A stretch of DNA of 64,000 bases, from assembly GCA_017470345.1 (NCBI GenBank), contig JAFUEP010000024.1, positions 1 through 64,000 of the forward strand, read 5' to 3'. Position numbers and translations under genes: made by a program. Under the pieces are notes generated by a model that worked only from the letters and a program-made list of their open reading frames with translations, searched no databases and was not told the origin of the DNA. This DNA comes from Prevotella sp. (GTDB taxonomy: Bacteria > Bacteroidota > Bacteroidia > Bacteroidales > Bacteroidaceae). Of this stretch, positions 1-64,000 are shown in pieces (the first letter of the stretch is position 1; each line of letters starts with the position of its first letter).

Positions 1-136
1 AGATCATTCGACAACTTCATCGTCAATATGCTTGGAGCCTTAGCTGCGTATTGTTTCTTTCCAAAGAAACCAAGCATCGCTTGCGAAAGAGCCATAGACA
101 CTCAACTCACACTATTCTGAATTCGTCGAACTCACG

Positions 137-496
137 TTAATAGTAGACTTTGTTTAGCGTGTAGTCCTCATCGAAGTAGTCCTTCAGGTATTCCTACGTG
201 GAACGCGTGCTGGCAGGCTCGCAGATGCGCGCCACAACCAGGTCACGCAGTATGCTGTCCTTTATCTCATCGAAGCCTATCAGGTGGTACACCTGATTGA
301 GGATAATCCTTGCACCGTCGTGGTATACGAAGTCGATGTTATCCAGTACACGCCTCGCCTCCTCTCGCTCATCAAAACCGAACTGCATGGGGAGCGGATC
401 CGTGTGGAGCCTTATCCACTCTTCGCCCTTCTTGCGTAGTGATTCTATCTTCTTGACACGGACAAACATGTTGCAAAGGTAGTCAGAATTATTCAA
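137..496 (-). pseudogene. IS1634-like transposase N-terminal remnant
   Basis: The reading frame of 100 residues from 496 to 194 resembles the N-terminus of Bacteroidota IS1634/IS4-type transposases: a short MFVRVKKI segment, then an ILNQVYHLIGFDEI block and a DLVVARICEPAS block. A TAG stop interrupts it at 194-196. The same frame then continues with EYLKDYFDEDYTLNKVYY to a second stop at 137-139, so the stop looks like a point mutation in a once longer gene. Everything encoding the DDE catalytic core is absent. No terminal inverted repeats were found. The family assignment is from remembered sequence character and is moderately sure; that the gene is broken is seen directly. Confidence 0.6.
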
Positions 497-613
497 ACAA
501 CCAAGAGAAAGATACGCGAGACACCCATTTGAGGCAGCACAGATTTGTAACTTGCTGTTTTACAGACATGAGAAAATACAAGACAAAATTTTCTCGAAGT
601 CAGGAAATAAACC

Positions 614-645
614 AAATCGCCAAAAGATTTAGTGAATAAATGCGG
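614..645 (+). repeat. 32-bp direct repeat, left copy
   Basis: This 32-nt sequence recurs without a mismatch, in the same orientation, at 7115-7146. Together the two copies bracket the BspA-like gene. In the right copy the complementary strand supplies a TTTTGG element about 20 bp before a TATCTTTG box. Here the corresponding -7 position reads GACTTCGA, so this copy looks like a decayed promoter region. The rest of 497-788 holds only the hairpin and GC-rich palindromes listed separately. Confidence 0.85.
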
Positions 646-662
646 AAGACCATACTATCGAC

Positions 663-700
663 GAAGAGAGGACAAACCTGTTTGGGCTCATCCTCTCTTC
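663..700 (-). terminator. Hairpin downstream of BspA-like gene
   Basis: The 10-bp arms GAAGAGAGGA (663-672) and TCCTCTCTTC (691-700) are perfectly complementary around an 18-nt loop. The hairpin lies 3' of the minus-strand BspA-like gene. There is no clear T-tract, so terminator function is inferred. Confidence 0.45.
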
Positions 701-721
701 ATCGGTATTCCCTTTATAGTT

Positions 722-787
722 CCCCTCCCGCACGGGAGGGGTTAGGGGTGGGGTTACCCCCTCTTCGGGTTAGAGGTGGGGGAGGCT
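722..787. repeat. GC-rich nested palindrome, intergenic copy
   Basis: Two short palindromes are joined here, CCCCTCCCGCACGGGAGGGG followed by GGGGTGGGG, then CCCCCTC-TTCGG-GAGGTGGGGG-type halves. The block sits immediately 3' of the stop of the BspA-like gene. It belongs to the same family as the blocks at 15962-15997, 18991-19107, 20213-20322 and 51096-51248. Confidence 0.7.
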
Positions 788-788
788 T

Positions 789-3700
789 CTATTGAAGAAT
801 CATGTTCACGATGGCTTTTGCATCCTCGATGGTGATGCCTTCTACGCCATCCACGTTCGCAGCATCGGCTTTAAAGTTGACAACAGGCTGACCGAGGATA
901 TAGCCTATCACTGCCGTGACATCGGCAATCGAGACCACGCCGTCGCCATTGGCATCGCCGGGTATAAAGGTAGGCTTTGCGGTGAAGTAGCCGGGATTGT
1001 CGGCACCGCCGTCGATGTGGGCATAGGCAAAATTCACATGATTTGCATCATAGACCGTGCCTTGGCCGCCCACGATGCTGATGCAACCGCTGAACATCAT
1101 TTCTGATGATGTGACTGCCGCCGTAGTCCATTTGTCACTCACATAGATGGCCTTGAGCGAACTTAGCGCAAACATGCCGAACGTATTTGTCACTTTCTCG
1201 GTTGAGAAGCTGCTCAAGTCGAGTTCTTCGGCTTGACAGAACGAGAACATAGTACTCATGTCAGTCACATTCCTAGTGTCAAAGTTACTGAAATCCACCT
1301 TTGATACGACGGGGCAGTCATTGAACATGGACTTCATGGTTGTCACCTTGCTCGTGTTCAGGTAAATCAAGCCATCAAAAGTGACGAGGTTAAACATCGA
1401 ACTGAACCATTCGGCAGTACTCTTGGGACGCGCATCAGCAAATGAAGGATCGAACACTACTCGTGTGACCGACGTATTGAAGCCGTCAGCACACCATCCT
1501 GGCTGATTATCACCCTCGTTCAGGTCGTAGGTCGAGCCCGGTCGGCTGCTGCGCTGGTTGTCGAAGTAGAACGTCAGCGTCGTGTTCCCCGGCGTGTAGC
1601 AGGCGTATGCCTCTCTAATCGAGAAATACCCCGGGTTGCTAGGGCCGCCGTCGATGCGGGCGTAGGCTTTGTCGATGTGGTTGGCGTCATAGGTCGTGCC
1701 TTGGCCGCCCACGAGTTTGGCGCAATCCTTGAACATGTTGTTGGAACTAGTCACGTTGTCTGTGTTCCAAAGATCACTCACGCTAATGGTCTGCAGGTCA
1801 GTGCAGCCACGGAACATGGCTAACATGGTTGTTACGTTGTATGTACTGAAGCTGCGCAGGTCGAGCGATTTCAGTGCCGGGCAGCCATCGAACATGGAAT
1901 TCATGTTTGTCACCCGACTCGTTTCGAAGCTGCTCAGGTCAATGTCGCTCAACGATTTACATCCTTCAAACATGGAACTCATGCGCGTGACGTTGGCGGT
2001 GTTGAAGTTAGAGAGGTCAAGGCTCGTCAGCGACTCGCATGCGCAGAACATGTCATTCATACTGACGACATTCTGCGTGTCGAAGTTGCTGAGGTCGAGT
2101 TCTGTCAGGTTGCTGCAATAATTGAACATGTTATACATAACGGTCACATTGTGCGTGTCGAAGCCACTCACGTCGAGTGTCGTCAGCTCATAGCAGTCGT
2201 TAAACAAGCTACGCATGTCGGTCACATTGCGTGTATCGAAGTGGCTCACGTCAAGGGAGGTGAGCGACTCACATTCTTCGAACATGGCTTCCATGCTGAT
2301 CACCTCGCTGGTGTTCAGAAATTCCATGCCATCGATGTTGGTGAGCAGATGCATTTGGCCGAACCAGTAATAAGTGCTGACGGGGCGGGCGTTGGCAAAA
2401 GAGGGATCGAACACCGCACGGGTAATATCCGAGTAGTTGCCATCGTTGAACCATCCGGGCTCCTCGTTTGTAGCCATGTCGGTGGAGTAGGTCTTATACG
2501 TGCGGCGTGTGGCGCGCTGGCCGTCGTGGTAGAACGTCAGCGTCTTGCCGTCGGCTGAGAGGAGGGCGTATGGCACCTTGAGGTAGTTGGGTCCCACGAA
2601 GTAGCCCTCGTAGTCCTCCCTGTCGATGTGTGCTGCATCCTCGCCGACGTGCTCACCGTAGGCGGAATTATAGGTTGTGCCCAATTCGCCGACGATGCTA
2701 TAGCAGTGGAAGAACATGTCTTCGGTCGACGCGCGGCTTGCATCCCAGCCGTCGCCCACGCTGACAGTGGTCAGCGATGTGCAGTTGAGGAACATCTCGT
2801 CCATGTGGAGAGTCTGGGAGGTGTAGAAGCTGGAGAGGTCGATGGAGATGAGGGACGTGCATCCAGAGAACATCTCGTTCATGACGCTCACTTTCTCCGT
2901 GTTGAACGATGTGAGGTCGAGGTTCTTCAGCGACGTGCATTCATAGAACATCATCCACATCTCCGTCACCTTGGCTGTGTTGAAGTGGCTCAGGTCGAGG
3001 CTGGTCAGGCTCTCGCAGCCATAGAACATCTGGCTCATATCGTCGACCTCGCTGGTGTTCAGGTACTCCAGGTTCGTGATGGTGGTGAGCTGTGCCATAT
3101 TGGTGAACCAGCCGAAGGTGCTAGTGGGACGTGCCGAGGCAAACGATGGGTCGAACACCACCGACGTAACACCGCGGGTATCGGGCTCCCAGTCGGGCGT
3201 GGCGCTATTCTCGTTCACCCCGTAAGTGCGCTCGGTGTGCAACAGGCGTCGGCCGTCGGCATAGAAGGTGAATGTCTTACCATCGTCAGAGAGGACGACG
3301 TAGGGGTTGCCCCTGTCGGTCAGATAGCCTGGACGGCTGTAGCCGCCGTCGATGCGAGCGTACTCTTTGTCTACATGGCTGTAGCTGTAGGTGGTGCCAC
3401 TGCCACCGACGATGCTTGTGCAAAGCGAGAACATCAGGTCGCTGGAAGTCACGGCGTCTGTTGTCCATGAACTGGAGACGAGGATGATGTTGAGTGCGCG
3501 GCAACTGGAGAACATGGAGCTCATGTTGGTGACGTTGGCGGTGTTGAAGCTGCTCAGGTCGAGGGCGGTGAGGACGTTGCATCCGTCGAACATGAGATAC
3601 ATGGTGGTGACGCGGGCCGTGTTGAAGTTAGAGAGGTTAAGGGTCTTCAAGCTCTGACAAAACTCGAACATGGCGTTCATAGTGGTGACGTTGGTCGTGT

Positions 3701-6700
3701 TGAAAGATGAGAGGTCGAGTTCGGTGAGGCTGCGGCAGTTGCGGAACATGGACTTCATGTTGGTGACCTGCGACGTGTTCAGGTTGTTGAGCCCAGTGAT
3801 AGTGGTAAGGTTCTTCATGCCGTCGAACCAGCTACACGTGGAGGTCGGTTGCATGTTGCTGAAAGAGCTATGGAACACCACTTCGCGTACGTTTTCGCAG
3901 TTGTTGTCGCTGTACCATTGCGGTGACGTGCCACCCAGGTTAAGGTTGTAGGCCGTTCCTGGACGTAGGTCCTTCATGTAGTCGTAGTAGAAGGTCAGCG
4001 TCTGGCCGTCCGTCGAAAGTAGTGCGTATGCTGTTTTTACAAGGCCTTCCACGGATGTGAAATAGCCGGGATTGGAGGTGCCACCATCGACATGTGCGTA
4101 GGAAGCATCATTGTGGCCGGCATCGTAGGCGGTGCCCTGGCTACCCACGAGGCTTTTGCACCCGCCGAACATGTTTTCTGATGAAGTAACCGAGCTGATG
4201 CTCCACGAACTGCCCACAAAGATGGTTTTCAAGTTTTGACTATTTGAGAACATACGCGCCATATCCGTGACCCGCTTCGTGTCGAAGCCGCTGATGTCGA
4301 GGCTTGTCAAAGCATCGCACCAAGAGAACATGGCCGACATATCGGTTACCTTTGATGTGTCGAAGTTGCTCACGTCAATGCTCGTCAAAGAAGAGCATGA
4401 ACTAAACATGCCGGCCATGTTGGTTACTTTGGCGGTGTTGAAGTGACTCACGTCAAGGCTTTTTAGTTTACTACACGAACGGAACATTGTTCGCATTGTG
4501 GTGACATTGGCTGTGTTGAAGCTACTTATGTCAAGGCTTTCCAATTTGATGCAGTTAGCGAACATGTCATTCATGAGGGTCACCTTACTGGTGTTGAAGT
4601 TGCTCAGGTCAAGGCTTGTCAAACCTTCACAGTTGTTGAACATAGACGAAAAGTCGGTGACATTTGACGTGTCGAAGCTGCTGAGGTCAAGGCTTGTCAA
4701 AGCGAAGCAATTTTGGAACATGGCCTTCATGTCTGTAACTTTGGACGTGTTGAAGTGGCTCAGGTCAACGCTTCCTAATTTGCTGCATTTATTGAACATG
4801 AAATTCATGTTGGTCACTTCACTGGTGTTCAGATATTCCATGCCTGTGATGGACAGAAGGTTACTCATGGTAGAGAACCAGTTGTTCATTCTTGTCGGTC
4901 GTGCATCGGCAAATGACGGGTCGAAGACCACCTGTGTGACATTGCCAACGATGCCGTTACTGCTATAGTACCATGATGGTGGATAGTCGTCAGAGTTCAA
5001 GTCGTAGGTCTTGCCTGAGCGGGTGCTGCGTATCGCATCGTAGTAGAATGTCAGTGTGGTGTTCTCCGCCGTGTAGTAGGCATAGGCTTCAAGCTCGCGG
5101 CCAGTGAAATAGCCAGGATCATTGGAACCTCCGTCGATGTGGGCGTAAGCGGCATCGACATGGCTGGCATCGTAGCTGGTGCCCTGTCCGCCCACGAGGC
5201 TGGTACAGTTATTGAACATGTTCCTGCTGCTGGTCACCGTAGCCGTGGACCATTTGTTGCTCACATAGATGGTCTTCAACTTGGGGCAGTTGGCGAACAT
5301 AAGGTCTGCTCCGACAGGCTTTTCCAAGCTGAAGCCGGTGAGGTCGACTGTTTCCAAGTTGCTGCAGTTGAAGAACATGCCCGACATGCCGTATGTACCC
5401 GTGACGTTGGTCGTGTTGAAATTGCCCAAGTTAAGACTTTTCAAGCTGCTGCAGTATTCAAACATCCCATGCATATCAGTCACTTTGGCCGTGTTGAAAT
5501 GGCTCAGGTCGAGACTTGTCAAGCTAGTGCATTTATAGAATAAATTAGTCATCTCCTGCACTTCGCTGGTGTTGAAGTAGCTGATACCGACGATGTCTTC
5601 CAATTTGCTCATGACGTTGAACCAAAAGTAAGCCGTGGTAGGTCGGGCGTTGGCAAACGAGGGGTCGAAGACCACTGTGGTGACGTTGGCGTATGTGCCG
5701 TCGCTGTACCACATAGGCTCTACGCACCCGGCGTTCAGGTCGTAGGTCTTGCCCGTGCGGGTATTACGCAGTGCATCGCAATAGAAGGTCAGCGTTGTGT
5801 TCGCCGTCGTGTAATTGGCGTAGGCTTCGAGGGGACGGGCTGTAAAATAGCCAGGATCGGCAGAGCCACCGTCGATGCGGGCGTATGCATAACCGTCGTT
5901 GTCGGCGTTGAATGTCGTGCCTTTTCCTCCCACGAGTTTAAAGCATTTCTCAAACATGGCAGAACCAGTTATTACGCTATTCGTACTCCAAAGGTCCGAG
6001 GCATAGATGGTGGTCAGATTGCCGCAGTTGTTAAACATCCTCCACATGGATTTCACTTTGGCCGTGTTGAAACTGCAAAGGTCAAGGCTTGTCAAGCCCA
6101 TGCATCCTTCGAACATGAAATCCGTCATCGTCACGTTCGCGGTGTTGAACTTGGTCACGTCGAGGCTCTTCAAGGCGCTGCAGTCCTGAAACATTCCTCT
6201 CATATTTGTCACTTTAGCCGTGTTGAAGTTGCTCACGTCAAGGCTTCTTAAGCCCGTGCAGCCTTTGAACATGCAGTCAGTGGACTCCAACTTCGATGTG
6301 TCGAAATGGCTTACGTCAATGCTTGTCAGGCTTTTGCAATCTTGGAACATATAGCCCATATTGCTCGCATTGCTGGTGTTCAAATTGGCTATGCCCTCGA
6401 CGAGCTGTAGTCTCTCCATGCCGCAGAACCAGAAGGACATTGTCGTTCGGCGCGCATTGGCAAACGACGAGTGGAAGGACACCTTGGTAACATTGGCGTT
6501 AGTGCCGTCATTGTACCAATCTGGTCGCTGGTTGTTATTCAAAACGTAAACCGTGCCCGTACGGGTACTACGCAGGTTGTCGTAGTAGAACGATAGCGTC
6601 ATGTTGTCCGGGGTATACTCGGCGTAGGCCTCCTGGGCCGAGGCGGTCATATTCGTTGTCAGTAAAAACAGCAACAGAAGGAGTAAATGTTTGAAAAATT

Positions 6701-6713
6701 GGTTAGTTTTCAT
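789..6713 (-). CDS. BspA-family leucine-rich surface protein with dockerin-like C-terminus
   Basis: The 1,974-residue product starts with a signal peptide (residues 1-26, ending in ASAQ). It then has seven modules of roughly 180-340 residues. Each opens with an AYAxYT..NTTLTFYYD strand block and a DPSFANARPTS block, followed by a variable run of DUF285/BspA-type repeats built on SLTSLDLSxFNTxxVTxMxxMFxxC, and closes with a DGGxxxPGYFT element. The last 60 residues resemble a type I dockerin pair (DANGDGVVSIAD and a weaker NVDGVEGITIED loop). BspA proteins are known surface adhesins that bind host matrix proteins and other bacteria; that role is inferred here. The start is the ATG before the signal peptide. 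The strong internal repetition makes copy-number change by recombination likely. Confidence 0.9.
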   Translation of the reverse strand: MKTNQFFKHLLLLLLFLLTTNMTASAQEAYAEYTPDNMTLSFYYDNLRSTRTGTVYVLNNNQRPDWYNDGTNANVTKVSFHSSFANARRTTMSFWFCGMERLQLVEGIANLNTSNASNMGYMFQDCKSLTSIDVSHFDTSKLESTDCMFKGCTGLRSLDVSNFNTAKVTNMRGMFQDCSALKSLDVTKFNTANVTMTDFMFEGCMGLTSLDLCSFNTAKVKSMWRMFNNCGNLTTIYASDLWSTNSVITGSAMFEKCFKLVGGKGTTFNADNDGYAYARIDGGSADPGYFTARPLEAYANYTTANTTLTFYCDALRNTRTGKTYDLNAGCVEPMWYSDGTYANVTTVVFDPSFANARPTTAYFWFNVMSKLEDIVGISYFNTSEVQEMTNLFYKCTSLTSLDLSHFNTAKVTDMHGMFEYCSSLKSLNLGNFNTTNVTGTYGMSGMFFNCSNLETVDLTGFSLEKPVGADLMFANCPKLKTIYVSNKWSTATVTSSRNMFNNCTSLVGGQGTSYDASHVDAAYAHIDGGSNDPGYFTGRELEAYAYYTAENTTLTFYYDAIRSTRSGKTYDLNSDDYPPSWYYSSNGIVGNVTQVVFDPSFADARPTRMNNWFSTMSNLLSITGMEYLNTSEVTNMNFMFNKCSKLGSVDLSHFNTSKVTDMKAMFQNCFALTSLDLSSFDTSNVTDFSSMFNNCEGLTSLDLSNFNTSKVTLMNDMFANCIKLESLDISSFNTANVTTMRTMFRSCSKLKSLDVSHFNTAKVTNMAGMFSSCSSLTSIDVSNFDTSKVTDMSAMFSWCDALTSLDISGFDTKRVTDMARMFSNSQNLKTIFVGSSWSISSVTSSENMFGGCKSLVGSQGTAYDAGHNDASYAHVDGGTSNPGYFTSVEGLVKTAYALLSTDGQTLTFYYDYMKDLRPGTAYNLNLGGTSPQWYSDNNCENVREVVFHSSFSNMQPTSTCSWFDGMKNLTTITGLNNLNTSQVTNMKSMFRNCRSLTELDLSSFNTTNVTTMNAMFEFCQSLKTLNLSNFNTARVTTMYLMFDGCNVLTALDLSSFNTANVTNMSSMFSSCRALNIILVSSSWTTDAVTSSDLMFSLCTSIVGGSGTTYSYSHVDKEYARIDGGYSRPGYLTDRGNPYVVLSDDGKTFTFYADGRRLLHTERTYGVNENSATPDWEPDTRGVTSVVFDPSFASARPTSTFGWFTNMAQLTTITNLEYLNTSEVDDMSQMFYGCESLTSLDLSHFNTAKVTEMWMMFYECTSLKNLDLTSFNTEKVSVMNEMFSGCTSLISIDLSSFYTSQTLHMDEMFLNCTSLTTVSVGDGWDASRASTEDMFFHCYSIVGELGTTYNSAYGEHVGEDAAHIDREDYEGYFVGPNYLKVPYALLSADGKTLTFYHDGQRATRRTYKTYSTDMATNEEPGWFNDGNYSDITRAVFDPSFANARPVSTYYWFGQMHLLTNIDGMEFLNTSEVISMEAMFEECESLTSLDVSHFDTRNVTDMRSLFNDCYELTTLDVSGFDTHNVTVMYNMFNYCSNLTELDLSNFDTQNVVSMNDMFCACESLTSLDLSNFNTANVTRMSSMFEGCKSLSDIDLSSFETSRVTNMNSMFDGCPALKSLDLRSFSTYNVTTMLAMFRGCTDLQTISVSDLWNTDNVTSSNNMFKDCAKLVGGQGTTYDANHIDKAYARIDGGPSNPGYFSIREAYACYTPGNTTLTFYFDNQRSSRPGSTYDLNEGDNQPGWCADGFNTSVTRVVFDPSFADARPKSTAEWFSSMFNLVTFDGLIYLNTSKVTTMKSMFNDCPVVSKVDFSNFDTRNVTDMSTMFSFCQAEELDLSSFSTEKVTNTFGMFALSSLKAIYVSDKWTTAAVTSSEMMFSGCISIVGGQGTVYDANHVNFAYAHIDGGADNPGYFTAKPTFIPGDANGDGVVSIADVTAVIGYILGQPVVNFKADAANVDGVEGITIEDAKAIVNMILQ

Positions 6714-6790
6714 ATTGCTTTAGTTTTTAACCTAGATTCCGCAGCACTTTAGTTTAATAGCTTTTATAAGTTCCTGAGCAACAAAAAGTT

Positions 6791-6807
6791 CTTCGACGAG
6801 CGAAGCG
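6791..6807. repeat. 17-bp CTTCGACGAGCGAAGCG hairpin, copy 1
   Basis: The 17-mer CTTCGACGAGCGAAGCG forms a 5-bp stem (CTTCG/CGAAG). It recurs at 59271-59287 and 60760-60776 inside the 200-bp repeats. Here it lies in the long leader of the BspA-like gene. Confidence 0.6.
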
Positions 6808-6900
6808 GCAGAGCCGAGCGGCTCAGGATTTTGCCATATCAGATCTTTCACTTACCCTAGTGCTGCAAATCAAGACAAGCAAAAATCATCAATGACATGG

Positions 6901-6908
6901 CAAAGATA
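6901..6908 (-). promoter_or_regulatory. Candidate -7 box for the BspA-like gene
   Basis: The minus strand reads TATCTTTG, matching the Bacteroidota -7 consensus TAnnTTTG. It would give a leader of about 185 nt before the start at 6713. No closer match was found. Confidence 0.55.
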
Positions 6909-6987
6909 CAAAAAAAATCTGAGAAAGTCACTCCTTTTGGAGGAATATTTCACGTAAGAGAGCTTTTTTCCCGTTATATGGCTCCGA

Positions 6988-7047
6988 TTATCGACAAAGT
7001 GCCACCAGCGCTATCAGGCTTCGTTGTAATAGATTGTTTGTCTTCAT
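6988..7047 (-). pseudogene. Truncated signal-peptide reading frame
   Basis: A 19-codon frame, MKTNNLLQRSLIALVALCR then stop, begins like the BspA-like protein's signal peptide (MKTNQ) and has its own upstream TATCTTTG box. It looks like the surviving 5' end of another secreted-protein gene whose body is gone. It could instead be a short leader; nothing further downstream is coding. Confidence 0.4.
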
Positions 7048-7093
7048 GTTGCTTCTGTTTTTTGTGTCTTAGGTAAAATCACTATTTTCGATG

Positions 7094-7101
7094 CAAAGAT
7101 A
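7094..7101 (-). promoter_or_regulatory. Candidate -7 box for truncated signal-peptide frame
   Basis: The minus strand reads TATCTTTG about 50 nt before the ATG at 7047. A TTTTGG element within the 32-bp repeat lies about 20 bp further upstream, as expected for a -33 element. Confidence 0.55.
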
Positions 7102-7114
7102 GGAAAAATAATCT

Positions 7115-7146
7115 AAATCGCCAAAAGATTTAGTGAATAAATGCGG
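7115..7146 (+). repeat. 32-bp direct repeat, right copy
   Basis: This is an exact second copy of the sequence at 614-645. Here it overlaps the -33 region of an apparently intact minus-strand promoter. Confidence 0.85.
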
Positions 7147-7268
7147 GAAAAAGAAGATTCGAGGCATTTTTCATGAGACCTAACATTGCTTTTCTCGTAA
7201 TTGCCGAATTATTAATGGTTTAAGTCTGCTCTTAACGTCTTCAACACCTAACTTAGACCTAACTTAGG

Positions 7269-7421
7269 TTCATCCGACATTTCGAGTGATAAAGTGTTAG
7301 GAAAAAAGAAGAAAACCGCCGTAAATTTTGTATATTTGAATAACCACAAACAAATGTACAAGTATGAACAGCAGTTTTCTTCTTCTATAGCATCACTTTA
7401 TCACTCGAAATGTCGGATGAA
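7269..7421. mobile_element. MITE-like element with 28-bp perfect terminal inverted repeats
   Basis: The 28-nt arms at 7269-7296 and 7394-7421 are perfect reverse complements and enclose a 97-nt AT-rich centre. Just inside the arms, AGAAGAAAAC and GTTTTCTTCT are also complementary. The centre has a TATATTTG box at 7331-7338 but no substantial reading frame. No target-site duplication is obvious. It lies between the BspA-like region and the defence operon. A very long hairpin with a regulatory role is the alternative. Confidence 0.6.
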
Positions 7422-7729
7422 TCCCTTTTTAAAGCAAAAGTGACCTCGCGTGAGTTTCTGAAACGTAGAAAGATTTTTTGTGCGTTCAAGAAATGTTTTC
7501 GCAAAAGATGATGGCGAAAACAGGGAGCATTATCTCAAAGCGGCAAGCTGGAGAAGTAAACCAGACACCAAATTTAGGTATGAGGTATGGAGTTTCCATC
7601 GCAGCTAATCATCAAGAAAACCATATTTTGTAGTCACTTGAACAGCAAAAACACATAAAAAAGCATAATAAGAGAGGTGTGAAACCATGATTATTTAAAA
7701 GAGAGTGGCAGAAATTGAAAGTTTTTCAC
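7422..7729. other. Stretch without a recognisable gene
   Basis: Only short, stop-interrupted reading frames are seen between the MITE-like element and the promoter of the regulator gene. Composition is AT-rich. No RNA gene or repeat was recognised. Confidence 0.5.
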
Positions 7730-7737
7730 TACCTTTG
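7730..7737 (+). promoter_or_regulatory. -7 box of the defence operon
   Basis: TACCTTTG matches the TAnnTTTG consensus 33 nt before the regulator's ATG at 7770. It is the only good promoter seen ahead of the gene run 7770-16325. Confidence 0.7.
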
Positions 7738-7754
7738 CAGGGTAAATAATACAT

Positions 7755-7770
7755 TATATTATATAATATA
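7755..7770. promoter_or_regulatory. Perfect palindrome overlapping the regulator start codon
   Basis: TATATTATATAATATA is a perfect 16-bp palindrome whose last base is the first base of the ATG. It lies just downstream of the predicted transcription start, where a bound repressor could block its own operon. An operator for the XRE protein is inferred. Confidence 0.5.
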
Positions 7771-8006
7771 TGGAAGATATTAACCGAATAAAGATGGTTC
7801 TGTTCGAGAAGAAGAAAACAGCTCGATGGCTGGCAGGTGAAATGGGCGTCACCCCTTCTACCGTCAGCAAGTGGTGTACCAATTCTTCTCAGCCCGACCT
7901 TGCCACAATACTCAAAATAGCAGACTTGCTAGAAGTCGATATACGAGAATTGTTTGTGAGGGAATATAAGCAATACCTCTTGTCACAAGAATCAACCCAC
8001 ATATAA
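7770..8006 (+). CDS. XRE-family helix-turn-helix regulator
   Basis: The 78-residue product is almost entirely one Cro/C1-type helix-turn-helix domain (about residues 5-60), with the recognition segment GEMGVTPSTVSKWCTN followed by the usual QPDLATILKIADLLEVDIRELF helices. It is the first gene of a tightly packed operon and ends 3 nt before the methyltransferase. Small XRE proteins beside methyltransferases often act as controller proteins that delay restriction until DNA is modified; that role is inferred here from position and from the palindrome at its start. It contains no other domain. Confidence 0.85.
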   Translation: MEDINRIKMVLFEKKKTARWLAGEMGVTPSTVSKWCTNSSQPDLATILKIADLLEVDIRELFVREYKQYLLSQESTHI

Positions 8007-8009
8007 GTT

Positions 8010-9416
8010 ATGCCCCAAAAAACATATACATTCATAGACTTATTTGCAGGGTTGGGAGGATTTCATATTGCATTGGAATCCTTAGGGTGTAGGTGCATCT
8101 TTGCATCTGAACTGAAAGATGATCTCCAAAAACTCTATAGAAACAATTTCAGCGACACCACTAATGTTGAAGGTGATATTACGAAAGTAAATCTCAAAGA
8201 GATACCTGTTCATGACATACTCTGTGCCGGCTTCCCTTGTCAGCCTTTTAGCCAAGCAGGTAAACGCATGGGCTTCGATGACGAAGGTCGAGGCAATATG
8301 TTCGACTACATCTGTGAGGTGATTAGGCTACAGGGCGAAAACAAGCCTGGCATACTTCTATTGGAAAACGTTGCCAATCTGAAAGGTCACGACGAAGGAA
8401 ATACCTGGAGAATCATACAAGAGAAACTAGACGCTTTAGGATATTGGGTGAAAGGCGAAATACTCTCACCCCATCAGTTTGGCTTTCCTCAGCATAGGAA
8501 GCGAATGTACATCGTTGGAATCAGGAAAGACAAGGGTGAATTAAGTAACTTCCAGTTCCCTGTTGGACACAAAGAATCACATTGCGACATAAACAGCATT
8601 ATCGATCCAGATGACACAAACATTCAAGTGCTGAAGCCAGAAACCATCAGACAGCTAAAGGTTTGGCAGAACTTCGTATCGCTGACACTCCGTAATGGTG
8701 GGCATCTTCCACAGTTCCCCGTATGGGCAATGGAGTTTGGGGCAGATTATCCTTTCGAAGCCTGTGCTCCCAGATTCCTTGACAAAAATACTCTTATTGG
8801 CAAACATGGAAAACTGGGAACTATGATTGAGGGCAAGACCCTTGATGACTGCATCAGTCAGTTGCCAATCTATGCGCAGTCTGGTAAAAAACATGAGTTC
8901 CCCAAATGGAAAATCAAGTATATCCAGCAGAACAGATCTTTCTATGAATTGCATCATGCATGGATAGACAACTGGATTGGCAAAATACGCACATGGGATA
9001 ATAGCTTCCAGAAATTTGAATGGAATTGCGGCAGTGATGACAACGGCAATATATTCGACAAGATAATACAGTTCAGGGCATCAGGCATCCGTGTAAAGCT
9101 ACCAACCTATTCGCCTGCCCTCAACTTGGTAGGAACGCAGATACCCATATTGCCTTGGGTAAAGTTACCAGAACCATGTATTCCTCAGTACACGGATGAA
9201 GAACTATTCAGATATGGCATTAAACGCCGTGACATTACACGTGGCAGATACTTATCAGTACGTGAAGCTGCAAGATTGCAAGGAATGGAAGACCTTGGCT
9301 TCAACGGACTGAGTAACGCACGAATCTATGAAGCGTTAGGTAACGCAGTTAATACTCAAGTAGTTAAGAAAATAGCAAGAAGACTCATAAATATCTATAA
9401 AAATGGCAGAAATTGA
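8010..9416 (+). CDS. DNA (cytosine-5) methyltransferase
   Basis: The 468-residue enzyme shows the C5-methyltransferase motifs in order: the S-adenosylmethionine loop FAGLGG (12-17), the catalytic PCQ with Cys77, ENV (119-121) and QHRKR (161-165). After a long stretch of roughly 250 residues that should hold the target-recognition domain come REAARLQGM and GNAVN near the C-terminus. It should methylate cytosine at a sequence-specific site and protect host DNA from the restriction genes downstream. The target site cannot be told from sequence. The end overlaps the ATPase start by 14 nt, which suggests translational coupling. Composition is AT-rich compared with flanking genes, in keeping with transfer. 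Confidence 0.95.
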   Translation: MPQKTYTFIDLFAGLGGFHIALESLGCRCIFASELKDDLQKLYRNNFSDTTNVEGDITKVNLKEIPVHDILCAGFPCQPFSQAGKRMGFDDEGRGNMFDYICEVIRLQGENKPGILLLENVANLKGHDEGNTWRIIQEKLDALGYWVKGEILSPHQFGFPQHRKRMYIVGIRKDKGELSNFQFPVGHKESHCDINSIIDPDDTNIQVLKPETIRQLKVWQNFVSLTLRNGGHLPQFPVWAMEFGADYPFEACAPRFLDKNTLIGKHGKLGTMIEGKTLDDCISQLPIYAQSGKKHEFPKWKIKYIQQNRSFYELHHAWIDNWIGKIRTWDNSFQKFEWNCGSDDNGNIFDKIIQFRASGIRVKLPTYSPALNLVGTQIPILPWVKLPEPCIPQYTDEELFRYGIKRRDITRGRYLSVREAARLQGMEDLGFNGLSNARIYEALGNAVNTQVVKKIARRLINIYKNGRN

Positions 9417-10917
9417 CATTGAAGTAAAACAAGGAGTACTTGAGACCTATCACAACTATCCTTACAAGAGCCCGCAAGTATTTGGCGAGTTCATTGACAA
9501 TGCTATACAGTCATTTGAAGACAACAAGAATATCCTGACAGGAAATCCAGACTACAAGCTAAAAGTTGCCATTACCATTGAGTGGGCTACATCAGCTGAC
9601 AATGTGGTGAGAGCGAAGACCATCACTATCGAAGATAATTCTGCCGGCATGACAAAAGAAAAGTTTGCAGATGCTTTCAAGTCAGCAGACAGAACTACTA
9701 TCAGAATAGGCATGAATGAGTTTGGTATGGGTATGAAAGTTGCTGCGTGCTGGTTAGGTAAGAAATGGCGCGTAGAAACTAAATCGCTTGCAGAACATGA
9801 GACACATATTCTGGATATTGATGTTGAAAAGGTAAGTAGAGAGAATCTTAAGACTTTACCTTCACAAGAAACGATAGAGCCAGACAGGAAACATGGAACG
9901 AAGATTATTATCAATGACATGTGGCCTCAGACTCAAATAAAGAAAGATAGTGAGGACTATCTTATCAAGGGTATTGCCAGCATTTATAGATATTTCATTC
10001 GTAGAGGAGAAATAGAGATAAGTGTCAATGACAATATTTTGACTTTCGATAAGTACGAAGTGTTAAAGGCATCACCCTATACAGATTTGGATGCACCAGA
10101 AATAGAATGGACTAGCAACGTCACTTTGCAAATGGGAAAGTTTGGCGTTTCTGGCTATGTTTCGTTGCTGAAAGATATGGATGAGGAAAAGCGTGGTGTT
10201 GTCATCATGCGCAATCATCGCGTCGTTATGGGATTTGATCCTGCTGACAGAACAATAGGAAAATCTTTTATGGGTCAGATAGGTTCTAACAAGTACCGAC
10301 GCGTATTTGGCGAGTTAGAGGTAACTGGCTTTGAGGTGGCTTTTGGCAAGAATCAGGTTATTGACTTGGAGCAGTTAGAGGCACTGATGAAAGTTGTAGC
10401 TGGCAAACTGAAAGTTAATGGCGTTAACTTGTTGACGCAATGCGATAAGTATAAGAAGAAAGCAAGGAAGCCAACACCGTCGCCGACACCGGCTCCTACT
10501 CCCATGCCGACACTGGCTCCGACACCAACTCCAGCACCAGAGCCTCCTGTTGTACCTGGTGGTGGAGCAAGTATACCAACACCTACACCAGCCACTCCAC
10601 AGCCCACTTCACAATTCCCCAAAGAAGGGAAGTTTAAGTTTGGTGGCATTGATTATAAAATCAAGATGGAAGAAGGTACGGAATCAGCGGAACTCTTCTG
10701 GAACGACTTGTCGCAGAAGTCAGAAAACATACTGCTCTGCAAGGTGAATATGCACCATCCCTTCTTTAAGGCATACGGCAAGCCGACTAAAGCACTCATG
10801 GCTCTCATTAAGGCACTCTCCATTGCTAAGTTCAAAGCCACAATTGACAGCAGTTCTGCCAGTGCCATGATGAATGATTTTAATCAGATTATAAGTAGTC
10901 AGGAAGTTCAAGACTAA
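9403..10917 (+). CDS. MORC/MutL-like GHKL ATPase of a restriction system
   Basis: The 504-residue protein has a GHKL ATP-binding fold: EFIDNA (29-34, Mg-binding Asn), EDNSAGM (77-83), GMNEFGMGMK (103-112) and HGTK near residue 165. A Pro/Thr-rich linker (about 350-400) separates this from a 100-residue C-terminal region I do not recognise. Bacterial MORC-type ATPases are known beside Z1 helicases, DUF4420 nucleases, Vsr and cytosine methylases in predicted restriction systems (work by Iyer, Abhiman and Aravind, recalled from memory). An ATP-gated DNA clamp is the likely role. The gene starts inside the methyltransferase gene and ends 6 nt before the Z1 gene. Confidence 0.85.
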   Translation: MAEIDIEVKQGVLETYHNYPYKSPQVFGEFIDNAIQSFEDNKNILTGNPDYKLKVAITIEWATSADNVVRAKTITIEDNSAGMTKEKFADAFKSADRTTIRIGMNEFGMGMKVAACWLGKKWRVETKSLAEHETHILDIDVEKVSRENLKTLPSQETIEPDRKHGTKIIINDMWPQTQIKKDSEDYLIKGIASIYRYFIRRGEIEISVNDNILTFDKYEVLKASPYTDLDAPEIEWTSNVTLQMGKFGVSGYVSLLKDMDEEKRGVVIMRNHRVVMGFDPADRTIGKSFMGQIGSNKYRRVFGELEVTGFEVAFGKNQVIDLEQLEALMKVVAGKLKVNGVNLLTQCDKYKKKARKPTPSPTPAPTPMPTLAPTPTPAPEPPVVPGGGASIPTPTPATPQPTSQFPKEGKFKFGGIDYKIKMEEGTESAELFWNDLSQKSENILLCKVNMHHPFFKAYGKPTKALMALIKALSIAKFKATIDSSSASAMMNDFNQIISSQEVQD

Positions 10918-10923
10918 AACGAT

Positions 10924-13209
10924 ATGACGGAGATTGTAATAAGTAACGAATTCAAAGACAATACCATCCTTCAGGATGTTCATTCTGGAGATGCTTTCGA
11001 GGAATTTCTTCAGTCGAAGAAAGCCACAGCAACAAAGCGTGGACTCTCTGACATGGGAGCCTACAACCTCCGTGCCACTACTTGCGACATCTTGAACCAT
11101 TGTAATCCGCACAATGCCCCCCAGAACCATGAGACTACACATCTCGTGGTTGGTTATGTGCAGAGTGGAAAGACTATGTCGTTTACTGGTGTCTTGGCAA
11201 TGGCTCGCGACAATGGTTATCGTGTTGCCATTATCCTGACAGGCATCACGACAAACCTCCAGAGTCAGACCGCCAACAGATTGGAACAGGACTTGGACTT
11301 CGATACAGAAATAGACCGTTACTCTTTTATTGGGAATCCATCGGACAACGACACAAGTTCTGTTGTCAAGGCACTCCGACTTTCAGACAAACCACTTCTC
11401 ATTATCCCTATTCTGAAACATCGCAAGTACATTGATAACGTTACCAAGATATTCAGCCATGAGAAAGTGAAGCAGGTACTGGGAAAAGAAACGGTACTGA
11501 TTATCGACGACGAGGCAGACCAGGCCTCATTAAACAGTTTTGGTTACAAAAATAGCAAGAAAACAGATGGTGAAGATGAACAGTCTGCCATCTATGCAGC
11601 TATACTGAGGATGCGAAGCAAGATGCCTGGCAACTCGTATATCCAGTACACAGCTACGCCACAAGCAAATATTCTGATTACGACGATGGACTTGCTTTCA
11701 CCCAAGAGTCATACTCTGCTTATCCCTGGAGAGGACTATATTGGAGGTAAGAAAATCTTCGGGCTCGAAAAGGAAGATTGGACCTACGGCACTAACCTGA
11801 TTGTGGAAATACCAGAAAAGGAGGTTTATCACAAGAAAGTGAAGCCGCTAAAGCAGATGCCAGAGTCGTTGCGTCAGGCATTGATGTTACATGTCTGGGC
11901 TGTGATACTCGTCATCAAATGGTATAAACGGCCAGGCATCAAGCAACTCACCATGATGGTTCACCCCACAGACATTATCGAAGGCAACAAATTGTTTGCC
12001 AAGTGGATTACTAATGAGGTGAATCTCTGGAGCGAAAGCCTTGACAAGAATGAATGGCATGAGGACAGAGTGATACTACAGGAAAAATTCCGTGTATTGT
12101 TACCTGAAGCACTCAAACTCTATCCAGAGGAAGGCAGGCCAACGTTTGATGATGTAAAGAACTACTTGCCTGATGTAATCAATGACTGCAAGATATACAG
12201 AATAACTGGCGATAGCGAAGATGATTCTAACAACATCAGATGGAACTCTCATCGCATGAATGTCCTTATTGGAGCACAGATGCTGAACAGAGGCTTTACG
12301 GTAGAAAAACTGACTACCACCTACATGCCTCGCTACACAACTAGCATCACCAATGCAGACACTATTGAACAGCGTTGCCGTTTCTTTGGATACAAGAAGG
12401 ATTATATTGAATCGTGCCGCATCTATCTGCCCAAGGATTCCATTCGTGACTACACCGACTATGTAAAGCATGAAGAGGAACTGCGCAGCCTTCTGGCATC
12501 ATGCAGCAGTTTGAAGGAATACGAACACAGGGTTATGCTGTCACCCAAGTTGAGACCTACCCGCTTGAATGTTTTGCCGAAGCAGATGGTGAAAGTTAAA
12601 CTGACGAAATGGACCAAGTATGAGCGAATGAGTGGCATGAAGATGGTGATAGAAAACAGAAATGTCGTAGAAACCTTTGTCAACAGACATCTTGGCGAGG
12701 CACACGAGTTTTCACTCACACGCTACAATTCTATTAAGTATCCAAACGGGGAAATCAAGAAACATGCCCTCATGGAAATTGGCGTGATGGATATTATCCC
12801 CATGCTGACAGATTACACTGCAGGCTGTTACGATGATATAGTGACGAAATCGATGACAATCCGTTATCTGCAATATCTCGACACAATGGGATTAGGCACT
12901 GTGAATGTTATCTTTATGAGCCACAACCAGATTAGGAATCGTAAACTACTTGACGAGAAAGAAGGAACATGGAGAGTGGAGACATTTCAGGGACGCAGCA
13001 ATATCAACGAGAACGACGATTATTGTGGTGATACCAATCTTGTGGATGCAGACCACATTACTCTGCAAATACACCATATTGGCCTGCAAGGACTTCCTGT
13101 AGCGGATGCCCCCAATGGCAAGACCTATGTGCTGGCATTCCACTTCCCTGAGAAATTGCAGGCGCAGTATAATGCCAATGTAACTAATAAGTACAATATA
13201 ACAGAATAG
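10924..13209 (+). CDS. Z1-domain superfamily II helicase-like protein
   Basis: The 761-residue product has a Walker A motif GYVQSGKT (77-84), a DDEAD Walker B motif near residue 195, YTATPQANILI as motif III, and a C-terminal half with GAQMLNRGFTVEKL and EQRCRFFGYK, the form expected of motifs V and VI. This layout, with the Z1 region in the second half, matches the Z1 family found with MORC ATPases in restriction clusters. It probably uses ATP to move along or unwind DNA and to control nuclease access. It lies 4 nt before the PD-(D/E)XK gene. The length is normal and no motif is missing. Confidence 0.9.
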   Translation: MTEIVISNEFKDNTILQDVHSGDAFEEFLQSKKATATKRGLSDMGAYNLRATTCDILNHCNPHNAPQNHETTHLVVGYVQSGKTMSFTGVLAMARDNGYRVAIILTGITTNLQSQTANRLEQDLDFDTEIDRYSFIGNPSDNDTSSVVKALRLSDKPLLIIPILKHRKYIDNVTKIFSHEKVKQVLGKETVLIIDDEADQASLNSFGYKNSKKTDGEDEQSAIYAAILRMRSKMPGNSYIQYTATPQANILITTMDLLSPKSHTLLIPGEDYIGGKKIFGLEKEDWTYGTNLIVEIPEKEVYHKKVKPLKQMPESLRQALMLHVWAVILVIKWYKRPGIKQLTMMVHPTDIIEGNKLFAKWITNEVNLWSESLDKNEWHEDRVILQEKFRVLLPEALKLYPEEGRPTFDDVKNYLPDVINDCKIYRITGDSEDDSNNIRWNSHRMNVLIGAQMLNRGFTVEKLTTTYMPRYTTSITNADTIEQRCRFFGYKKDYIESCRIYLPKDSIRDYTDYVKHEEELRSLLASCSSLKEYEHRVMLSPKLRPTRLNVLPKQMVKVKLTKWTKYERMSGMKMVIENRNVVETFVNRHLGEAHEFSLTRYNSIKYPNGEIKKHALMEIGVMDIIPMLTDYTAGCYDDIVTKSMTIRYLQYLDTMGLGTVNVIFMSHNQIRNRKLLDEKEGTWRVETFQGRSNINENDDYCGDTNLVDADHITLQIHHIGLQGLPVADAPNGKTYVLAFHFPEKLQAQYNANVTNKYNITE

Positions 13210-13213
13210 AATC

Positions 13214-14206
13214 ATGATAGCAAGAGAACTGTTCGAAGAAATACAAGAATTTGCTGCCATTAGCAACGAGAATCGCTATAGGGTTGTTGCGCTGCCAGAT
13301 CAACTTCACAAGTTGGGGTGCTCAGAAGACGGATTCCCCAAATTCTTTCTGGTGACAAGCGATAACACAAGCATGATGCATAACCTGAATGCGGAGTTAC
13401 TGTCAGTAGAATATAATATGCCTTGCAATATCGTAGAGAAAGACGTACAAATAGACAATCAGCGTTTTACCATCATCACGCTTCACTCTGACAACGAACA
13501 ACTGCAAAAGATGTTCGTTGATGTTTTCATGATGATGCTTAGCATGATGCCCAAAAAGCCATCTAATATTCTCATTGCATCCAAAATAGAAAGCCTTTTG
13601 TCTATCTTCTCGAAATTGAAGCGTAAGCCAGTACACAAGTTGCAGGGGTTATGGGCAGAACTGTTGGTAATTGAGCGAAGCAAAGACTCGCTGACAATTG
13701 CCAGAGCTTGGCATTCTCAGCCGGAATCGAAATACGACTTTACCATGGGACGTGACAAGGTAGAGGTGAAAAGTACGTCGAGCGAGAATCGAATCCACCG
13801 TTTCTCTCTTGATCAGTTGAATCCTTCTGACAGTTCTCGTCTGTTGGTATGTTCCACTATCGTCAGAGAGTCTGCCAAAGATGAAAACGGACTGTCGGTG
13901 TACGACCTATATGACAGCATCAGCATGAAGATTTCTGATAGTGAGGTAAGACTCCACGTCTATGATGTGATGATGGAGACCCTTGGTAGCGATTTCTATA
14001 TTGCCAGAAAGAAATACTTCGATTACTCAGAGGCTTGTGACAGTTTGAACTTGTTTGTGCATACCGACATACCCAAGATAGAGAAGTCTTGTATTCCAGA
14101 ACTAGTGTCAGAAGTTAGGTTCAGCGCAGACCTGAGCCATCTGACAGACGCAAGGGACAAGGGCTTCGACCGAGAAGACAGTTCATTGTTCTACGCATTA
14201 TATTAA
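13214..14206 (+). CDS. DUF4420-type PD-(D/E)XK nuclease
   Basis: The 330-residue protein carries a nuclease-like core: LWAELLVIE near residue 145, then YDF and VEVKST at about 174-188. The acidic residue followed by E-x-K is the PD-(D/E)XK signature. The DUF4420 family is known to accompany Z1 helicases. This is the most likely DNA-cutting subunit of the system. It sits 13 nt before the next gene. The C-terminal third is not recognised and could make contacts with the Z1 protein. Confidence 0.8.
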   Translation: MIARELFEEIQEFAAISNENRYRVVALPDQLHKLGCSEDGFPKFFLVTSDNTSMMHNLNAELLSVEYNMPCNIVEKDVQIDNQRFTIITLHSDNEQLQKMFVDVFMMMLSMMPKKPSNILIASKIESLLSIFSKLKRKPVHKLQGLWAELLVIERSKDSLTIARAWHSQPESKYDFTMGRDKVEVKSTSSENRIHRFSLDQLNPSDSSRLLVCSTIVRESAKDENGLSVYDLYDSISMKISDSEVRLHVYDVMMETLGSDFYIARKKYFDYSEACDSLNLFVHTDIPKIEKSCIPELVSEVRFSADLSHLTDARDKGFDREDSSLFYALY

Positions 14207-14219
14207 GCCACAGAATTAT

Positions 14220-15731
14220 ATGCCAGAAGGAAGCAACATCATGTCAGCGTCAGACCTCATGCTCACTTTCCTGTCGCATACGTCAGCTAACGATGTGAAG
14301 TATATAGGAGGCCTGAATCCGTTCACCATAAAAGTGGATGGCGAAGAGGTTTTTATTTACATCAAGAACCTGTCACCAGCTCAATTGTCGAACAACAATC
14401 CTGATATATGGCGTATTCAGTTGCCTATGCGAGACGATTTTGAGAAGATTAAAGAGTCCTCTTCACCCTTTATCCTGTTGGGATATGATAAAGACAATGA
14501 TGTTTATACGACATGGAATCCATATTGGTGTAAGCAGCGTCTTAATGTTGGAAAGAGCGTATCCTTGTATTCTCGCCTATCATTGCAGCAACGGGTGCAT
14601 GAGAACGACAAGATAGAACAATTGCCGTTGAATAACGATGGTGATGTTGTTTGTCTGCCGGGTAATAAAATTTATGAATACATCAAGAACTTCAAGACTT
14701 ACTACCCAGATGAAACCCTTTTCGTTGCAAGGAATTCAAGTATTCAGGCAAAACTGCGTGAGGCCAAAACGCCGAACGAATTATATACGGCATTTATTGA
14801 TATTAATGCTAATGCGGATGGTTATCAAAAGTTTTTGGAAAGTACAGGTAGGACAAAGAGTACCGTAGGCAATTACTTGAATGCCTTGAAGTATGTCGTT
14901 CAGAATGGCATTCTCGAAAAGTACAGACATTTTTTTACCAATTGTTCTAACTATGGGCAATACATAGCCCCCATGAAGGCTCTTGTTTCTACGGATGAGA
15001 TAAAAGTAAAGGATGAATCTTGGCATGGAGCCATAAGAGCAGCACTTAACCGCTATTTGGAATACTGGCAAGGAAAAGTAGGAACTGAGCCTGTGCAGGC
15101 AACTCTGTTTGACAATATAGAAGAGCCATCTGCACAAAAACTCTTTGAACAGGACGACTTTGGAAAATTGATTGCTGTTGACGAAACGTTGTACAACCAG
15201 TTGCAACCTTTCACAAAGATTGACTATCCTGATTATGAAGAAATGGTTAAGATAGCAGAAGCATTCTATCCTCTGGAGGTTACAGCGAAGATGACTCCTG
15301 TTGACTGGATTAAGTTGTTTGAGAATCTGAAGAAGGTCAAGAAAAGTAAGGACAAAAAGGCCAAATCGTCAAAGAGAGATGACAATATTTCAATGAAAGC
15401 CAAAGATGACAAGACTACACGCAAAGCAACAACACTACGAATCACATTGCCAGATGGGACAGTGATATACAATCGTTCTGCTACTAAAACATATAAAGAT
15501 ATTATCGAGAACAACTATCCAGACCTCATAGAGGAAATCGACTTTGGATATCCTGTTATTGCAAAAGAGAGAATGCCAGACTTTAAGACAACTAAGCGTT
15601 CTCAGGAACAATTATATAATGGGTACTGGCTTTCCACCAATTTTAGCACAGAAACAAAAGCGGAAATTTTGAAAAGGGTCTCCGAGGAATTAGGTTTAGA
15701 ACTGGTAATCAGCATTGTAAATAAGGAGTAA
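14220..15731 (+). CDS. Unrecognised defence-operon protein, possibly a specificity or second effector subunit
   Basis: I do not recognise this 503-residue protein. Residues 1-115 hold a compact alpha/beta region with FILLGYDKDNDVYTTWNPY and a YSRLS motif, which looks like a ligand- or DNA-reading domain. Residues about 195-235 (FLESTGRTKSTVGNYLNALKYV) resemble the SAM-like core-binding helices of tyrosine recombinases, with no catalytic domain following. A Lys-rich hinge (about 355-400) leads to a C-terminal domain of about 95 residues that begins RITLPDGTVIYNRSATKTYKDI. It is co-transcribed, 13 nt after the nuclease and 3 nt before vsr. A role in target recognition is inference from position and architecture. 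Confidence 0.7.
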   Translation: MPEGSNIMSASDLMLTFLSHTSANDVKYIGGLNPFTIKVDGEEVFIYIKNLSPAQLSNNNPDIWRIQLPMRDDFEKIKESSSPFILLGYDKDNDVYTTWNPYWCKQRLNVGKSVSLYSRLSLQQRVHENDKIEQLPLNNDGDVVCLPGNKIYEYIKNFKTYYPDETLFVARNSSIQAKLREAKTPNELYTAFIDINANADGYQKFLESTGRTKSTVGNYLNALKYVVQNGILEKYRHFFTNCSNYGQYIAPMKALVSTDEIKVKDESWHGAIRAALNRYLEYWQGKVGTEPVQATLFDNIEEPSAQKLFEQDDFGKLIAVDETLYNQLQPFTKIDYPDYEEMVKIAEAFYPLEVTAKMTPVDWIKLFENLKKVKKSKDKKAKSSKRDDNISMKAKDDKTTRKATTLRITLPDGTVIYNRSATKTYKDIIENNYPDLIEEIDFGYPVIAKERMPDFKTTKRSQEQLYNGYWLSTNFSTETKAEILKRVSEELGLELVISIVNKE

Positions 15732-15734
15732 TAT

Positions 15735-16325
15735 ATGGTCGATATGGATAGCCATACCCCGCAGCAGCGCCACAACAACATGGCGGCCATCCACGGCAAG
15801 GACACGAAGCCGGAGATGGTGGTGCGTCGTTGGCTGTGGGGGCATGGGTATCGGTACAGGCTGAATCATCCTCGGCTGCCGGGGAAGCCAGACATCGTGA
15901 TGCGGAAGTACAGGACGTGCATCTTTGTGAATGGATGTTTCTGGCATGGACACAATGTGAGCCTCACCCCCAACCCCTCTCCAAAGGGCGAGGGGAGTGA
16001 TTACATTGAGAGTTCTGAGTGCTGCAAGATTCCGAAGACGAACAGGGAGTTTTGGGTGGCGAAGATTCGGAGGAACCAGGAGCGGGACACGAGAGTGCAG
16101 CGTGAGCTGGCGGCGATGGGCTGGCACAGCATCACCATCTGGGAATGTGAGCTGAAGCCGAAGGTGCGGGAGAAGACTTTGGAGTCGCTGGCATATACGC
16201 TCAACAAGATCTTCCTGCAAGACCATAGCGTCAGGCGCTATGAGATACCAGAGGAAGAGCCACTGATGGCGGCGGAGGACGTTTCAGTAGAATATGGAAA
16301 TAAAGCAACAAAAAAAACGTTATAG
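15735..16325 (+). CDS. vsr: Very short patch repair endonuclease with in-frame repeat insertion
   Basis: Vsr nicks beside T:G mismatches that arise when 5-methylcytosine deaminates, and it commonly accompanies C5-methylases. Visible are RHNNMAAIHGKDTKPE, GYRYRLNHPRLPGKPDIV with the catalytic Asp, the zinc-binding IFVNGCFWHGH segment, KTNREFW and WECELKP. Residues 76-95 (about SLTPNPSPKGEGS) are foreign to the family and match the GC-rich palindromic repeat at 15962-15997. They sit directly after the WHGH zinc ligands and before the Cys expected to complete the site, so activity is uncertain. The gene is far more GC-rich than the six genes before it. 196 residues against about 135-150 usually. 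Confidence 0.9.
   Translation: MVDMDSHTPQQRHNNMAAIHGKDTKPEMVVRRWLWGHGYRYRLNHPRLPGKPDIVMRKYRTCIFVNGCFWHGHNVSLTPNPSPKGEGSDYIESSECCKIPKTNREFWVAKIRRNQERDTRVQRELAAMGWHSITIWECELKPKVREKTLESLAYTLNKIFLQDHSVRRYEIPEEEPLMAAEDVSVEYGNKATKKTL
15962..15997. repeat. GC-rich palindromic repeat inside vsr
   Basis: The palindromic half CCCCTCTCC-AAA-GGGCGAGGGG is preceded by CACCCCCAA, like one arm of the intergenic element at 51096-51248. The vsr reading frame passes through it unbroken. Confidence 0.75.
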
Positions 16326-16332
16326 AGATATG
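16294..16332 (+). repeat. 39-bp imperfect direct repeat, left of rhuM
   Basis: ATGGAAATAAAGCAAC, then CGTTATA and AGATATG, are shared with 17379-17417 at equal overall length. About 30 of 39 positions agree. This copy overlaps the end of vsr and contains the preferred rhuM start. Confidence 0.7.
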
Positions 16333-17346
16333 GACAAGGAAAACAAACTGATACTCTATAAAGATGATGAGGGCAAGGTGAATGTGAACGTGCGCTTTGC
16401 TGACGAGGATGTGTGGCTGACGCGTGAGAATCTCGCAGAGATTTATGCGACCACACCTCAGAACATCAGCCTTCACGTTGGTAACATTTACCAAGACAAG
16501 GAATTGAGTGAAGAGGGAACTCGAAAGAAATTCTTTCTAGTTCGCCAGGAAGGTAAGCGTCAAGTACAAAGAGAGATTGATCATTATAATCTCGACATGA
16601 TTATTGCCCTTGGTTACCGCGTTCAGTCGCCCATTGCTGTGCGTTTCCGTCGCTGGGCCACACAGCGGTTGCATGAGTACATCCAAAAGGGCTTCACGAT
16701 GGACGATGAGAGACTGAAGCAAGGTGGCAACCGATACTTCAAGGAACTCTTGCAGCGCATCCGCGACATCCGCAGCAGCGAGAGGAATTTCTACCAGCAG
16801 GTGACGGATATCTATGCTACATCAACCGACTATGATCCACGGGCCAAGATAACAAAGTTGTTCTTCGCTACGGTGCAGAACAAGATGCACTACGCTGTGC
16901 ATGAGCATACGGCGGCAGAGCTTATCTATGAACGGGTGGATAATGAGAAGCCTTTCGTCGGCATGACCAACTTCAAGGGCAACTATGTGACCCGTGACGA
17001 TGTAAAGATTGCCAAAAACTACCTGTCGGAGTTAGAACTACAGAGGCTGAACCTACTTACATCCCAATTCCTCGACTATGCCGAGTTTCAGGCATTGGAA
17101 CAGAATCCAATGACCATGGCCGACTGGATTGCCGCACTTGATGACCAGATATTGCGTCTGCGCAAGAACATACTTGAAGGTGCCGGCACTGTCTCGCATC
17201 AAGAAGCCATTGAAAAGGCAGAGCGAGAATTTGAAATCTACCGCGAGCGGGAAATGCGGATGTTAGAAAGCGATTTCGACAAGGCCGTCAAGAGATTAAG
17301 AAACAACCAGGAAGGAAACGAGAAAGAAGGTCTTGAGGAGATTTAG
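16330..17346 (+). CDS. RhuM-family protein
   Basis: The product (338 residues from the ATG at 16330) matches the RhuM family: NVRFADEDVWLTRENLAEIYATTPQNISLHVGNIY, then a DMIIALGYRVQSPIAVRFRRWAT block, and a coiled, charged C-terminus. RhuM was named as a virulence protein of Salmonella but relatives are scattered in defence islands and beside restriction genes; the biochemical role is unknown. An in-frame ATG at 16294 would add 12 residues, but that stretch belongs to a direct repeat and overlaps vsr, so 16330 is preferred. Composition lies between that of the AT-rich operon and the GC-rich flank. It may be separate from the restriction operon. Confidence 0.85.
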   Translation: MDKENKLILYKDDEGKVNVNVRFADEDVWLTRENLAEIYATTPQNISLHVGNIYQDKELSEEGTRKKFFLVRQEGKRQVQREIDHYNLDMIIALGYRVQSPIAVRFRRWATQRLHEYIQKGFTMDDERLKQGGNRYFKELLQRIRDIRSSERNFYQQVTDIYATSTDYDPRAKITKLFFATVQNKMHYAVHEHTAAELIYERVDNEKPFVGMTNFKGNYVTRDDVKIAKNYLSELELQRLNLLTSQFLDYAEFQALEQNPMTMADWIAALDDQILRLRKNILEGAGTVSHQEAIEKAEREFEIYREREMRMLESDFDKAVKRLRNNQEGNEKEGLEEI

Positions 17347-17378
17347 GAAATAGAAGGCAGAGTAGACTCCTACAACAT

Positions 17379-17417
17379 ATGGAAATAAAGCAACTTGATA
17401 ATACGTTATAAGATATG
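17379..17417 (+). repeat. 39-bp imperfect direct repeat, right of rhuM
   Basis: This is the second copy of the sequence at 16294-16332. It ends in an ATG that opens only a 17-codon frame (MSEEEGYISVILGFANR). The two copies bracket rhuM. Confidence 0.7.
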
Positions 17418-17504
17418 TCAGAGGAAGAAGGATATATAAGCGTTATTTTGGGGTTTGCAAACCGATAGTCAATTGTTCGCAAAGCCAGCGCGATTCCTTC
17501 CCTG

Positions 17505-18338
17505 TTATTCATGAGCGGCAATCAGGTTGCGAGGCAGGTAGAGGGCAATGGTCTTCTGGCGCAGATAGTCCTCGTGCATGAACATGAGGCCGTCGTATCG
17601 GTTGCTGCGGCCCCATGAGTTCTTCATGACGAAGTAGCGACGGCCCTCGGCGTCGTGGGCCAGGCCGACGATGGCCATGCAGTGGTCGTCGGTCGTCGAG
17701 CCGTTGATGAGACTGAGGCGGGCCACGCCCTTCTTCCAGTCGAAGCCCGACTCGGAGATGTCGCCCTCCCAGCAGACGCCGCGGCCCTCGGCGACGGCGC
17801 GTCGGGCCAGCGCCACGAGCGTGTCCTGAGGCAGGTTGAGCAGCCGGTTGTGCTCCCAGTTGTCGGGCAGCTGCGGCTCATAGTCGGTGAAATAGGGGTG
17901 ACGGGGGTCGGAGCCAACGCCGACGTATTCGCCTGGCGCACAGACGCTGCGTGCAAACTCGTGGAGCGTGTAGTCGGCGCCGAACATGAAGGCCCGTCGC
18001 GGCAGTGGCACCAGCGTGTCGCGCATCGACTCGTAGGGCACCAGCCCGTGCTTCTGGATCATGTTGATGAGCGTCATGCCCATGCCCCGCTTCTTCGCCG
18101 GCGCGTCAGTCTCCTGCTCCATCGCCTTCTCGACGAAGGCCACGGAGAGGTGGACCGAGTCGCCCCGCATGATGTGCTCCGTCTCGATGGCCGACAGCAT
18201 GGCATAGGCCCAGCATGTCTGCGAGCGTCCCTGGTTCTTCACCGGCGTGTAGCTGTTCATCACGTCGATGGTGAAGTCGGCATCAGGCTTGCTGCATGCT
18301 GCCGCCAATAGCACTAAAAAATAGAAGAAGCGTCTCAT
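17505..18338 (-). CDS. Papain-like (C1 family) cysteine peptidase lipoprotein
   Basis: The 277-residue protein has a lipoprotein signal (LAAAC, Cys15), so it should be anchored in a membrane facing the periplasm or surface. The C1 catalytic set is complete: NQGRSQTCWAYAM with Cys42, DDHCMAIVG with His219, and KNSWG with Asn240. There is no propeptide of normal length between the lipid Cys and the catalytic domain, as in bleomycin-hydrolase-like C1B members. It is probably involved in peptide breakdown outside the cytoplasm. It is divergent from the M16 peptidase gene, and its own TAACTTTG box ends only about 8 nt before the start codon. Confidence 0.85.
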   Translation of the reverse strand: MRRFFYFLVLLAAACSKPDADFTIDVMNSYTPVKNQGRSQTCWAYAMLSAIETEHIMRGDSVHLSVAFVEKAMEQETDAPAKKRGMGMTLINMIQKHGLVPYESMRDTLVPLPRRAFMFGADYTLHEFARSVCAPGEYVGVGSDPRHPYFTDYEPQLPDNWEHNRLLNLPQDTLVALARRAVAEGRGVCWEGDISESGFDWKKGVARLSLINGSTTDDHCMAIVGLAHDAEGRRYFVMKNSWGRSNRYDGLMFMHEDYLRQKTIALYLPRNLIAAHE

Positions 18339-18345
18339 CGGGGTG

Positions 18346-18353
18346 CAAAGTTA
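18346..18353 (-). promoter_or_regulatory. -7 box of the C1 peptidase gene
   Basis: The minus strand reads TAACTTTG 8 nt before the ATG, so the transcript would have almost no leader. Confidence 0.7.
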
Positions 18354-18399
18354 CGAAAAATAATCGATAGTCCATCGTTTATAATTCATAATTATTTTC

Positions 18400-18407
18400 T
18401 ACCTTTG
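18400..18407 (+). promoter_or_regulatory. -7 box of the M16 peptidase gene
   Basis: TACCTTTG lies 12 nt before the ATG at 18419, back to back with the C1 peptidase promoter. Confidence 0.7.
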
Positions 18408-18418
18408 CACGCAGAATT

Positions 18419-19663
18419 ATGAACTACAATACTTTTACGCTCAAGAACGGGCTGCGCGTGGTCCACCTGCCGTCGGAGTCGCCGGTGGTCTACTGCGGCA
18501 TTGCCGTCCGCGCCGGCACCCGCAACGAGGCGCCCGGCGAGGAGGGGCTGGCCCACTTCTGCGAGCACCTCAGCTTCAAGGGCACGCGGCGACGCTCGGC
18601 CGTGCGCATCATCAACGACATTGAGGGACTGGGCGGCGAGCTCAACGCCTTCACCAACAAGGAGGACACGGTCTACTACTGTGCCATCAGCGCCGACCAT
18701 GTGCGGCGTGCGCTCGACGTGCTCTGCGACATCGTCTTCGACAGCCAGTTTCCTGAGGCTGAGATCGAGAAGGAGTGCGAGGTGGTGTGCGACGAGATCG
18801 AGAGCTACGAGGACTCGCCCGCGGAGCTCATCTACGACGAGTTTGAGAACCTGCTCTTCGAGGGTCACCCCCTGGGCCACAACATCCTCGGCACGGCCGA
18901 CCGCGTCCGCAGCTTCACCCAGCAGGACGCCCTCCGCTTCACCCGCCGATGGTATCGCCCGGAGAACTGCGTGCTGTTTATTAGCGGAAAGAAAGCCCCC
19001 CTGTCGCCCCCCGAGGGGGGCACGATAGACTCTTCCGCCTGCAAAACTATAGAAGCCCCCTCGGGGGCCGTAGGGGGGGCTTCTCCCTCGGGGAGCGAAG
19101 GGGGTGCCGTGGGCCTTGGCCTCATCGAGCGCCACCGCTCCACCCACCAGGCCCACGTCATGATCGGCGCGCGCGCCTTTTCCGCCACCGACCCTCGGCG
19201 CTGGGCCCTCTACCTGCTCAACAACATCCTGGGCGGACCGGGCATGAACTCGCGCCTCAACCTGTCGCTGCGTGAGCGCCACGGACTGGTCTACACCGTC
19301 GACAGCTCGATGGTCAGCTATGCCGACACGGGTCTCTGGGCCATCTACTTCGGATGCGACCAGAAGGACGTCGGGCGCTGCCGACGGCTGGTGCGGCGCG
19401 AGCTCGACCGGCTGGCCGACCAGCCCCTCTCGCCCACCCGACTCAGTGCGGCCAAGCGACAGCTGCAAGGCCAGCTGGCCATCGCCAGCGACAGCCGCGA
19501 GCAGTTTGCCCTCGACTTTGCGAAGAACTATCTGCACACGGGCACCCTGCGCTCGCTGACCGACATCATGGCCCACATCGACCGCCTCACGGCCGACGAC
19601 CTGCAGCAAGTGGCCCAACAGCTCTTTGCTCCCGAGCAGCTGACGACGCTCATCTACTCCTGA
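18419..19663 (+). CDS. M16-family zinc metallopeptidase with repeat-derived segment
   Basis: The 414-residue protein has the inverted zinc motif HFCEH (46-50) in GLAHFCEHLSFKGT, with the distal Glu expected in the EKECEVVCDEIES stretch. Single-domain M16 peptidases of about 410-430 residues cut peptides in the cytoplasm or, in some cases, processed precursors. Residues about 190-230, between FISG and LIERHRSTHQAH, are encoded by the GC-rich palindromic repeat. In relatives this region is ordinary sequence of similar length, so the element may have replaced native codons rather than simply been added. The gene is convergent with the helicase gene, with a shared hairpin between. Confidence 0.88.
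   Translation: MNYNTFTLKNGLRVVHLPSESPVVYCGIAVRAGTRNEAPGEEGLAHFCEHLSFKGTRRRSAVRIINDIEGLGGELNAFTNKEDTVYYCAISADHVRRALDVLCDIVFDSQFPEAEIEKECEVVCDEIESYEDSPAELIYDEFENLLFEGHPLGHNILGTADRVRSFTQQDALRFTRRWYRPENCVLFISGKKAPLSPPEGGTIDSSACKTIEAPSGAVGGASPSGSEGGAVGLGLIERHRSTHQAHVMIGARAFSATDPRRWALYLLNNILGGPGMNSRLNLSLRERHGLVYTVDSSMVSYADTGLWAIYFGCDQKDVGRCRRLVRRELDRLADQPLSPTRLSAAKRQLQGQLAIASDSREQFALDFAKNYLHTGTLRSLTDIMAHIDRLTADDLQQVAQQLFAPEQLTTLIYS
18991..19107. repeat. GC-rich nested palindrome inside the M16 gene
   Basis: Left arm (18991-19021) and right arm (about 19056-19085) are long imperfect inverted repeats, each itself palindromic (GCCCCCCGAGGGGGGC and GCCCCCTCGGGGGC). They enclose a core of about 34 nt that is not GC-rich. 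A further half-palindrome follows at 19084-19107. The reading frame stays open throughout. Confidence 0.8.
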
Positions 19664-19712
19664 CAACTCCACTGTCCGTCACGCTCCTTCTCAAGCGCCG
19701 ACGCGACGACAC

Positions 19713-19788
19713 AAAAACGGCAAAGTGGGGCTTTTCGATAGTAATATAGGGGTATATTACCTTCGAAAAGCCCCACTTTGCCGTTTTT
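19713..19788. terminator. Long hairpin between convergent genes, core family copy 1
   Basis: Arms of 26 nt (AAAAACGGC...CTTTTCGA and its complement) flank the 20-bp near-palindromic core GTAATATAGGGGTATATTAC at 19741-19760. It ends in TTTTT on both strands and lies between the M16 and helicase stops, so a two-way terminator is likely. The same core recurs inverted at 46411-46430. Confidence 0.8.
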
Positions 19789-21760
19789 AACCCCTCAGAC
19801 TTTCGACATACTGCCAGAGCTTGCGATAGAAGGGATGGCGACAGAGCGTGCGACGGTCGCCGAGGATGATGACCTTCATGCGGGCCCGCGTGATGGCGAC
19901 GTTCATGCGGCGCAGGTCGCGCAGGAAGCCGATCTGCCCCTCGTCGTTGGAGCGGACGAGGGAGATGACGATGACGTCGCGCTCCTGTCCCTGGAAGCCG
20001 TCGACGGTGTTGACGGTGATCAGCCGGCGGAAGGGCTTGAAGAACTCCGTCCGCTTCAGGAGCTGGCGCAGCAGCTGCACCTGGGCGCGGTAGGGCGAGA
20101 TGACGCCCACGTCGATGCGCTCCTGCAGGATGCGCTCCTTGCCGATGAGCTCGAAGTAGGCCTGCAGAGCCAGGAGGGTCAGGCGGGCCTCGAAGTCATT
20201 GAAGTGAGAAAGGCCCACCCCCTGCCCCTCCCCAAGGGAGGGGGGACTATATACTTCAGAGGCTTTCTTCGCAGCTTGTTGTGACTGTTCTCCCCTCCTT
20301 TGGGGAGGGGCAGGGGGTGGGCTTATCCACGTCATCGGCAGGTCGAGGTCCAGGATGCTGCGATGCCTGACCTCGGGTGCCGCCACCATCTGGTTGTGAT
20401 AGAACCAGTCGGAGGAGAAGCGCATGATGTCCTCGTGCATGCGATACTGCATGCGCAGCAGCGTGACCACCTCGGGCTTCAGCATGGCGATGCGCTCCAT
20501 GAGCGTGCGCCCCAGTCCGCCCTTGAGGGCCTCATAGCACTTCACCGTGGGCGGCAGCTGACAGTGGTCGCCGGCCAGGATGACGCGCTGGGCCCTGCGG
20601 ATGGGGATCCAGCAGGCGGCCTCCATGGCCTGGGCGGCCTCGTCGATGAAGAGGGTGCCGAAGCGCATGCCGTCGAGCAGGCGGTTGGCCGAGCCGACGA
20701 GCGTCGAGGCGATGACGCGGGCCTCGCCGAAGAGCTCGGCGCGGATGCGGATCTCGAGCTCCGTGGCGCGGTCCTTCAGGCGGTCCATGCGCTGGTGCCA
20801 CTGCTCGCCGCGCTTCTTGGCCGCGCGCAGCTCGCGGATGGCCTTGCGCAGGGCCCACAGCTGGGGATAGTCGGGGTGGGCCTCGAAGCGCCGCTCGTAG
20901 GTGAAGGCCAGCATCTTGTCGTCCACGCGGACGGGATTGCCGATACGGAGCACGTTGAGACCGCGGTCGACGAGCTTTTCCGAGATCCAGTCGACGGCCA
21001 TGTTGCTCTGCGCACAGACGAGCACCTGCGGCTCGCGCCGCAGCGTCTCGTAGATAGCCTCGACGAGGGTGGTCGTCTTGCCCGTGCCGGGAGGGCCGTG
21101 GACGATGGCCACGTCCTTGGCCCGCAGCACCTCGTTGACGGCCCGCTCCTGCGTCGCGTTCAGGTATTGGAAGCCCATGTCGGGGAAGGTGAACGTCTCG
21201 GCCCGCTGACGCGTGTAGAAGAGGTCGCGCAGATAGCCCAGCCGACCCTTGGCGCGCATGGTGCGCTCCAGGGCCTCGAACATCAGGCGGAAGGAGGTCT
21301 CGTCGAACGACAGCATCACGCCCAGCTGGCCCTCGCCCGACTGCAGGTCGACGAGCGGCGCGCCGTCGGGCACAGCGACGACCATGCGCTCGGCCTCGGC
21401 GAAGCTGACGGTGCCGGTGAAGGAGAAGTATTTTAAGTGAGAAGTGAGAGGTGAGAGGTGAGAAGTATTTGACTTCTCACTTCTAAAGAACTGCACGGGA
21501 CGGCCGAACTCGAAGTTGTGATCGGCATCATCGTCGGGGCCCAGCTGGCGGACAATCTCGACACAGAGCTGATTCAGCGAGTTGTAGTAGGTGCGCGTCA
21601 CGCTGACGGGCAGCCACGCGTCGCCCCGCCCGACACGACGCTCCACGCCGACGGCCTCAGCCATCTGCTGATAGGCCGCGCGCTCCTCCTCATACTCCAT
21701 CTGGAGCAGGGCCCGCTGCCGTTGCAGCTCAAGAATCGGTGAGAGCGTCTCCTGGTCCAT
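19787..21760 (-). CDS. UPF1/IGHMBP2-like superfamily I helicase with two repeat insertions
   Basis: The 657-residue protein shows superfamily I motifs: GPPGTGKTTT near residue 223, FIDEAAQAM (Walker B), LAGDHCQLPPT, ISPYRAQVQ, TVDGFQGQERDV and NVAITRAR near the C-terminus. It probably unwinds DNA or RNA 5' to 3'; the exact role in Bacteroidota is unknown to me. Two family-foreign segments are seen. Residues about 92-109 (RSEKSNTSHLSPLTSHLK) come from 7-bp repeats, and residues about 479-518 come from a GC-rich palindrome. Both lie between motifs, where loops are likely. A TACCTTTG box at 21787-21794 drives it. Confidence 0.9.
   Translation of the reverse strand: MDQETLSPILELQRQRALLQMEYEEERAAYQQMAEAVGVERRVGRGDAWLPVSVTRTYYNSLNQLCVEIVRQLGPDDDADHNFEFGRPVQFFRSEKSNTSHLSPLTSHLKYFSFTGTVSFAEAERMVVAVPDGAPLVDLQSGEGQLGVMLSFDETSFRLMFEALERTMRAKGRLGYLRDLFYTRQRAETFTFPDMGFQYLNATQERAVNEVLRAKDVAIVHGPPGTGKTTTLVEAIYETLRREPQVLVCAQSNMAVDWISEKLVDRGLNVLRIGNPVRVDDKMLAFTYERRFEAHPDYPQLWALRKAIRELRAAKKRGEQWHQRMDRLKDRATELEIRIRAELFGEARVIASTLVGSANRLLDGMRFGTLFIDEAAQAMEAACWIPIRRAQRVILAGDHCQLPPTVKCYEALKGGLGRTLMERIAMLKPEVVTLLRMQYRMHEDIMRFSSDWFYHNQMVAAPEVRHRSILDLDLPMTWISPPPAPPQRRGEQSQQAAKKASEVYSPPSLGEGQGVGLSHFNDFEARLTLLALQAYFELIGKERILQERIDVGVISPYRAQVQLLRQLLKRTEFFKPFRRLITVNTVDGFQGQERDVIVISLVRSNDEGQIGFLRDLRRMNVAITRARMKVIILGDRRTLCRHPFYRKLWQYVESLRG
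20213..20322. repeat. GC-rich nested palindrome inside the helicase gene
   Basis: Perfect 23-bp arms at 20213-20235 and 20300-20322 (outer end GCCCACCCCCTGCCCCTCCC) flank a 64-nt middle. The middle starts and ends with matching G-rich and C-rich halves around a normal-composition core of about 42 nt. Confidence 0.85.
21435..21485. repeat. 7-bp-period repeat inside the helicase gene
   Basis: Four heptamers, AAGTGAG twice then AGGTGAG twice, run into AAG; after TATTTGA comes the complementary CTTCTCACTTCT. The helicase frame passes through. Confidence 0.8.
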
Positions 21761-21786
21761 GGTTCACTTTTCGGTCAAATCAGCTG

Positions 21787-21794
21787 CAAAGGTA
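21787..21794 (-). promoter_or_regulatory. -7 box of the helicase gene
   Basis: The minus strand reads TACCTTTG 27 nt before the ATG at 21760. Confidence 0.65.
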
Positions 21795-21837
21795 ACACTT
21801 TTTTCTCGATTCTCTCTTCGTTTTGACCTTTATTTTA

Positions 21838-21845
21838 TAAATTTG
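21838..21845 (+). promoter_or_regulatory. -7 box of the CotH gene
   Basis: TAAATTTG lies 39 nt before the ATG at 21884; a TTTTGAC element about 16 bp upstream fits the -33 position. Confidence 0.65.
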
Positions 21846-21883
21846 CACGCTGAAACGACTATAGACTCCATTACCGCCCGAAC

Positions 21884-23932
21884 ATGAAACGCCTTGCGCT
21901 CACACTGATTGCCTTCGTCGCTACCGTCGCCGTCATCATGGCACAGGACGGCAGCCGAAGCCAGCTGACCAACCTGCCACACATCTACATCGAGACCTTC
22001 AGCGGACAAGACCCCGCCAGCAAGACCACCGAGGTGCCGGCACGACTGTGGATCGTCGAGGGCAGCCGCGAGGCCTACTACGACTCTGTCCTCATCCGTG
22101 GACGCGGCAACTCGACCTGGAAAATGGAGAAGAAGCCCTACCGCATCAAGTTCCCGCAGAAGGAGCGCTTCATGGGCCCTGAGCGCGCCAATGCCAAGAA
22201 GTGGACCCTGCTGGCCAACCACGGCGACAAGTCGCTCCTGCGCAACGCCCTGGCCAGCTACGTCGGCGACCTCTGCGGCCAGACGTTCACCCCCGGCGCC
22301 ATGTTCGTCGACCTGACCCTCAACGGGCAGTATCGCGGCAACTATCAGGTGAGCGACCAGATTGACGTGCGCAAGCACCGCGTCGACATCGCCGAGCAGG
22401 ACGCGCCCCTCACGCCGGAGAGCAACATCAGCGGCGGCTATATCGTCGAGGCCGACGGCTTCCGTGACTACGTCGACGGCAAGACAGGATGGCGCACGAG
22501 CCTCAAGGGTGTGCCCATGACCATCCACTATCCTGCGGAGGACGAGATCACGACAAGTCAGTTCACGTATATCCGCAACGTCGTCAACACGTTCGAGAGC
22601 CGTCTCTTCAACAACACCTTCGAGTCGGCCCTCAGCTATCGTCACTACGTCGACACGCTGGCGCTCGTCAGCTGGTATCTCGCCAGCGAGATCACCGCCA
22701 ACCCCGACTTCCTATGGAGCATGTACTTCTATAAGGACCGCGACGACGACCGCCTGCACTTCGGACCCATGTGGGACTACGACATCGCCTTCGACAACGA
22801 CAACCGCCTCAGCGGACACACCCCACAGCGTGAGCTCATGGCCGACATCGGCTTCACCAACAACGGGCTGGAGCAGTGGATCGGGCGCATGTGGCAGGAC
22901 GAGTGGTTCCAGCGACTCGTCTTCGACCACTACAAGACGCTCTGCGAAGACCGCCTCGAACAAAAGCTCATCAGCAGGATCGACAGTCTCGCAGCCCTCA
23001 TCGATGACTCGCAACAGCTGAACTACGAGCGATGGAACATCCGCCAGCGCACCCTGCGCGAGGTCGTCATCTACAGCACCTACGACGAATATGTCGACGA
23101 CCTCCGGCGCTTCGTCCACATACGCATCCCGGCCCTGCTGGACGCCTTCGCCCGGCGAAATCCCGACCACCCCGACACGGACGACCTCATCGGCATCGAG
23201 CCCGACGTCACCACACGCTCCGACTACTACTATGCCATCGCTAATGCCGGCACCGCCACACGCCTCGACACCGACGCGGAGGGCCACGTCGTCGCCAACC
23301 ATGCGCGCGACGACAGCCACAGCCAGCAGTGGCAGGTCATCACCCTCAGCAACGGCTACCACCACCTCGTCAACCGACTGAGCGGACAGGCGCTGACCGA
23401 CCCCACCGAGGGACCTTCCACCGCCACCACCAACCTGAGCACACAGCTCTGTGTCGCCCCCGCCGATACGGCCGACCGTGCCCAGCAATGGCATCTCGTC
23501 ATGCAGTCGGGCGGACGCATCAATCTGAACAACCGGCAGAGCGACCACACCGCCAACCTCTCCGGCGGCCGCGCCGACGACGGCACCGTCATCCTGAGCT
23601 ACACCAACGACAGCCGCAACGCGACGAGCAACAACCGCCTGTGGACGCTCGTCGTCGTCGACAGCCTCACCGCTCCTGACGCCATCGACGCGCCCAGACA
23701 GCCCGACGTCGACTACGCCTTGGCCTACGACCCGCAGGGCCTGCGACTCCACTACGGCACCGACGACCTCAGCCGCCTCACCTTTGACGCCACGGTCTAC
23801 GACGCCGCCGGACGCCCCGTCCTGCAATTCCGTGCTCAGGACGGCGTCAGCGTCGCCTCACTGCCACGCGGACTCTATGTCGTCGCCTGGCAGTGGCAGG
23901 GCCGTCGCCACAGTGCCAAATTCAGCCGTTAA
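21884..23932 (+). CDS. Secreted CotH-family protein with ricin-like lectin region
   Basis: The 682-residue protein has a signal peptide (ends about residue 20, IMAQ). Residues about 50-370 match the CotH family: RGRGNSTW, KKPYRIKFP, LANHGDKSLLRNALA, GQYRGNYQVSDQI and MWDYDIAFDND, the last holding the Asp residues of the kinase-like site. A beta-trefoil-like stretch (about 445-590, with SQQWQ and AQQWHL repeats) suggests a carbohydrate-binding ricin-type domain. The end, DAAGRPVLQF...LPRGLYVV, resembles a T9SS sorting domain. CotH proteins are protein kinases in spore coats; in Bacteroidota their substrates are unknown. Cell-surface location is inferred. Confidence 0.88.
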   Translation: MKRLALTLIAFVATVAVIMAQDGSRSQLTNLPHIYIETFSGQDPASKTTEVPARLWIVEGSREAYYDSVLIRGRGNSTWKMEKKPYRIKFPQKERFMGPERANAKKWTLLANHGDKSLLRNALASYVGDLCGQTFTPGAMFVDLTLNGQYRGNYQVSDQIDVRKHRVDIAEQDAPLTPESNISGGYIVEADGFRDYVDGKTGWRTSLKGVPMTIHYPAEDEITTSQFTYIRNVVNTFESRLFNNTFESALSYRHYVDTLALVSWYLASEITANPDFLWSMYFYKDRDDDRLHFGPMWDYDIAFDNDNRLSGHTPQRELMADIGFTNNGLEQWIGRMWQDEWFQRLVFDHYKTLCEDRLEQKLISRIDSLAALIDDSQQLNYERWNIRQRTLREVVIYSTYDEYVDDLRRFVHIRIPALLDAFARRNPDHPDTDDLIGIEPDVTTRSDYYYAIANAGTATRLDTDAEGHVVANHARDDSHSQQWQVITLSNGYHHLVNRLSGQALTDPTEGPSTATTNLSTQLCVAPADTADRAQQWHLVMQSGGRINLNNRQSDHTANLSGGRADDGTVILSYTNDSRNATSNNRLWTLVVVDSLTAPDAIDAPRQPDVDYALAYDPQGLRLHYGTDDLSRLTFDATVYDAAGRPVLQFRAQDGVSVASLPRGLYVVAWQWQGRRHSAKFSR

Positions 23933-23982
23933 GACTTTGGCCGACAGTATGGGGGTGAAACTGTTGTTCTGACAGAGATATT

Positions 23983-24216
23983 CTACGGTTGTTTTGTGAG
24001 GGCGCAATTTCTCCATCGGGATGCCTGAGACAGTCCGTGACGAAGGGGTAAAAGAGAGTTCTTCCATTTGCGATAGGCGATGTTGCAATGCTTGCAGCGC
24101 GACTGGCAGGCCGTCGTCGAGTAAATCATCAACTGCGATAGGCGCTTGTGCCTTGGTCTCATCATGTTGTTCAGATAGAGTAGCCCGTTATAGGCATAAT
24201 CATAAATACTATACAT
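23983..24216 (-). pseudogene. Possible radical-SAM gene fragment
   Basis: A 77-residue minus-strand frame contains RLSQLMIYSTTACQSRCKHCNIAYRK, whose CxxxCxxC spacing and surroundings look like the iron-sulphur motif at the start of a radical-SAM protein. It turns into unrelated sequence soon after and has no downstream domain. It lies in a region of 584 nt with no intact gene (23933-24516). The call rests on one motif and could be chance. Confidence 0.35.
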
Positions 24217-24219
24217 ACA

Positions 24220-24290
24220 ATTCGTTGCAGTTTTGGACGATTGGTACTCACCATCGTCTTCTACTTATAGAGTCCAAAACTGCAATGAAT
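24220..24290. repeat. 19-bp inverted repeat beside the radical-SAM fragment
   Basis: ATTCGTTGCAGTTTTGGAC (24220-24238) and GTCCAAAACTGCAATGAAT (24272-24290) are complementary at 18 of 19 positions around a 33-nt spacer. It could be the end structure of a lost mobile element or a hairpin. Confidence 0.7.
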
Positions 24291-24400
24291 GACTGCATCA
24301 TGATGAGTAAACCTTGCTTATTATTGTAAGCGAAATGTTAAATAATTGCTTTAGGAGCAAAATATTTACGAAATAATTTGGTTTATAACATAAACTTCTC

Positions 24401-24408
24401 TATCTTTG
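24401..24408 (+). promoter_or_regulatory. -7 box of the membrane-protein/regulator pair
   Basis: TATCTTTG has a TTTG at 24377-24380 in the -33 position. It gives a leader of about 100 nt before 24517. Confidence 0.65.
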
Positions 24409-24516
24409 CAGCGTGAACCGGACACAATTGGCCGAAGACGTGCTTTCTGCAGGAGCACGGACGAGGCCAGAGAGCAGTAAACCAAAGTAGAACATCTATT
24501 AAAAAATGAAACAACA

Positions 24517-25143
24517 ATGGAAGAAAAAAATAACATGACTGCCGAGCGCAGTCTGGAGATTATCAGAGAATCAATAGAGCGCAGCCAGCGCACCATTAAC
24601 AAGAATTCGGCCATACCACTTATATGGTGGGGACTTTGTGTGATCATATTCTCGTTGCTTATCGCCTACCTATGGAAAAATCATGGCGGACCGATATGGA
24701 ATATGCTTTGGGCCGCAATATTGCCGGTAGGCTACGTGGGCAACTGGTTTATCGACAAACGGCGAGGCAATGTTCCGACAACTTTTGTCGGGAAGGTCAT
24801 CGGCCATGTGTGGGCTACGTTTGGCGTATTCTGCTGTGGCATGGGCATGATACTCGGTTTTATCGGCAGCGGAATGCTGCCAATGGAACTGATTATGCCT
24901 AAGGTGTATATATTTGGATGCATCACCAGCATCATCTCGCTCTGTTTCGGAATGGGAACAACGATTACTGGCCTCGTCATCCGCAACCGTACCATTCAGG
25001 TGTGTGGACTTTTAGCAGGTCTCGGAGGATTCTTTGGCGCATTACATTTCCCCGGTCATACACAGCTCTATGTGATGGCAGTCGTGGCTTTGATTGGCCT
25101 AATTGTGCCAGGTGTGGTCATTTTCATTCAAAATCAGAAATAA
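24517..25143 (+). CDS. Hypothetical multi-pass membrane protein
   Basis: I do not recognise a named family for this 208-residue protein. A short charged N-terminus (about 35 residues with ERSLEIIRESIERSQRTI) precedes about six hydrophobic segments, including PLIWWGLCVIIFSLLIAYLW, VIGHVWATFGVFCCGMGMIL and LYVMAVVALIGLIVPGVVIF. It should sit in the inner membrane. It is followed after 13 nt by a winged-helix regulator, and this pairing recurs in Bacteroidota in my memory. The small charged head may interact with the regulator; that is inference. Confidence 0.75.
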   Translation: MEEKNNMTAERSLEIIRESIERSQRTINKNSAIPLIWWGLCVIIFSLLIAYLWKNHGGPIWNMLWAAILPVGYVGNWFIDKRRGNVPTTFVGKVIGHVWATFGVFCCGMGMILGFIGSGMLPMELIMPKVYIFGCITSIISLCFGMGTTITGLVIRNRTIQVCGLLAGLGGFFGALHFPGHTQLYVMAVVALIGLIVPGVVIFIQNQK

Positions 25144-25148
25144 GGAGG
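25142..25148 (+). promoter_or_regulatory. Strong Shine-Dalgarno sequence
   Basis: AAGGAGG lies 8 nt before the ATG at 25157, overlapping the upstream stop codon. It decides the regulator's start and is rare elsewhere in this window. Confidence 0.7.
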
Positions 25149-25156
25149 ACCTGCCC

Positions 25157-25450
25157 ATGTTCAAGCCATTAGACCCCCTGCTGCACGCGGAGTTGCGACT
25201 GGCCGTGATGTCGCTGCTCATCAGTACAGAGGAAGCCGAGTTCCCCTACATCAAGGAGCAGACGGGAGCCACGGCGGGCAACCTGAGTGTGCAGATAGAC
25301 AAGCTCTCGGCAGCGGGTTACATTGAGGTGGAGAAGACCTTCAAGGGCAAGAAACCCTGTACCCTCTGCCGCATCACGCCTGTTGGGCTGAAAGCCTTTG
25401 AGGATTATGTGAAAGCGCTGAAAAGCTATCTGAATGTAAAAAAGACGTGA
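25157..25450 (+). CDS. Winged-helix transcriptional regulator
   Basis: The 97-residue protein from the ATG at 25157 is a single winged-helix domain: LHAELRLAVMSLL, then YIKEQTGATAGNLSVQIDKLSAAGYIEVEKTF, and a wing with KKPCTLCRITPVG. It resembles MarR/ArsR-like proteins of the HTH_34 type. An upstream in-frame ATG exists but would overlap the membrane-protein gene. The ATG at 25157 follows AAGGAGG, a strong Shine-Dalgarno sequence that is unusual for this phylum. It probably controls its own operon. Confidence 0.85.
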   Translation: MFKPLDPLLHAELRLAVMSLLISTEEAEFPYIKEQTGATAGNLSVQIDKLSAAGYIEVEKTFKGKKPCTLCRITPVGLKAFEDYVKALKSYLNVKKT

Positions 25451-25476
25451 TAAACGGACTGTCTTAATCGTATTGT

Positions 25477-25535
25477 TATATCAGTTCAGGTATAATTTAG
25501 GATGTTTTCCTAAACTTTATACCCGAACTGATATA
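25477..25535. terminator. Hairpin between convergent genes
   Basis: Long, nearly complementary arms (TATATCAGTTCAGG... and ...CCGAACTGATATA) with inner TTTAGGA/TCCTAAA pairs surround a short loop. It lies between the regulator gene and the minus-strand lipoprotein gene, so it probably ends both transcripts. Confidence 0.7.
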
Positions 25536-25576
25536 CTTTCCTGCATGGCAAGAACTCATCATCCGGCCATTTCTTC

Positions 25577-26137
25577 CTACTTTCTCAGCTTACCCTTGCT
25601 GTCCAGGTAGTTCAGAAACGCTTCCCATTGTGGGACGCGGCGAAGGCGGTTGGCCTTTACGCGCTCGTCGTCGGCGAACTGAGTAGGATAGCAGTCGTAG
25701 AGATAGTAGCGGCCGTCGTCGATGACCTCGCCGTCAATCTTTCCGCAACAGAGTACGAGGTCGTCGAACATCCGGCTACAGATGAGACCGACGTAAGTAG
25801 CCCCGCCAGAAAAAAGGTATTCGCCTCCGAGATAGAAGTCTATCTCTGTAGTCAACGGAATCTTCTCACGTAGTGGCTCCATCGTGTCGCGGAAGCGTAG
25901 TTCGCGGGTGACGGGGTCGAACCATTCGATGTCATTATCGGTGAAAAGAACTCCTTCTGCGTTAGCATCGGAGCGCGTTCCCGGCTCACCGATGCCAATG
26001 GCAAAGAGTGCTACTTTTTCTACAGGGTCAGCCGTAAAAGGCTTCTCGGGTTCATAACCGTCAAGGCTGCAGGCTGTCGTCACTGTGCCGGCAATGGCTA
26101 TCGCCATCATCCAGGCAAGAGGGCTGTAATGTTTCAT
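25577..26137 (-). CDS. Hypothetical lipoprotein
   Basis: The 186-residue product has a lipoprotein signal peptide with TTAC (Cys23), so it is probably anchored in the outer or inner membrane. I recognise no domain. The mature part has a mix of beta-rich acidic segments (DNDIEWFDPVTRELRF, IDFYLGGEYLFSGGATYVG) and a C-terminal amphipathic helix. It follows the sigma/outer-membrane fusion gene on the same strand after 70 nt without a recognisable promoter, so the two may be co-transcribed. Similar small lipoproteins are common in Prevotella. Confidence 0.7.
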   Translation of the reverse strand: MKHYSPLAWMMAIAIAGTVTTACSLDGYEPEKPFTADPVEKVALFAIGIGEPGTRSDANAEGVLFTDNDIEWFDPVTRELRFRDTMEPLREKIPLTTEIDFYLGGEYLFSGGATYVGLICSRMFDDLVLCCGKIDGEVIDDGRYYLYDCYPTQFADDERVKANRLRRVPQWEAFLNYLDSKGKLRK

Positions 26138-26159
26138 ATTCCTTAGAGCTTAAAATATT

Positions 26160-26181
26160 GGACTATCTATTTATATAGTCC
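26160..26181. terminator. Small hairpin between sigma-fusion and lipoprotein genes
   Basis: GGACTAT and ATAGTCC are complementary across an 8-nt loop. It may be a weak terminator or a processing site. Confidence 0.4.
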
Positions 26182-26207
26182 TTTGAAGCATGAAAAGACT
26201 GCACCGA

Positions 26208-27737
26208 TCACCACGTAAACCTGATGCCCAAGGGCAGGGAGAACGTCAGCGGATGCTCCGTGCGGTAAGTTTCGATTAGCGTCCCCGCCGGAATGTAGTA
26301 TTGCAGGCTTGGCTCGGCGAAGAGACCAATGCTGGGTGTCAGGTTGTATTGCAGTCCAAGACCTGTACCTACCGACCACTGCCACGGAGCGTGGACGGTG
26401 GTCTTGTCGGTAGCCTCCAATAGGCCGTGCAAGTAGTAACTTGTGTTGAGCGGCGAGTAGAGAGGAATCTCCGTGGTGACGCCGAGGCTGCCGTAGAGGC
26501 TCCACGCCTGTCTATTATATATATTATAGATGCCCTTCACGGGGATGCCGAGGTAATGGATGGTCTGCTGCTCATTGATAATATTACCATTTGAACCCAT
26601 CTCAAATTCCGACTTCAGCCTGCTGTAACTCAGCCCGGTCTCCAGCGCAAAGCAACGGTTCAGCTGATACTTCAATGCCAACGAGAAGCCCACGGGCATG
26701 TAGTGGTGGCTCTTGCGGACGATCTTGTCGGCGTCCGTGCCTGGGGCATCGGCGGCATTATTCAGCGCAATGTTCATGATGAGCTTTCGCTTATGACTGC
26801 TGTTCTCGTCAGGTATTTCGGACAGGAAGGCCGCATAGTCGCTCCAGTTCTCAAAGGTGACAGGCGATGGCGGAACGTCTACCGGGACTATTACCGGCAT
26901 CTCTGTGAATCCGTAAGGACGATTATAATCCTGCTCACCAAAACCTCCGACGTATGCAAGATCCACCGACCATTTCTGTTGAAGGCGTGTAACGGTGGCT
27001 GGCTTTTGCGGGAACAGGTCTGCGATGTCGTAATGCGGAGTTTCTAACTCGCGTACAGTCTTTGACGTATCGTTCGGTATGGTGTCAGTATTTGACTGTT
27101 CTTGTGCAACCATATTCATCAAAGTGTCTGCCGTGACCGAATCCGTAGCCTGAGCGATTTGCAATGGAAGGCTATCAATTGTAATGATCGTAGAACGATG
27201 CTTAGACAAATGAACAGAATCTTTCTGCGATTCTTTCCTTGTTTCTTTCTGTTTGGCCACAACAGGTTCTTCATCTTTGAGGGCAGTGTCCCTTTTCCTG
27301 AACAGATAGAAAGTAATGGGAACGAGCAGCAACAGAAGTGTGGCCACCCAATACTGCTGCATCATCTTGCGCAGCATCTTCTTTGCCCGTGCCAGTTGCG
27401 ATGATGACGAATGTGGCTCAATCCCCAGCGCGTCGGCAATCTCCTTGTGCGACATCCCTTCGAACACAGAGAGTCGGAATACCTGTCCGTAGCCCTCCGG
27501 CAGACGGTCGACGAGCTGCATTACATCCTCCAACGGCACGCCTCTCACTTCGCTCTCAACTTCAGACATCTGCAAATGCTCCGCTTCCTCCAGTGGCACA
27601 AAGGTCATCTTTGCCAGATGGTCTTTATATTTCGAGGCCACATTTCTCGTTATCGACATCATCCATGACTCAGCCTTCCTGTCATCGCGCATATTGCAGG
27701 GACTAAACAGAGATAACAACAGAAATCTATGAACCAT
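26208..27737 (-). CDS. ECF sigma factor fused to a transmembrane segment and outer-membrane-type barrel; N-terminus truncated
   Basis: In 509 residues, the N-terminus holds the end of sigma region 2 (AESWMMSITRNVASKYKD) and a complete region 4 (VMQLVDRLPEGYGQVFRLSVFEGMSHKEIADALGI, to about 120). A membrane segment follows (YWVATLLLLLVPITFYLF, about 129-147), then about 150 residues of low-complexity linker, and finally a beta-rich domain (about 340-509) that looks like a porin-type barrel ending in RFTW. Regions 2.1-2.2, which bind core polymerase, are missing: only a short unlike sequence precedes residue 16. The gene abuts an orphan plus-strand gene tail, suggesting a rearrangement removed its 5' end. 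It may not be functional. Confidence 0.75.
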   Translation of the reverse strand: MVHRFLLLSLFSPCNMRDDRKAESWMMSITRNVASKYKDHLAKMTFVPLEEAEHLQMSEVESEVRGVPLEDVMQLVDRLPEGYGQVFRLSVFEGMSHKEIADALGIEPHSSSSQLARAKKMLRKMMQQYWVATLLLLLVPITFYLFRKRDTALKDEEPVVAKQKETRKESQKDSVHLSKHRSTIITIDSLPLQIAQATDSVTADTLMNMVAQEQSNTDTIPNDTSKTVRELETPHYDIADLFPQKPATVTRLQQKWSVDLAYVGGFGEQDYNRPYGFTEMPVIVPVDVPPSPVTFENWSDYAAFLSEIPDENSSHKRKLIMNIALNNAADAPGTDADKIVRKSHHYMPVGFSLALKYQLNRCFALETGLSYSRLKSEFEMGSNGNIINEQQTIHYLGIPVKGIYNIYNRQAWSLYGSLGVTTEIPLYSPLNTSYYLHGLLEATDKTTVHAPWQWSVGTGLGLQYNLTPSIGLFAEPSLQYYIPAGTLIETYRTEHPLTFSLPLGIRFTW

Positions 27738-27867
27738 TCACAAGTCTCCGCAGCACGACTACACCGTCGGCGAGGAGCCTGTCAATAATCTCTACCAGCA
27801 ATACACGATGCTGAAGAACGCCATCCGCGAGATGGGTGGCTATGAGGCCGACGAGGAGGTCGACTGA
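27733..27867 (+). pseudogene. Orphan C-terminal coding fragment
   Basis: This frame encodes about 44 residues ending HDYTVGEEPVNNLYQQYTMLKNAIREMGGYEADEEVD and a stop, a well-formed acidic C-terminus. It has no start of its own and is interrupted upstream by a stop at 27730. It meets the truncated sigma gene head to head, so both probably mark one rearrangement junction. The parent gene is not recognised. Confidence 0.5.
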
Positions 27868-27880
27868 GAATCAGAATCCG

Positions 27881-29527
27881 TCACATCGCCGTCCGGAACT
27901 GTGAGGGTGCCACTCCGAAGGCGCGTCGGAAGGCGCGCGAGAAGCTCGCGGCACTCTCAAATCCACACTGGAAACCGATCTCGGCGACCGACATCCCGGG
28001 GTGCTCCTGCAACAACAGGCGGGCATGCTCCAGCCTCACCTGCAGGACATACTGCTGGGCGGTGACGCCGGTGAGCAACTTGATGCGGCGGTTGAGCTGA
28101 CTTCCCGACAGGCTCAGCTCGTCGGCAAGGGTCTCCAGGCTGAGGTCGCCCTTGGGGAGGTTGGCCATGACAAAAGCCACGACGTGGTTGAGGAGCTCAT
28201 GGTTGGAAGGCTGCGTGTGGCGATGGATGTCAGAGGCGTCGGCAGCGGCGGCGGAATGGTCGTCAGCAGGACGACGGCGCAACAGGTCGATGATGACCTG
28301 GAGGGCCTCCTCGCGCACCCGATGGCGACGATTCATGTAGAGCCAGACGCCGACGGCGACGATGCAGAGCAACAGCAGGGCCGCGCCGAGGAGCCACATC
28401 GTGCGGCGCTGCGCTGCGTTCTCGCGCTGTAGCCATTGTGCGCCGAACTCGGCATTATATCGCGCCAGGCTCTCGGCCGTGGCGTGGCTGTAGAGCGAGT
28501 CCTTGAGCAGGTCGAAGCGGTCGAGCTCGCGATGGGCTGCCTCAGGGTCGCTCTTGCGCAGACACTCGTAGAGGCCGCGCCGCGCGTGCATCTCATTGCC
28601 CATGTCGCCCATGTCGCTGAAGATGTCGGCAGCCTCGCGGAAACAGGGCAGCGCATCGGCCTCGCGGTATTGCTGGAGGATGGCCATGCCCAGCTTGTTG
28701 AGGGCGATGCCGAGGGAGTGGCGGTCGGGCGTCGTGCGCAGATAGGTGACGACATCGCCCAGGTCGCGCTCTGCCTCCTCGTAGTGGTGCAGGCCGATGA
28801 GGACGGAGGCACGCTGCGTCGTGCGCACGGCCAGCCGGTCCTGACGCCCCAGCCGCCGCTCCAGGTCGCACGCCTCGTTGATATAGCCGAGGGCCTTGGC
28901 GTCCTGACCGAGGGCATGATAGACCTCAGAGGCCATGCCCTGCAGGACGGCCATGCGGGCGGGATTGTCGGCCTTGCGGGCCATCTCGATACCTTTCAAT
29001 ATATACCCCTCAGCCTCCTTGGGCTGGTTGGCGCCGATGTAGATGCCGGCCAGCGTGTTGAGCGACGACGACATGAGGTCGGCATCGCCCGTCTGCTCAT
29101 CGAGCTGATAGCAGCGCTTGGCATACTGAGCAGCATCGTCGTAGTCGGCCATCCGGAAATAGGACAGGGCCAGCAGGTTGACTACGTCGGACTCCATGGC
29201 GGTGCCCCGGCTCAGGGGCTCGGCCTTCAGCGCACTGCCGACGGTGCGGCTGTAGTCCTGATAGGCATAGAACAGCTCGGCCGCCCAGTAGCTGACATGC
29301 TGGACGAGCGTGTCGGGATGACTCTCGGGGCCAAAGCGGAGGGGCTCGTCGCAGAGCTGCTCGTCGACGCAGATCTGCATCAGGCGGTTAGCCACGTCGG
29401 GGCGCTCTGAGGCCGGCGACGCCTCGAAGCGCTGCACGAGGCTGTCAATCGTCTTGACGTCGACGGCCTGCAGAGCCATCGAGATGAGGGCAAGGAGAAG
29501 GGTCAGCGCGGTTCGCATACGATTCAT
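27881..29527 (-). CDS. TPR-containing membrane AraC-family regulator
   Basis: From the ATG at 29527 the product has 548 residues: a signal peptide, a periplasmic series of TPR-like helices (LNTLAGIYIGANQPKEAEGYILKG and similar), a membrane segment (MWLLGAALLLLCIVAVGVWLY, near residue 385) and a cytoplasmic AraC DNA-binding domain ending with GFQCGFESAASFSRAFRRAFG. Such one-component sensors carry an outside signal directly to DNA in Bacteroidota. A TTG 21 nt upstream is a weaker start option. The gene follows the VanX-like gene on the same strand and may regulate the peptidase and glycan genes upstream; that is inference. Confidence 0.88.
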   Translation of the reverse strand: MNRMRTALTLLLALISMALQAVDVKTIDSLVQRFEASPASERPDVANRLMQICVDEQLCDEPLRFGPESHPDTLVQHVSYWAAELFYAYQDYSRTVGSALKAEPLSRGTAMESDVVNLLALSYFRMADYDDAAQYAKRCYQLDEQTGDADLMSSSLNTLAGIYIGANQPKEAEGYILKGIEMARKADNPARMAVLQGMASEVYHALGQDAKALGYINEACDLERRLGRQDRLAVRTTQRASVLIGLHHYEEAERDLGDVVTYLRTTPDRHSLGIALNKLGMAILQQYREADALPCFREAADIFSDMGDMGNEMHARRGLYECLRKSDPEAAHRELDRFDLLKDSLYSHATAESLARYNAEFGAQWLQRENAAQRRTMWLLGAALLLLCIVAVGVWLYMNRRHRVREEALQVIIDLLRRRPADDHSAAAADASDIHRHTQPSNHELLNHVVAFVMANLPKGDLSLETLADELSLSGSQLNRRIKLLTGVTAQQYVLQVRLEHARLLLQEHPGMSVAEIGFQCGFESAASFSRAFRRAFGVAPSQFRTAM

Positions 29528-29569
29528 TTTCAGCAATACCAAGTTCAATTTTTTACGGTTTCATCGATA

Positions 29570-30367
29570 CTACAGCTGACAGACGGGGAAGTCAAAGTAG
29601 GTGTCGGGGAAGGGCTCGTCGCGCAGCGTGAAGTGCCACCACTCGGAGTCGAGCGCACGGAAGCCGTGGCGCTGCATGGCCTGGCGCAGGATCATGCGAT
29701 GGCGGAACTGCTCCTCAGTGATACGGCGCCCGACGGGCGACTTGGCGTTGTCGGCGGTATAGACGCCCGTCTCGGGATTGCCGCAGAAGTCGGGGTGACT
29801 CTCCGGGCCGAACCAGTCGAACGTGCCGCCCATGTCGAGCTCCTTCTCCGTCGCCATGTCGAAGAGGGTCAGGTCGAGGGTGGAGCCGCGCGTATGGCCG
29901 CTCTTAGCCATGATATAGTCCTGGTCGAAGAGCACCGACTTGTCCAGGTCGGGATAGAAGTAGCGCTTCATCAGCGTGTCGGGCACGTTGGCGGCCCAGC
30001 GCACGAAGTGGTCGACGGCCCGCTGGGGGCGGTAGGCGTCGTAGATCTTGAGGCGGTAGCCCTGCGCCATGACGTCGTCGCTGACAGCCCGCAGACTGTC
30101 GGCCGCTCGGCGTGTCAGCAGTGCCGTGGGCTCCAAGTAGCCGTCGATGCGCGTGCCGACGAAGTTATAGGTGCCGAAGTAGCGGATCTCGAGGATGGCA
30201 TCGGGCACGGCGTCGGTCAGGTTGACGAACTGGCTGGAGTCCATCTCTGGTGTAACGATAATCTCATCGTCTCTGTCGTGGCTGCAAGTCAGCAGACAGG
30301 TCACGCAGATGATGCCCGTGACGAGTCCGCACACACATGCCAACAGCAAAACTAATCGTCTGTTCAT
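29570..30367 (-). CDS. VanX-like D-alanyl-D-alanine dipeptidase
   Basis: The 265-residue protein matches M15D zinc dipeptidases. The zinc site is complete: SGHTRGSTLD (His158, Asp165) and EWWH (Glu242 as catalytic base, His245). The YRPQRA motif (Arg113) is also present. A hydrophobic N-terminus with Cys residues near 21-28 suggests a signal or lipoprotein anchor, so it would act in the periplasm, probably recycling D-Ala-D-Ala from peptidoglycan. Vancomycin resistance is not implied: no VanH or VanA homologue is near. It follows the phosphatase/GH92 gene after 72 nt on the same strand. Confidence 0.9.
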   Translation of the reverse strand: MNRRLVLLLACVCGLVTGIICVTCLLTCSHDRDDEIIVTPEMDSSQFVNLTDAVPDAILEIRYFGTYNFVGTRIDGYLEPTALLTRRAADSLRAVSDDVMAQGYRLKIYDAYRPQRAVDHFVRWAANVPDTLMKRYFYPDLDKSVLFDQDYIMAKSGHTRGSTLDLTLFDMATEKELDMGGTFDWFGPESHPDFCGNPETGVYTADNAKSPVGRRITEEQFRHRMILRQAMQRHGFRALDSEWWHFTLRDEPFPDTYFDFPVCQL

Positions 30368-30399
30368 TTTATTTAATTATTCAAATTCACTTCTATTTA

Positions 30400-30430
30400 T
30401 TCGACCACGAATTTCACTAATTACACGAAT
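30400..30430. repeat. AATTCGT-type repeat fragment
   Basis: ACGAATTTCACTAATTACACGAATT-like sequence lies between two minus-strand genes. It is a partial copy of the family seen at 40946-41105. Confidence 0.5.
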
Positions 30431-30439
30431 TCTTCCGAG

Positions 30440-33400
30440 TTATCTGAACTCCAACGTGCCGCCACGGACGATGTCGGCGTGGCTGACGGTGGGCTGCGGA
30501 TGCGGCTGGCCGTTGAGCAGCACACGGTCGCCGTCGCCCTGCCGCTCGATGGTGAACGTGCGGCCTGAGGGCTGGTTGAGCGTCACCCTACGGAACGCGG
30601 GGGCACCGAGCACATAGTCCGTTGTGCCGGGGCAGACGGGATAGAAGCCCATCATGGCGAAGAGCTGCCATGCCGACATCTGGCCCGCGTCGTCGTTGCC
30701 GGAGAGTCCGCCCGGCGTGTCGTTATACTCCGTCTGTAGGATATGGCTGACCCACTGGCGCGTCTTCTGAGGCTGTCCGGCCAGGGCGAAGAGCCACGCC
30801 ACCTGATGGCAGGGCTCGTTGCCGTGCCAGTAGCGGCCGCAGGTGAACATCGAGTCGAGGCGGGCCGTGAAGGCGTCCTCGCCGCCCAGACACGAGATGA
30901 GTCCGGCGACGTTCTGCGGCACGTACCACGTGTAGTGGCATGTGGCGCCCTCGGTGATGTAAGGCTTGCGGTGCACCAGGTCGGTGTTGCCCTCCCACGA
31001 GCCGTCAGCATGTCGGCCGTCGGCCCAGCCCGTCAGCGGGTTGATGACGTGGCGCCAGTTCTCCGAGCGCCGCATCAGCTCCCGATAGTCGTCGTCGTGG
31101 CCCAACGCACGGGCCAACTGGGCCACGCAGAAGTCGTCGTAGGCATACTCCAGCGTGCGCGACGTCTGCTCATGTGTATGGAAGGCCTCCATGACGCTGT
31201 CCTCCAGCGGTATGTAGCCATACTTCAGGTAAGAGGCAAGGGCGCGGCGACCCATGCCGTTCTTGTATTCCTCGAACGTCGCCGGCGACTCCATCGCATT
31301 CTTCCTCAGACCTTCGTAGGCCTTCGCGTAGTCGACGCCGCGGATGCCCTTGACGCAGGCGTCGGCCAGCACCGAGGCACAGTGGTCGCCGATCATGGCG
31401 GCCGTGTAGCTGTTCCAGCAGGGGAAGATGGGCATCCATCCGCCCTCCTCATACATGCGGACGAGCGACTGCATCATCTGGCCGGACACGTCGGGCACGA
31501 TGATGTTATAAAGAGGATGGAGCGCCCGATAGGTGTCCCACATGGAGAAGTCACCATAGTGAGTGGAGAGTGGAGAGTTGAGAGTGGAGAGTAGGCTGGC
31601 GCCGAACTTCGGATACCGCCCGTCCTTGTCGCTCATCTCGCGCGGCAGGAAGGAGGCGCGATAGAGGGCGCCGTAGAACTGAAGGACGCGGGCCGTGTCG
31701 GGGTCGTCGACGTCGATGGTGTGGAGTCGGGCCGTCCAGCGGTCGATGTTGGCCTGCATCATCTCATCGAAGGTCATCCACCGCTCCAGGTTGCCGAGGG
31801 CACCGTCGCGCGAGGTGAACGAGGTGGCCATGCGCAGCTCCAGGGGCCGTCCGCGGCGACCGTCGACAGTGAGGCAAATTCCCTCGTCGAAAGTGCAAAA
31901 ATCTGCGATTTCATCGGAGCAGGTCATGACAAAGTGGCCGCTGAATCCGGCCCGCTCGCCCCAGCCCTGATAGATGCGGTGGACGGGGTTGTGGGCATAG
32001 ACGATGCGCTGCGCGCGGTCGAGCTCCACCCCACCCTCGCGCTCGTCGCTGTTCGTGTTCAGGACGATGTGGACGGGGCCGTCACGTAGGGGCGTGACGC
32101 GCATGATGGCCGAATGGCTCAGGGCCGTCAGCTCGACGAGGAGCTGCTCGTCGGGCAGGAAGACCCTGTAGTAATAAGGATGCGACGTCTCCTGCGAGTG
32201 GCTGAAGCGCGTGGCGCGCTCCTCGGGCGCCAGTCGGCGCTGCCCCGTGAGGGCCGCCACGGTGAACGAGCCGTAGTCCTGGGTGCAGCCGCCGACGAGC
32301 CAGTGGCTGGCGCGGATGCCCTGCAGGAGCGAGTCCGTATAATAATAAGGTGCGACGCACTTCTTCTCCGTGTCGCGCGTCTGGGGCGTCCAGAACGTCT
32401 GGCCGTTGGGCGTCAGCACGGCGGGCAGCGTCTGGCCGTGCTCCTCCGAGCCCTTGCCGAAGAGTCCGGCGGTGCGCGTGTTGGCGGGCGCCGTGCCCAC
32501 CATCGTGTTGAGGGCGGCGAGCTGGCGCAGGTGCTCCAGCGAGTGGATGCGCCGGGCGATGCGCTCCTTCATCGCGGTCCACGGCTCGAAGTCACTGACC
32601 ATCAGCTCGTTGTGCAGCACACCGACGCGCACGTCGCCCTCGGCATTGCGGGCGAAGACGAGCTGCAGGTTGGCCGCCATGGGCAGCAGGTCCTCCATCC
32701 GTTCGTGCCCCGTGGTCAGACCCATGAGCGTCATGAGGCGGAAGAGGGCCGTGTCGTGGCCGAAGCGCAGCGAGGCGCCGTGGGCGCGGCGGGCGATGAC
32801 GTCGTCGGCCTCGTCAGCGATGTGCTGCCAGAGGGCGATGCTGGCGCGGGCGGCGATGCCGTCGTTGAGCGGCGAGGGCCCGTTGCAGAGGTTCATGCGC
32901 TGGTCGTTAGCGTCGTGGACGGCCTCCATCTCTTCGCGCGTCATGTATTGGAAGAGGTCGATGCTGAGGGGCACGTCCTGCATGTCGCTGGCGATGGTGT
33001 GGAGCTCGGAGAGCAGCTTCAGGGGCTGGCCGACGTGCGCGGGATCCCTGAACAGCAGGGCCACGAAGCGGTCGGGGGCGATGTCCGCCTGGCGCACGAC
33101 GCGCCGCTTGAGCGCCTGCAGCTCGGCCGGCTCATGGTTGATCCACGCCATGTCGGCCTCGTTGGTCTGCGCATCGACCTCGAGGCCGGGGAAGCGGTGC
33201 TCCAGCTCATCGCAGAAGGCCAGCATCGAGGCGCGGCAGCGGGGCGAGGTGCTCGAGCGGGCCGACAGCCGCGCGTCGGTCCCGCGGAACAGCTGGGGGA
33301 AGCGGTCGGCCATGCGGCCGGCGATGGCGCGATGCTGGCGGGCGCCGAGGGGCGTCAGCTGTCCGGCGCGTCCGCGCGCATCACGCACGATGGAACGGAG

Positions 33401-33691
33401 CTTTTTTCGCAGCTGGAGGCCCTCGCGGGTCAGGTTCTTCTTGTCAGCGAACTGCGCCCAGACCCAGTCGTAGCGCTCCTGGTCGGGCAGCCAGCGCGAG
33501 CCGTGGCGGCCGTAGTGGGAGACATAGAACACCTCGTAGCCGACGGGCACGGCCACGGCCGTCGGCTCGACGTCGGGATAGGCATAGTAGACGCCGCCCG
33601 AGCGCTCAGGCGACCAGTCCGTCTGGGCCGCTACGGGCAGCAGCGCCAGCGCCGCCACGACGGACAGGAGAAACCGCAGATGTCTTCGCAT
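30440..33691 (-). CDS. Histidine acid phosphatase fused to GH92 alpha-mannosidase
   Basis: The 1,083-residue secreted protein (signal peptide 1-22) joins two enzymes. Residues about 30-370 form a branch-2 histidine phosphatase with YGRHGSRW (RHG 62-64) and RFGHDTALF near 310. From about 390 to the end it is a full-length GH92 exo-alpha-mannosidase, with NTMVGTA, GNEPCHQVAWLF and GNDDAGQMSAW, the last two supplying the acidic catalytic and calcium residues. A phosphatase coupled to a mannosidase suggests attack on phosphorylated mannans or phospho-N-glycans. Residues about 699-711 (SLLSTLNSPLSTHY) are encoded by 7-bp repeats. It lies 17 nt after a barrel protein gene, in an operon. Confidence 0.9.
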   Translation of the reverse strand: MRRHLRFLLSVVAALALLPVAAQTDWSPERSGGVYYAYPDVEPTAVAVPVGYEVFYVSHYGRHGSRWLPDQERYDWVWAQFADKKNLTREGLQLRKKLRSIVRDARGRAGQLTPLGARQHRAIAGRMADRFPQLFRGTDARLSARSSTSPRCRASMLAFCDELEHRFPGLEVDAQTNEADMAWINHEPAELQALKRRVVRQADIAPDRFVALLFRDPAHVGQPLKLLSELHTIASDMQDVPLSIDLFQYMTREEMEAVHDANDQRMNLCNGPSPLNDGIAARASIALWQHIADEADDVIARRAHGASLRFGHDTALFRLMTLMGLTTGHERMEDLLPMAANLQLVFARNAEGDVRVGVLHNELMVSDFEPWTAMKERIARRIHSLEHLRQLAALNTMVGTAPANTRTAGLFGKGSEEHGQTLPAVLTPNGQTFWTPQTRDTEKKCVAPYYYTDSLLQGIRASHWLVGGCTQDYGSFTVAALTGQRRLAPEERATRFSHSQETSHPYYYRVFLPDEQLLVELTALSHSAIMRVTPLRDGPVHIVLNTNSDEREGGVELDRAQRIVYAHNPVHRIYQGWGERAGFSGHFVMTCSDEIADFCTFDEGICLTVDGRRGRPLELRMATSFTSRDGALGNLERWMTFDEMMQANIDRWTARLHTIDVDDPDTARVLQFYGALYRASFLPREMSDKDGRYPKFGASLLSTLNSPLSTHYGDFSMWDTYRALHPLYNIIVPDVSGQMMQSLVRMYEEGGWMPIFPCWNSYTAAMIGDHCASVLADACVKGIRGVDYAKAYEGLRKNAMESPATFEEYKNGMGRRALASYLKYGYIPLEDSVMEAFHTHEQTSRTLEYAYDDFCVAQLARALGHDDDYRELMRRSENWRHVINPLTGWADGRHADGSWEGNTDLVHRKPYITEGATCHYTWYVPQNVAGLISCLGGEDAFTARLDSMFTCGRYWHGNEPCHQVAWLFALAGQPQKTRQWVSHILQTEYNDTPGGLSGNDDAGQMSAWQLFAMMGFYPVCPGTTDYVLGAPAFRRVTLNQPSGRTFTIERQGDGDRVLLNGQPHPQPTVSHADIVRGGTLEFR
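31561..31595. repeat. 7-bp-period repeat inside the GH92 region
   Basis: Five heptamers GAGTGGA, GAGTGGA, GAGTTGA, GAGTGGA and GAGTAGG stand in tandem, exactly 35 nt. The frame stays open. It lies between YPKFGA and GDFSMWDT, sequences usually close together in GH92. Confidence 0.85.
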
Positions 33692-33708
33692 AGGCCGGAC
33701 GCGGGGGA

Positions 33709-34575
33709 TCAGAAGCAGATGCCGAAGGTGAGCATGTTCATATCGGGGCCCTTGTCGTCTTTGAAGACCGACATGGGCGCATAGCGCACGTAGAGGGGCG
33801 GCAGGTAGGGCACGTCGACGACGGCAAAGCCCTCGACGGTGAAGAGGCGCACGCCACGTGCGGCGGCGTCGACGTCGTAGTGCTCATAATTGATGTCGTA
33901 GGAGCGATGAATCCGGCCAAAATTGAAGTTGAAGAGGGCGCCGAGGGCCACGTTCCAGCGGCCGCGGGCGTCGAACGTGTGGGTGTAGTAGAAGGGGAAC
34001 TGCAGCGACAAGACGCTGAACCTCGCGTCGGGATCCTCCCACGTCGGGTCGGCCTGGACGAAGTGCATCGCGCCGCCGTCCTTCGCCCAGTACTGGTTCT
34101 TCGGGGCCTTGAACATGCGATAGTCGTAGCCGAGGCCGAGGCTCCACGTGTTCTTCTTACCGAAGGGGTTCCAGTCGGCCGTGATGGCGAGGCCGATCTC
34201 GAAGCCCACGCCGCGCATCACGTCGACGTCGCCAGCACCCGTCAGGATGCCGAGGCCGATGTTGAAATGGAACGACGACGACCACTTGCTGGGTTTGCCG
34301 TCGCTGCGCTGGATGCGCACCTTGTTGAAGTCCTCCATCCGCAGTTTGCGGCGCACGGCCGACGAGTCGGGGATGGCGATGCTCTGCTCGTAGCGCATGT
34401 CGGGCTCGCCCTTCATGCCGTTGATCACGATGCGCTGCAGGGTGTCGCGCGTCTCGATTCTCACCCTGTCGACCCGCTCGAAGACGAGCGTGTCGCCCTG
34501 TTCCGTGGCGCCGGCTGTGGCGCCGGTCATGGTCAGCAGGCCGAGGGCCATCATGAATATCACGTTCTTGTTCAT
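33709..34575 (-). CDS. Outer-membrane beta-barrel protein
   Basis: From the ATG at 34575 the product has 288 residues. The longer in-frame extension upstream is only repeat-derived sequence, so it is not used. A signal peptide (to about residue 22) precedes a short soluble segment and then alternating beta strands (WSSSFHFNIGLGIL, VGFEIGLAITADW, WSLGLGYDYRMF, RWNVALGALFNFNF) ending in ITFGICF-like LTFGICF, the aromatic end expected for an outer-membrane barrel. It is first in an operon with the phosphatase/GH92 gene. It could pass products or serve as an assembly partner; there is no direct evidence. Confidence 0.8.
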   Translation of the reverse strand: MNKNVIFMMALGLLTMTGATAGATEQGDTLVFERVDRVRIETRDTLQRIVINGMKGEPDMRYEQSIAIPDSSAVRRKLRMEDFNKVRIQRSDGKPSKWSSSFHFNIGLGILTGAGDVDVMRGVGFEIGLAITADWNPFGKKNTWSLGLGYDYRMFKAPKNQYWAKDGGAMHFVQADPTWEDPDARFSVLSLQFPFYYTHTFDARGRWNVALGALFNFNFGRIHRSYDINYEHYDVDAAARGVRLFTVEGFAVVDVPYLPPLYVRYAPMSVFKDDKGPDMNMLTFGICF

Positions 34576-34602
34576 ATATACCTTATTAATATTTACATTC
34601 TG

Positions 34603-34610
34603 CAAAATTA
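34603..34610 (-). promoter_or_regulatory. -7 box of the barrel-GH92 operon
   Basis: The minus strand reads TAATTTTG 28 nt before the ATG at 34575, with TTTTTTG upstream in the -33 position. Confidence 0.65.
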
Positions 34611-34667
34611 GACAAAAAATCCGAAACGGCAAAATATTTGACTGTTTTTTATGCCGCCTCTTCATTC

Positions 34668-34745
34668 CGTCACGACGTGACGGCATGGCGTCACGCCGTG
34701 GTTTCATGGCGTCACGTCGTGACGGCATGCGGTTACGACGTGACG
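34668..34745. repeat. CGTCACG/CGTGACG palindrome array 1
   Basis: Four short palindromes of the type CGTCACGACGTGACG are separated by GCATGG- or TTTCATGG-type spacers. The same family is at 60814-60892, and a single unit is at 59107-59121. Confidence 0.8.
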
Positions 34746-34790
34746 AGAGTTTTGCGGTGCATTTAGATGCAGAATAAATACAAATGCACG

Positions 34791-34843
34791 ATTGTGCAAA
34801 GCTTTTGTCGAATTGTGCAAAGTCGATGCGCGATTATGCAAAG
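34791..34843 (+). promoter_or_regulatory. Three 11-bp boxes at 21-bp spacing
   Basis: ATTGTGCAAAG at 34791 and 34812, and ATTATGCAAAG at 34833, begin exactly 21 bp apart, two helical turns. The last box ends 20 bp before the TAACTTTG box of the LRR gene. The face-aligned spacing suggests co-operative binding of a regulator. Confidence 0.6.
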
Positions 34844-34863
34844 TCGGTTTCGGAAAAAATGCT

Positions 34864-34871
34864 TAACTTTG
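34864..34871 (+). promoter_or_regulatory. -7 box of the LRR-dockerin gene
   Basis: TAACTTTG lies 33 nt before the ATG at 34905. Confidence 0.7.
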
Positions 34872-34904
34872 CAGCGGAAAATGTTAACTAAACACTATCA
34901 TACG

Positions 34905-37900
34905 ATGATGATGAAAAAAATCTTATTGGCCATTGCGGCCCTGACGTGTTTCTGCATGCAGATGCAGGCCGAAACCATCCCCATCGACGCCGAGCACTTC
35001 CCCGACTCCGTGTTTCGGAATTATGTGCTAACTCAGATGCAATATATGAAGAGCATCACCGTCCAGCCCCTTGTCGGCGAGGACGGCAAGCTGTCGGACT
35101 ATGAGCGCAAGCATGTGAAACAGATTATCATCCCCGAAGGGTGCAAGAGTGTTGAGGGCATCCAATACTTCTCGGAGTGTGAGGTTGAGCATCAGCATAT
35201 ACGTCTCTATTCTACAGACCTGACGACCCTCGACCTCTCGGGCATGCAGATGTCGGACTTCTATGCCGAGGGCATGAGGCTCGAGTCGCTTAACTTGCAG
35301 GGCTGTGAGAAGCTGGAAGTGCTGTTTTGCCAGCAGAACAGACTCACCACGCTCAACTTGCAAGGCTGCACGAGTTTGCGGTCAATCAAATGCTATGACA
35401 ACCAGCTGACTTCGCTCAACCTGAGCCGTGCGACAGCGCTGAAATATCTTCACTGCCACAATAATCAGATCGAGATACTCAGCATCACGTCGCCCAGCAT
35501 CCAAACCATCAACTGCAGCTACAACCCCCTGACGGCCTTGTTCCTGCCGACGATCACCTATAATGCAACTACACTCCTGACGGACCTGGACTGCCGCCAC
35601 ACCCAGCTCACCACCCTCGACCTGGGCGACAACCGGTACAACAGGGTAGAATGTTCCAGTTCGCCCATCAACGGCATCACCTGGTCGTCGGCAGGCAACG
35701 GCTCAGTCAAACAGCTGTACTGCGACAGCACGAAGGTCAGCGGCGAAGATCTCAGCGCCATTCCACACCCTGAGGATCTGTCGTACCTGTCGTGCAGAAA
35801 TTGCGGAATAAGCTCAATTGACGTGTCAAGAATGACGTCATTGGAGCGGTTTGATTGCGATTACAACAAACTGACTACGATTGACCTTTCGCACAACGCT
35901 GCACTTTGGTATGGCTACTTCTACGGCAACCAACTGTATGCGCTCGACGTCACGCCCACCCGAATCAGCAACTTGTCAAACTGCATCCAGTACTTAGAGG
36001 GTCAGGCCGTGGACATTGACGGAGGTTTATACGTGCGGCTGAACAGCGAGGTCAACGTTGATTCCATTTTCAACCTCAGCTACCACGTCTACAATACAGG
36101 GCGCTATAAAATCTCCAAACCGCTTATGCGGGGCGAGTACCTGCTGATCAATATGGACGGCATCGATTTCGATAAGGTGCACTATAGCTATCATGCCGGC
36201 AATGGGACGACATTGCGGGTCAACATCAATACCGGCGCCAAGGGCGTCGGCATCAACGAATACAACTTTCCCGACGAGCGCTTCCGCCGCTACCTGCTCA
36301 GCCAGTCGTACGGCCGCGACTCTCTGCTGACCGACGACGAGATAGCCGCCATCACCAAGCTCGACATCTCTGGCAAGAGCATCGTCTCGCTCGAGGGCAT
36401 ACACTACCTGAATAACCTGTCCGACCTCAATTGCTCGAGCAACAATCTGACCAGCGACGGCTTCCAGCCCGTGGTCTGGCTGGCCAACCTGACACATCTG
36501 GAGTTCAGCCAGAACGCGGGTATCACCAGCTTCGACGCCAGTCGGCTCACGAAGCTGCGCTGGCTGGTCGGCTGGGAATGCGGCCTCAGCTCACTGAACC
36601 TGACGGGCTGCAACGAGCTGACCACCCTCAGCATCGAGGACAATCAGCTGACCGAACTCGACCTCACGAGCAACGTCAGGCTGCAGAGCGTCAGTTGCGA
36701 CAACAACCAGCTGACCGCCATCCGGGGGCTCAACCAGCTGGCCGACCTGCGCACCCTCGGCTGCCCCAACAACCGGCTCGACTCTATCGACGTCGCGACG
36801 CTGACCATGCTGAGCTCTCTCTCCTGCGGCAACAACAACCTGACCGAGCTCGACCTGAGCGGCGCCGGCAACATCAAGTATCTCTATGCCGAAAAGAACC
36901 GCCTCACGGCCGTCAGCCTGCCCGACTACTGCCTGCTGCGCGAGGTACGCCTCTACGCCAACCAGCTGAAGGGCGACGCCATGCAGGCCATAGCCCAGGC
37001 GCTGCCCCAACGGACGTCGACCGCCAACCTGAGGGCCTACTATCAAGGCTATGCCACCGAGGGCAACGTGATGACAACCCGGGTGGTCGACTATCTGAAG
37101 GAGAAGGGCTGGACGCCGCAATACACCACCAACGGCTACACCTGGATTGACTACGAGGGCGAGCCCATGGAGTACGACCTGTGGGTCAACGGCACGCGGG
37201 TGACGACGGCCAACTGCAACGACATCGAGAATCTGACCCGCTATGACCAGGGACGCATCTCCTACGACGAGATGACGAACACGCTGACGCTCGACAGTGC
37301 CTATATCGGCTCGACAGCGGCCTACGCCATCCGCGACAGCATCCCCGGCCTGACGATCAAGCTCAACGGCGAGAGCACATTCAACATGTCAAAGGGCGGC
37401 GGACTGGACGCCTACTGCGACGTCACCATCACGGGCCCGGGCAAGGTGACTTTCAAAACTGACAACAACGCCATCGACCTTTCCTGGAATGACAACACGC
37501 TGACCGTCAAGGGCGGTGCCGAGGTCATTGCTGACGCCAGCGAAGCAACATCATCCGACAGCTACGGCATCAGCGGCTTCACGCGGGATGGATTAATCGG
37601 AGAAAGCGAGGCCGCTTGCGTCGGCACACTGAACGTAGAGGGCAACGGCACGGTGGTCAAGGCCATCGGCAAAAAAGTGAGCATAGGCCAGCTGAAGGCG
37701 CTGACCTATCCCGCGGGCGCCTCGCTGCTGGTGGGAAGCCAGGATGGCACAAACACCACACAGGGTTACTTCGTAAACAACAATGTATGCATAAGTTCAG
37801 GCACGGGTAGAGTAGACAGAATATACTTACCAGCCAAGAATCTGTGGGTGACCCTGACCTGCCCGACCTACGTGCGCGGCGACGTCAACATGGACGGCAC

Positions 37901-38045
37901 GGTCGATGCCGCCGACCTGACAGCGCTCGCCGGCATCATCGTCGGCACGGCCGCAGACACCGAGCTGTCTGATGTCAACGAGGACGGCGGGGTCACCATA
38001 GCCGACCTGACCGCCCTGGTAGGCCTGCTGGTGAGCGGGAACTAA
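34905..38045 (+). CDS. Secreted leucine-rich-repeat protein with dockerin-like C-terminus
   Basis: From the ATG at 34905 the product has 1,046 residues. This start gives a proper signal peptide (KKILLAIAALTCFCMQMQA); longer in-frame options would begin at or before the promoter. Two LRR blocks of about 21-residue units (LTTLNLQGCTSLRSIKCYDNQ type, internalin-like) lie at about 60-440 and 450-690. A beta-helix-like segment follows (about 740-960), and a dockerin-like pair of loops ends the protein (VRGDVNMDGTVDAAD and DVNEDGGVTIAD). It is probably a surface-exposed binding protein. A strong hairpin follows the stop. Confidence 0.85.
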   Translation: MMMKKILLAIAALTCFCMQMQAETIPIDAEHFPDSVFRNYVLTQMQYMKSITVQPLVGEDGKLSDYERKHVKQIIIPEGCKSVEGIQYFSECEVEHQHIRLYSTDLTTLDLSGMQMSDFYAEGMRLESLNLQGCEKLEVLFCQQNRLTTLNLQGCTSLRSIKCYDNQLTSLNLSRATALKYLHCHNNQIEILSITSPSIQTINCSYNPLTALFLPTITYNATTLLTDLDCRHTQLTTLDLGDNRYNRVECSSSPINGITWSSAGNGSVKQLYCDSTKVSGEDLSAIPHPEDLSYLSCRNCGISSIDVSRMTSLERFDCDYNKLTTIDLSHNAALWYGYFYGNQLYALDVTPTRISNLSNCIQYLEGQAVDIDGGLYVRLNSEVNVDSIFNLSYHVYNTGRYKISKPLMRGEYLLINMDGIDFDKVHYSYHAGNGTTLRVNINTGAKGVGINEYNFPDERFRRYLLSQSYGRDSLLTDDEIAAITKLDISGKSIVSLEGIHYLNNLSDLNCSSNNLTSDGFQPVVWLANLTHLEFSQNAGITSFDASRLTKLRWLVGWECGLSSLNLTGCNELTTLSIEDNQLTELDLTSNVRLQSVSCDNNQLTAIRGLNQLADLRTLGCPNNRLDSIDVATLTMLSSLSCGNNNLTELDLSGAGNIKYLYAEKNRLTAVSLPDYCLLREVRLYANQLKGDAMQAIAQALPQRTSTANLRAYYQGYATEGNVMTTRVVDYLKEKGWTPQYTTNGYTWIDYEGEPMEYDLWVNGTRVTTANCNDIENLTRYDQGRISYDEMTNTLTLDSAYIGSTAAYAIRDSIPGLTIKLNGESTFNMSKGGGLDAYCDVTITGPGKVTFKTDNNAIDLSWNDNTLTVKGGAEVIADASEATSSDSYGISGFTRDGLIGESEAACVGTLNVEGNGTVVKAIGKKVSIGQLKALTYPAGASLLVGSQDGTNTTQGYFVNNNVCISSGTGRVDRIYLPAKNLWVTLTCPTYVRGDVNMDGTVDAADLTALAGIIVGTAADTELSDVNEDGGVTIADLTALVGLLVSGN

Positions 38046-38064
38046 AAAAGCCTCCGGCTGCGAG

Positions 38065-38102
38065 TTTTTTTTGCCGAAACGCAATCAGTTTCGGCAAAAA
38101 AA
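38065..38102 (+). terminator. Rho-independent-type hairpin
   Basis: TTTTTTTTGCCGAAAC and GTTTCGGCAAAAAAA pair across a 7-nt loop just after the LRR gene and end only 4 nt before the next promoter box. Confidence 0.75.
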
Positions 38103-38105
38103 CTG

Positions 38106-38113
38106 TACCTTTG
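38106..38113 (+). promoter_or_regulatory. -7 box of the SpmAB-like gene
   Basis: TACCTTTG lies 8 nt before the ATG at 38122, so the transcript should be almost leaderless. Confidence 0.7.
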
Positions 38114-38121
38114 CAGCCGTT

Positions 38122-39354
38122 ATGGTACTGAATTATATTTGGATTGCATTCTTCGTCATCGCCTTCATCGTGGCGCTGGTGAAGCTCGTGTTCTGGGGCG
38201 ACTTCGACGTCTTCCCCGCTATGATGGACTCGACGTTCTCGTCGTCGAAGACCGCGTTTGAAATCTCACTCGGACTGACGGGCGTCCTGTCGCTGTGGCT
38301 CGGCATCATGAAGATCGGCGAGCGCGGAGGCGTGGTGGGTGTGCTGGCACGCCTGCTCAGCCCCGTCTTCGTGCGACTGTTCCCGCAGATCCCGAAGGGG
38401 CACCCCGTCACGGGATCCATCTTCATGAACATCGCGGCCAACATGCTGGGACTGGACAATGCGGCCACGCCGCTGGGCCTGAAGGCGATGGATCAGATGC
38501 AGGAGCTGAACACGCGGAAGGACACGGCCACCGACCCGATGATCATGTTCCTCGTGCTCAACACGAGCGGACTGACGATCATACCCGTCTCGATCCTCGT
38601 CTACCGCGCGCAGATGGGGGCCGCACAGCCTACCGACATCTTCGTGCCGATCCTGCTGGCCACGTTCTTCTCCACCCTGGCCGGCATCATCGTCACGTCG
38701 CTCTATCAGCGCATCAACCTGCTCAACCGCACGCTGCTGCTCTTCCTCGGAGGCGTCTGCGCCTTCGTGGCCGCCACCATCTGGGGCTTCTCGCAGCTTG
38801 ACCCGGAGAAGATGAACCTGGTGTCGACGAGCGTGGCCAACATCCTGCTGATGACCATCATCGTCGGGTTCATCGTGGCCGGCATGCGCAAGCGCGTCAA
38901 CGTCTACGACGCCTTCATCGAGGGCGCCAAGGACGGCTTCACGACGGCCGTGCGCATCATCCCCTACCTCGTGGCCATCCTCGTGGGCATCGGCGTCTTC
39001 CGCGCCTCGGGCGCCATGGACGCCCTCATCGGCGGCATCGCCTGGTGCGTGGAGGCGGTCGGACTGGACACCGACTTCGTCGCAGCACTGCCCACGGCGC
39101 TGATGAAGCCCCTCTCGGGCAGCGGCGCCCGCGGCATGATGGTCGACGCCATGACGACCTACGGCGCCGACTCGTTCGTCGGGCGGCTCAGCTGCATCTT
39201 CCAGGGCTCCACGGACACCACCTTTTATATATTGGCCGTCTACTTCGGCAGCGTCGGCATTCGCTACACCCGCCACGCCGTCGTCTGCGGCCTGCTGGCC
39301 GACCTGGCCGGCATCATCGCTGCCATCGCCATCGCGTACTTCTTCTTCGGCTGA
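38122..39354 (+). CDS. SpmA/SpmB-type fused nucleoside-recognition membrane protein
   Basis: From the ATG at 38122 the product has 410 residues and about ten membrane segments. It joins the two halves that are separate SpmA and SpmB proteins in spore formers: the first has GSIFMNIAANMLGLDNAATPLGLKAM, the second PLSGSGARGMMVDAM and CIFQGSTDTTFY, both typical of the nucleoside-recognition (Gate) family. In non-sporulating Bacteroidota the function is unknown; transport is likely. The in-frame stretch upstream of the ATG covers the promoter and hairpin and is not coding. The flippase gene follows after 73 nt on the same strand. Confidence 0.88.
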   Translation: MVLNYIWIAFFVIAFIVALVKLVFWGDFDVFPAMMDSTFSSSKTAFEISLGLTGVLSLWLGIMKIGERGGVVGVLARLLSPVFVRLFPQIPKGHPVTGSIFMNIAANMLGLDNAATPLGLKAMDQMQELNTRKDTATDPMIMFLVLNTSGLTIIPVSILVYRAQMGAAQPTDIFVPILLATFFSTLAGIIVTSLYQRINLLNRTLLLFLGGVCAFVAATIWGFSQLDPEKMNLVSTSVANILLMTIIVGFIVAGMRKRVNVYDAFIEGAKDGFTTAVRIIPYLVAILVGIGVFRASGAMDALIGGIAWCVEAVGLDTDFVAALPTALMKPLSGSGARGMMVDAMTTYGADSFVGRLSCIFQGSTDTTFYILAVYFGSVGIRYTRHAVVCGLLADLAGIIAAIAIAYFFFG

Positions 39355-39427
39355 GCCCAGAGCGCCGGAAGAATGAGATTTCGGAATTTCGGAATAACGT
39401 TATAACGAGAAAAAGGAAAAAAAGCAA

Positions 39428-40918
39428 ATGCCCAACCTGAAATCCCTGGCCAAGGACACGGCCATCTACGGACTGTCGAGCATCGTCGCCCGATTCATCA
39501 ACTACCTGCTGGTGCCCATCCAGACGGCACGCTTCGCCGCGTCCGGCGGCGAGTATGGCGTCATCACCAACGTCTATGCCTACGTCTCGATCCTCATCAT
39601 CCTGCTGACCTTCGGCATGGAGACGACCTTCTTCCGATTCATGAACCGCGAGGGCGAGCGACCGGAGGGCATCTACTCGACGACGCTGCGCATGCTGGCC
39701 ACGACGTCGCTACTGAGCATCGTCGTAGTGCTCCTGCTGCTTGACCCCATCGCCACGGCCATCGGCTACGGCGACCACCCGGAGTATGTCGGCGTGATGT
39801 ACACCACGGTGGCCATCGACGCCTTCACCGCCATCCCCTTCGCCTACCTCCGCTATCAGCACAAGCCGGTGAAGTTCGCCGCCCTGAAGATCATCAACAT
39901 CCTGCTCAACATCACGCTCAACGTGCTCTACCTCATCGTGCTGCCTGCACTCAGGTGGGACCCGCTGGGCATCTACGACGAGGCATTCACGCTCGACGTG
40001 GCCTTCGTCTTCTACATCAACCTCGTCTGCACCGTCGCCACGCTGCTTATGCTCTACAAGGAGCTGCGGGGCATCCGTTTCGGCTTCGACTGGGCCGCCT
40101 GTCGCCGCATGCTCGCCTACACGTGGCCGCTGCTCGTCATGGGCGTCGCCGGACAGCTCAACCAGGCCGCCTCGCAGATCCTCTTCCCCTACCTCTACGA
40201 CGGCTCGGTCGAGGAGGCCCGCACGCAGCTGGGCATCTACGGCGCCTGCATCAAGATTGCGATGATCATGGTCATGATCACCCAGGCCTTCCGCTTCGCC
40301 TACGAGCCCTTCGTCTTCGGCAAGTCGAAGGACCGCGACAACCGCGAGACCTATGCCCAGGCGATGAAGTTCTACCTCATCTTCACGCTCCTGGCCTTCC
40401 TCTCGGTCATGGGCTATCTCGACCTGCTGAAGTACATCATCGGCGAGAGCTACTGGGAGGGTCTGCGCGTGGTGCCCATCGTCATGGCGGCCGAGATCAT
40501 GTTCGGCGTCTTCTTCAACCTCTCCTTCTGGTATAAGCTGACCGACCGCACCATCTGGGGCGCCTACTTCTCGGGCATCGGCGCCGTGGTGCTCATCGCC
40601 ATCGACGTCGCCCTCATCCCGCGCTACGGCTACATGGCCTGCGCCTGGGCCGGCTTCGCAGCCTACGCCGTGTCGATGCTCCTCAGCTACTTCATCGGCC
40701 AGCACTACTACAAGATCGACTATCCGCTCACCGACATGGCGCTCTACGTCGTCGTGGCCGCCGCGCTCTACGTCGGCATGACGCTGACCGCCAGTCTGCC
40801 GCTCATCCCGCAGCTGGCCGTCAACACGCTGCTCATCCTCGCCTTCGTGGCCCTCATCGTCCGCCGCGACCTGCCGCTGAGCTCCCTGCCCGTCGTCGGC
40901 AAGTACTTCCGCCGCTGA
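39428..40918 (+). CDS. Wzx-like oligosaccharide flippase
   Basis: The 496-residue protein has about 14 hydrophobic segments and the polysaccharide-biosynthesis/MATE-like start LKSLAKDTAIYGLSSIVARFINYLLVPI. Conserved pieces such as EYGVITNVYAYVSIL, YAYEPFVFGK and GAYFSGIGAVVLI agree with lipid-linked oligosaccharide flippases. It would move lipid-linked glycans across the inner membrane. No glycosyltransferases are adjacent, so it is a stand-alone flippase here. It lies 73 nt after the SpmAB-like gene, in a possible operon, and is convergent with the TonB receptor gene. Confidence 0.9.
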   Translation: MPNLKSLAKDTAIYGLSSIVARFINYLLVPIQTARFAASGGEYGVITNVYAYVSILIILLTFGMETTFFRFMNREGERPEGIYSTTLRMLATTSLLSIVVVLLLLDPIATAIGYGDHPEYVGVMYTTVAIDAFTAIPFAYLRYQHKPVKFAALKIINILLNITLNVLYLIVLPALRWDPLGIYDEAFTLDVAFVFYINLVCTVATLLMLYKELRGIRFGFDWAACRRMLAYTWPLLVMGVAGQLNQAASQILFPYLYDGSVEEARTQLGIYGACIKIAMIMVMITQAFRFAYEPFVFGKSKDRDNRETYAQAMKFYLIFTLLAFLSVMGYLDLLKYIIGESYWEGLRVVPIVMAAEIMFGVFFNLSFWYKLTDRTIWGAYFSGIGAVVLIAIDVALIPRYGYMACAWAGFAAYAVSMLLSYFIGQHYYKIDYPLTDMALYVVVAAALYVGMTLTASLPLIPQLAVNTLLILAFVALIVRRDLPLSSLPVVGKYFRR

Positions 40919-40945
40919 CGGCCCGCACACCGATTATTCTTAAAC

Positions 40946-41105
40946 AACGAATTAAAACGAATTTCACGAATTCTCTGCGCACTAGTATTCCGCAAACAAT
41001 TCGTGAAATTCGTTTTAATTCGTTATTCTGAAAATTCGTATAATTCGTGAAATTCGTCTTAATTCGTTGTCTTAAATAAATTCGTATAATTAGTTTTAAT
41101 TCGTT
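40946..41105. repeat. AATTCGT repeat with 27-bp perfect inverted arms
   Basis: The 27-nt arms at 40946-40972 and 40998-41024 are perfect reverse complements with a 25-nt spacer. More direct copies of TAATTCGT and GAAATTCGT follow to 41105. The array fills the gap between two convergent genes, where it could act as a two-way terminator. Confidence 0.85.
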
Positions 41106-41126
41106 GTTAAAAAAATCCCGTATAAA

Positions 41127-43475
41127 CTAAAGTGCGATAGGCACTTGCAGTTTGAGGGCGACGTTGCGGCCCATGCCGCCGACAGGTCCGTCCTCGGCAT
41201 ACTTCAGCCGGCTGAGGTGCGACGTGTAGTAGCGGTCCAGAAGGTTCTGGACGGTGAGCAGGAGCGTGCAGAGGCGGCGTCCGCGGACGTTGAAGTCGGT
41301 GCCGGCCGAGAGATGCACCAGCGTGTAGCTGGGCGTGGGCGTCTCCGTCTGGTTGGCCGTGTGGGCATGGCTCTGGCGCAGGTAGCACTCCAGTCCGACG
41401 GCCGCAAACGTGTTGTTGAGCAGACGGCGGCCGTCGCGCACGATGTCGTAGCGCAGGTCGCTCGTCCAGCGGGGTGCCGGCGTGAAGGGCAGCCAGCGGG
41501 CGTCGGCCGGCTGGTGCAGCTGTCGCGCACTGACAAACGAAAAGGTGTTCTCGAAGTGCAGCGGCTCCACGGGGTGAATGTCGACGAGCGCCTCGCCGCC
41601 CCATAGGCGGGCGTCGCCGGCGGTATAGCTGAAGCGGTCGGTCATGTCGGGCAGGCGTTTGAGGTAGATGAAGTTGTCAATATGATTGACGAAGAGCGAC
41701 AGCTGGGCCGACAGCACGTCCGACGAATAGTCGAAGCCCACGTCGCCCTGCCACGAGAACTCGGGCGACAGCCCGGCGTTGCCTATCTCATAGCGGAAGG
41801 TGCCCTCGTGCTGGCCGTTGGAGCCCAGTTCGCTGAGGTTGGGAGCCCGGAAGCCTCGCGAGAGGTTCACCCGCAGGTTCATCCGGTCGGTCAGGTTGAG
41901 GATGGCGCCGAGGCTGCCCGTCAGTCCGCTGAACGAGCGGCGGAAGTCGCGGAAGTGCAGCTCGCCGTCGTGCTCCAGCGCATAGCTGTGCAGGCGGCGG
42001 TGGTCACAGCGCAGGCCGCCGCTGAGCGTCAGCCGATCCAGCGATCGCGTGGCCGAGGCGAAGAGGCCCACGTCGAACAGCCGGTAGGCCGGGATGAGCA
42101 CCTCCTCGCCCAGGTTCTCCGAGCGCTGCCACATGCCCGAGACGCCGGCCGCATACTGCCACTCGTCGCTGGGCGTGGCCTGATAGTGGACGTCGTAGTT
42201 GACGGTGTGCAGACGGAAGTCGAGGCCCGCCTCGCCGGCCTCATGGTGGTGCTCATGCTCATGCGCTTCGCCCTCGTCTTCATCCTCATGCTCGCCCTCA
42301 TGCTCATGTTCGCCGTGGCCGTGGTCATGGCCGAACTCCTGACGACGGTTCAGCTGATAGCCCACGACGGCCTTCAGCGTGCCGTCGCCAAGGACGAACG
42401 AGTTGTCGAGCGCTGCCTTATAGTGATAGATCTTCTGGAAAGCCTCCGAGGGTTCCAGCGAGCCGTCGTCATGGCGGTGGCCGGTGACGAGGCCCGGCTT
42501 GATGTGATAGCCCGACAGCTTCAGGTGCGAGTAGCCCCAGGCGCGGTTCAGTCCGAGCATGCCCGTCAGGGCGCGCTCATGAAACTGCGACCCGCCGACG
42601 CGACCGTCGCGCCGGTTTTCATATTCGCCGGCGTCCTTCTCGCTCCATCGCCAGTTCCACACCACGCCGCCGCGGTTGCCGGCGAAGCTGCCCGTATAGT
42701 CCCACAAGTTTTGGTTCGACTGATACTCGCCGCCCACCGACGCCGCCATCTGCCCCTGCGCCATGACGGGCTGCTCGTGCATGACGAGCACACCGGCCAT
42801 TGCGTCGGAGCCATACATCAGCGAGGCCGGGCCCTTGAGGATCTCGACCGAGTGGACCGCCTGCGCATCGACCTCGATGCCGTGCTCGTCGCCCCACTGC
42901 TGGCCCTCCTGGCGCATGCCGTCGTTGACGACGACGATGCGGTTGTAGCCCAGCCCGCGGACGACGGGCTTCGAGATGCCCGTGCCCGTGGTCAGCTGAC
43001 TGACGCCCGGCTGACGGGCCACGGCGTCGATGACGTTCGTGGCGGCCGTCTCCATCAGCGTCCGCTGGCTGACCACGCTGACCGGCGACGGCGAGCGGGC
43101 GGCCAGCGACGAGCCCGTCAGGCCCGTCACCACCACCTCGTCGAGCATCGCGTTGTTCTCCTGCAGGCTGAAGTCGAGCCGCTCCGTCGTGCGCAGGTCG
43201 ACGGTCTCGATGATGGACTGATGGCCCACGTAGCTCACCTGCACCGTCGTTCTTATCCGCGGCAGCCCCTCGAGTCGGTAGTTGCCCTTAGCGTCGCTGA
43301 GGGTGCCCTCCTTGAGTTGGGGGAAATAGATACTTGCGCCAATCACGGCCTCACCCGTGGTGGCGTCGCTGACGTGCCCGCTGAGCGTCGTCTTGCGAGC
43401 CAGCGGAGCAGCCGTCAGTGCCGTGCCGACGCAGAGCAGCGTCAGCACAATATATAATTGTCTGAGTTGTTTCAT
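41127..43475 (-). CDS. TonB-dependent outer-membrane receptor with His/Asp/Glu-rich loop
   Basis: The 782-residue receptor has a signal peptide, a carboxypeptidase-like N-terminal domain (TTLSGHVSDATTGEAVIGASIYF), a plug (SLAARSPSPVSVV...VIDAVARQPGVSQLTTG...PVVRGLGYNRIVVVNDG) and a barrel. A segment near 390-425 is packed with His, Asp and Glu (GHGEHEHEGEHEDEDEG). Such loops bind zinc or similar metals in ZnuD-type receptors, so metal uptake is the likely role. The upstream same-strand gene encodes a small Cys/His membrane protein, which supports this. No SusD gene is present. It is probably transcribed from the box at 43946. Confidence 0.9.
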   Translation of the reverse strand: MKQLRQLYIVLTLLCVGTALTAAPLARKTTLSGHVSDATTGEAVIGASIYFPQLKEGTLSDAKGNYRLEGLPRIRTTVQVSYVGHQSIIETVDLRTTERLDFSLQENNAMLDEVVVTGLTGSSLAARSPSPVSVVSQRTLMETAATNVIDAVARQPGVSQLTTGTGISKPVVRGLGYNRIVVVNDGMRQEGQQWGDEHGIEVDAQAVHSVEILKGPASLMYGSDAMAGVLVMHEQPVMAQGQMAASVGGEYQSNQNLWDYTGSFAGNRGGVVWNWRWSEKDAGEYENRRDGRVGGSQFHERALTGMLGLNRAWGYSHLKLSGYHIKPGLVTGHRHDDGSLEPSEAFQKIYHYKAALDNSFVLGDGTLKAVVGYQLNRRQEFGHDHGHGEHEHEGEHEDEDEGEAHEHEHHHEAGEAGLDFRLHTVNYDVHYQATPSDEWQYAAGVSGMWQRSENLGEEVLIPAYRLFDVGLFASATRSLDRLTLSGGLRCDHRRLHSYALEHDGELHFRDFRRSFSGLTGSLGAILNLTDRMNLRVNLSRGFRAPNLSELGSNGQHEGTFRYEIGNAGLSPEFSWQGDVGFDYSSDVLSAQLSLFVNHIDNFIYLKRLPDMTDRFSYTAGDARLWGGEALVDIHPVEPLHFENTFSFVSARQLHQPADARWLPFTPAPRWTSDLRYDIVRDGRRLLNNTFAAVGLECYLRQSHAHTANQTETPTPSYTLVHLSAGTDFNVRGRRLCTLLLTVQNLLDRYYTSHLSRLKYAEDGPVGGMGRNVALKLQVPIAL

Positions 43476-43533
43476 GTTGAAAGAAAAAAATAAATGAATA
43501 ATAAGATAGACGATAGCGAACAGTTATGATTAC

Positions 43534-43592
43534 CTATTCCCTATTATCTATTATCTATTATCTATTAACTATTATCTGTTATCGATTATCTG
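43534..43592. repeat. 7-bp tandem repeat upstream of the TonB receptor
   Basis: Eight heptamers of the CTATTAT type stand in tandem, three exact in a row at 43541-43561. The array spans the gap and the last codons of the upstream gene, so changes in copy number could alter that gene's C-terminus and the spacing ahead of the receptor. Confidence 0.85.
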
Positions 43593-43941
43593 AAACCGGC
43601 GGTGCCCTCAGCCCGACGACACCCTGGTTCCCAAGGACGATGCGCCCGGCGAGCTCCACTCGCCCAAGCCGCACCACCTTATAATATATAATGGCCGTGG
43701 CTACGACGGCCGGAACAAAGGTCAACGTGAGAAACCCGCAGAGAACGCAGTCGTGGATGGCCCCGCCGGCATACTGCCCCAGATGGCCCCCACAATGGTG
43801 GTCGACGCACTCGGCGCACGCCTCCTGCCAGGCGCCGGAGGCCTGATGCACGTGGAAGGCCGACATCAACAGCATCGGCACGAACACTGCCAGCAGCATC
43901 CATGCCTTCCATCGGCGTCCTATCGTCTCGCGGCGCATCAT
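43579..43941 (-). CDS. Small Cys/His-rich membrane protein
   Basis: The 120-residue protein has an N-terminal hydrophobic helix (AWMLLAVFVPMLLMSAFHVHQ), a Cys/His cluster (HVHQ, CAECVDHHCGGH, HDCVLC) and a second hydrophobic segment (GFLTLTFVPAVVATAIIYY). It resembles DUF2946-type proteins found with metal transport genes. It probably sits in the inner membrane with the cluster in the periplasm, handing on or sensing metal for the TonB receptor encoded next. The start is the first of two adjacent ATGs. Its last codons lie in the heptamer array, so the true C-terminus may vary. Confidence 0.7.
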   Translation of the reverse strand: MMRRETIGRRWKAWMLLAVFVPMLLMSAFHVHQASGAWQEACAECVDHHCGGHLGQYAGGAIHDCVLCGFLTLTFVPAVVATAIIYYKVVRLGRVELAGRIVLGNQGVVGLRAPPVSDNR

Positions 43942-43945
43942 TCTG

Positions 43946-43953
43946 CAAAATTA
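43946..43953 (-). promoter_or_regulatory. -7 box of the metal-uptake gene pair
   Basis: The minus strand reads TAATTTTG 4 nt before the ATG at 43941, which predicts a leaderless transcript. Confidence 0.65.
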
Positions 43954-44162
43954 CGAAAAGAGCGCTAACCGACAAACTCTATTCGTCAATTTTTATAGTT
44001 TTTTATATATTAGTTTTCATCTTTCACGGCTGCAAAGTTACTATTTTTTTTTGAAAGCGCGCAGAAAGGTGTCAATATTTTGAATATCCGGCTGACGGCT
44101 GTGCCGCCCGGCGCATTTTCGAATAAATAGGTGAATCGTTTGGCCGTTTCACATAATTTGAT

Positions 44163-44170
44163 TACTTTTG
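44163..44170 (+). promoter_or_regulatory. -7 box of the S46 peptidase gene
   Basis: TACTTTTG lies 41 nt before the ATG at 44212. Confidence 0.65.
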
Positions 44171-44211
44171 CAGGGCAAATACACATCAAATCAAGAAAAC
44201 GAACAACAGCA

Positions 44212-46290
44212 ATGAAGAAAACTCTTGTCACCATGGCTGCCTTCGCGCTGGGCCTCACGGCTCAGGCCGACGAGGGCATGTGGACGCTCTACGACCTGCC
44301 GCAGGCCGTCTACGAGCAGATGAAGGGCTACGGCTACGAGCTGCCCTATGAGAAACTCTACCAGGCGGACGACGCCATCATGAAGAGCGTGGTCAACTTC
44401 TCGGGCTACTGCTCAGGCGTGGTCGTCTCGAAGGACGGCCTCGTCTTCACCAACCACCACTGCGGCTTCGAGGCCATCCGAAGCCACTCGACGGCCGAGC
44501 ACGACTACATGCGCGACGGCTTCTACGCCCGCTCGTTCGAGGAGGAGCTGCCCAACAAGAACATGTTCGTCTCGTTCATGGTCGAGCAGCGCGACGTCAC
44601 CGACGAGCTCATGGCCCAGGGCCTGGAGGAGATGACGGCCGAGCAGCGCACCGTTTTCCTCGATTCCATCGAGAACGCGATGTCGAAGGAGGTGAAGGAG
44701 AAGGACCAGACGCTGCGGCTGGAGCTGAAGGCCTTCTACGAGCGCAACCGATACTATGCGACGACCTATCGCGACTTCACCGACGTGCGGCTCGTCTTCA
44801 CCATCCCCAAGTCGATGGGCAAGTTCGGCGGCGAGACCGACAACTGGATGTGGCCGCGCCAGACGTGCGACTTCTCCGTCTTCCGCATCTACTGCGACCC
44901 CGTGACGGGCGGCCCCGCCGAATATTCGAAGGACAACGTGCCCTACCACCCCGAGCACTGGGCCCGCGTCTCGCAGGACGGCTATCGCGAGGGCTCGTTC
45001 TCGATGACCATGGGCTACCCCGGCTCGACCAGCCGCTACCTATCGAGCATGGGCATCGAGGAGCGCTACGTGCAGAACGCCATCCGGGCGCAGGTGCGCG
45101 GCGTGAAGCAGGAGGTGATGAAGCGCCACATGGACGCCCAGCAGACCGTCCGCATCAAGTATGACTCGAAGTACGCGCAGTCGTCGAACTACTGGAAGAA
45201 CTCCATCGGCATGAACAAATGCATCGACAGCATCGGACTCATCAAGCAGAAGCAGCACTTCGAGGCCGACCTCATGGCATGGCAGCAGAAGACGGGCTAC
45301 CTGAAGGACAAGCTCGACATCGGCCAGCTGACGCGCCTCTACCGCGACGGGCGCATCCCGGTGATGAAGCGCTACATGTACTTCATCGAGACCTTCCGCC
45401 GCACCGACGAGCTGTCGGCCCGCGCCCTCCGCGTGCACAACGGCATGAGCCCCAAGGGCAAGGGCAAGCGCCAGTACGTGGAGTTCCAGGACAACAGCGA
45501 CACCTGGGACTACGACACCGACCGCGAGACACTCGGCACGCTGCTCGTCAACATGCGCCGCAACCTGCCGGCCGAGCAGCTGCCCGACTTCTTCACCGAG
45601 ATCGTCGACCGCGAGTTCGGCGGCGACTGCCAGGCCTTCGCCGACGCCCTCTACAGCCAGTCGAAGCTGCTGAAGAAGGGCAAGCGCATCTACGTCAACA
45701 AGAAGTCGTTCCTCAAGGACCTCGGCGTGCGCTACGGCCTGAGCCTCACGACCTACGCCGCCGACCTGCGCACCGCCATCGAGGCCATCAGCGACACCAT
45801 CGACCAGCAGGAGCACTACCTCTGCGACGCCAAGCTGCGCATGGAGCAGGACCAGCCCCACTACAGCGACGCCAACTTCACCCTCCGCATGTCGTACGGA
45901 CAGGTAAAGGAATACACCCTTGGCGGGCGCCCCTCGGGATGGCAGACCAAGGCCCCGAGCATCGTCGAGAAGATGAAAAAGGCCGATTCCATCGAGGATT
46001 ACAAGGCTGAGCCCGAGATGCTCACCCTGATGCAGGAGGCCGGCCAGATGCCCCTCTGCTTCCTCACCACCAACGACATCACGGGCGGCAACTCCGGCTC
46101 GCCCATGTTCGACGGCCGCAACCAGCTCATCGGCCTGGCCTTCGACGGCAACTGGGACTCGCTCTCCAGCGACATCTTCTTCGACTCGAAGCTCGCCCGC
46201 TGCATCGGCGTCGACATGCGCTACGTCCTCTACATGATGGACCGCTGGGGTCATGCCGACCGGCTCATCCAGGAGATCAACGCCAGATAA
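44212..46290 (+). CDS. S46-family dipeptidyl-peptidase, DPP7-like
   Basis: From the ATG at 44212 the product has 692 residues with a signal peptide (ends about 19, QA). The S46 serine-protease triad is visible: His in FTNHHCG (82/83), Asp near 220 in ETDNWMWPR, and Ser about 628 in GGNSGSPMF. After the Ser comes LAFDGNW; in this family the residue in that segment sets specificity, and Gly, as here, goes with hydrophobic P1 residues (DPP7), whereas Arg goes with Asp/Glu (DPP11). It would take dipeptides off peptides in the periplasm. The in-frame sequence upstream of the chosen ATG overlaps the promoter. Confidence 0.92.
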   Translation: MKKTLVTMAAFALGLTAQADEGMWTLYDLPQAVYEQMKGYGYELPYEKLYQADDAIMKSVVNFSGYCSGVVVSKDGLVFTNHHCGFEAIRSHSTAEHDYMRDGFYARSFEEELPNKNMFVSFMVEQRDVTDELMAQGLEEMTAEQRTVFLDSIENAMSKEVKEKDQTLRLELKAFYERNRYYATTYRDFTDVRLVFTIPKSMGKFGGETDNWMWPRQTCDFSVFRIYCDPVTGGPAEYSKDNVPYHPEHWARVSQDGYREGSFSMTMGYPGSTSRYLSSMGIEERYVQNAIRAQVRGVKQEVMKRHMDAQQTVRIKYDSKYAQSSNYWKNSIGMNKCIDSIGLIKQKQHFEADLMAWQQKTGYLKDKLDIGQLTRLYRDGRIPVMKRYMYFIETFRRTDELSARALRVHNGMSPKGKGKRQYVEFQDNSDTWDYDTDRETLGTLLVNMRRNLPAEQLPDFFTEIVDREFGGDCQAFADALYSQSKLLKKGKRIYVNKKSFLKDLGVRYGLSLTTYAADLRTAIEAISDTIDQQEHYLCDAKLRMEQDQPHYSDANFTLRMSYGQVKEYTLGGRPSGWQTKAPSIVEKMKKADSIEDYKAEPEMLTLMQEAGQMPLCFLTTNDITGGNSGSPMFDGRNQLIGLAFDGNWDSLSSDIFFDSKLARCIGVDMRYVLYMMDRWGHADRLIQEINAR

Positions 46291-46303
46291 TATCGTAACT
46301 GTC

Positions 46304-46360
46304 CAGCGAATCGGAGAAACGGCAGCCTCCGGCGGTTCGTTTCTTAATTCGCTGAGTTTT
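46304..46360 (+). terminator. Terminator-like hairpin after the S46 gene
   Basis: CAGCGAAT and ATTCGCTG pair at the base, with GAAAC/CCTCCGG inner pairs, followed by AGTTTTTAC. Confidence 0.55.
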
Positions 46361-46391
46361 TACTAACGATTACAGAAGCCTTAAAAACCGG

Positions 46392-46449
46392 GAAACGGCC
46401 CTTTTCCGAGGTAATATACCCCTATATTACTTCCGAAAAGGGCCGTTTC
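46392..46449. repeat. Long hairpin, core family copy 2
   Basis: Arms GAAACGGCCCTTTTC and GAAAAGGGCCGTTTC flank a core at 46411-46430 that is the exact reverse complement of the core at 19741-19760. The arm middles differ between the two copies but stay self-complementary. Confidence 0.85.
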
Positions 46450-46594
46450 TCTGTCTGAGAACCTCAGAAACGGCGGCGACGAAGCGCCGTTTCAGATTTA
46501 TCGACCGACACGGATATTTCTTACATTTTCTCTCAATTTTTCGCATTTTAGAAAATTTTTTTAATAAATATTAGGCCAATCAAAATAAATTGTT

Positions 46595-46602
46595 TATCTT
46601 TG
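46595..46602 (+). promoter_or_regulatory. -7 box of the T9SS adhesin gene
   Basis: TATCTTTG lies 72 nt before the ATG at 46675. Confidence 0.7.
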
Positions 46603-46674
46603 CCGAACTTATTGCTCCGAAAAACTTAAAATCTCATTATATATATTAACATTATTAACAAAAAACAAAAGCTT

Positions 46675-49600
46675 ATGAAAAAGTTTACATTGATGCTCAT
46701 CGCAGCCCTCATGGCCGTGACATCATGGGCAGGCGTGCCGGCCAGCGGTTCGGCATTCACGCCGAAGAAGAAAGCCGAGCTGACCATGCGCTCGCTGGTG
46801 CCCATGCAGAAGCAGGTGACCCCGAAGCAGTTCGCCGGCAAGGCCGTCCAGGCTCCCGCGCACAACAAGCTCTACGCTGCCGCACGCACGGCCGCCAAGG
46901 CTAAGAAGGCACCCCGCAAGGCCGGCATCCTCGACGGGCTGACAAACATCGACGGGCAGCTGATGCTCGTCTCGAACTACTATGAGACCAACGACGAAGG
47001 CGAGGTTATCGACGGCGAGCCCGCCGCTGGCGGCTGGCCCATCAGCGTCACCAAAGTCGACGACGAGACGGTGGCCATCGAGGGCTTCACCTCCTACGCT
47101 GACCAGTCGATCACCGCCAAGGTTGTGCCGCTGACCGACGAGGAGCTCCTCGCTCAGGGCTTTGTCGCCCAGGCCACCATCGAGCTGGGCCAGACGCTGG
47201 CCGAGACCGACTACGGCACCGTCGTGCTGGGCAACGCCGTGAACGAAAACCCCCTCACGGCCTACATCACCTCAACGGGCATACTCGTGGTCGACGGACT
47301 GTGGTACGACTACATCAAGGACGGCCAGTATGCCGACTACATGTACTCCGGCTACATCTACGAGTCGGTGGTCACGATTGCCAACGGCACGATGAACGTG
47401 GCCGAACAGGGCGACGAGGCACAGGACTTCCCCGTGGTCATCATCCAGGACGAGGAGGCTCTCCAGAACGTCATGGTCTTCAACTTCGCTGGCCAGGAGA
47501 CCGCCATCACCGTCACCATCAAGGAGGACGCCTCCTGCGTGGTTAATGAGCAGTACATGTTCTACTACAACGAGCAGTACGGCGCATTCTACACTACCGG
47601 CCTGCTGATCCAGAACGGCAGTTATTACATCGACACCTTCACAGGAAACGTCGACGCCAACGTCATCACCTTCGACGGCAACTGGGCACTCTACTCGCCC
47701 ACGGTCGGCGCCCTGTATAAAATCTATGAAGCCAACACCACCATCACGCTCAACGACGGCTCAGAGTTCGCCATCCCCGTCATTCCCGACGTGGCTGCCG
47801 TGCCGGCCAATCCCGCCGTCGGAGAGGTGAGTGCCTACGATGCCAGCAAAGGCTACGGCTACGTGGCTCTCGACATCCCCACGACCGACGTCGACGGCAA
47901 CTTGATCAAGGAGTCGAAGCTCTACTACCAGCTCTACTCCGACATCGAGCACGACGTGCAGCCCATCGTCTTCACCCCCGCCCTCTATAAGAACCTGACC
48001 GAGGACATGACCGAGATCCCCTATACGTTCAATGACGCTTACGACTTCAACGTCAGCGGCGCCTACAAGCTTGTCTTCCTGAACTACGACTTCTCTGACT
48101 ACAACCGCATCGGCGTGAAGTCGATCTACAAGGGTGGCGACGAAGTGAACGAGACCGAGATCCAGTGGTACGACATCAAGGACTATGCCCCCGAGCTGCC
48201 CGACGGCCAGGCAATCGCCCAGTGGGTGGCAGCCGAGCAGGGCTATGCCAACGCCCAGGACATCACCGAGTTCAAGATTGGCGACTACATCACCGTCACC
48301 CTCGCACAGAACGAAAGCACCACTCATCCGAAGTACTACACCAGCGGCTCTGCCCTGCGCATCTACGACCTCAACTCGTTCACGTTCACTGCAAGCGCCG
48401 AGGTGGAGAGCATCGACAAGATCGTGCTCAACTTCGTATCGAGCAGCTATAACGGCTACCTGAGCACCGACGTGGAGACCTACACCGTCAGTGGCGCCAC
48501 CGGCACATGGGAAGGCACGGCCAACGACGTCACCTTCATCAACGACAAGAGCTCGGCCGAAGCTGCCAGCAACAAGCAGGCACGCATCGTCTCCATCGAC
48601 GTCTACTACACCTTGGTTCCCGAACCCAAGCCGGAGGGCCTCTACGACTTCGCCGAGGGCTCGCTCGACCCCTGGACCACCATCGACGCTGACGGCGACG
48701 GCTACGACTGGACAATCGGTTCCGGCGCGCAGATCAATGCCCGCGGAGGCGAGGGCGACTATGCCGTCTACTCGCAGAGCTATGTCAACAACGTAGGCCC
48801 TGTGACGCCCGACAACTACCTCGTCTCGCCGAAGGTCAAGCTCGACGGCAGCATCACCTTCTATGGCTGCGCACAGGATGCCAAATATTTCGCTGAGCAC
48901 TTCGGCGTCTACGTCTCGACGAAGGGCAACACCGACCCTGCCGACTTCGAGAAGGTCCAGGAGTGGGACATGGCTGCCTCACGCGCTGCCAAGGTGAGCC
49001 GCGGCGCCTTCCGCGCACCTGCCAAGGCCGCCGGCCAATGGCATGAGTACACCGTCGACCTGAGCGGCTACGAGGGTGCTGAGGGCTACGTCGCCATCCG
49101 CCACTTCGACTGCTCCGACTTCTTCTTCCTCGTCGTCGACGACATCACCCTCAAGACCTCACAGGTCATCCTGCCCGACATGAAGGTCACCCCGAAGGAA
49201 GGCGTCGTGGAGAGCATTGAGACCGTCACCGTCGACTTCAACAACTACATGATCGAGCTCGTCGACGCCGACAACGCCAAGGCCGAGCTCTACAAGGACG
49301 ACAACTGGGACGAGCCCGTCGCCACCGCTCCTATCTATGAGATTGGCGGCAAGCAGCTCTACATCAGCTTCGCCGAGGCCATCACCGAGGCTGGCGAGTA
49401 CGCCCTGCTCATCCCGAAGGGAACGTTCATGAACAGCATCACCATGGAGCAGAACGACGACGAGGCCTTCTTCTACACCATCGAGGCAGAGCCCGAGGTC
49501 GTCGTGCTGCCTGAGGGCGCCGAGCTCCAGACCTGGTATCTCACCGCCAATGCCCATTCGGGCAAGGTGAAGGGCGACGAGGTCAGCGTGGCCTTCGTCG

Positions 49601-50937
49601 GCAGCGACCTCTACGTGCAGGGTCTCAACAGCTACCTGCCCGAGGCATGGGTCATGGGCACCAGCAACGGCGACGGCACCTACACCTTCGCCAACGGCCA
49701 GTACTATGGCGAATACGACAATAACGGCGAGCCTGTTGACATGTTCTTCTGCGGCACGTCAGACGCCGAGAACGTCAGCGACGTGACCTTCACCTATCAG
49801 GAGGAGGCCGGCATCCTGTCGACCGAGCAGTATGTGCTGCTCAACTCCAATGCCACTACAATCAGCGTCTACGACTACTACGAGCCGGGCCTGCAGATCA
49901 CCAGCTTCATGCCCGAGTTCCCAGAGCCGCTCGTGGCTCCCGAGGACCTCGTCATAGAGACCTATCTCTTCAAGGGCTTCGACACCTACGAGGAGGAAGA
50001 GGAGAGCGGACGTGAGGTCCAGGTCGGCTTCTATGGCGACAACGAGGTGTGGTTCCAGGGCCTGAGCAACTTCCTGCCCGAGGCCTGGGTGAAGGGCACC
50101 ATCGACAGCGACGGCAACGTCACCATCCCCGAGACCTATCTCGGCGTCTATCAGTACTTAGACTGGAACACATTCTCAGTTGTTGAGATCGAGATGACCT
50201 TCGGCACGGCCACGTTCAAATACGACGCCGAGGCCTTCAAGTTCACCAGCGAGGAAGGATTCACCAGCTTCGACGAGGACGGCAACACCATGGACGAGTA
50301 CACCGACGTCGAGCTGACCAAGGTCATCGAGAAGGAGGCCACACCGGCAGATCCCTCGGTCGACATCTTCGCCCTGTACTATACGCCCGGTGAGGAATCC
50401 ACCGAACTGCAGTTCCGCACCTTCCCCTACGTTTCGTTCGACATCCCCACCGTCGACATCAATGGCGAGCGCATGGTCACCGACAAGCTGGGCTACATCG
50501 TCTACATCGTCGACAAGGACGGCGTGGAGCAGAAGCTGACCATCACCAACGACCTCTACACCAAGATGCCTGAGGGCACCACCGAGATGACGGAGATCCC
50601 CTACAAGTACGACGACGGCTACGACATCTACGCCGGCGGCGAAACGTTCTATCTGAACTGGAATGCCGAGGAGATCGCCACCTGGCAGAAGATCGGCGTG
50701 CAGAGCGTCTATCACGGCCTCGGCATCGAGCACGTCTCGAACATCGGATGGTTCGACATCCAGCAGTACATCGCTGACCTCGAGGCTATGCTGCCCACCG
50801 GCATCAGCCACGTCAGCATCGACGCTGAGAACGCCCGCTTCTTCGACCTGCAGGGCCGCCGCGCCGACATGTCGCAGAAGGGCCTGCTCATCATGCAGAC
50901 CAGCGACGGCAAGACCGTCAAGGTCATCCGTAAGTGA
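46675..50937 (+). CDS. Large secreted adhesin-like protein with choice-of-anchor J domain and T9SS C-terminus
   Basis: The 1,420-residue protein has a signal peptide (to about 19) and a Lys-rich stretch, then repeated beta-rich modules. One (about 655-830) looks like a choice-of-anchor J/cleaved-adhesin domain (FAEGSLDPWTTIDADGDGYDW, DNYLVSPKVKL, YVAIRHFDCSDFFFLVVDDI), as in gingipain haemagglutinin regions. Paired modules with a recurring YLPEAWVxGT motif (near 1,000 and 1,130) and two copies of an EIPYTFNDAYDFNVSG/IPYKYDDGYDIYAGG-like block are seen. The C-terminus FFDLQGRRADMSQKGLLIMQ...KVIRK is a T9SS-type sorting signal. It is probably exported and attached to the cell surface. Confidence 0.85.
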   Translation: MKKFTLMLIAALMAVTSWAGVPASGSAFTPKKKAELTMRSLVPMQKQVTPKQFAGKAVQAPAHNKLYAAARTAAKAKKAPRKAGILDGLTNIDGQLMLVSNYYETNDEGEVIDGEPAAGGWPISVTKVDDETVAIEGFTSYADQSITAKVVPLTDEELLAQGFVAQATIELGQTLAETDYGTVVLGNAVNENPLTAYITSTGILVVDGLWYDYIKDGQYADYMYSGYIYESVVTIANGTMNVAEQGDEAQDFPVVIIQDEEALQNVMVFNFAGQETAITVTIKEDASCVVNEQYMFYYNEQYGAFYTTGLLIQNGSYYIDTFTGNVDANVITFDGNWALYSPTVGALYKIYEANTTITLNDGSEFAIPVIPDVAAVPANPAVGEVSAYDASKGYGYVALDIPTTDVDGNLIKESKLYYQLYSDIEHDVQPIVFTPALYKNLTEDMTEIPYTFNDAYDFNVSGAYKLVFLNYDFSDYNRIGVKSIYKGGDEVNETEIQWYDIKDYAPELPDGQAIAQWVAAEQGYANAQDITEFKIGDYITVTLAQNESTTHPKYYTSGSALRIYDLNSFTFTASAEVESIDKIVLNFVSSSYNGYLSTDVETYTVSGATGTWEGTANDVTFINDKSSAEAASNKQARIVSIDVYYTLVPEPKPEGLYDFAEGSLDPWTTIDADGDGYDWTIGSGAQINARGGEGDYAVYSQSYVNNVGPVTPDNYLVSPKVKLDGSITFYGCAQDAKYFAEHFGVYVSTKGNTDPADFEKVQEWDMAASRAAKVSRGAFRAPAKAAGQWHEYTVDLSGYEGAEGYVAIRHFDCSDFFFLVVDDITLKTSQVILPDMKVTPKEGVVESIETVTVDFNNYMIELVDADNAKAELYKDDNWDEPVATAPIYEIGGKQLYISFAEAITEAGEYALLIPKGTFMNSITMEQNDDEAFFYTIEAEPEVVVLPEGAELQTWYLTANAHSGKVKGDEVSVAFVGSDLYVQGLNSYLPEAWVMGTSNGDGTYTFANGQYYGEYDNNGEPVDMFFCGTSDAENVSDVTFTYQEEAGILSTEQYVLLNSNATTISVYDYYEPGLQITSFMPEFPEPLVAPEDLVIETYLFKGFDTYEEEEESGREVQVGFYGDNEVWFQGLSNFLPEAWVKGTIDSDGNVTIPETYLGVYQYLDWNTFSVVEIEMTFGTATFKYDAEAFKFTSEEGFTSFDEDGNTMDEYTDVELTKVIEKEATPADPSVDIFALYYTPGEESTELQFRTFPYVSFDIPTVDINGERMVTDKLGYIVYIVDKDGVEQKLTITNDLYTKMPEGTTEMTEIPYKYDDGYDIYAGGETFYLNWNAEEIATWQKIGVQSVYHGLGIEHVSNIGWFDIQQYIADLEAMLPTGISHVSIDAENARFFDLQGRRADMSQKGLLIMQTSDGKTVKVIRK

Positions 50938-50958
50938 GAGAATTAGCTTTATTAGTTG

Positions 50959-50999
50959 GAGGCACAACCCCGCACAGAGGGTTGTGCCTCTCTTTTTTT
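50959..50999 (+). terminator. Rho-independent terminator
   Basis: GAGGCACAACCC and GGGTTGTGCCTC pair across an 8-nt loop, followed by TCTTTTTTT. Confidence 0.9.
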
Positions 51000-51032
51000 G
51001 CATTATCATTTGGCCATCTCGGAGAAAAGACG

Positions 51033-51040
51033 TAACTTTG
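51033..51040 (+). promoter_or_regulatory. -7 box upstream of the GC-rich element
   Basis: TAACTTTG has a TTTGG at 51009-51013 in the -33 position. It is the only good promoter before the NUDIX gene and implies a leader of about 280 nt that carries the whole palindromic element. Confidence 0.6.
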
Positions 51041-51095
51041 CCCAGACATAGGATCCTACAGTTATTTGTGCTGGTGTTATGCCACTGACAAAGTT

Positions 51096-51248
51096 AGAGA
51101 CCCCACCCCCGACCCCTCCCCTTGAAGGGAGGGGAGCAGCTGCGCCGTCATTACCGTCGGGCAGTGCGCCAGCCACCCCCCTCCTTTGGAGGGGTCGGGG
51201 GAGGCCTCTCCCCTCCCTTCAAGGGGAGGGGTTGGGGGTGGGGTCTCT
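51096..51248. repeat. GC-rich nested palindrome, most complete copy
   Basis: The 41-nt arms 51096-51136 and 51208-51248 are complementary with one mismatch; each arm is itself a palindrome (CCCCTCCCCTTGAAGGGAGGGG type). A third half-element, CCCCCCTCCTTTGGAGGGG, lies between them next to a core of normal composition. A 67-codon frame through it is only a product of the repeat. Confidence 0.9.
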
Positions 51249-51256
51249 ATCTTTTG

Positions 51257-51322
51257 CCGAACCAAACAAACAATCGAAATAATTCAAACTTTTTCCGAAC
51301 CAAACAATCGAAATCATTCAAA
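51257..51322 (+). repeat. Short direct repeat before the NUDIX start
   Basis: CCGAACCAAACAA...CAATCGAAATAATTCAAA at 51257-51288 recurs, slightly shorter, at 51295-51322, ending at the ATG. Confidence 0.7.
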
Positions 51323-51323
51323 T

Positions 51324-51845
51324 ATGGAACATCCACTGGAGAAATTCACCCACTGCCCAGCCTGCGGGAGCACGCTGTGGACGGAGCACAACTGGAAGAG
51401 CAAGCACTGCGAGGCCTGCGGCTTCACCTTCTATAGCAACCCGTCGGCCGCCACGGCCGCCTTCATCGTGCGCAACGGCCAGCTGCTCGTCGCACGGCGC
51501 GGCAAGGAGCCCGCCCGCGGCACCCAGGACCTGCCCGGCGGGTTCTGCGACCACGGCGAGACGGCCGAGGAGGGCATGGCCCGCGAAATCCTCGAGGAGA
51601 CGGGCCTGCAGGCCAGCCGCATGAGCTATCTCTTCTCGCTGCCCAACATCTATGAATACGCGGGCATGCGCATACACACGCTCGACCTCTTCTTCCGCGT
51701 CGACGTCGACGACACGGCCGAGCCCCGCGCGGCCGACGACGCCGCCTCGCTCGAGTGGGTGGCGCTGGGCGATGTCAGACCCGAAGCTTTCGGCCTCGAC
51801 AGCGTCAGGCGGGCCGTCGGAATATTCCTGAGAGGCGGAATTTAG
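51324..51845 (+). CDS. NUDIX hydrolase with zinc ribbon
   Basis: From the ATG at 51324 the product has 173 residues. An N-terminal four-Cys zinc ribbon (CPAC and CEAC) precedes the NUDIX domain, with a perfect Nudix box in GGFCDHGETAEEGMAREILEETGL. The combination is found in NADH-pyrophosphatase-like and related nucleoside-diphosphate hydrolases; the substrate cannot be told. The frame upstream of this ATG is derived from the GC-rich repeat and is not taken as coding. The gene stands alone between a repeat-filled leader and topA. Confidence 0.88.
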   Translation: MEHPLEKFTHCPACGSTLWTEHNWKSKHCEACGFTFYSNPSAATAAFIVRNGQLLVARRGKEPARGTQDLPGGFCDHGETAEEGMAREILEETGLQASRMSYLFSLPNIYEYAGMRIHTLDLFFRVDVDDTAEPRAADDAASLEWVALGDVRPEAFGLDSVRRAVGIFLRGGI

Positions 51846-51898
51846 TTAAGAAAACTAAAATTCTTATTATATAATAAGGTATATGCCAACTTTTTGCG

Positions 51899-51906
51899 TA
51901 TTTTTG
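51899..51906 (+). promoter_or_regulatory. -7 box of the topA operon
   Basis: TATTTTTG lies 32 nt before the ATG at 51939. Confidence 0.6.
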
Positions 51907-51938
51907 CACCCCAAACGAATACATAGACCGCAAAAGAC

Positions 51939-54326
51939 ATGCAAAAGAACCTTGTCATAGTAGAGTCGCCGGCAAAAGCCAAGACCATTGAGAAGTTTTT
52001 GGGCGATGACTACAAAGTGATGTCAAGCTATGGTCACATCCGTGACCTGAAGAAGCGCGAACTCAGCATCGACGACAACACGATGGAACCCGAATATGAG
52101 ATTCCCGACGAGAAGAAGAAACTGGTCAGCGAGCTCAAGTCGCAAGCCAAGAAAGCCTCACAGGTATGGCTCGCAAGCGATGAGGACCGCGAGGGAGAAG
52201 CCATCTCATGGCACCTGTGCGAGGTGCTGGGGCTCGACGAGCAGAAGACGAAGCGCATCGTGTTCCATGAAATCACCAAACCCGCCATCCTCGCCGCCAT
52301 CGAGCATCCACGCACGCTGGACATGAACCTGGTCAACGCGCAGCAGGCACGCCGCGTGCTCGACCGCCTCGTCGGCTTCAAGCTGTCGCCCGTGCTCTGG
52401 CGCAAGGTGAAGCCCGCCCTGTCGGCCGGACGCGTGCAGAGCGTCGCCGTGCGCCTCATCGTCGAGCGCGAGCGCGAGCTGCAGGCCTTCAAGAGCGAGA
52501 CCTACTACAGCGTCAGCGCCACCTTCGGCGTCGTGAATGCCGACGGGTCGCAGTCGGAGGTGAAGGCCACGCTCGGCCAGCGCTTCAAGACGCAGCAGGA
52601 GGCCGAGCAGTTCCTCGAGCTCTGCAAGGACGCCACGTTCACCATCGAGCAGATCCAGAAGAAGCCGCAGAAGCGCGTGCCCGCACCGCCCTTCACCACC
52701 TCGACGCTGCAGCAGGAGGCCGCCCGCAAGCTCGGCTTCACCGTCAGCCAGACGATGATGGTCGCCCAGCACCTCTACGAGAGCGGACGCATCACCTACA
52801 TGCGTACGGACTCGGTCAACCTCTCCAGCCTGGCCATCAACTCGGCCAAGGACAAGATCACCGAACTCTATGGCGGCGATTATTCTAAGGTGCGCCAGTA
52901 TCACACCTCGTCGAAAGGCGCCCAGGAGGCCCACGAGGCCATCCGCCCCACCTATATGGACCAGACCACGATAGAGGGCACGGTGCAGGAGCGCCGCCTC
53001 TACGACCTCATCTGGAAGCGCACGGCCGCCTCGCAGATGGCCGACGCCGAGATTGAGAAGACGACGGTGGAAATTGCTTGCAGAAGTGAGAAGTTAGAAG
53101 TGAAAAGTGAGAAGTCTCATTACGCTCAAGACGAATCATCTGCGGAAAAAGGTAATAACACTTCTAACCTCTCACCTCTCACTTCTCACTTTGTCGCCAC
53201 CGGCGAGGTCGTCAAGTTCGACGGATTCCTGAAAGTCTATCGCGAGTCGCAGGACGACGACGACGAGAACACCGACGAGTTTGCCCACGTGCTGCCGCCG
53301 CTCCACGAGGGACAGGAGCTCATCCGCCGCGAGATCAGCGCCCTGGAGCGCTCGAGCGTCGGACCGCAGCGCTATTCCGAGGCCTCGCTCGTGCATAAGC
53401 TCGAGGAGCTCGGCATCGGCCGCCCGTCGACCTATGCCCCCACCATCTCGACCATCCAGCAGCGCGAATACGTCGTCAAGGGCGACAAGAAAGGCGAAGA
53501 GCACAAGTACAACGTGCTCCTGCTCAAGGGCAAGCAGATCACCCAGAAGACCCGCACCGAGACCACCGGCTCGGACAAGGGCAAGCTCATCCCCACCGAC
53601 GTGGGCACCGTCGTCAACGACTTCCTCATGAAGCACTTCCCCACCATCATGGACTATAACTTCACGGCCCGCGTCGAGCAGGACTTCGACCTGATTGCCG
53701 AGGGCAAGGAGCAGTGGAACACCATGATCAAGGACTTCTATCACGAGTTCGAGCCCTCCGTCGAGAAGACCCTCAACCAGCGCTCCGAGCACAAGGCCGG
53801 CGAGCGCCAGCTGGGCATCGACCCCAAGTCGGGCAAGCCCGTCTTCGTCAAGATCGGACGCTTCGGACCCGTCGTCCAAATCGGTTCGGCTGACGACAAG
53901 GACAAGCCGCAGTTCGCCCACATGCCCAAAGAGCTCAGCATCGAGACCATCACCATGGAGCAGGCCCTCGAGCTCTTCCGGCTGCCGCGCATGCTCGGCG
54001 AATACGAGGGACAGCCCGTCAACATCGGCACAGGCCGGTTCGGCCCCTACGTGCTCCACAAGGGCGTCTACACCTCGCTGCCCAAGGGTGCCGACCCGCT
54101 GACCATCACCATCGCCGAAGCCGTGAAGCTCATCGACGAGAAGCGCAAGGCCGACGCCCAACGCCATCTGAAGACCTTCGACGAGGACCCCAAGCTCGAG
54201 GTGCTCAACGGCCGCTTCGGACCCTACCTCTGCTACGACGGCAAGAACTACCGCATGCCCAAGTCGATGCACGAACGCGCCAAGGACCTCAGCTACGAGG
54301 AGGCCATGAAACTGATCAAGAATTAG
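51939..54326 (+). CDS. topA: DNA topoisomerase I with in-frame repeat insertion
   Basis: The 795-residue type IA enzyme relaxes negative supercoils. It has the Toprim start KNLVIVESPAKAKTIEKFLG, the DEDREGEAISWHL metal site, and the catalytic Tyr near 287 in GRITYMRTDS. C-terminal repeat modules (GRFGPVVQIG, GRFGPYVLHKG, GRFGPYLCYDG) replace zinc fingers, as usual in this phylum. Residues 382-418 (RSEKLEVKSEKS ... NTSNLSPLTSH) are foreign to the family and come from an inverted pair of 7-bp-repeat arms; relatives go almost directly from the preceding strand to FVATGEVVKFDG. The insertion lies away from the active site. aroK starts 3 nt downstream. Confidence 0.95.
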   Translation: MQKNLVIVESPAKAKTIEKFLGDDYKVMSSYGHIRDLKKRELSIDDNTMEPEYEIPDEKKKLVSELKSQAKKASQVWLASDEDREGEAISWHLCEVLGLDEQKTKRIVFHEITKPAILAAIEHPRTLDMNLVNAQQARRVLDRLVGFKLSPVLWRKVKPALSAGRVQSVAVRLIVERERELQAFKSETYYSVSATFGVVNADGSQSEVKATLGQRFKTQQEAEQFLELCKDATFTIEQIQKKPQKRVPAPPFTTSTLQQEAARKLGFTVSQTMMVAQHLYESGRITYMRTDSVNLSSLAINSAKDKITELYGGDYSKVRQYHTSSKGAQEAHEAIRPTYMDQTTIEGTVQERRLYDLIWKRTAASQMADAEIEKTTVEIACRSEKLEVKSEKSHYAQDESSAEKGNNTSNLSPLTSHFVATGEVVKFDGFLKVYRESQDDDDENTDEFAHVLPPLHEGQELIRREISALERSSVGPQRYSEASLVHKLEELGIGRPSTYAPTISTIQQREYVVKGDKKGEEHKYNVLLLKGKQITQKTRTETTGSDKGKLIPTDVGTVVNDFLMKHFPTIMDYNFTARVEQDFDLIAEGKEQWNTMIKDFYHEFEPSVEKTLNQRSEHKAGERQLGIDPKSGKPVFVKIGRFGPVVQIGSADDKDKPQFAHMPKELSIETITMEQALELFRLPRMLGEYEGQPVNIGTGRFGPYVLHKGVYTSLPKGADPLTITIAEAVKLIDEKRKADAQRHLKTFDEDPKLEVLNGRFGPYLCYDGKNYRMPKSMHERAKDLSYEEAMKLIKN
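53083..53191. repeat. 7-bp-repeat element inside topA
   Basis: Five GAAGTGA-type heptamers (53083-53117) and four inverted ones (CTTCTAA, CCTCTCA twice, CTTCTCA, 53161-53191) flank a 43-nt core of normal composition. Confidence 0.88.
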
Positions 54327-54329
54327 GCA

Positions 54330-54857
54330 TTGAAGAGAATCATCCTCATCGGCTACATGGGAGCCGGCAAGACCACCATCGGACGGGCACTGTCGATCAA
54401 GCTCGGCATTCCCTTCTATGACCTCGACTGGTACATCGAGACCCGGCGCCACCGCAGCGTGGCGCAGATCTTCGCTGAGCTGGGCGAGGAGGGATTCCGC
54501 AAGATCGAGCACAACATGCTCCACGAGGTGGCCGAGTTCGAGGATGTCATCATCAGCTGCGGCGGCGGCACGCCCTGCTTCTTCGACAACATCGACTACA
54601 TGAACCGCCAGGGACAGGTCGTCTATCTCAAGGCGACGCCCGAGGTGCTCACCCGCCACCTCCAGATGGGCCGCACCGAGCGACCCCTCATCAAGGGCAA
54701 GAGCCCCGAGGAGCTGGCCACATTCATCAACGAACAGCTGGCCTGGCGCGAGCCGTTCTACCTGAAGGCCCGCTACCACTTCGACGTCACGCTGCTTGAC
54801 AACCGCGAGAAAATCAATGACACAATCGAGAAACTAACAGAGATACTGAGCCAATGA
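54330..54857 (+). CDS. aroK: Shikimate kinase
   Basis: The 175-residue enzyme phosphorylates shikimate in aromatic amino-acid synthesis. The P-loop GYMGAGKTT (8-16), DLDWYIE, FRKIEHN and SCGGGTPCF segments match the family, as does the lid region TERPLIKG. The start codon is TTG, 3 nt after the topA stop; no ATG fits before the P-loop, so TTG is required. It overlaps speA by 4 nt (ATGA). The run topA-aroK-speA is co-transcribed by spacing. Confidence 0.93.
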   Translation: MKRIILIGYMGAGKTTIGRALSIKLGIPFYDLDWYIETRRHRSVAQIFAELGEEGFRKIEHNMLHEVAEFEDVIISCGGGTPCFFDNIDYMNRQGQVVYLKATPEVLTRHLQMGRTERPLIKGKSPEELATFINEQLAWREPFYLKARYHFDVTLLDNREKINDTIEKLTEILSQ

Positions 54858-56746
54858 AGAAATGGACTATCGACGACGCCCGCGAACTGTATAACATCAA
54901 CGGTTGGGGCACGAGCTACTTCGGCATCAACGAGGAGGGACACGTCTACGTCACTCCCAGCAAGGACGACGTGCAGATCGACCTGCGCGAGGTGATGGAC
55001 GAGCTGTCGCTGCGCGACGTCACGGCCCCCGTGCTGCTGCGCTTCCCCGACATCCTGGACAACCGCATCGAGAAGACGTGGAGCTGCTTCAAGAAAGCCG
55101 CCGAGGAGTATGACTACAAGGGTGAGAACTACGTGGTCTACCCCATCAAGGTCAACCAGATGCAGCCCGTCGTCGAGGAGATCATCTCCCACGGACGCAA
55201 GTTCAACCTCGGCCTGGAGGCTGGATCGAAGCCCGAGCTGCATGCCGTCATCGCCATGCAGTGCCAGAGCGACTCCATCATCGTCTGCAACGGCTACAAG
55301 GACCAGTCGTACATCGAGCTGGCCCTGCTGGCCCAGAAGATGGGCAAGCAGATCTTCATCGTCGTCGAGAAGATGAACGAGCTCGACATCATCGCCCGCG
55401 TGGCCAAGCAGCTCAACGTGCGCCCCAACATCGGCATCCGCATCAAGCTGGCGTCGAGCGGCGCAGGCAAGTGGGAGGAGAGCGGCGGCGACGCCTCGAA
55501 GTTCGGGCTCACCAGCGCCGAGCTGCTCGAGGCCCTGGAGCTGCTCGACAAGAAGGGCATGCGCGACTGCCTGCGGCTCATCCACTTCCACATCGGCTCG
55601 CAGATCACCAAGATACGCCGCATACAGACCGCCCTGCGCGAGGCCTCGCAGTTCTACGTCCAGCTCCACAAGATGGGCTGGAACGTCGATTTCGTCGACT
55701 GCGGCGGCGGACTGGGCGTCGACTACGACGGCACGCGCTCGCCCTCCAGCGAGAGCTCCGTCAACTACTCCATCCAGGAATACGTCAACGACTGCATCTA
55801 CACCTTCGTCGAGGCAGCCAACAAGAACGACATCCCCCACCCCAACATCATCACCGAGAGCGGACGATCGCTCGCCGCCCACCACTCCGTGCTCGTCATC
55901 GACGTGCTCGAGACGGCCTCGCTGCCCGAGATGGACGAGGAGTTCGAGCCCGACGAGAACTCCCACCAGCTGGTCAAGGACCTCTACGAGATCTGGGACA
56001 ACCTCTCGCCCCGCAACGTCCTCGAGGACTGGCACGACGCCGAGCAGATCCGCGACGAGGTGCTCAACCTCTTCTCCCACGGCATCGTCGACCTCAAGAC
56101 GCGCGCCGAGATCGAGGCCATGTACTGGAGCGTCTGCCATGAGATCAACGCCCTGACGAAGAACATGAAGCACGTGCCCGAGGAGCTCATGAACATCGAC
56201 AAGCTGCTGGCCGACAAGTACTTCTGCAACTTCTCGCTCTTCCAGAGCCTCAGCGACTCATGGGCCATCGACCAGCTCTTCCCCATCATGCCCATACAGC
56301 GGCTCGACGAGCGGCCCACGCGCAACGCCACCATACAGGACATCACCTGCGACTCGGACGGCAAGATCGCCAACTTCGTCACCAACCGCCACAACTCCCA
56401 CTCACTGCCCGTCCACGCCCTGAAGAAGAACGAGGACTACTACCTCGGCGTCTTCCTCGTAGGTGCCTATCAGGAGATTCTCGGCGACATGCACAACCTC
56501 TTCGGCGACACCACCGCCGTCCACGTCTCGGCCAAGGACGGCCACTACCACATCGACCAGATCATCGACGGCGAGACGGTCGAGGAGGTGCTCGAATACG
56601 TGCAGTACAACCCCAAGAAGCTCGTCCGACAGCTCGAGATATGGGTCACGAAGAGCGTCAAGGAGGGCCGCATCACTCTCGACGAGGGCAAGGAATTCCT
56701 CAGCAACTACCGCTCCGGCCTCTACGGCTACACCTACCTCGAATAA
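54854..56746 (+). CDS. speA: Biosynthetic arginine decarboxylase
   Basis: The 630-residue PLP enzyme converts arginine to agmatine, the first step to putrescine and spermidine. The PLP lysine is Lys99 in VVYPIKVNQ; the phosphate-binding GGGLGVDYDG motif and the ESGRSLAAHHSVL segment, typical of SpeA, follow. Length and motif order are normal for the biosynthetic group. The start ATG overlaps the aroK stop as ATGA. The patatin gene follows after 18 nt in the same direction. No other polyamine genes are in the window. Confidence 0.95.
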   Translation: MKKWTIDDARELYNINGWGTSYFGINEEGHVYVTPSKDDVQIDLREVMDELSLRDVTAPVLLRFPDILDNRIEKTWSCFKKAAEEYDYKGENYVVYPIKVNQMQPVVEEIISHGRKFNLGLEAGSKPELHAVIAMQCQSDSIIVCNGYKDQSYIELALLAQKMGKQIFIVVEKMNELDIIARVAKQLNVRPNIGIRIKLASSGAGKWEESGGDASKFGLTSAELLEALELLDKKGMRDCLRLIHFHIGSQITKIRRIQTALREASQFYVQLHKMGWNVDFVDCGGGLGVDYDGTRSPSSESSVNYSIQEYVNDCIYTFVEAANKNDIPHPNIITESGRSLAAHHSVLVIDVLETASLPEMDEEFEPDENSHQLVKDLYEIWDNLSPRNVLEDWHDAEQIRDEVLNLFSHGIVDLKTRAEIEAMYWSVCHEINALTKNMKHVPEELMNIDKLLADKYFCNFSLFQSLSDSWAIDQLFPIMPIQRLDERPTRNATIQDITCDSDGKIANFVTNRHNSHSLPVHALKKNEDYYLGVFLVGAYQEILGDMHNLFGDTTAVHVSAKDGHYHIDQIIDGETVEEVLEYVQYNPKKLVRQLEIWVTKSVKEGRITLDEGKEFLSNYRSGLYGYTYLE

Positions 56747-56764
56747 ATCTCACAACGCCATTAT

Positions 56765-59089
56765 ATGAAGAAGACCGTCCTCATTGCCCTGGCCGTGATG
56801 ATGTGCGGATGGGCAATCGCCGGGGAAGACCATGCTTCCCCGAAAAGAAAGAAAGTGGGCGTCGTGCTGAGCGGCGGCGGCGCAAAGGGTATGGCACACA
56901 TCGGCGTGCTCAAGGTGCTCGAGCAGGCCGGCATCCCCGTTGACATCATCACCGGCACGTCCATGGGCAGCATCGTCGGCGGACTCTATGCCATCGGCTA
57001 CAACGCCCAGGCGCTCGACTCGATGGTGCGCGTCCAGGACTGGAGCTACGTCATCACCGACCGCGAGGACCTGCGCCGGCAGAGCCTCAGCGACCGCCAG
57101 AAGCAGAACTCTTTCTTCTACAGCCTCGGACTGACCCTCGGCAAACGCGACATGCAGGCCGGCGGAATCATCAAGGGCAAGAACCTGGCTGAGCTCTTCA
57201 ACCAGCTATGCCGGGGATTCAGCGACTCGCTCGACTTCACCCGCGACCTGCCCATCCCCTTCGCCTGCGTCGCCACCGACATCATCGACAACTCCGAGGT
57301 CGACTTCCACAGCGGACGCCTGCCACAGGCCATGCGCGCCTCGATGGCCATACCCGCCGCCTTCTCGCCCGTCAGGATCGGCGACAAGGTGCTCGTCGAC
57401 GGCGGTCTGAAGAACAACTATCCCGCCGACATCGCCCGCCAGATGGGGGCCGACATCATCATCGGCGTCACCGTACAGGGCGCCCCTAAGAGCGCCGATG
57501 AGCTGGGCGGCACGATGAGCATCCTCAGCCAGATCATCGACGTCAACTGCAAGAACAAGTACGACGAGAACCTCGCCATCACCGACCTGCACCTACAGGT
57601 CGACACCAAGGGCTACAGCTCTGCCAGCTTCTCGCATGCCGCCATCGACACGCTCATCCGCCGCGGCGAGGAGGAGGCCATGCGCCACTGGGACGACATC
57701 ATCGCCCTGAAGCAACGCATCGGCATCGACGAGTCGTTCCGCCCGCAAATCCTCCACCCCGTGCGCCCACAGGTGATGAACGAGAAGCTGGCCATCACCG
57801 GCTTCACCTTCGCCAACATGACGCCGCAAGACGAGCGGTTCCTCCGCCAGAAGTTCCACCTGAACCACACAGACAGCATCGACGCCCGCCTGCAGCAGGA
57901 GCTGACCACGTCGATGCGCGTCGACCTGTTCTACCAGACAGCCCAGTGCGACCTGATTCCCGAGAAGCTGCCCAAGAAGCCGACACCGCGCTCCATCGTC
58001 CACGGCATCTACAACGAAGTGGAGAAGAAATGGAACGAAGCCGACGGCGTGCGCGTCGTCCTCACGGCCGGCGAGCGCAAGACGGCACAGGTGCGAGTCG
58101 GCGCGCGCTACGACATCGAGGAGTATGCCTCGCTGCTCCTGGGTGCCGACATCCCGCTCAGGACCAGCATCCCCGTCAACAACGAGATCACGCTCCGACT
58201 GGGCAAGCGCCTCATGGCACGCGGCATGGTCACCTACCACCCGCGCAACTTCACCCGGCCCACGTTCAGCTTCACCTTCCATCGGAACGACGTCGACATC
58301 TACAATGAGGGCGACCTCGACTTCAACATCCGCTACAACCAGTTCCAGGCCGACTTCACTCCACTCAACTTCGACCTGCGCCACTTCAACGTGCAGGCCG
58401 GACTGCGATGGGACTTCATGCACTATCGCCATAAGCTCGAAGCCGACAACTCACCGCAGTTTGTCCTCAAGAACGAACACTTCTTCAGCTATCGCGCCCG
58501 CCTGACCTACAACAGCGAGGACCACTGGTACTTCCCCACACGCGGCGCCCGCTTCAACGCTGAGTATGCCTACGTGACCAACAATTTCACCAAGCTCAAG
58601 GAGCGTGCGGCCGACGGCACCGTCACGGCCAAGAAGACGGGCATGAGCGACCTCAGCGCCAACTGGCGCATGTCGTTCACCATCGGCCAGCGCTTCACCC
58701 TGCAGCCCGCACTCTACGGACGCATGCTCTTCGGATCCGTCGTGCCACGCGTCTTCCGCAACGCCATTGGCGGCGACTGGTTCGGCCACTACGTCGAGCA
58801 GCAGATGCCCTTCGCCGGCATCGGCAACATCGAGTACGTCAACAATCAGTTCGTCGCAGCCAAGCTGAAGGCACAGCAGCGCATCGGCGCCAACAGCTAC
58901 GTGCTCCTCAACTTGGCCGGAGCCCAGCATGCCGACCGTCTGAAGGACCTGCTCGACAGCCATACGCTGCTGGGCGGACAGATAGCCTACTGGTACAACA
59001 CGCTTGTCGGCCCCATCGGCGCCACCGTCGGCTACAGCAACCGCACCGACAAGCCCTACTTCTTCCTGAACATCGGTCACGAGTTCTGA
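56765..59089 (+). CDS. Patatin-like phospholipase with C-terminal surface-antigen barrel
   Basis: The 774-residue protein has a signal peptide, then a patatin domain (about 30-330): the oxyanion loop GGGAKG (37-42), the nucleophile Ser66 in GTSMG, and the Asp near 213 in DGGLKN complete the Ser-Asp dyad. A POTRA-like segment (about 335-400) and a beta-barrel of the Omp85 surface-antigen type follow, ending ...YFFLNIGHEF. This layout equals type Vd autotransporters such as PlpD of Pseudomonas, which place a phospholipase at the surface. It closes the topA operon by spacing. Lipid substrates are unknown. Confidence 0.9.
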   Translation: MKKTVLIALAVMMCGWAIAGEDHASPKRKKVGVVLSGGGAKGMAHIGVLKVLEQAGIPVDIITGTSMGSIVGGLYAIGYNAQALDSMVRVQDWSYVITDREDLRRQSLSDRQKQNSFFYSLGLTLGKRDMQAGGIIKGKNLAELFNQLCRGFSDSLDFTRDLPIPFACVATDIIDNSEVDFHSGRLPQAMRASMAIPAAFSPVRIGDKVLVDGGLKNNYPADIARQMGADIIIGVTVQGAPKSADELGGTMSILSQIIDVNCKNKYDENLAITDLHLQVDTKGYSSASFSHAAIDTLIRRGEEEAMRHWDDIIALKQRIGIDESFRPQILHPVRPQVMNEKLAITGFTFANMTPQDERFLRQKFHLNHTDSIDARLQQELTTSMRVDLFYQTAQCDLIPEKLPKKPTPRSIVHGIYNEVEKKWNEADGVRVVLTAGERKTAQVRVGARYDIEEYASLLLGADIPLRTSIPVNNEITLRLGKRLMARGMVTYHPRNFTRPTFSFTFHRNDVDIYNEGDLDFNIRYNQFQADFTPLNFDLRHFNVQAGLRWDFMHYRHKLEADNSPQFVLKNEHFFSYRARLTYNSEDHWYFPTRGARFNAEYAYVTNNFTKLKERAADGTVTAKKTGMSDLSANWRMSFTIGQRFTLQPALYGRMLFGSVVPRVFRNAIGGDWFGHYVEQQMPFAGIGNIEYVNNQFVAAKLKAQQRIGANSYVLLNLAGAQHADRLKDLLDSHTLLGGQIAYWYNTLVGPIGATVGYSNRTDKPYFFLNIGHEF

Positions 59090-59120
59090 CCACAAGACTT
59101 TCGACACGCCGTGACGGCAT

Positions 59121-59394
59121 GTGAGTTCGATATAACTATATATATTGTAGTGTCTCTGCGAGGCAGAATTGAAAATCGGCGACCAGAGGGAAAGCCAAAT
59201 CTTACAAATCTATTCAAAATCTCCCAAAATCCAGTTCAATCTTGTAGGATTTTGAAGATTTGTAGAATTTCTTCGACGAGCGAAGCGAGTAGAACTCGGT
59301 TACTTGCGTCCCTCTGGTAGCAAGCGAGCAGAACTTGAGCGCTTCGACGAGCTATTCGAGGAGAACTCGATCACTCGCGAAGCTACTCTTTATA
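59121..59394 (+). repeat. About 200-bp direct repeat, copy A
   Basis: The stretch from GTGAGTTCGAT through CTCTGCGAGGCAGAATTGAA and the CTTCGACGAGCGAAGCG hairpin matches 60607-60813 closely. Copy A has about 80 extra nt before the shared end ACTCGCGAAG. It fills most of the gap 59090-59499, where no gene is seen. Confidence 0.85.
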
Positions 59395-59499
59395 CCAGAT
59401 TAGCGTTAAATTAAGGCATGGAAATGAGATCAAACAAAGGCGTTTTCACGCTTTTTGACGTGGCGAATGAACAGCATTTGCCAGATTTCATATCGCTTC

Positions 59500-60525
59500 T
59501 TATCTTATATTAAACTTACGAACGGTCTCCGTCAACTTATCCCTAATCTTCAATACATAGATGCCCTTTGGGAGCCATACAGATACGTCACTGACACCAG
59601 CACCGTGACTCCATATCCGGCCGCTCACGTCGGCAATCGTGATGTTCTCCTGTGGAGCATCCATCCTCAGCACGAAATGATGGTTGTCAATGGTCACATG
59701 CATAGGATCATGCCTTACATTGTCGTTTTCCGTAACCACATCAGGATAGACAGTGTCGCTAACGGCATAGCCATAGTCGTTGTAAGTTGTCAAGATATAG
59801 CCACAGCCATAATTGCCCTGCTCCGACCTATGAATCTGCGGCATCGGCAAATCACTTGACAGATCATCAACATAATATGTAAATGGAACAGGCCAAAAGA
59901 TTCCCCCAGTGACTTTTATTGATGCCTTGTTAAAATGATAGGCATAGATCTCAAGGTCGACGGTCGGCGCTATATCCCCATCTTCAAACTTTTCCTCCAT
60001 ATAGTTTACGATTCTCATCCTCGGCTTCGTTGGCAAGACGTCCACACGGAAGGGAAATGAAAGACTTTCACTGCCATCAGCAGAAGTCAATGATGCTCTG
60101 ACGTAACCGACTTTATAATAAATACCCGTTTCCTCATCAAAATCAGTCCGACATTGCTTGAAAATGCTGTTCCAGACAGATGGCTCCATAACAAATGAGA
60201 ACGAAGAACTCCCCGGCACGTCAACCACCACATCGGCTTCGTTGCTTTCATGACTGACAACCTGCCAGCTCGCAATCACTCCAGGATCATAGTCCTCTAA
60301 AGCGAATTCAAGCATGTCGCCATCTCTGATAACCAGATCCTCACTGACAGGGTTTCCATTCTTTGTTACTGATAATGACGGAGCATCAGTCGAAGCCATC
60401 ATTGAAGAAAGACTTTCTGAATTAACTCCCAAATCGTCAGTTTTCAGGATAGAGCCATAACCATTAAGATGTGCGCTCGCTATATTCCCAACAAGCAATG
60501 CAACAATTACCAGAAAATTTTTCAT
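59500..60525 (-). CDS. Small secreted protein with T9SS sorting domain
   Basis: The 341-residue protein has a signal peptide (to about 18, IASA) and beta-rich Ig-like segments (PSLSVTKNGNPVSEDLVIRDGDML, IASWQVVSHESN). The end, IADVSGRIWSHGAGVSDVSVWLPKGIYVLKIRDKLTETVRKFNIR, is a clear type A T9SS sorting domain. Codon use looks more AT-rich than the neighbours. The two flanks hold a roughly 200-bp direct repeat, so this could be a movable cassette. The function is unknown; a surface or secreted binding role is likely. Confidence 0.8.
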   Translation of the reverse strand: MKNFLVIVALLVGNIASAHLNGYGSILKTDDLGVNSESLSSMMASTDAPSLSVTKNGNPVSEDLVIRDGDMLEFALEDYDPGVIASWQVVSHESNEADVVVDVPGSSSFSFVMEPSVWNSIFKQCRTDFDEETGIYYKVGYVRASLTSADGSESLSFPFRVDVLPTKPRMRIVNYMEEKFEDGDIAPTVDLEIYAYHFNKASIKVTGGIFWPVPFTYYVDDLSSDLPMPQIHRSEQGNYGCGYILTTYNDYGYAVSDTVYPDVVTENDNVRHDPMHVTIDNHHFVLRMDAPQENITIADVSGRIWSHGAGVSDVSVWLPKGIYVLKIRDKLTETVRKFNIR

Positions 60526-60556
60526 CTCTTTTGATTTTTATGTTGATATCCGCTGG

Positions 60557-60564
60557 CAAATTTA
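60557..60564 (-). promoter_or_regulatory. -7 box of the small T9SS gene
   Basis: The minus strand reads TAAATTTG 32 nt before the ATG at 60525. Confidence 0.65.
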
Positions 60565-60606
60565 TGAAAAATTTTTCAAACCAGCAAACTTTAGAACATA
60601 AAAAAC

Positions 60607-60813
60607 GTGAGTTCGATAACAAACAAATTATATTGAAGTGCCTCTGCGAGGCAGAATTGAAAATCGGCGGCCGGAGGTAAAGCCAAATCTGACTAATCTA
60701 TTCAAAATCTCTCAAAAACCAATTCAAATTTGTAAGATTTGTGAAGATTTGTAGGATTTCTTCGACGAGCGAAGCGAGTAGAACTCGGTTACTCGCGAAG
60801 TGACTCATTATAC
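60607..60813 (+). repeat. About 200-bp direct repeat, copy B
   Basis: This is the second copy of the sequence at 59121-59394, on the other side of the T9SS gene. It is followed at once by the palindrome array. No gene is seen in 60526-60933. Confidence 0.85.
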
Positions 60814-60892
60814 ATGAAACCACGTCGTGACGCCATGAAACCACGTCGTGACGCCATGCCGTCACGCCGTGACGGCATGGCGTCACGGCGTG
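60814..60892. repeat. CGTCACG/CGTGACG palindrome array 2
   Basis: Units such as CACGTCGTGACGCCATG repeat with palindromic CGTCACGCCGTGACG. It is the same family as 34668-34745. Confidence 0.8.
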
Positions 60893-60933
60893 CTGAAACT
60901 TTTTTCTTGCTTGGCTTGATGGAAGTGCCCCCG

Positions 60934-62796
60934 CTATTTCTTTTTCTTCGGTTTGCGCCGCGCCCAGCCCTCTTCAGTGAAGTCGGGCTCCGGGCCGCGC
61001 AGCTCCCACTTGCGGGGCTGCATCAGCTGGCGCCAGTCGTCGCGGCCATGACGGTCGTTAGCGATGGAATCGCGATTTTTTAAGCCTCGATTCGTCGGTT
61101 TTGGGCCTTGGTTAATTTTTGGTGAATTCTTTGATTCGCCACGTGGGCGGTTTGGCACGTTTTTTGCATCCTTGTCGTCCTCCGAATTACAGCGGACGAC
61201 GCGGCCCTTGTAGCGGATGCCCGTCAGCTGGGTCATCACCTTGCGGGCGTCCTGCTTCGGCACCTCGAAGTAGCTGATCGTGTCGAGCAGGTCGATGTGG
61301 CCCACCTCCTGGCGGCCGCCGACGTATCGGTTGAGCGTCTGCATCAGCTCGCCGGGGTAGAATCCGTCGCGCTTGCCCAGGTTGATGAAGAGTCGCTCGT
61401 AGCCCTCCTGCGCCTTGTTCATGCGCTTCTCGCGGTCGGTCTGGGGCTTCTTCTCCCGCTTCTCGCGGACGGGCTTCTCAATCTCGGGCGCGTCGGCATA
61501 GTAGACGAGGAAGCGTCCGAACTCGCGCGAGACGATCTTCTTGATCAGCTCGTCCTTGTCGATATACTCGAAGTAGCGGTTGATGTCCTGCATGAACGGC
61601 GCGATCTCGTCGTCGTTGACGTCGGTCTTGACGATCTGGTCCATCACCTTGTAGAGCTGCTTCTTGCAGATCTCCTCCGCCTTCGGAATCTCGGCCTCGA
61701 CGAAGGCCTTGCCGATCTCCTTCTCGATGGCGCGTATCTTGTGCTTCTCCTTTGTGTGGACGATGCTGATCGACGTGCCTTTCTTGCCGGCACGGCCGGT
61801 GCGGCCCGATCGGTGGGTGTAGTTCTCGATGTCGTCGGGCAGACCGTAGTTGATGACGTGGGTCAGGTCGTCGACGTCGAGTCCGCGGGCAGCCACGTCG
61901 GTGGCCACGAGCAGCTGCGTCAGGTGCTGGCGGAACTTCTGCATCGTCAGGTCGCGCTGCTGCTGCGAGAGGTCGCCGTGGAGCGACTCGGCGTTGTAGC
62001 CGTCGCGTATCAGGGCGTCGGCCACCTCCTGCGTCTCGATCTTCGTCCGGCAGAAGATAATGGCAAAAATCTTGGGGTAGAAGTCGACGATGCGCTTCAG
62101 GGCCAGATACTTGTCCTTGGCGTGCACCATGTAGTAGATGTGGTTGACATTCTCGGCGCCCTCGTTGCGGCTTCCGACGACGATCGTCTCGTAGTCCGTC
62201 AGGTAGTTCTTGGCCACGCGCTCCACCTCGCGGCTCATCGTGGCCGAGAACATCAGCGTCTGATGGTCGGCGGGCAGCGACTCGAAGATCTCGTTGATGG
62301 CGTCCGTGAAGCCCATGTTGAGCATCTCGTCGGCCTCGTCGAGCACGATGCGGCTGACCTGCTCCAGGTGGACGAAGCCGCGGTTCTTCAGGTCGAGCAG
62401 ACGGCCGGGCGTGGCCACGATGACGTTGACGCCTTTCTTCAGCGCACGGATCTGCGGCTCGATGGCAGCGCCGCCGTAGACGGCCTCCACGTGGACGCCC
62501 TCCATAAACTTCGAGAAGTCGTGCAGGTCGTCGGCAATCTGCAGGCAGAGCTCGCGCGTGGGACTGAGGATAAGTGCCTGCGTGGCGCGTTGGGCGGTGT
62601 CGAGCCGCTGCAGCACGGGTATGCCGAAGGCGGCCGTCTTGCCCGTGCCCGTCTGCGCCAAGGCGATGACGTCGCGCTGTCCCTCGATCAAGAAGGGGAT
62701 GACTGACTCCTGCACAGGCATGGGCTGCACAAATCCCAGTTCCTCGATGGCGCGGCGTATCTGCTCGCTGACGCCCAGTTCTTCGAATGTCTTCAT
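60934..62796 (-). CDS. DbpA/DeaD-type DEAD-box RNA helicase
   Basis: From the ATG at 62796 the product has 620 residues; longer in-frame starts overlap the promoter. The motifs are complete: Q motif, AQTGTGKT (47-54), PTRELCLQ, VLDEADEML, SATMS, TDVAARGLDVDD and HRSGRTGRAG. A C-terminal RNA-binding domain of DbpA type (about 480-560, RLFINLGKRDGFYPGELMQTLNRYV) and a basic, low-complexity tail rich in KNSPK/RGESK follow. It probably remodels rRNA or mRNA during ribosome assembly or cold. It is divergent from the LOG gene. Confidence 0.92.
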   Translation of the reverse strand: MKTFEELGVSEQIRRAIEELGFVQPMPVQESVIPFLIEGQRDVIALAQTGTGKTAAFGIPVLQRLDTAQRATQALILSPTRELCLQIADDLHDFSKFMEGVHVEAVYGGAAIEPQIRALKKGVNVIVATPGRLLDLKNRGFVHLEQVSRIVLDEADEMLNMGFTDAINEIFESLPADHQTLMFSATMSREVERVAKNYLTDYETIVVGSRNEGAENVNHIYYMVHAKDKYLALKRIVDFYPKIFAIIFCRTKIETQEVADALIRDGYNAESLHGDLSQQQRDLTMQKFRQHLTQLLVATDVAARGLDVDDLTHVINYGLPDDIENYTHRSGRTGRAGKKGTSISIVHTKEKHKIRAIEKEIGKAFVEAEIPKAEEICKKQLYKVMDQIVKTDVNDDEIAPFMQDINRYFEYIDKDELIKKIVSREFGRFLVYYADAPEIEKPVREKREKKPQTDREKRMNKAQEGYERLFINLGKRDGFYPGELMQTLNRYVGGRQEVGHIDLLDTISYFEVPKQDARKVMTQLTGIRYKGRVVRCNSEDDKDAKNVPNRPRGESKNSPKINQGPKPTNRGLKNRDSIANDRHGRDDWRQLMQPRKWELRGPEPDFTEEGWARRKPKKKK

Positions 62797-62825
62797 AATC
62801 AAGTGAAAAGATAGGAAATCAGGTG

Positions 62826-62833
62826 CAAAGATA
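62826..62833 (-). promoter_or_regulatory. -7 box of the DEAD-box helicase gene
   Basis: The minus strand reads TATCTTTG 30 nt before the ATG at 62796. Confidence 0.7.
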
Positions 62834-62865
62834 CTAAAAATTTTGGAGAATCGGGAAAAAAGGCG

Positions 62866-62873
62866 TAACTTTG
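62866..62873 (+). promoter_or_regulatory. -7 box of the LOG-family gene
   Basis: TAACTTTG lies 5 nt before the ATG at 62879, predicting a leaderless transcript. Confidence 0.7.
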
Positions 62874-62878
62874 CCGTG

Positions 62879-63400
62879 ATGAACGTATGTATTTTCTGTT
62901 CGGCCAACAATCAGATTGCGGCCGATTATTTCGAGAAAGCCAAGGAATTGGGCATTTGGTGCGCCGAAAACGGCCATTCCATCGTGTTCGGCGGCCACGA
63001 TGCCGGACTGATGCACGCCGTCAGCCGGGCCTGCAAGGACGCCGGCGGACGGGTCATCGGCATCGTGCCGCGACGGATTGAGGAGATGGGTCGGCTGACT
63101 CCCTTCCTCGACGTCCACGTGCCCTGTGAGGACCTGACCGACCGCAAGCAGCTGATGATGGACATGAGCGATGCTTTCATCGTCATGCCCGGCGGCATCG
63201 GCACGCTCGACGAACTGTTCACCGTCTGTGCCGCCGCCACGCTGGGCTACCACCACAAGCCCATCGTCCTCTACGACATCGGCGGTTTCTGGGCGCCCTT
63301 GACCGCGCTGCTCGACCATCTGGCCACCGAGGGCATGATGCGTGCCCCGTGGCGACAGCTCATCCGCGTCGCCCGCGACATCGATGAAATCACAGTGTGA
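62879..63400 (+). CDS. LOG-family (TIGR00730) Rossmann-fold protein
   Basis: From the ATG at 62879 the product has 173 residues. The family motif PGGIGTLDE (104-112) and the FCSAN start are present, with DRKQLMMDMSD supplying the catalytic Arg and surroundings. LOG proteins hydrolyse nucleotide monophosphates to bases (cytokinin release in plants); in bacteria they act as AMP/purine nucleosidases. An upstream in-frame ATG at 62843 would precede the promoter box, so it is rejected. The stop codon lies inside a 21-bp tandem repeat. Confidence 0.88.
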   Translation: MNVCIFCSANNQIAADYFEKAKELGIWCAENGHSIVFGGHDAGLMHAVSRACKDAGGRVIGIVPRRIEEMGRLTPFLDVHVPCEDLTDRKQLMMDMSDAFIVMPGGIGTLDELFTVCAAATLGYHHKPIVLYDIGGFWAPLTALLDHLATEGMMRAPWRQLIRVARDIDEITV

Positions 63401-63477
63401 CAAATTAAAATCTCAGCGTGACGAATTAAAATCTCAGCGTGACGAATTAAAATCACGCTGAGATTTTAATTTTGTCT
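63397..63477 (+). terminator. 21-bp triple repeat ending in a hairpin
   Basis: Units begin at 63397, 63418 and 63439 (GTGACGAATTAAAATCTCAGC type, the third variant). The third runs into a complementary CACGCTGAGATTTTAATTTT, giving a hairpin that probably ends the LOG transcript. The first unit contains the stop codon. Confidence 0.8.
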
Positions 63478-63508
63478 GCCGCCTCCGCCTGTAAGCAGCT
63501 CCCACTCC

Positions 63509-63536
63509 CATTTTTCATTTTTCACCTTTCATTTCA
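63509..63536. repeat. Short 7-bp-period repeat
   Basis: CATTTTT twice, CACCTTT and CATTTCA stand in tandem, just 3' of the minus-strand AraC gene. Confidence 0.65.
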
Positions 63537-63545
63537 AGGCATTGG

Positions 63546-64000
63546 TCAGCTGCGCGGGGCCTCCTCCTTGGCAATGCGCTGATACTGTGAGGGGGTCAGA
63601 CCCGTGATTTTCTTGAATGTGCGGGTGAAGTGGCTGCGGCTCTTGAAGCCCAGACCCTCGGCGATGGTCTCGTTGGTCATCGTGCCGTAGTGCTCGAAGT
63701 CGGTCAGTCGCTTGCAGGCCTCGCGGATGCGATATTCGTTGAGCAGGGTGCTGAAGTTCTTGCCCATCGACTCGTTGATGACCTGCGACACCTGCTTCTC
63801 GTGGACGCCTACGCGCTGGGCCAGCCGCTCGACGGTGAGATCGTGCTGGGCGATGAAGTCGACGTCGTCGAGCACCTCGCTGATGCGCTCGCAGAGCTGA
63901 CTGCTGTAGGCGTCGTCGCGTGGCGGCGTGGCGGTGTTGCCGGCGTCGTTCTTCTTCATGGTACGCTTCTGGCGCTCGGCGTCGGCCTGCCGGAGGAGCT
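63546..64000 (-). CDS. AraC-family regulator, C-terminal part; gene runs off the window
   Basis: The visible 151 or so residues end in a full AraC DNA-binding domain (two helix-turn-helix units, from LTVERLAQRVGVHEKQVSQVINESMG to GFKSRSHFTRTFKKITGLTPSQYQ). An internal ATG at 63959 is not the likely start: the frame stays open to the window end and reads LLRQADAERQKRT, a charged coil like that just after the membrane segment of hybrid TPR/AraC sensors. It is therefore probably the cytoplasmic end of a membrane sensor, like the one at 27881-29527. What it controls cannot be told. Confidence 0.85.
   Translation of the reverse strand, partial: LLRQADAERQKRTMKKNDAGNTATPPRDDAYSSQLCERISEVLDDVDFIAQHDLTVERLAQRVGVHEKQVSQVINESMGKNFSTLLNEYRIREACKRLTDFEHYGTMTNETIAEGLGFKSRSHFTRTFKKITGLTPSQYQRIAKEEAPRS

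What the first reader, a model, noticed from the sequence alone, without database searches (positions are those of the whole stretch)
53083..53191. Two unrelated proteins carry the same repeat-derived peptide: TopA and the helicase
TopA holds RSEK...NTSNLSPLTSH and the UPF1-like helicase RSEKSNTSHLSPLTSHL, both encoded by 7-bp-period DNA. The element sits in the same reading frame relative to both genes and leaves them open. This looks like a mobile or copied element tolerated in frame within essential genes, comparable to the Rickettsia palindromic elements. I know of no such described family in Prevotella. Its spread mechanism and any function of the inserted peptide are unknown.
Basis: partly seen in the sequence, partly recalled or inferred. 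Interest (0 to 1): 0.85.

Follow-up and report, generated by a model that had tools for sequence, protein, structure and literature searches.

The report
In-frame palindromic DNA inserts in Prevotella
Short hairpin-shaped pieces of repeated DNA have settled in frame inside ordinary working genes of Prevotella, adding extra peptide loops to proteins such as topoisomerase I, much like the palindromic elements long known in Rickettsia.

Summary
TopA carries a 36-codon in-frame insert (53082-53189): two 7-bp-period arms, inverted complements, around a loop. The UPF1-like helicase carries a shorter hairpin with the same arm units, in the same frame. I read both as members of a dispersed set of palindromic elements: [7-bp arm]-core-loop-core'-[complementary arm]. 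Two cores recur: TATGATTA..TAATCATA (10 exact copies in this genome) and TTTGCTRCCGC..GCGGYAGCAAA (21). In this and related genomes copies lie in spacers and, almost always in one frame, inside genes such as DnaG, PriA, MiaB and Mfd. A relative about 95% identical has an empty site for a 108-bp copy in an epimerase gene and a different element in the same TopA loop; 50 of 81 Prevotella TopAs have a short loop there. Inside genes 14 of 14 non-zero length differences between relatives are multiples of 3 (two more set aside as spacers); outside, 9 of 27. The likeness to Rickettsia palindromic elements is supported in behaviour, not by sequence. What moves them is unknown; IS200-type transposase genes do not track them closely. 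Arms of 7-bp repeats and reuse of one protein slot by different elements look new.

The parts
51939..54326 (+). topA, DNA topoisomerase I, host gene of the element
   Evidence: Pfam Topoisom_bac, Toprim, Toprim_C_rpt; NCBIfam topA_bact over its cut-off
53082..53115 (+). left arm of the TopA element, AGAAGTG heptads (4.9 copies); the in-frame TGA position reads TTA
53116..53158 (+). inner core and loop, read by eye as a decayed relative of the TATGATTAC..GTAATCATA core; encodes HYAQDESSAEKGNN, compare YDYSQDENADSKGNH in another genome
53159..53191 (+). right arm, complementary heptads CACTTCT (4.7 copies)
19787..21760 (-). UPF1-like helicase ORF, host gene
   Evidence: Pfam AAA_11 and AAA_12
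21428..21484 (-). core-less heptad hairpin in frame, RSEKSNTSHLSPLTSHLKY; same insert in RUG12472
20213..20320 (-). second in-frame palindrome in the helicase, GC-rich family GCCCACCCCCTGCCCCTCCCC..GGGGAGGGGCAGGGGGTGGGC, encodes PPPAPPQRRGE..YSPPSLGEGQGVG
30440..33691 (-). GH92-family ORF, host of a single heptad arm
   Evidence: Pfam Glyco_hydro_92
31556..31594 (-). single heptad arm, mostly GAGTGGA units, in frame (LLSTLNSPLSTHY); RUG12472 has GAGTTGA units, same length
43525..43591 (.). decayed copy in a spacer: half core TATGATTACC plus 7-bp repeats; RUG12472 has a whole core-B hairpin here

Best explanation
The insert is a copy of a non-autonomous palindromic mobile element that works like the Rickettsia palindromic elements. 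Shown here: dispersed copies with shared inner cores; arms of 7-bp repeats complementary to each other; copies in spacers and in frame inside genes; filled and empty sites; different elements at the same site in near relatives; one loop inverted between relatives; arm length changes, some by multiples of 7, in spacers. Inferred: copies are moved by an enzyme supplied in trans, perhaps acting on the hairpin as single-stranded DNA; insertion is widespread but selection keeps only copies in spacers or in tolerant surface loops where the frame stays open; once a loop holds one element it is a neutral landing place, so later elements land in it or replace it; arms grow and shrink by slippage where no reading frame forbids it.
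For: Core B: 29 of 100 genus genomes have a match, 10 copies in this genome with control 0; the control scores 1 in 4 of the 100 genomes. Core A: 21 copies in this genome, control 0. Of 70 distinct core-B copies in held loci, 24 lie inside mechanically called ORFs; 19 of these element-ORF pairs were examined, and 18 of 19 read YDY..NH in one frame, the other lying at the start of its ORF. Core A: 15 of the 21 copies examined, 11 inside ORFs, 10 after discarding an ORF that starts in the element; all 10 read FA[AT]A. Hosts in several genomes are ordinary enzymes: DnaG, PriA, MiaB, an RsmB/F-type methyltransferase, FeoB, TamB, Mfd, QueA, RNase R-like; in this genome an RNase R-like, an NAD-dependent epimerase, MenC-like, ArgC-like, an ABC transporter. 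Empty sites: epimerase copy in RUG12472, 108 bp; ArgC-like copy in RUG12472 and in L079's genome, 105 bp each; GH106 copy in L079's genome, 87 bp at 80% flank identity. Different elements at one site: TopA; core B here and core A in RUG12472 at two spacers. Loop inversion at C16:80967 and apparent nesting of core B in core A at L235. Solved TopA chains have nothing at the insert: the two alignments shown stop at residue 377 or 372 and resume at 415 or 418.
Against: No mobilising gene was found; PF01797 matches occur in 16 of 25 heptad-rich and 4 of 10 heptad-free genomes that are at least 90% complete (hand tally), at most a weak tendency. No target-site duplication is visible at the epimerase empty site. 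Arm units differ between copies with one core, which plain copying does not predict. In 20 other pairs of relatives scanned, 8 heptad-bearing differences in 5 pairs were listed and none shows a whole core; many arrays have no partner arm and could be slippage products. Assignment of the TopA insert to core B is by eye; it does not match the core pattern. The window's genome and RUG12472 are draft assemblies, though the complete genome of P. communis E15-14 has 9 core-A copies.
Confidence: 0.8

Rival explanations
1. Plain heptanucleotide simple-sequence repeats made by DNA polymerase slippage, with inverted partners made by template switching; nothing moves.
For: Period 7 is far above every other period tested, 69 arrays in 1.57 Mb against 21 or fewer for any other period from 4 to 30. 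Some spacer arrays differ by multiples of 7: 6 of 27 unique non-zero spacer differences, about 4 expected by chance, plus both set-aside cases. Heptamers are known as the commonest long SSR class (PMC4679880 introduction read; PMC4692102 passages).
Against: Shared cores unrelated to the repeat unit at many unlinked places; a 108-bp empty site; whole inserts including loop differing at one site. Slippage by 7 would break frames, yet genic arrays differ in unit while keeping length or frame.
Confidence: 0.1
2. REP-type elements mobilised by IS200-like tyrosine transposases (RAYT).
For: REPs are palindromic, dispersed, also occur inside genes, many of them replication and repair genes, and different REPs sit at about the same recB site in two Xanthomonas species (PMC3733652, abstract and passages).
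Against: Nine of 25 heptad-rich genomes at least 90% complete have no PF01797 match and 4 of 10 heptad-free ones do (hand tally). The two cores do not show the GTAG or CGTC tag by inspection.
Confidence: 0.07
3. The hairpins serve the cell, for example as binding sites, terminators or functional peptide loops, and are kept by selection.
For: TGA/TCA occurs in the unit of 70 of 100 arrays against 28.9 in shuffled units and is among the least variable triplets within arrays. Hairpins put the TGA-rich arm first in 24 of 27 listed cases, some overlapping, with 3 ties.
Against: Sites are empty or filled by unrelated elements in close relatives; G024, same genus, has no period-7 array in 400 kb.
Confidence: 0.03

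Closest known systems
Rickettsia palindromic elements (RPE)
   Same: Dispersed palindromic elements, RPEs about 150 bp, in spacers and in frame inside unrelated genes, each encoding a conserved peptide (RPE facts from passages of review PMC10969869; the original papers were not seen).
   Different: Arms are runs of 7-bp units that differ between copies with one core; one protein site holds different families in different relatives; the host is not an intracellular parasite (recalled). No sequence comparison with RPEs was made.
Repetitive extragenic palindromes (REP) with RAYT transposases
   Same: Small palindromes, mostly between genes, some within repair genes, different ones at about the same recB site in two species (PMC3733652 abstract and passages).
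   Different: No GTAG/CGTC tag seen by eye; no close association with IS200-like transposase genes.
Heptanucleotide repeats of the Nostoc trnL intron P6b stem
   Same: A hairpin built on complementary 7-nt repeats, with one repeat class replaced by another repeatedly; class II unit NNTGAGT contains TGA (PMC4476775 abstract and passages).
   Different: One RNA locus and not a dispersed element; no insertion into proteins in the passages seen.
TAACTGA heptamer repeats of Beggiatoaceae, Cyanobacteria and some Bacteroidetes
   Same: 7-bp units carrying TGA; forward repeats give stops in all three frames, reverse repeats occur in some ORFs (PMC4679880, abstract and three sections read).
   Different: One fixed unit, in Beggiatoaceae mostly just upstream of start codons, direct repeats with one inverted case; no palindromic core in the sections read.
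PINSR, a Prevotella intermedia/nigrescens repeat
   Same: A lineage-specific dispersed repeat in Prevotella (PMC4755523 title and passages).
   Different: Described as lacking terminal inverted repeats and coding sequence; not palindromic in the passages seen.

Membership tests
Rickettsia palindromic elements | palindromic, hairpin-forming element of roughly 100-150 bp | tested here: met
   TopA insert 108 bp, fold z -4.04; epimerase site differs by 108 bp
Rickettsia palindromic elements | many copies, between genes and in frame inside unrelated genes, with a conserved peptide | tested here: met
Rickettsia palindromic elements | sequence homology to a described RPE family | not tested
   no RPE sequence was fetched or compared; the likeness is of behaviour only
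REP/RAYT elements | co-occurrence with an IS200-like (Y1) transposase | tested here: not met
   9 of 25 heptad-rich genomes at least 90% complete lack PF01797, 4 of 10 heptad-free ones have it; hand tally
REP/RAYT elements | GTAG or CGTC tag at the stem foot | tested here: inconclusive
   not seen by eye in cores A and B; no formal search, and stem feet are ragged
MITE of a DDE transposon | target-site duplication on insertion | tested here: inconclusive
   none visible at the one clean close empty site; other empty sites are more diverged
MITE of a DDE transposon | shared ends with an autonomous transposon | not tested
   no parent element was searched for
Heptanucleotide simple-sequence repeats | tandem 7-bp units | tested here: met
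Heptanucleotide simple-sequence repeats | explained by tandem slippage alone | tested here: not met
   shared cores, empty sites and different inserts at one site; single-arm arrays may still be slippage products

The most novel reading that the evidence does not exclude
A dedicated trans-acting recombinase or transposase recognises arms marked by TGA or TAA every 7 bp and exchanges whole palindromic cassettes with unrelated cores at fixed slots in proteins and spacers, so that surface loops of housekeeping proteins act as docking sites with rapid turnover.
Probability: 0.1. Interest if true: 0.9.

Novelty: new variant of a known kind. Interest (0 to 1): 0.68.

Why it matters
A recent review treats RPEs as an unusually frequent case of in-frame palindromic insertion (PMC10969869 passages). 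Finding such inserts in conserved genes of Prevotella, with filled, empty and exchanged sites between near relatives, gives an abundant rumen and gut genus in which birth, replacement and loss of protein loops can be followed, and makes the unknown mobilising step open to comparative genomics. It also warns that such loops are inserts and not conserved parts of the protein. I found no description in Prevotella in the held open-access library (searches; listings only, plus passages of the papers named here); subscription papers and preprints were not covered.

Tried and rejected
Slippage of a fixed unit was the first idea and was dropped as the whole story after shared cores and an empty site appeared. 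A stop-codon role was considered because units carry TGA, but TAA/TTA was below shuffled expectation (17 against 33.3 arrays) and arrays with a stop on neither strand were only somewhat fewer than expected (12 against 24.1). The impression that TCA stays constant while the rest varies came from searching for TCA five times; in those searches the reversed control also scored high in many genomes (this one 42 and 38 against 26 and 46), because units such as TCACTTC contain ACT. An unbiased triplet survey did not single out TCA, though per-position variability still ranks TGA and related triplets low. A reverse-transcriptase or telomerase-like origin of the 7-bp units was an idea only and was not tested. 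IS200/RAYT transposase was tested and not supported. Rfam gave no match in 11 loci. Virus scans gave 103 stretches for core B and 1 for core A; by my own estimate, which assumes a mean contig length, that is about chance, so no viral carrier is claimed. Core A was seen in 0 of 197 other genomes in a phylum sample and 2 of 100 others in a family sample. The TopA structure model was poor (mean pLDDT 62.2, pTM 0.34); it puts the insert between two strands with pLDDT under 50 and is given little weight. Arm-to-arm matching within a copy exceeded between-copy matching in 5 of 6 sets (permutations reaching it: 0, 1, 6, 11 and 270 of 2000); G031 went the other way, 0.69 against 0.78, which I put down to coding constraint and mixed strands without testing it.

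Full report
What is there. The window lies in a 2.67 Mb draft genome of a Prevotella (nearest named locus RUG12472). TopA (51939-54326, +) carries 36 extra residues at 53082-53189 and the UPF1-like helicase (19787-21760, -) carries about 19 at 21428-21484; both are encoded by 7-bp repeats read in the same frame. The TopA insert is an inverted repeat that folds at -34.9 kcal/mol, z -4.04, and only the frame in use is open among six. The two best solved TopA chains aligned have no residues there.

Not chance. Period-7 arrays number 69 in 1.57 Mb of 80 named Prevotella topA neighbourhoods plus the window; other periods from 4 to 30 give 0 to 21. This genome has 35 in 426 kb, from contigs chosen because they had hits; G024 of the same genus, chosen because it is one contig, has none in 400 kb. 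Five TCA at 7-base spacing occur in 120 of 150 genomes of the genus and 121 of 198 of the phylum, with very uneven counts. The reversed control of that pattern is also high in many genomes, so these counts show 7-bp arrays and not a TCA rule.

The elements. A survey listed 27 hairpins, some overlapping, with the TGA-rich arm first in 24 and 3 ties, and showed conserved inner cores next to the loop. Core B, TATGATTA..TAATCATA, has matches in 29 of 100 genus genomes, 107 in all by my sum of the table. Core A, TTTGCTRCCGC..GCGGYAGCAAA, has 21 copies here and copies in 6 of 12 genomes reached through named loci. In genic core-B copies the loop often encodes YDY[ST]Q[GD]EN..NH; 18 of 19 examined element-ORF pairs share that frame. 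Five further copies inside mechanical ORFs were left out: three at the start of ORFs that begin in or near the element, and two without heptad arms, one of which also reads YDY..NH. In this genome 10 core-A copies inside believable ORFs all read FA[AT]A. The TopA peptide HYAQDESSAEKGNN resembles YDYSQDENADSKGNH of G031, so I read the TopA insert as a decayed core-B copy; this is by eye.

Relatives. TopA loops: of 81 proteins 50 have 9 residues or fewer, 31 have 12 or more, 7 have 25 or more. The long ones include different elements: heptads of the GAAGTGA, GAGTTGA and CCATTGA kinds, and a GC-rich palindrome in L066. In the left arms of L079 and L082 the TGA triplets that would fall in frame read TCA or TCT while the others are intact; in the window one reads TTA and in L061 GGA (by eye). 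A P-type ATPase loop carries 7-bp repeats of four kinds in 4 of 10 homologs, by eye, and in L110 and L114 a block of equal length there has different units.

Filled, empty and exchanged sites. Site by site against RUG12472 (G371, about 95% identical) and L079's genome (G372, about 89%): the epimerase copy is absent from G371 (108 bp); the ArgC-like copy is absent from both (105 bp each); the GH106 copy is absent from G372 (87 bp, flanks 80% identical; no G371 counterpart was found). An ABC transporter site holds core A here, a single heptad arm in G371 and a GC-rich palindrome in G372, with length differences of 51 and 12. Other genic sites keep a short remnant or a different arm in G371. Some sites are the same in both, for example the helicase insert and L144:7671. 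Core B here is core A in G371 at two spacers. At C16:80967 the loop is the reverse complement in G371 with one mismatch. The script listed 21 comparisons inside ORFs, one site twice; of 16 unique non-zero differences 14, at 11 sites, are multiples of 3. The two exceptions (-7, 14) lie in ORFs antisense to neighbouring genes, over what I read as spacers, leaving 14 of 14. Outside ORFs 9 of 27 unique non-zero differences are multiples of 3.

How it works, as far as shown. Insertion, exchange, loop inversion and arm-length change are seen as outcomes. The enzyme, the intermediate and the direction of copying are not. Selection on the reading frame is shown by the length data and by the single frame of each core. 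Reuse of slots is best explained by landing in already neutral inserted sequence, of which one apparent nested case is seen (L235); this is inference. Independent insertion at the same tolerant loop is not excluded.

Known or new. In behaviour it is an RPE-like element. It is not shown to be an RPE by sequence. REP/RAYT membership is not supported. The 7-bp arms link it to scattered reports of heptanucleotide repeats, notably the Nostoc trnL intron hairpin whose repeat class is replaced repeatedly (PMC4476775 passages). I score it a new variant of a known kind, interest 0.68.

Noticed in passing
window 20213-20320: Second in-frame palindromic insert in the helicase, GC-rich family (GCCCACCCCCTGCCCCTCCCC..GGGGAGGGGCAGGGGGTGGGC); the same kind fills an ABC transporter slot in L079's genome (L306).
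   Followed up: partly
window 51090-51255: GC-rich palindromes in the spacer before topA; the stretch between them appears inverted in RUG12472 relative to the window.
   Followed up: no
L158:14150-15500, L160:2826-2990, L295:4641-5066: Half core-A elements amplified as tandem repeats of about 45 bp, two copies here against five in RUG12472 at one site.
   Followed up: partly
L234:2001-2036, L299, L312: One spacer holds core B here, a GAAGTGA hairpin with another core in RUG12472, and repeats of the GGATTACGCTGATTAAACGG kind in L079's genome.
   Followed up: partly
genomes G462 and G396, same family, other genus: Core-A-like copies with a long shared loop (GTTCGCCAACAGTTGACGTGCAAG type), perhaps a distinct subfamily.
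   Followed up: no
window 4591-4773, 6053-6273: Tandem repeats of period 78 inside the long ORF 789-6713 (-).
   Followed up: no
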